A DNA stretch of 12,388 nucleotides from Chloroflexia bacterium (lineage in GTDB: Bacteria > Chloroflexota > Chloroflexia > QHBQ01 > JADMIH01), in NCBI GenBank assembly GCA_025927935.1, contig JAICKM010000122.1:1-12388 (forward strand). The letters run 5' to 3'. Numbering within the stretch: the stretch's first letter is position 1; every line of letters begins with the position of its first letter. Under the pieces are notes generated by a model. The model worked only from the letters and a program-made list of their open reading frames with translations. It ran no database searches and had not been told where the DNA came from. Below, in pieces: positions 1 to 12,388 of the stretch. The translations under genes were made by a program, and so were the position numbers.

Positions 1-2
1 AG

Positions 3-527
3 CTCGCTGGGCTGGGGCTCTTGTTTGCTTTGGCCTATATATACTATTATTCCCGCGCGCCAATACACCGTTTTATTTCCCGCCTGCTGGGCCGCGCCGC
101 CCCGCCCGACGACATGACCCAGGAAACCTTTATTCGCGCTTATCAAAGTCTCGACCGGTTGGGTCAGGACCCGAATCTAAGCGCATGGTTATACCGGATC
201 GCATCAAACGCCTGCCTGGACGCCATGCGGCGCCGCAAGCGGTTTACCTGGCTGCCGATGTTCGACAGATCCGATCGGGACGAAGAGTTTACCACGGACG
301 ATTTTACCCCGCAGATTGTCGAAGCCGACGCGGTGCGTCGCGTCCTGGCCGACATGCCCGCCGCGCTGAGCATGACATTGGTGTTACGCTCGCTGGAAGG
401 CTTCTCCTGCGAGGAAATCGCCGAGATTATGAACGTCCCTAAAGGCACGGTCTTTAGTCGGTTGGCGCGGGCGCGCGAGCAGTTCGCGCGGCTTTATGCC
501 CGGGCCGGCCGAGAGGAAAAGGGATGA
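3..527 (+). CDS. ECF-type RNA polymerase sigma-70 factor, 5' end cut by window edge
   Basis: This encodes an alternative sigma factor that directs RNA polymerase to a specific promoter set. Region 2 is visible in the first ~80 residues: the helix ending HRFISRLLG, then DDMTQETFIRAY (the conserved D-x-x-Q-E-x-F segment) and W-L-Y-R-I-A-x-N-x-C-x-D-x-x-R-R. Region 4 follows near the C-terminus, with LRSLEGFSCEEIAEIMNVPKGTVFSRLARAR forming the helix-turn-helix that reads the -35 element; it is split here only for naming. No sigma region 1 or 3 is present, as expected for ECF factors. The frame stays open to the left edge. A TTG at 21 could start it, but it has no convincing ribosome binding site and would clip the first helix of region 2, so I treat the gene as partial. 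The stop overlaps the next start as ATGA at 524-527, indicating translational coupling to its anti-sigma partner. The ECF subgroup was not determined. The first ~200 bases are more AT-rich than the rest. Confidence 0.93.
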   Translation, partial: LAGLGLLFALAYIYYYSRAPIHRFISRLLGRAAPPDDMTQETFIRAYQSLDRLGQDPNLSAWLYRIASNACLDAMRRRKRFTWLPMFDRSDRDEEFTTDDFTPQIVEADAVRRVLADMPAALSMTLVLRSLEGFSCEEIAEIMNVPKGTVFSRLARAREQFARLYARAGREEKG

Positions 528-3500
528 CCTGTGCGCGTTATCGCGCCCTCATTTCGCGTTACCTCGACGATGAACTCACGCCGCGCCAGCGCGCCGAATT
601 ACTCGATCACGTAAAGCACTGCGCGAGCTGCGCCGCCGACCTGGCCCGCTACCGCCAGGCGGAAGTCTTATTACGCAAGATTCCTGAGGGCGAACCAGCG
701 CCGAAGCTGAAACCGGCGGTGCTACGCGAAGCCCGGCGGCGCCGCCGGCGTGAGCGACACAGCCTGATCTGGCTGCTCTCCGCCGGGGGCCGGGCGAACC
801 CGCGCATGGTGGCCTGTGTGCTGGCGATTGGCCTGCTGCTGCCCGTCCTGGCTGGGGTGTTGCTGCCCGTGGCCTCCGGGCAGGCCATCGGCGCTCGCTT
901 TGGCTTCTCCGCGCCCGCCACGCCCACCTCGGCCTACCTCGACGTACCCGAAAGTCCGACTCCGGCGCCGCCCGGTCCGCTGTCGCCGCCGCATCTGGTC
1001 GCCACCAAGCCCTACGACGGCGCGGAAGGGGTCGATCCGCGCACGAGCCTCGTCGTCAGCTTCGATCAGGCCATGGATCGCCGCTCGGTCGAGCGTGCGT
1101 TCCGCCTCTCGCCGCCCGTGCCCGGCGAGTTCACCTGGGAAGCCGATAACCAGGTGCGGTTCCAGCCCAAGGCGCCCGGCCTGCTCCAGGGGGTCAGCTA
1201 TAGCGTGGCCCTGACCGACGGCGCGCGCAGCTTGGCCGGCGCTGCGTTATCGCCCAGTACCGTATGGGCGTTCCACACCCAGCCGGGGCCGGCCCTCGAC
1301 GCGGTGGTTCCGGCGCCCGGCGCCATTGGGATTACACCCACCGCGACCCTGGTGCTGACCTTTACGCAGCCCATGGATACCGGCTCGGTCGCCTTTACCC
1401 TCGCCCGGCGTCCGGCCCCGGCGGCCGTCCTGGCCGCGAACCGTGCCGAAACCCCGGACCCCGCAGCAGCCTGGACTCCCACCGGCAGCGCAAACTGGTC
1501 CGCCGACCGGCGGGTGCTGCGCTTCACGCCTACCGCCCCGTTGCCGACCGGCGAGCTACAGGTCACGCTGCAACCCGGCGCCCGCACCGGCAACGGCGAC
1601 AATCTGGCCCCCACCGCCTGGAGCTTTACCGTGGCCGGGGACGGCAGCGGTGTGGTGCTGGCTGGCACGCACCTGCTGATGTTGAACGCGACGGTAGCGG
1701 AAATCGGCTACAGCACGAATGTCGACCAGAGCGACGCCGGAGCGCGCGCTGTCCAGTTTGCGCTCTATCCCGCCGGCCGGGCTATGTTGGAGAGCCGCAT
1801 TCCCTGGCTCCTGGGCACCGCCGGCAGCGGCCCCTGGCCGCCCCTGCAAACCGGCGCTAGTCCCCCGGTGAAAACCTGGACCGCGCCCTTGCCGCGCTCG
1901 CTCGAACAACAGGCCGGGCGCAGCCTGACCACGACGATCCCCCTCCACGAGCCGGGACTCTATCTGTTGACGGCGGATAGCGGCGACGGACCCGCCGATC
2001 AGCGGCTGGTCGCGCTGAGTGATGAGGCGCTACTGCTGTTCAAGAGCAACGGCCTCTGGCGCGCGTGGGTCAGTAATCCGCTGACCGGCGCCGGGGTGGA
2101 TGGTGCACAGGTGCGGCTCTACGATCAGGCGGGCGCGGTCCTGGCAAGCGGCGCCACCGATAACCACGGCCTGGCCGCCCTGGTCTTGCCGGCGGATGCC
2201 CATCCGGCCCTGGTCGTCGCCGAACATAACGGCAATCTGACCATTGCCCAGCCCGACCCGGCGGTGATCGCCCAGGCCGCCCTGCAGAGCGCCGATAACC
2301 TGGACGTGACGGTGATCCGCGACCGGGATCGTTACACTCCTGGCGCAACTGTGTTGTTCAGTGCCCTGGTGCGCCCGCCGAAAACCACACCCGCCGCCAC
2401 GGCGATCACAGTACGACTGCTCGACCCGGCCGGGCGGGAGTTGGACGCCCTCAGTCTACAGCCGGACCCGCACGGCGCGCTACATGGCGCCTTCCCGCTG
2501 GCGGCGGGCGTGGCGCCGGGCACCTATTACCTGGCCTTCGCCCTCAGCGACCGGGTGTTCCATGAGCCGGTGCCGGTGGATCCGCTAACCCCCACCAGCG
2601 ACCCGGCAGCCATGCAACTCAACCTGCAAGTCGCTGAGCCCGCCCTCTATGCCGGTGAATTACTAACCGCCACGCTGCAAACCAGTTATGGCCCGGCGCG
2701 GATGGCACCGGAGGTGCCGGTGAGCCTCAGCCTGGTGCCCCTGGGCGACAGCACCCCTACGCTGGTGCTGACGGCCACCACCGGCACGGACGGACAAGCG
2801 CTGGTCCCGTTGCGCCTCCCCGTGCCCGATTCCGGTCAAGGCGCCACGCCCTCCGGCTACCGGCTCGAAGCGAACGCGACCGACTCGCGCGGCCGGAGCG
2901 CCATCGCCGCGACGCTGCTCGAAGTGCGCGCGGGCCGCCTCAGTATGGAGCAAACCGTGCCCACGCGGGCCTTCGCTCCCGACTCCAGTACCGTGATCAC
3001 GATTACCCTGCGCGACGAAGCCGGACATCCGCTGGCCGGACGGGTGGTGAACAGCGGCCTGGCCGACGCCGGGCTGGCGGCGACCAGCGATCCGGCACAA
3101 ACGTCCTCGCTGCTGAACACTGTCACCGCGGTGACGGATGGGCGGGGCGTTGCCACCGCCACAGTGTCGCTGCCGCTGCAAGGCGCCTTCAGCTTGCGCT
3201 CGGTCGTCACCGACAGCGCGGGGATTCCCGTGTCGGCGGCGACGCGCGTGTGGGTCTATGAGCAAGCCAGCCATGTCTCGGCGGTGGTGCCCTGGCTGCC
3301 CGCGACGGAGGCGCTGCTGACCCCCGACCAGGAGAGCTACCGGCCGGGCGAGATCGCGCACCTGTTAATCCAGGCGCCGGGCGCCGGGGGCGGGTTACTC
3401 GTCACGCGGCTGCGCGACCAGATTGTGGATATGCAGAGCGTGACCTTTACCACCGGCGGGGGGGTGGTCGCGGTGACCGTGCCCGCCGATATGCGGACCG

Positions 3501-5884
3501 GCGACCCGCTCGTGGTGGAGTTCCTGCGCTTCGCGACGAACGACTCCGGGCCATACATCGTGAGCCGGCGGCTGCCCTTGCCGGTGCAGCCCAACCAGGA
3601 GCCACGGCTGGACCTGACCGTGCCCACCCCGCCGCCCTCCGGCGCCTATGCGCCCAGCAGTACGCTGCCGGTGCAGCTAACGCTCACGGATGAGGGCATC
3701 AACCCCGCTGCCGCCGAAGTGCTGCTACGCCTGAGCGCCCTGGGCGATGAGGCCGCACCGCTTGCGGCCAGCCCACCCACCGCGAACTGGCCCGCCGGGG
3801 ACAGTGCGGCCCCGGTTATCCAGGCATCCACGGAGGCGCCGGTGTTCTGGAATGCCGGGCTGAGCCTGGACAGCAGCGGCCAGTTGAGCACGACGGTCCG
3901 GCTGCCCGCAGAGGCGGGTATCTGGAATCTCGACGCCTGGGCGCTCACTCCCAATGGCGTGAATCACAGCCAGGTGCTGGTGCGCACGCTGCCACCGCTC
4001 GCGGTGCAATGGGCCATGCCCGAATCGCTGGTCCAGGGCGACAGCACCACCGCCGTCGCTACCATCACCAATAACCAGGAGACCGCCGCCAACGTCAGCC
4101 TGCATTTACAAATGGGGGGCGATCATGCGCTGGATCTGACGAGTCCCCAGGAGCAAAATTTCCGCTTGGCCCCGGGCGAGACCCGGACCGCGACGTGGAC
4201 CATGCGTGCGCCCGCCCCCGGCACCGTACAGGTCAGCCTCGACGCCGCCTGGGGCGCGCCGGGGGCGCCGGGCCTCACCGTCCACCGCAACCAGGCGATA
4301 ATCGTGGCGCCCTACGGCATCGTGGACGAGCAAACCCATGCCGGCACGGTCGGCGATAGCGAATCGATTAACATGACCTTGCCGGGGGATGTGGATCCCG
4401 CGACTGCCCGCCTCGATATCTACTGCGCGACGACGGTGCCGGGCGCCCTGGCCGGCGCTGTGGCCGAGTTGACACCCAGCAGCGGCGCGGGGTCGCGCGG
4501 GCGGATCGATGAGGTCGCCGCCCGTCTCGCCGCGGGGGCCACGCTACGCGCCCTCTACCGTAGCCAGGGCCTCGACCCGGACGATCTACCCGCCGATCTC
4601 GCCGCCAACAGCCAGCTCGATTTGCAGTATCTCTACAGCGCGCAGGGCGCCGACGGCGGCTGGGGACCCTGGCCGGGCACCACCTCCGAGTTGCCGGCGA
4701 CGCTGGCCGTGCTGGAAGCCCTCCAGCAACTCGGCGCGGAACCCGACAGCACGCTCGACGCGCAAACCATCGCCCGCGGTGTGGCCTGGGTGCAACAGGC
4801 GGCCAGCGTGCCCGTCATACCGGGAGCCGCCGTTGATCCGGCACTCGATCCGGCGGTCGCCGATGCCACCGCGCGCGCCATCTACCTGCTGGCGCGCTAC
4901 AATTCGGCTGATCCCACCAGCGTCAACCGGCTGCTGGCCGCCGAGCCGCGGCTGAGCCTGCGCAGCCGCGCCTACCTGGCGCTAACCCTGGCCCAAATCG
5001 GGCGCACCGAGGAGGCGCGCTTGATCGTGGCCCGCTTGGCCGCCGCCGCCGGCAGCAGCGCCGATCCAATCGTCCTAGACGCGTTGCTGATCGCCGATCC
5101 AACGGGGGCGCGCGGTCCCGTTGTGGAGATCGCACGCGCGTTGCTCGGTGCCCGCGTGGGGGCTACCTGGGCGACGCCCGATGAAACCGCGGCGGCGGTG
5201 CGCGCGCTCAGCCATTACGCCGCGGTGGTGCCCGAAACGGCGACTGCGGGCAGCTATCGCATCCTGGTCAACGGCCAGTTGGTCCGTGAAGTCGCCGCGG
5301 GGCCGGCGGCGCCCGATGGTGGGCGCACGCGGCTGACGGTATCCGGCGCACGCCTCCATTCGGGCACCAATACCGTCCGCCTGGAGACGAGTGGGGCACG
5401 CCTCTATTACAGCCTGCGCGTGCAGGCGCCCCTGGCCGCGGACGAACACCCTATCGCCACGCGGCAGAGCGATAGCGCGCCGCTGGGCCTCTTGCGGGTG
5501 TACGAGCCGCTGGCGCCATCCGCCGTGCATGTGGCGTTGACCATGACCGTCGGCATCCCGATGGGGCCGATGCGCCTGGACGATCCGCTCCCCGCCGGGC
5601 TGACCCGCTTGCCGGGACTGCGCTTCGTGCGGCTTGACGGTCCGCCGGACGCGCCCATCGCCGTGGACCTCGCGGGCGCGATTCAGGCGGTGGACCATAT
5701 GCCCGAGGGTCGGGGCCTGCGCGTCTGGTTCGGGCCGCTGCCCGCCGGCAAGTACGCGCTCTCCTATGACGCCGCCACTATCGCCCTGGGCAGTTACACC
5801 GCCCTGCCTGCCCTGCTGCAAACCCAGGATGATCTGGATATCTGGGTGCGCTCCGGCAGCGATAGTCTCTTGCTCGACCACTAG
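524..5884 (+). CDS. Membrane anti-sigma factor fused to an alpha-2-macroglobulin (ZAS zinc finger + TM + two Ig-like + macroglobulin domains)
   Basis: One uninterrupted 1786-residue frame. Residues 1-50 form a ZAS/zf-HC2 anti-sigma domain with C3 and H29-x3-C33-x2-C36. A basic stretch (about 73-94) precedes a single membrane helix (95-117), giving N-in/C-out topology, then a Pro/Ala/Thr stalk (120-155). Two Big_5/SbsA-type Ig-like domains lie at about 156-252 and 256-371. The rest follows bacterial alpha-2-macroglobulin order: macroglobulin domains with the RDRYTPGATV repeat start at 603; a YRPGE strand at 939; a Pro/Ala/Ser-rich bait-like linker at 1074-1104; the A2M domain around W1109; a thioester-type helical domain (about 1320-1570, DGGWGPW at 1377); a YYSL strand at 1628; and a C-terminal domain with LPAGL at 1689. 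The thioester motif GCxEQ reads GRIDE at 1326-1330, so no thioester can form. The family traps proteases. The ATGA overlap with the sigma gene supports a role as its regulator. Sensing is inference. Confidence 0.88.
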   Translation: MTCARYRALISRYLDDELTPRQRAELLDHVKHCASCAADLARYRQAEVLLRKIPEGEPAPKLKPAVLREARRRRRRERHSLIWLLSAGGRANPRMVACVLAIGLLLPVLAGVLLPVASGQAIGARFGFSAPATPTSAYLDVPESPTPAPPGPLSPPHLVATKPYDGAEGVDPRTSLVVSFDQAMDRRSVERAFRLSPPVPGEFTWEADNQVRFQPKAPGLLQGVSYSVALTDGARSLAGAALSPSTVWAFHTQPGPALDAVVPAPGAIGITPTATLVLTFTQPMDTGSVAFTLARRPAPAAVLAANRAETPDPAAAWTPTGSANWSADRRVLRFTPTAPLPTGELQVTLQPGARTGNGDNLAPTAWSFTVAGDGSGVVLAGTHLLMLNATVAEIGYSTNVDQSDAGARAVQFALYPAGRAMLESRIPWLLGTAGSGPWPPLQTGASPPVKTWTAPLPRSLEQQAGRSLTTTIPLHEPGLYLLTADSGDGPADQRLVALSDEALLLFKSNGLWRAWVSNPLTGAGVDGAQVRLYDQAGAVLASGATDNHGLAALVLPADAHPALVVAEHNGNLTIAQPDPAVIAQAALQSADNLDVTVIRDRDRYTPGATVLFSALVRPPKTTPAATAITVRLLDPAGRELDALSLQPDPHGALHGAFPLAAGVAPGTYYLAFALSDRVFHEPVPVDPLTPTSDPAAMQLNLQVAEPALYAGELLTATLQTSYGPARMAPEVPVSLSLVPLGDSTPTLVLTATTGTDGQALVPLRLPVPDSGQGATPSGYRLEANATDSRGRSAIAATLLEVRAGRLSMEQTVPTRAFAPDSSTVITITLRDEAGHPLAGRVVNSGLADAGLAATSDPAQTSSLLNTVTAVTDGRGVATATVSLPLQGAFSLRSVVTDSAGIPVSAATRVWVYEQASHVSAVVPWLPATEALLTPDQESYRPGEIAHLLIQAPGAGGGLLVTRLRDQIVDMQSVTFTTGGGVVAVTVPADMRTGDPLVVEFLRFATNDSGPYIVSRRLPLPVQPNQEPRLDLTVPTPPPSGAYAPSSTLPVQLTLTDEGINPAAAEVLLRLSALGDEAAPLAASPPTANWPAGDSAAPVIQASTEAPVFWNAGLSLDSSGQLSTTVRLPAEAGIWNLDAWALTPNGVNHSQVLVRTLPPLAVQWAMPESLVQGDSTTAVATITNNQETAANVSLHLQMGGDHALDLTSPQEQNFRLAPGETRTATWTMRAPAPGTVQVSLDAAWGAPGAPGLTVHRNQAIIVAPYGIVDEQTHAGTVGDSESINMTLPGDVDPATARLDIYCATTVPGALAGAVAELTPSSGAGSRGRIDEVAARLAAGATLRALYRSQGLDPDDLPADLAANSQLDLQYLYSAQGADGGWGPWPGTTSELPATLAVLEALQQLGAEPDSTLDAQTIARGVAWVQQAASVPVIPGAAVDPALDPAVADATARAIYLLARYNSADPTSVNRLLAAEPRLSLRSRAYLALTLAQIGRTEEARLIVARLAAAAGSSADPIVLDALLIADPTGARGPVVEIARALLGARVGATWATPDETAAAVRALSHYAAVVPETATAGSYRILVNGQLVREVAAGPAAPDGGRTRLTVSGARLHSGTNTVRLETSGARLYYSLRVQAPLAADEHPIATRQSDSAPLGLLRVYEPLAPSAVHVALTMTVGIPMGPMRLDDPLPAGLTRLPGLRFVRLDGPPDAPIAVDLAGAIQAVDHMPEGRGLRVWFGPLPAGKYALSYDAATIALGSYTALPALLQTQDDLDIWVRSGSDSLLLDH

Positions 5885-5906
5885 CGCAGCGCCGCCGTCC
5901 TGCCAG

Positions 5907-5935
5907 GGCCGGGTCGGTTTGAAACCGGCCCCTAC
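5907..5935. repeat. REP-like palindromic repeat, copy 1
   Basis: Positions 5911-5931 form a near-perfect inverted repeat centred on 5921, with one G-T wobble, followed by CCCCTAC. By hand alignment 24 of 29 positions match copy 2 at 9417-9445, in the same orientation. An alternative 7-bp stem pairs 5906-5912 with 5925-5931. The repeat sits just after the macroglobulin stop codon and could act as a weak terminator or mRNA 3' stabiliser. No U-tract follows it, so intrinsic termination is doubtful. Confidence 0.7.
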
Positions 5936-5994
5936 CATTCAACTGCACGATGGCCGCCTGGTGGGCCCCACCCGCAGACTCCACGGCCCGACTC

Positions 5995-6022
5995 CCGACA
6001 AATCCGGGGCAGGTGGTATAAT
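5995..6022 (+). promoter_or_regulatory. Putative promoter of murA, extended -10 type
   Basis: TATAAT at 6017-6022 is a perfect consensus -10 and is preceded by TGG (6014-6016), which makes an extended -10. A weak -35, CCGACA at 5995-6000, matches TTGACA at four positions with a 16-base spacer. Transcription would start near 6029, giving a leader of roughly 180 nt. The same TGGTATAAT string recurs at 7554-7562. Confidence 0.65.
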
Positions 6023-6170
6023 GAGCGCGAGCTATGGCGGCCGGCCCGGTCGATGGGCGCCCGCTATGGAACCCGCGCGGCCCACGCCCGCCCGGACCGG
6101 CCAGACCCCGGCAACCGGTGCGATTATCTGAGCACGCGCCGCGCGGGGCGGTTAATTTGCATATCCACAC

Positions 6171-6190
6171 GGGGCGCGCCCCGGGCGCGC
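6171..6190 (+). promoter_or_regulatory. GC-rich nested hairpin in the murA leader
   Basis: GGGGCGCGCCCC at 6171-6182 is a perfect palindrome. It overlaps a second inverted repeat, GCGCGCC (6174-6180) with GGCGCGC (6184-6190), so the two folds exclude each other. The structure ends 12 bases before the Shine-Dalgarno of murA, where it could modulate translation initiation or transcript stability. No terminator U-tract follows it. Regulation is inference, and in GC-rich DNA such palindromes can be incidental. Confidence 0.4.
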
Positions 6191-6212
6191 TTCCGGCTGT
6201 CAGGGAGGAATC

Positions 6213-7490
6213 ATGGAGCAATTTATCGTCGAAGGCGGGCATCCGCTCCACGGGGTGCTGCGCCCGGCGGGCAACAAGAACGCGGCGCTGCCGATGCTGG
6301 CGGCGGCCCTGTTGACCGATGAGCCGGTCGTTTTGCAGAATGTGCCGGAGATCGACGATGTCCGGGTGATGCTGCGGCTGCTGGAACGCCTGGGCGTCGA
6401 GGTGGAGCAAAGCGACCACGCCGTGCGGCTCTGGGCGCGGGATCCGCAAGCGTCGGCTCTGGACCCCGATCTGTGCCGGCGGATTCGGACCTCGCTGCTG
6501 CTGGCCGGGCCGTTGCTGGCCCGTTGCGGCACGGCGGCCCTGGGCTTGCCCGGCGGCGACACCATCGGACGGCGGCGCAACGATACCCACCTGCTGGCCT
6601 TGCGCGCGCTGGGCGCCGAAGTCGAAGTCTCGGACAGCCAGTACAGCTTCCGCGCCGAGCGCCTGCGCGGGGCCGAGATCTTCCTCGATGAGGCCAGCGT
6701 GACCGGCACCGAGCAGGCCATGCTGGCCGCCTGCACGGCGGAAGGCACGACCATTATCCGCAACGCCGCATCGGAGCCGCATGTGCAGGACCTGGGCCAT
6801 TTCCTCAACATCCTGGGCGCGTGCATCCACGGCATCGGCAGCAACACGCTGGAGATTCGCGGCGTGCCTCGCCTCCACGGCGGCACCTACCGCATTATGT
6901 CGGATCACATGGAGGTCGGGTCGTTTATCGGCCTGGCCGCCATCACCGGCAGCGAAGTGCTGATCAAGGATGCCGTCCCGGAGCACCTGCACATGACCAG
7001 CCTCGTCTTCCAGCGGTTGGGGGTGCGCACGGAAGTGCGCGGGCCGGATATTTTTGTGCCCGGCGGCCAGGAACTGCGCGTGGAGAGCGATACCCACGGC
7101 GCGATCCTGAAGATCGACGACGGCCCCTGGCCCGCGTTCCCCAGCGACCTGATGAGTATCGCCCTGGTCGTGGCGACGCAGGCCGAGGGCACGGTGCTGA
7201 TCTTCGAGAAGATGTTCGAGAGCCGCCTCTTCTTCGTGGATAAGTTGATCGGCATGGGCGCCCGCATCGTGCTCTGCGACCCGCACCGGGCGGTCATCAT
7301 CGGCCGCTCGCCTCTGCACGGCGAGGAGTTAGCCAGCCCCGACATCCGCGCCGGGATGGCCCTGCTCACGGCGTCGCTTTGTGCCCGCGGCACCAGCGTC
7401 ATCCAGAACGTCGGCCAGATCGACCGCGGCTATGAGCGGATCGAGGAACGCCTGGCGGCCGTCGGCGCGCGCATTCGCCGCGTCGGCTAG
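6213..7490 (+). CDS. murA: UDP-N-acetylglucosamine 1-carboxyvinyltransferase (MurA), Cys-to-Asp active-site type
   Basis: This cytoplasmic enzyme transfers enolpyruvate from phosphoenolpyruvate to UDP-GlcNAc, the first committed step of peptidoglycan synthesis. Its 425 residues match the family length (about 420). GNKNAALP at the N-terminus carries K22, the conserved substrate-binding Lys. [13 protein letters not shown] precedes the active-site loop GGDTIGRRR, in which D116 stands where most MurAs have the PEP- and fosfomycin-reactive Cys (C115 in E. coli); R121 aligns with R120. PSDLMS places the catalytic Asp at D312, and DIRAGMAL gives R379, equivalent to the late active-site Arg. One unusual spot is SDHMEVGSF, where most members have PDRIETGTF. 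The start is chosen on the ATG with GGGAGG four bases upstream. The gene appears to be a single transcription unit with its own promoter and a terminator-like hairpin behind it. AroA (EPSP synthase) is the related alternative, but the GNKNA and GG-x-TIG motifs favour MurA. Confidence 0.94.
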
Positions 7491-7517
7491 CACGCGGCGG
7501 AGCAGGCCACCGAAGGA

Positions 7518-7540
7518 GGCCGAGCGTCATACGCTCGGCC
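7518..7540 (+). terminator. Terminator-like hairpin after murA
   Basis: A perfect 10-bp stem, GGCCGAGCGT (7518-7527) pairing with ACGCTCGGCC (7531-7540), closes a 3-base loop 27 bases after the murA stop. The following bases are only mildly T-rich (CTCTGCTACTTTCT), so this is an imperfect intrinsic terminator. Its place between a stop codon and a new promoter supports the role. Confidence 0.6.
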
Positions 7541-7553
7541 CTCTGCTACTTTC

Positions 7554-7562
7554 TGGTATAAT
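7554..7562 (+). promoter_or_regulatory. Putative extended -10 promoter of the 195-aa gene and CoA-transferase
   Basis: TGG followed by TATAAT at 7557-7562 is identical to the murA -10 region. No recognisable -35 lies 16-18 bases upstream, which is tolerated by extended -10 promoters. The surrounding 7543-7592 segment is clearly AT-rich compared with the window. Predicted transcription starts near 7569, about 70 nt before the ATG at 7640. Confidence 0.6.
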
Positions 7563-7596
7563 TAAAGGGCTTTTTGCCTGTTTTATATTGCTTGGC

Positions 7597-7623
7597 GGAC
7601 CGCTTGCCGCCTGTAAGCGGTCC
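7597..7623 (+). promoter_or_regulatory. Leader hairpin just upstream of the ribosome binding site
   Basis: GGACCGCTT (7597-7605) pairs perfectly with AAGCGGTCC (7615-7623) around a 9-base loop. It lies between the predicted transcription start and the Shine-Dalgarno (GGAG at 7626 or AGGG at 7631). It could protect the 5' end or gate translation of the gene at 7640. It has no U-tract and is therefore not a convincing attenuator by itself. Confidence 0.5.
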
Positions 7624-7639
7624 CTGGAGAAGGGAAACG

Positions 7640-8227
7640 ATGTTCAGCGAGAATCCTGAGACGAATGTGAACGCCGGGAGTGATCCGGCGCCGGAACTGG
7701 AGGCGGTGCCGTTCCGGCGTCCCCCGAATCGCCGCCGCTTCACGATGCGCTATACCATCATCGACGAGCGCGGCAGCCTCAGCTTTGTCGGCCCGTGCCA
7801 GGGCCTGAAAGCACTCGTGGCCGCCTGTGCCCAGGATGTTCACCGCACGGCGGAAGACCTGCTGACGGCGGCGGGAGAATATGACAGCGACCTGCGCGAC
7901 AGCGTGCTGAACGGCCTGCACGTCTTCGACGAACACAACCTGCCCGGCAACTACGCGGCGATCCACGCCGCGCTCCAGGCGCCGGGCGACGACACGGCCA
8001 CCAGCCCCGTCTTTCGCGTGGTGGACGACGTGACCCGCCAAGCCAGCTTGCACCCGGTCAAAGCCGGGTTGGTGCTGTTCAACCTGAAGCAAAAGCGGAT
8101 TGTGCAGGTCCAGAACACCTACGCCGACATTCAGCGCGAGGATCGGGGCCGGGTGCGCAAGAACGGCCGGGTGACGGGCCGTTACTACGACTACCGGCTG
8201 CCGCTTGAGTGGCAGGTGATTCCCTAA
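7640..8227 (+). CDS. Hypothetical protein, 195 aa, function not recognised
   Basis: I do not recognise a family with a known function. The protein is soluble in appearance, with no signal peptide or membrane segment. Residues 1-35 are polar and Pro-rich, probably disordered. A folded core seems to begin at MRYTIIDERG (36-45). A hydrophobic strand GLVLFNLKQKRIVQVQ lies at 143-158. The basic tail GRVRKNGRVTGRYYDYRLPLEW (170-191) looks like a conserved signature and could bind nucleic acid or another anionic ligand, which is speculation. The ATG at 7640 is preferred: it follows a purine-rich Shine-Dalgarno, lies just behind the leader hairpin, and a promoter sits about 70 bases upstream. An upstream TTG at 7574 would place the promoter's start site almost on the codon. 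M36 at 7745 is an alternative start. The stop is 3 bases before the CoA-transferase ATG, so the two are probably cotranscribed. Confidence 0.8.
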   Translation: MFSENPETNVNAGSDPAPELEAVPFRRPPNRRRFTMRYTIIDERGSLSFVGPCQGLKALVAACAQDVHRTAEDLLTAAGEYDSDLRDSVLNGLHVFDEHNLPGNYAAIHAALQAPGDDTATSPVFRVVDDVTRQASLHPVKAGLVLFNLKQKRIVQVQNTYADIQREDRGRVRKNGRVTGRYYDYRLPLEWQVIP

Positions 8228-8230
8228 GCC

Positions 8231-9391
8231 ATGCCGCCGCCCACCGCCGCGCAACCGCTGGCCGGGCTGCGTGTGCTCGACTGCTCCCGCGTGCTGGCCG
8301 GACCGTTCTGCACCATGCTGCTGGGCGACCTGGGCGCCGACGTGATCAAGGTGGAGCACCCCGGCGGCGACGAGACGCGCACCTGGGGGCCGCCGGAGGC
8401 CGGAGGCGAGGCTGCCTACTATCTTTCGATCAACCGCAACAAACGCAGCCTGGCGCTCGACCTGAAACAGCCGGAGGGCCAGGCGGTCTTGCGCCGGCTG
8501 GCCGCGCGGGCCGATGTCTTTGTGGAAAACTTCCGGCGCGGCACCCCCGCCGCCTGGGGCATCGACTACCCGGCGCTCCAGGCGCTCAACCCGGGCCTGG
8601 TCTATTGTACCATCTCCGGTTACGGCCCGGTGGGGCCGCTGGCGGCGCATCCCGGCTACGACTTCGCGGTCCAGGCCGCCAGCGGCCTGATGAGCATTAC
8701 CGGGGAGCCGGGCGGGGAGCCGATGAAACTGGGCGTGGCGATTGTGGACCTACTGACGGGACTCTTCGCCGCTAACGCGATCCAGGCGGCGCTGCTGGGG
8801 CGCGAGCGGCAGCCGGGGCGCGGGGGGATGCATATCGAGGTTTCGCTGCTGGAATCGGCGCTGGCCGCGCTGATCAATGTGGGGCAGAACGTGATCGTCA
8901 CCGGGCGGGATGCGGGGCGCTACGGCAACGCGCACCCCAACATCGTGCCCTACCAGCTATTTGCCGCCGCCGACGGCTGGTTTGCCCTGGCTGTGGGCAA
9001 CGACCGCCAGTTCGCGGCGCTTGCCGCCGCACTGGGCCATGCGGAGTGGCCGGGCGACCCCCGCTTCGCCACCAACCCGGCCCGCCTCGCCCACCGCGAG
9101 ATCCTCATCCCGGAACTGGAATCGATCTTCCAGACGCAACCCATCGCCCACTGGCAAGCCCTGTTGGAAGCCGCCGACATCCCGGGCGCCCCGGTGCAGA
9201 CGGTGGCCGAGGCGCTGGATAGCGCGCAGGCGCGCGCGCTGGGCATCGTGCGCGAGGTGGCGCACCCCACGGCGGGGCGCATCCGGCTGGTTGGCTCGCC
9301 GCTGCGCTTCGACGGCGCCCTGCCGCCGATCCACCGTCCGCCGCCCCTGCTCGGCCAGCACACGGACGAGATCCTGGCCGAACTGGGTTAG
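8231..9391 (+). CDS. Class III CoA-transferase (CaiB/BaiF family)
   Basis: Family III enzymes move coenzyme A between carboxylic acids, as in formyl-CoA:oxalate, carnitine or bile-acid CoA-transferases, working as interlocked dimers in the cytoplasm. Residues 11-50 carry the N-terminal hallmark: AGLRVLDCSRVLAGPF then LGDLGADVIKVEHP. Next come N-R-N-K-R-S-L-A-L-D-L (68-78), the VFVENFRRG segment (97-104), and GYGPVGPL (130-137). The catalytic Asp is D173 in the VAIVDLLTG motif, which forms the aspartyl-CoA intermediate in this family. The C-terminal small domain includes the HPNIVPYQLF-type segment. At 386 residues it is slightly shorter than Frc or CaiB (405-428) but complete. The start lies 3 bases after the upstream stop, with AGGTGAT at 8214-8220 as ribosome binding site. 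The substrate cannot be assigned from sequence, and the 195-aa neighbour gives no clue. The REP-like palindrome follows the gene. Confidence 0.92.
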   Translation: MPPPTAAQPLAGLRVLDCSRVLAGPFCTMLLGDLGADVIKVEHPGGDETRTWGPPEAGGEAAYYLSINRNKRSLALDLKQPEGQAVLRRLAARADVFVENFRRGTPAAWGIDYPALQALNPGLVYCTISGYGPVGPLAAHPGYDFAVQAASGLMSITGEPGGEPMKLGVAIVDLLTGLFAANAIQAALLGRERQPGRGGMHIEVSLLESALAALINVGQNVIVTGRDAGRYGNAHPNIVPYQLFAAADGWFALAVGNDRQFAALAAALGHAEWPGDPRFATNPARLAHREILIPELESIFQTQPIAHWQALLEAADIPGAPVQTVAEALDSAQARALGIVREVAHPTAGRIRLVGSPLRFDGALPPIHRPPPLLGQHTDEILAELG

Positions 9392-9416
9392 GCCAGGCGT
9401 ACCGCTACCGGTGCCC

Positions 9417-9445
9417 GGTCGGGCCGGTTGCAAACCCGCCCCTAC
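9417..9445. repeat. REP-like palindromic repeat, copy 2, at a convergent gene junction
   Basis: Bases 9421-9429 pair with 9433-9441 around the loop GCA with a single internal mismatch (9425/9437), followed by CCCCTAC. It aligns to copy 1 at 5907-5935 with 24 of 29 identities. It lies in the 75-base gap between the CoA-transferase stop and the stop of the convergent TyrA-like gene, where it could also act as a bidirectional transcription barrier. Confidence 0.7.
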
Positions 9446-9466
9446 AGGCCATATGATCCTGATCGG

Positions 9467-10531
9467 CTACGAATGACGATCCTTGTGCTCCGGGTCGCGG
9501 TTGCCGGGGAGGCGGTCGGCGACGAAGCCGCCGAAAAAGCTGCGCAGGACCCCGCTGCCCGCCTGGCGCATGGTTTCCTTGGCCTGGCGCTCGGCGGGGG
9601 TCAGCGCGGCGTTCGGGTTGAGCCAGCCGGTGCGCGCGTTGCGCCCGGCGATCAACGCCGCGCCGAAATCCCGGCTGCCCACGCCGTCCAGGTCCGCAGA
9701 GTCGGCAGCGGCCAGCAGATCGCGCAGTTCGTGCAAGGCGACCTGGTAGCGGTCGAGCCAGTTCAGCAGATTATCACGGTTAGCGACCAGTTCGGCGCGG
9801 ACGGCCAGCGGATCGCTGGAGGCCATGCGGCTCGCTTCGCGGAAAGCGGCGCCCGCCAGCGGCCCCATGTCGCGCCAGGCCGGGCTTTCGCTCAGCATGC
9901 GCATCAGGGCGAAACTGGTCAGCACCGGCAGGTCATGGATTGCCGCCTCGAAGCTGTCGTGCTCCAGGGGGTCGGTGAAATAGGGCTTCGCGCCAACCGC
10001 CTCGGCAAAGCCGATCACCTGGTTCACGGCGGTCTCTTCCGCGTTCGCTAGCGGCAGGATGCAGTAGGGCGCGCCCACGAACAGATCGGCGGCAGGCGGT
10101 TCGTCGAGCACTTCGTCGCTGGTGATGGCGGGCGCGGGCACGCGGCGCGGCAGCGGGTGCCCGCCGACAAAGCTCACTGTGCCCGGTAACAACTCGGCGG
10201 CCCATTGCAGCACCAGGCGCTTGCCGGGCGCGGTATCGGTGACGGTGGCTCCGCGCGGCACCAGCGGCCCCAGCGCCGCCAGGATCTCGCGCACCTGGAG
10301 TGTCGGCATGGCGATAATCACGAAGGCCGAATCGCGCACGGCCCCCGCCAGGTCGGACGCGATGCGGTCGACGCTGCCGCTCTTCTGGGCCATCTGCATA
10401 TCGCGCGCCGGGTCATAACCGACCACGGTGAACTGGGCGGCCCGCCCCTCGGTCGTCTGCATATACTGGTGCAGAGCCAGGCCCAGCGAGCTACCGATCG
10501 TCCCCAGGCCGACAATGGTGATTTGCGCCAT
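9467..10531 (-). CDS. Prephenate dehydrogenase-like NAD(P)-dependent oxidoreductase (TyrA family, divergent)
   Basis: TyrA enzymes oxidatively decarboxylate prephenate or arogenate on the way to tyrosine. The 354-residue product starts with a Rossmann nucleotide fold, VGLGTIG (7-13), with the second-strand acid at D40 (GYDPA) suggesting NAD preference. VTDTAPGK (97-104) and FVGGHP with H125 match the family's active-site strand and catalytic His. FREASRMASSDP (230-241) keeps the Arg of the substrate pocket (R235). Two usual features are missing: the SHLPH helix reads IHDLPV (198-203), and the Trp normally found after SDP is absent (SDPLAV). The substrate may therefore differ from prephenate. 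No ACT or chorismate mutase domain is present. The start is the ATG at 10531, preceded on the minus strand by an AAAGGA Shine-Dalgarno. It lies 29 bases after the membrane-protein stop, so cotranscription is likely. Confidence 0.83.
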   Translation of the reverse strand: MAQITIVGLGTIGSSLGLALHQYMQTTEGRAAQFTVVGYDPARDMQMAQKSGSVDRIASDLAGAVRDSAFVIIAMPTLQVREILAALGPLVPRGATVTDTAPGKRLVLQWAAELLPGTVSFVGGHPLPRRVPAPAITSDEVLDEPPAADLFVGAPYCILPLANAEETAVNQVIGFAEAVGAKPYFTDPLEHDSFEAAIHDLPVLTSFALMRMLSESPAWRDMGPLAGAAFREASRMASSDPLAVRAELVANRDNLLNWLDRYQVALHELRDLLAAADSADLDGVGSRDFGAALIAGRNARTGWLNPNAALTPAERQAKETMRQAGSGVLRSFFGGFVADRLPGNRDPEHKDRHS

Positions 10532-10560
10532 TCCAACGTCCTTTCCGGCCGGGGTCCGCC

Positions 10561-11295
10561 CTAGCCGCGCGAGAGAAAGAAAAACTCGGCCAGTGCCAAT
10601 ACGACGAAGAGCAGCAGCGCGTTGAGTCCGTTAAACACCGAAAACAGGGCCATGCTCAGGCAGGCGACGACAAACAGCGCCAGCAGTCCGGCCTGGCGTA
10701 CCGCGCGGCGCAGATCCTGGCGATGGACGCGGTGGGTGAAGATCCGCCAGCCGAGCGCATAGAGCGGCAGAGTCAGCCCGGCCATGAGTGCGGCGAAGAA
10801 CAGGACCAGGAACCCGACGATCCACGGCGCCCCGGTCAGCCCCGGCGTGGGCGGGGGCACAAAGATCAGCACGTAGCCGAAGACAGCCCAGGCCGCCGTG
10901 CCGAACAGCCAGAAGCGGCCCATACGCAGGCCCTCGGCCACTGACCAGAAGAGCGCCGCCGGTCCCAGCACGAGCAACGCATAGACGCCGACCCGCCACG
11001 GATCCCAGGGACTCGTCAACGCCTCGACATCATGCGTCGCCAGCAAACCAACCAGTACCAGCAGGGCGCCCGCTCCGGCCAGGCCCACGCCCCAGAGGTA
11101 ACTCGGTGGAGGCGCGGGGCGGGGCGGGCGCGGAGTGCGACGCCGGGTGCGCTGCGGCTGCACGGCAGCCGCCTCGCCGCCTTCCGGCGGGAGCGCGGCG
11201 CGGGCGACGGTACGGCGCAGACGCGGCGCGGCGGAGGTCGCTTTCGGGGGAACCGCCGCGCCAACGGGAGCGGTCGTCTGGTTTTTCTCGGCCAT
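10561..11295 (-). CDS. Putative six-helix integral membrane protein, function unknown
   Basis: This 244-residue product has a long basic, Pro/Ala-rich cytoplasmic N-terminus (1-65, with RTRRRTPRPPRP at 49-60), then about six hydrophobic helices at roughly 66-86, 102-120, 127-147, 157-181, 201-219 and 222-241. Short basic connections such as WRIFTHRVHRQDLRR (183-197) suggest a cytoplasmic loop between helices 4 and 5. I recognise no transporter or enzyme motif. The start at 11295 has GGTGA on the minus strand, placed inside the stop region of the upstream sbcC-like gene. Only 4 bases separate the two genes, so translation is probably coupled. The basic tail could contact DNA, ribosomes or lipid head groups, but this is conjecture. 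Confidence 0.78.
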   Translation of the reverse strand: MAEKNQTTAPVGAAVPPKATSAAPRLRRTVARAALPPEGGEAAAVQPQRTRRRTPRPPRPAPPPSYLWGVGLAGAGALLVLVGLLATHDVEALTSPWDPWRVGVYALLVLGPAALFWSVAEGLRMGRFWLFGTAAWAVFGYVLIFVPPPTPGLTGAPWIVGFLVLFFAALMAGLTLPLYALGWRIFTHRVHRQDLRRAVRQAGLLALFVVACLSMALFSVFNGLNALLLFVVLALAEFFFLSRG

Positions 11296-11299
11296 CGGC

Positions 11300-12388
11300 T
11301 TAATTCACCACTGCCAGCGAGCCGCGCGCCGTTTTGACCACGTCGATGCGCGAGGCGAATTCGTCCTTCAACTCGTCGATATGGGTGATGACCAGGATCT
11401 TCTCGAAGTCATCCTGGATGGTGCGGATCGCTTGCACCAGGCGCTCCCGCCCCTGCGCGTCCTGGGTGCCGAAGCCCTCGTCGATGATCAGCGTCTGCAA
11501 CTGCGCGCCCGCGCGATGCGCCAGCAACCGGCTAAGGGCGATGCGCACGGCGAAGTTGATGCGGAAAGCCTCACCGCCGCTGAACATCTCGTACTTGCGC
11601 GCCACCCCGGCGCCATCGCTGATTTTTATGTCAAGTGTTTCGATGACGCTGTCTTTGCTGCGCGCCTGGCGCTGGGTCTCAAAGGCCAGTTGCATCCGCC
11701 CGTCGGTCATGCGACTCAGCAGGCGGTTGGCTTCCTCGGCCAGTTCGGGAACCACCTGCTCGATAATCATGGCCTGGATGCCACCCTTGCCGAAGGCTTT
11801 CGCCAGGTCTTCATAGATCGTCTTCTCGGCGCTTGCCAGCGTCAACTCGGCGGCCTTGATCGCGCGCTCACTTTCCGCGTTGACGATGCCTTCCAACTCG
11901 CGGTCCAGTGCCGCCTGCTCACGTGAGAGGCGCTCGAAGCGGTCGCGCTCGTCGCGCAGCTTGCTGTCCTGCTCTTGTGCCTCCCGGCGGCGGCCGGCCA
12001 GGTCATAGACCGCCGCGGCCAGGCGCACCTCTTCGGCGCGCTCCCGCGTCAGCCGGGCGGCATGGCCCTCGCGGTTCTCCTTCTCGCGGACCAGGCGCTC
12101 GGTATCCGACTCCTGTTTCTCCTCGGCGGAGCGCAGGTCGGCGAAGCGCCGCTCGTAGTCGTTCAGTTGCTGCGACTCGGTCGCCACCCGGCGGTGCTCC
12201 TGTGCGTCGTAGCCCAGCGCGGTCAGGCGGGCGGTCGCGTCCGCCAGCGCCTGGCGCTCAGTATGGGCGTAGTCGGCCATATCCAGGCGGACCTGGAGCG
12301 CCTGTAGATTGTCGGCTTCCCGCGCCAGGCGGGTTTCAGCCTCGACCGTGCCCTGGAGTTCGCGCTCATAGGTGGCCTCGCGCTTCTC
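11300..12388 (-). CDS. sbcC: SbcC/Rad50-type ATPase, C-terminal part; 5' end beyond the window
   Basis: The 362 visible residues are the C-terminal half of an SMC-like exonuclease subunit, which with SbcD/Mre11 processes DNA ends and hairpins. Residues 1-190 are a charged heptad-rich coiled coil (the returning arm). The AFGKGGIQAMIIEQVVPELAEEAN stretch that follows (from about 198) is typical of SbcC/Rad50 where the arm enters the ATPase head; it is split here only for length. The ABC signature FSGGE is at 269-273, Walker B with catalytic Glu is LIIDEGFG (D303, E304), and the switch His is in VITHIDEL (H336). The frame has no stop up to the right edge; the internal ATG at 12280 is not the start. 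The Walker A motif and zinc hook must lie outside the window. The gene leads a leftward run with the membrane protein and TyrA-like genes. RecN or SMC are less likely because of the FSGGE and QAMIIEQ context. Confidence 0.9.
   Translation of the reverse strand, partial: EKREATYERELQGTVEAETRLAREADNLQALQVRLDMADYAHTERQALADATARLTALGYDAQEHRRVATESQQLNDYERRFADLRSAEEKQESDTERLVREKENREGHAARLTRERAEEVRLAAAVYDLAGRRREAQEQDSKLRDERDRFERLSREQAALDRELEGIVNAESERAIKAAELTLASAEKTIYEDLAKAFGKGGIQAMIIEQVVPELAEEANRLLSRMTDGRMQLAFETQRQARSKDSVIETLDIKISDGAGVARKYEMFSGGEAFRINFAVRIALSRLLAHRAGAQLQTLIIDEGFGTQDAQGRERLVQAIRTIQDDFEKILVITHIDELKDEFASRIDVVKTARGSLAVVN

Follow-up and report, generated by a model that had tools for sequence, protein, structure and literature searches.

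Macroglobulins and complement proteins are familiar as traps, opsonins and inhibitors. The 12,388-nucleotide stretch of Chloroflexia DNA analyzed here (the window) encodes a protein in which a macroglobulin is joined to a zinc-binding anti-sigma (ZAS) domain, which raises the question of what such a fold does as the outer part of an anti-sigma factor. A reading from the sequence alone had proposed that it senses proteases. We arrive, with a probability of roughly 0.7, at a single-pass membrane anti-sigma factor, the repurposed macroglobulin ectodomain of which, with its Big_5 domain, is a probable sensor rather than a covalent trap; sigma factor binding, trigger, release and regulon are what we infer for it.

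Organization of the locus

The start of the fusion gene overlaps the stop codon of an ECF sigma factor gene (525–527) through ATGA; both this overlap and the 1786-codon frame had been read correctly from the sequence (Table 1). Truncated at the first base of the window, the sigma gene leaves 174 residues visible, and the stretch 5′ of it lies outside the window. As a three-sequence profile, the sigma factor finds its best PDB matches in SigW, a sigma-H factor, SigE, and RpoE. Downstream, 328 nt separate the fusion from murA, the product of which catalyzes the first committed step in making peptidoglycan.

Table 1. Features of the sigma factor/fusion/murA locus, with nucleotide positions in the window and residues of the fusion protein
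Feature	Residues	Position	Strand	Basis or remark
ECF sigma factor gene		3..527	+	Sigma70_r2 6.2e-17, Sigma70_r4_2 2.5e-12; 5′ end beyond window edge
Anti-sigma/macroglobulin fusion gene		524..5884	+	1786 aa, ATG start
ZAS zinc-binding anti-sigma domain	3–37	530..634	+	zf-HC2 E 6.3e-9; model; conserved residues
Fourth helix	62–86	707..781	+	Model, low to moderate confidence
Single membrane helix	about 93–116	800..871	+	Helix scan and model
Membrane-proximal Big_5	154–254	983..1285	+	Pfam, structure overlay
MG0-NIE-MG1 of bacterial A2M	255–579	1286..2260	+	Overlays with 4zjg, 4zjh, 4u48
MG2	595–672	2306..2539	+	Pfam
A2M bait-region domain fold	932–1066	3317..3721	+	Pfam
Unstructured segment at bait position	1074–1103	3743..3832	+	pLDDT <50; length-variable among relatives
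A2M (PF00207)	1107–1195	3842..4108	+	Pfam
TED-like helical domain without thioester	about 1305–1571	4436..5236	+	
murA		6213..7490	+	Same gene order at a second locus, L114

The anti-sigma domain and membrane topology

The structure model predicts ZAS domain helices at residues 3–14, 20–32, and 34–51, and the zinc residues C3, H29, C33, and C36, named beforehand, are all present. The protein thus shows the arrangement of class I ZAS domains, an N-terminal cysteine and an Hx3Cx2C motif within a bundle of three helices, with a fourth helix next in the chain; in class I anti-sigma domains, the fourth helix is the part contacting sigma2 (PMC7406223). An NCBIfam search returned anti-sigma matches below threshold only. 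The same four zinc residues recur in all 60 fetched relatives; these were picked by the zinc motif, so that its presence there is by construction, although the identical spacing that they display was not demanded by the pattern. S11, D15, and E17, none of which was required by the selection pattern, are invariant in 61/61 fusions; the aspartate presumed to contact the sigma factor is invariant in all 61.

Known class I contacts pair S7 and D11 of RseA with R149 and R178 of RpoE (PMC7406223). Both arginines are kept in the sigma factors of the window, of L114, and of L115, a Thermomicrobiales locus, and the class I contact residues are in place by sequence. The ZAS domain probably binds its cognate ECF sigma factor, as far as sequence can tell.

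A single membrane helix had been noted, and we recovered it; no second one was found in the window protein. The 25 residues before it contain nine Lys or Arg and the 25 after it one, which places the N terminus inside. Such an excess is absent in 4 of the 61 fusions. In the family-wide helix scan, an extra segment was counted only if its mean hydropathy exceeded 1.9, a value that some accepted helices fall short of.

A macroglobulin fold without a thioester

Pfam matches above cut-off in the window protein comprise zf-HC2, two Big_5 (6e-22), bMG3, MG2 (1e-12), A2M_BRD, and A2M (4e-9), with bMG10 below cut-off. The membrane-proximal Big_5, the best conserved part of the ectodomain, has the fold seen in the Ig-like domain of mycobacterial L,D-transpeptidases. 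Of the two Ig-like domains counted in the sequence-only reading, this first one stands. The second (255–372) overlays MG0 of the Escherichia coli and Salmonella A2Ms, and the part that follows overlays NIE-MG1, so that only the first Big_5 is extra to a bacterial A2M. The protein had also been called a near-complete macroglobulin, which holds for the fold, recognizable to the C-terminal end as a series of MG domains and a helical TED-like domain, but not for the thioester. Foldseek gave 5a42 and 4u48 as the closest structures with a large whole-chain rmsd of about 17 Å, which makes the placement of the domains unreliable.

CxEQ is absent from the window protein and from the 60 fetched fusions (0/60), and the cysteine of the thioester column is missing in 61/61 fusions, one of these being a gap. 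In the ASD-free relatives, it is present in 35 of 49. These 49 are the 68 proteins without the ZAS pattern minus 9 short or unrelated ones and 10 family members presumed to be truncated at the N terminus (P0003, P0009, P0010, P0073, P0083, and P0095–P0099; P0009 is shown apart). The fusions thus lack the CxEQ mark of type I A2Ms and share the absence of a thioester with type II, and we reject a covalent thioester trap.

The segment at the bait position is 41 residues long in the window protein, of which about 30 are predicted to be unstructured. It measures 12–42 residues in clade I, 35–91 in clade II, 49 in P0100, and at most 20 in the 44 members of clade III, one of which, P0074, is a partial protein with a meaningless length of −1. 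Three of the eight members of the window's clade (P0006–P0008) have 12–14 residues. The segment is therefore short in 47/61 fusions (clade III and these three), as compared with 56–168 residues in the 49 ASD-free relatives, all lengths resting on one MAFFT alignment.

A conserved family of fusions

A search for other proteins combining zf-HC2 with A2M-type domains had been suggested, and among 128 fetched proteins it yielded 60 further fusions, all listed with zf-HC2, Big_5, and MG2. An assembly error, named beforehand as a possible refutation, is thereby excluded. Nor are the homologs always two separate proteins: in 10 of 70 fetched family proteins, the predicted sequence is wholly or partly without the ZAS domain. 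The sources label family proteins as “hypothetical” or “Ig-like domain-containing”. In a quick ectodomain-only tree of 31 of the 61 fusions and 29 ASD-free proteins, which gave long-branch warnings and has no outgroup root, the 31 fusions group together in a single clade (SH-aLRT 100).

Conservation is highest in ZAS, with a mean identity of 79% between the window protein and five relatives, which are 45–50% identical overall; between clade I and L114, the mean is 47% in ZAS and 20–37% elsewhere. In clade III (44/61), MG2 is the only A2M domain seen by Pfam, and PF00207 is listed for 15/60 fusions. Clade III is thus called macroglobulin on the strength of alignment and tree, structure prediction having covered the window protein.

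Pattern matches on viral contigs (one stretch with the window protein, five with query A5) and on genome contigs (28 stretches with query A2, patterns MTCARYRA and ISRYLDDE) yielded no confirmed case, and tblastn against plasmids returned three records with weak A2M matches (22.6–23.7% identity). With strict E cut-offs, matches were found in 21 (query A2) and 6 (query A5) of 158 genomes from the class, and in 47 (query A3) and 1 (query A5) of 400 genomes drawn from the phylum. Across the class and phylum searches, G093 alone gave a match to the anti-sigma end inside a frame of A2M length; with two to three candidates scored per genome, this does not show that fusions are absent.

Gene neighborhood

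At L114, the fusion is 27% identical to that of the window, and the order sigma factor, fusion, murA recurs with gaps of 3 and 1 nt. Whether an ECF gene is always adjacent had been proposed as a check; it is so in both loci readable as DNA, and these two are the only ones that carry the sigma–fusion–murA order. By eye, no fusion precedes murA in the best 30 murA loci from 63 matching Chloroflexia genomes, several of which have little upstream sequence. Directly upstream of the ASD-free A2Ms of L101, L105, L107, L108, L113, and L116, no ECF/anti-sigma pair was recognized by eye, only about 1.3 kb of upstream sequence being available in five. At L116, an ECF gene and an anti-sigma-like gene lie on the opposite strand at a distance of about 1.4 kb, one other gene intervening.

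An ECF-type promoter motif (GGAA[CT], 14–18 nt, CGT or GTC, plus a looser form) was found neither before the sigma genes of L114 and L115 nor before murA in the window. A sigma70-like promoter, read by eye, precedes the sigma gene of L114.

What the ectodomain may sense

On the cytoplasmic side, the ZAS domain would hold the product of the ECF sigma gene that overlaps the fusion gene upstream. Outside, the macroglobulin-fold ectodomain, with one Big_5 in front, would change its state on meeting a ligand, a partner, or envelope damage, and the changed ectodomain would expose the anti-sigma factor to stepwise proteolysis, freeing the sigma factor. The loss of the covalent trapping motif makes a sensor role likelier than a classical protease trap. 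The ectodomain probably watches the envelope, and its trigger may be related to peptidoglycan, to judge from the adjoining murA and the transpeptidase-like Big_5: one neighbor and one fold similarity. On an evolutionary reading that we regard as evenly balanced, an A2M/complement-type protein turned from protease trap into receptor: the thioester was lost, the membrane-anchored macroglobulin then gained a cytoplasmic anti-sigma domain once, and Chloroflexota lineages have since controlled an ECF sigma factor with it, in an operon shared with a murA-type first committed enzyme.

Within the preferred reading of a membrane anti-sigma factor with a sensory ectodomain, the trigger that we favor, tentatively, is the integrity of the envelope or peptidoglycan, with Big_5, the MG domains, or both binding wall material or an enzyme, and loss or change of this contact leading to release. 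Big_5 is widespread, however, and says little by itself, and murA, 328 nt away in the window, may be a housekeeping neighbor. Clearly less probable is the original proposal that a protease cuts the bait-position segment, upon which an A2M-like collapse leads to cleavage of the anti-sigma factor and release of the sigma factor, which would switch on a defense regulon. It draws on an A2M fold recognizable throughout, on the bait segments of the window protein and clade II, and on the thioester-free MagD, in which cleavage of the bait is followed by noncovalent retention of the protease (PMC5764988, in the part available). The very short segments of clade III and P0006–P0008, as against those of the ASD-free relatives, and the missing thioester cysteine speak against it. 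What survives of this proposal is the joining of anti-sigma domain and macroglobulin beside an ECF gene, conserved as a family; bait chemistry as the conserved mechanism finds no support, with no thioester in 61 fusions and a short segment in 47. A noncovalent bait sensor like type II MagD is possible in the members with longer segments, including the window protein.

Somewhat more doubtful still is a bifunctional protein, in which a protective or structural role like that of MagD would persist in the ectodomain, and the ZAS domain would only couple the abundance or loss of this ectodomain to the sigma factor rather than make it a dedicated sensor. The fold has been retained across a long divergence, and type II A2Ms function without a thioester (PMC5764988, same part), but the bait segment is mostly short and no mag-type partner gene was recognized beside the fusion, albeit without a specific model. 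An artefact, be it a contig joined wrongly or a zinc finger belonging to some other kind of domain, is highly improbable: the window does start inside the sigma gene, yet the 60 further fused proteins, among them that of L114 with its own ECF neighbor, refute a mis-join.

If true, the preferred reading of a sensory macroglobulin makes this a conserved bacterial family in which a covalent link puts a macroglobulin fold in control of a sigma factor, a receptor use of the fold. Such a protein comes with its own read-out, sigma activity, so that what its macroglobulin ectodomain senses could be tested cleanly, and the reading would assign a likely function to proteins annotated as hypothetical or by their Ig-like domain.

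Comparison with known systems

A description of the ZAS–macroglobulin architecture was not found in searches of an open literature library, in agreement with the sequence-only reading, and the word “macroglobulin” is absent from the main text of PMC7406223. The fusion shares with membrane class I ZAS anti-sigma factors the Hx3Cx2C motif, the three-helix bundle with a fourth helix, one transmembrane helix, the kept contact residues, and a gene that overlaps or abuts the ECF gene; it differs in its ectodomain, a macroglobulin of about 1350–1670 residues. With the type II A2M MagD of Pseudomonas aeruginosa, it has in common an A2M fold that lacks CxEQ and acts outside the cytoplasm. According to the available part of PMC5764988, MagD is periplasmic, has a signal peptide, is encoded in a six-gene operon, and is tethered to the inner membrane by MagB, whereas the fusion carries a membrane helix of its own towards the N terminus, preceded by an anti-sigma domain in the cytoplasm, and, in 47/61, a short bait segment. 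The type I A2Ms of E. coli and Salmonella (5a42, 4u48) are the nearest solved structures, recognizable in the fusion from MG0-NIE-MG1 onwards; unlike them, the fusion has no thioester, a shorter or missing bait segment, and murA rather than a PBP1c gene as its neighbor.

RsgI of Clostridium thermocellum likewise joins, in a single polypeptide, an anti-sigma domain and a transmembrane helix to a sensory ectodomain that is large and variable. In the available part of PMC12203970, RsgI anti-sigma factors are released by stepwise proteolysis and carry carbohydrate-binding, PA14, glycoside hydrolase, or peptidase-like sensor modules. Their anti-sigma domain and sigma family are different ones, and no RsgI domain was found among the Pfam or NCBIfam matches in the window (E up to 0.1), where the anti-sigma domain found is zf-HC2. 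Closer to home, L115 (genome G001) displays an ECF neighbor followed by ZAS, transmembrane helix, and Big_5 in the same order as in the fusion, in a 566-residue ZAS-TM-Big_5-LGFP protein that has no macroglobulin.

A family of fused anti-sigma factors

As the sequence-only reading had proposed, a ZAS zinc finger and a macroglobulin are encoded in a single frame of 1786 codons, whose start overlaps the stop of the ECF sigma gene as ATGA; the frame was recovered as described and Pfam matches confirmed its two parts. The domains recognized are zf-HC2 (residues 3–37), Big_5 twice, bMG3, MG2, A2M_BRD and A2M.

Comparison of this protein with 5.8 billion proteins yielded 7 full-length relatives with zf-HC2 (43–99% identity); when the first 300 residues of a distant member and residues 1–330 of the relative P0049 served as queries, 11 and 42 further fusions, respectively, were added. 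The search for further zf-HC2 and A2M proteins advised earlier was thus productive: 60 of the 128 fetched proteins carry the complete ZAS motif, and PF13490, PF13205 and PF01835 are listed for those same 60, which excludes an assembly error as the source of the fusion. The 12 fetched fusions with an organism name are all assigned to Chloroflexota, Chloroflexia, Chloroflexi or Candidatus Chloroheliales, an order of Chloroflexia.

In a quick tree of ectodomains only (31 fusions and 29 A2M relatives without an anti-sigma domain; midpoint root only, no bootstrap, long-branch warnings), the 31 fusions group together with an SH-aLRT of 100. They split into clade I, containing the window protein, with P0100; clade II, which includes the protein of a second locus, L114, and one Chloroheliales protein; and clade III, with full-length members of 1486–1607 residues. 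PF00207 is listed for 15 of the 60 fetched fusions, none from clade III, where MG2 is the sole A2M domain recognized by Pfam (checked on P0049). The clade III relatives P0096–P0099, on contigs of 86–141 kb, lack the ZAS domain, their predicted starts lying at or just before the membrane helix; a split gene, a miscalled start or loss are possible causes.

The macroglobulin ectodomain

The thioester motif CxEQ occurs in none of the 60 fetched fusions, compared with 28 of 58 matches lacking the anti-sigma domain, and the thioester column holds a cysteine in 0 of 61 fusions versus 35 of 49 such relatives. Covalent trapping is thereby excluded as a function of the fusions seen. The closest rows to the fusions without an anti-sigma domain (P0026, P0030 and P0031) also lack CxEQ and also begin with a hydrophobic stretch; the simplest history is that the thioester was lost first and the anti-sigma domain then gained once.

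In one MAFFT alignment, from which all these lengths derive, the segment at the bait position comprises 12–42 residues in clade I (n = 8; 41 in the window protein), 35–91 in clade II (n = 8) and 49 in P0100, but never exceeds 20 in clade III (n = 44); in relatives without the anti-sigma domain (n = 49) it spans 56–168. In the L114 protein (P0039) and in P0040, it is filled by repeats around SLPQDRGGLG or NPLPQDRGGL. The macroglobulin had been proposed to act as a protease-triggered switch. With no thioester and such short clade III segments, bait cleavage appears unlikely as a mechanism common to the family, but is possible for the window's own protein, because MagD, although it lacks a thioester, retains proteases non-covalently (PMC5764988).

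Probable sigma factor binding and proposed release

Sensory ectodomains are already known from other anti-sigma factors; the novelty here is a macroglobulin as the probable sensor. No description of an anti-sigma/macroglobulin protein was found in searches of an open full-text collection, a scope outside which most subscription papers fall; in two passages of PMC12839542, the words occur in unrelated senses.

The ZAS domain is the best-conserved stretch of the fusion. Its zinc ligands are present in all 61 fusions, but members were selected by that motif. In the predicted structure of the window protein, helices 3–14, 20–32, 34–51 and 62–86 precede the membrane helix. The strongest hydrophobic segment within the first 250 residues starts at 94–143 in 61 of 61 fusions, with no further segment above threshold; Lys and Arg are more numerous before it than after it in 57, and equal in P0055, P0056, P0057 and P0080. 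In RseA, D11 contacts R149 and R178 of RpoE, and S7 is a specificity position (PMC7406223). Comparison with the E. coli sequences equates these with D15 and S11, invariant in all 61 fusions, and the R149 and R178 equivalents are retained in the sigma factors of the window, L114 and the Thermomicrobiales locus L115. Because these contacts are kept, the fusion most likely binds the neighboring sigma factor.

RsgI proteins are reported to signal by autocleavage, after which RseP and finally an AAA+ protease act (PMC12203970). By analogy with these and other membrane anti-sigma factors, a change in the ectodomain would most likely permit stepwise proteolysis of the fusion, which would release the sigma factor.

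Gene neighborhood

Features of the window and of the second fusion locus, L114
Locus	Feature	Position	Strand	Remarks
Window	ECF sigma gene	3–527	+	window begins inside gene
Window	Fusion frame, 1786 codons	524–5884	+	ORF and Pfam
Window	murA	6213–7490	+	downstream of fusion
Window	217-codon frame, no Pfam family	7574–8227		between murA and CoA-transferase gene; start may be later
Window	CaiB-type CoA-transferase gene			after 217-codon frame
Window	Prephenate dehydrogenase-like gene		opposite
Window	Gene without Pfam family		opposite	beside prephenate dehydrogenase-like gene
Window	End of SbcC-like gene		opposite
L114	ECF sigma gene	6064–6639	−
L114	Fusion, 1638 aa	1144–6060		3 nt from sigma gene
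L114	murA	from 1142		cut by contig end; 1 nt from fusion

The expectation that an ECF gene always adjoins the fusion holds in both loci readable as DNA, the window and L114 (G093:C346), two loci only. Their fusions are 27% identical, their sigma factors 50% and their MurA proteins 64%; in the window, 328 nt separate the fusion from murA. A gene order shared across such divergence suggests, from two loci, a functional link. No fusion was recognized upstream of murA in the best 30 murA loci of other Chloroflexia genomes.

By eye, a sigma70-like promoter (TTGACG-17-TATAAT) lies directly before the L114 sigma gene, in the stretch 6640–7413, and no GGAAC-type ECF motif was found before this gene, so its autoregulation is not supported. 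The upstream same-strand neighbor in that stretch resembles, by eye, a Crp/Fnr-type regulator.

At L115 (genome G001, 3640–5922), an ECF sigma gene is followed by a 566-residue protein with ZAS, TM, Big_5 and LGFP repeat, the last two separated by a long Pro/Thr-rich linker; this protein represents another type of Big_5 anti-sigma factor, shorter than the fusion. We lean toward an envelope-related trigger for the fusion because of the murA neighbor, the transpeptidase-like Big_5 and this Big_5–LGFP cousin.

The window has a GC content of 65–71%, measured per kilobase. Inspection by eye showed a pair of similar intergenic stretches, GGTTTGAAACCGGCCCCTAC and GGTTGCAAACCCGCCCCTAC, at about 5907–5937 and 9415–9446, both GC-rich and partly palindromic and one of them between the fusion and murA; the pair is not among the repeats listed by a repeat search of the window, and is possibly a dispersed repeat element.
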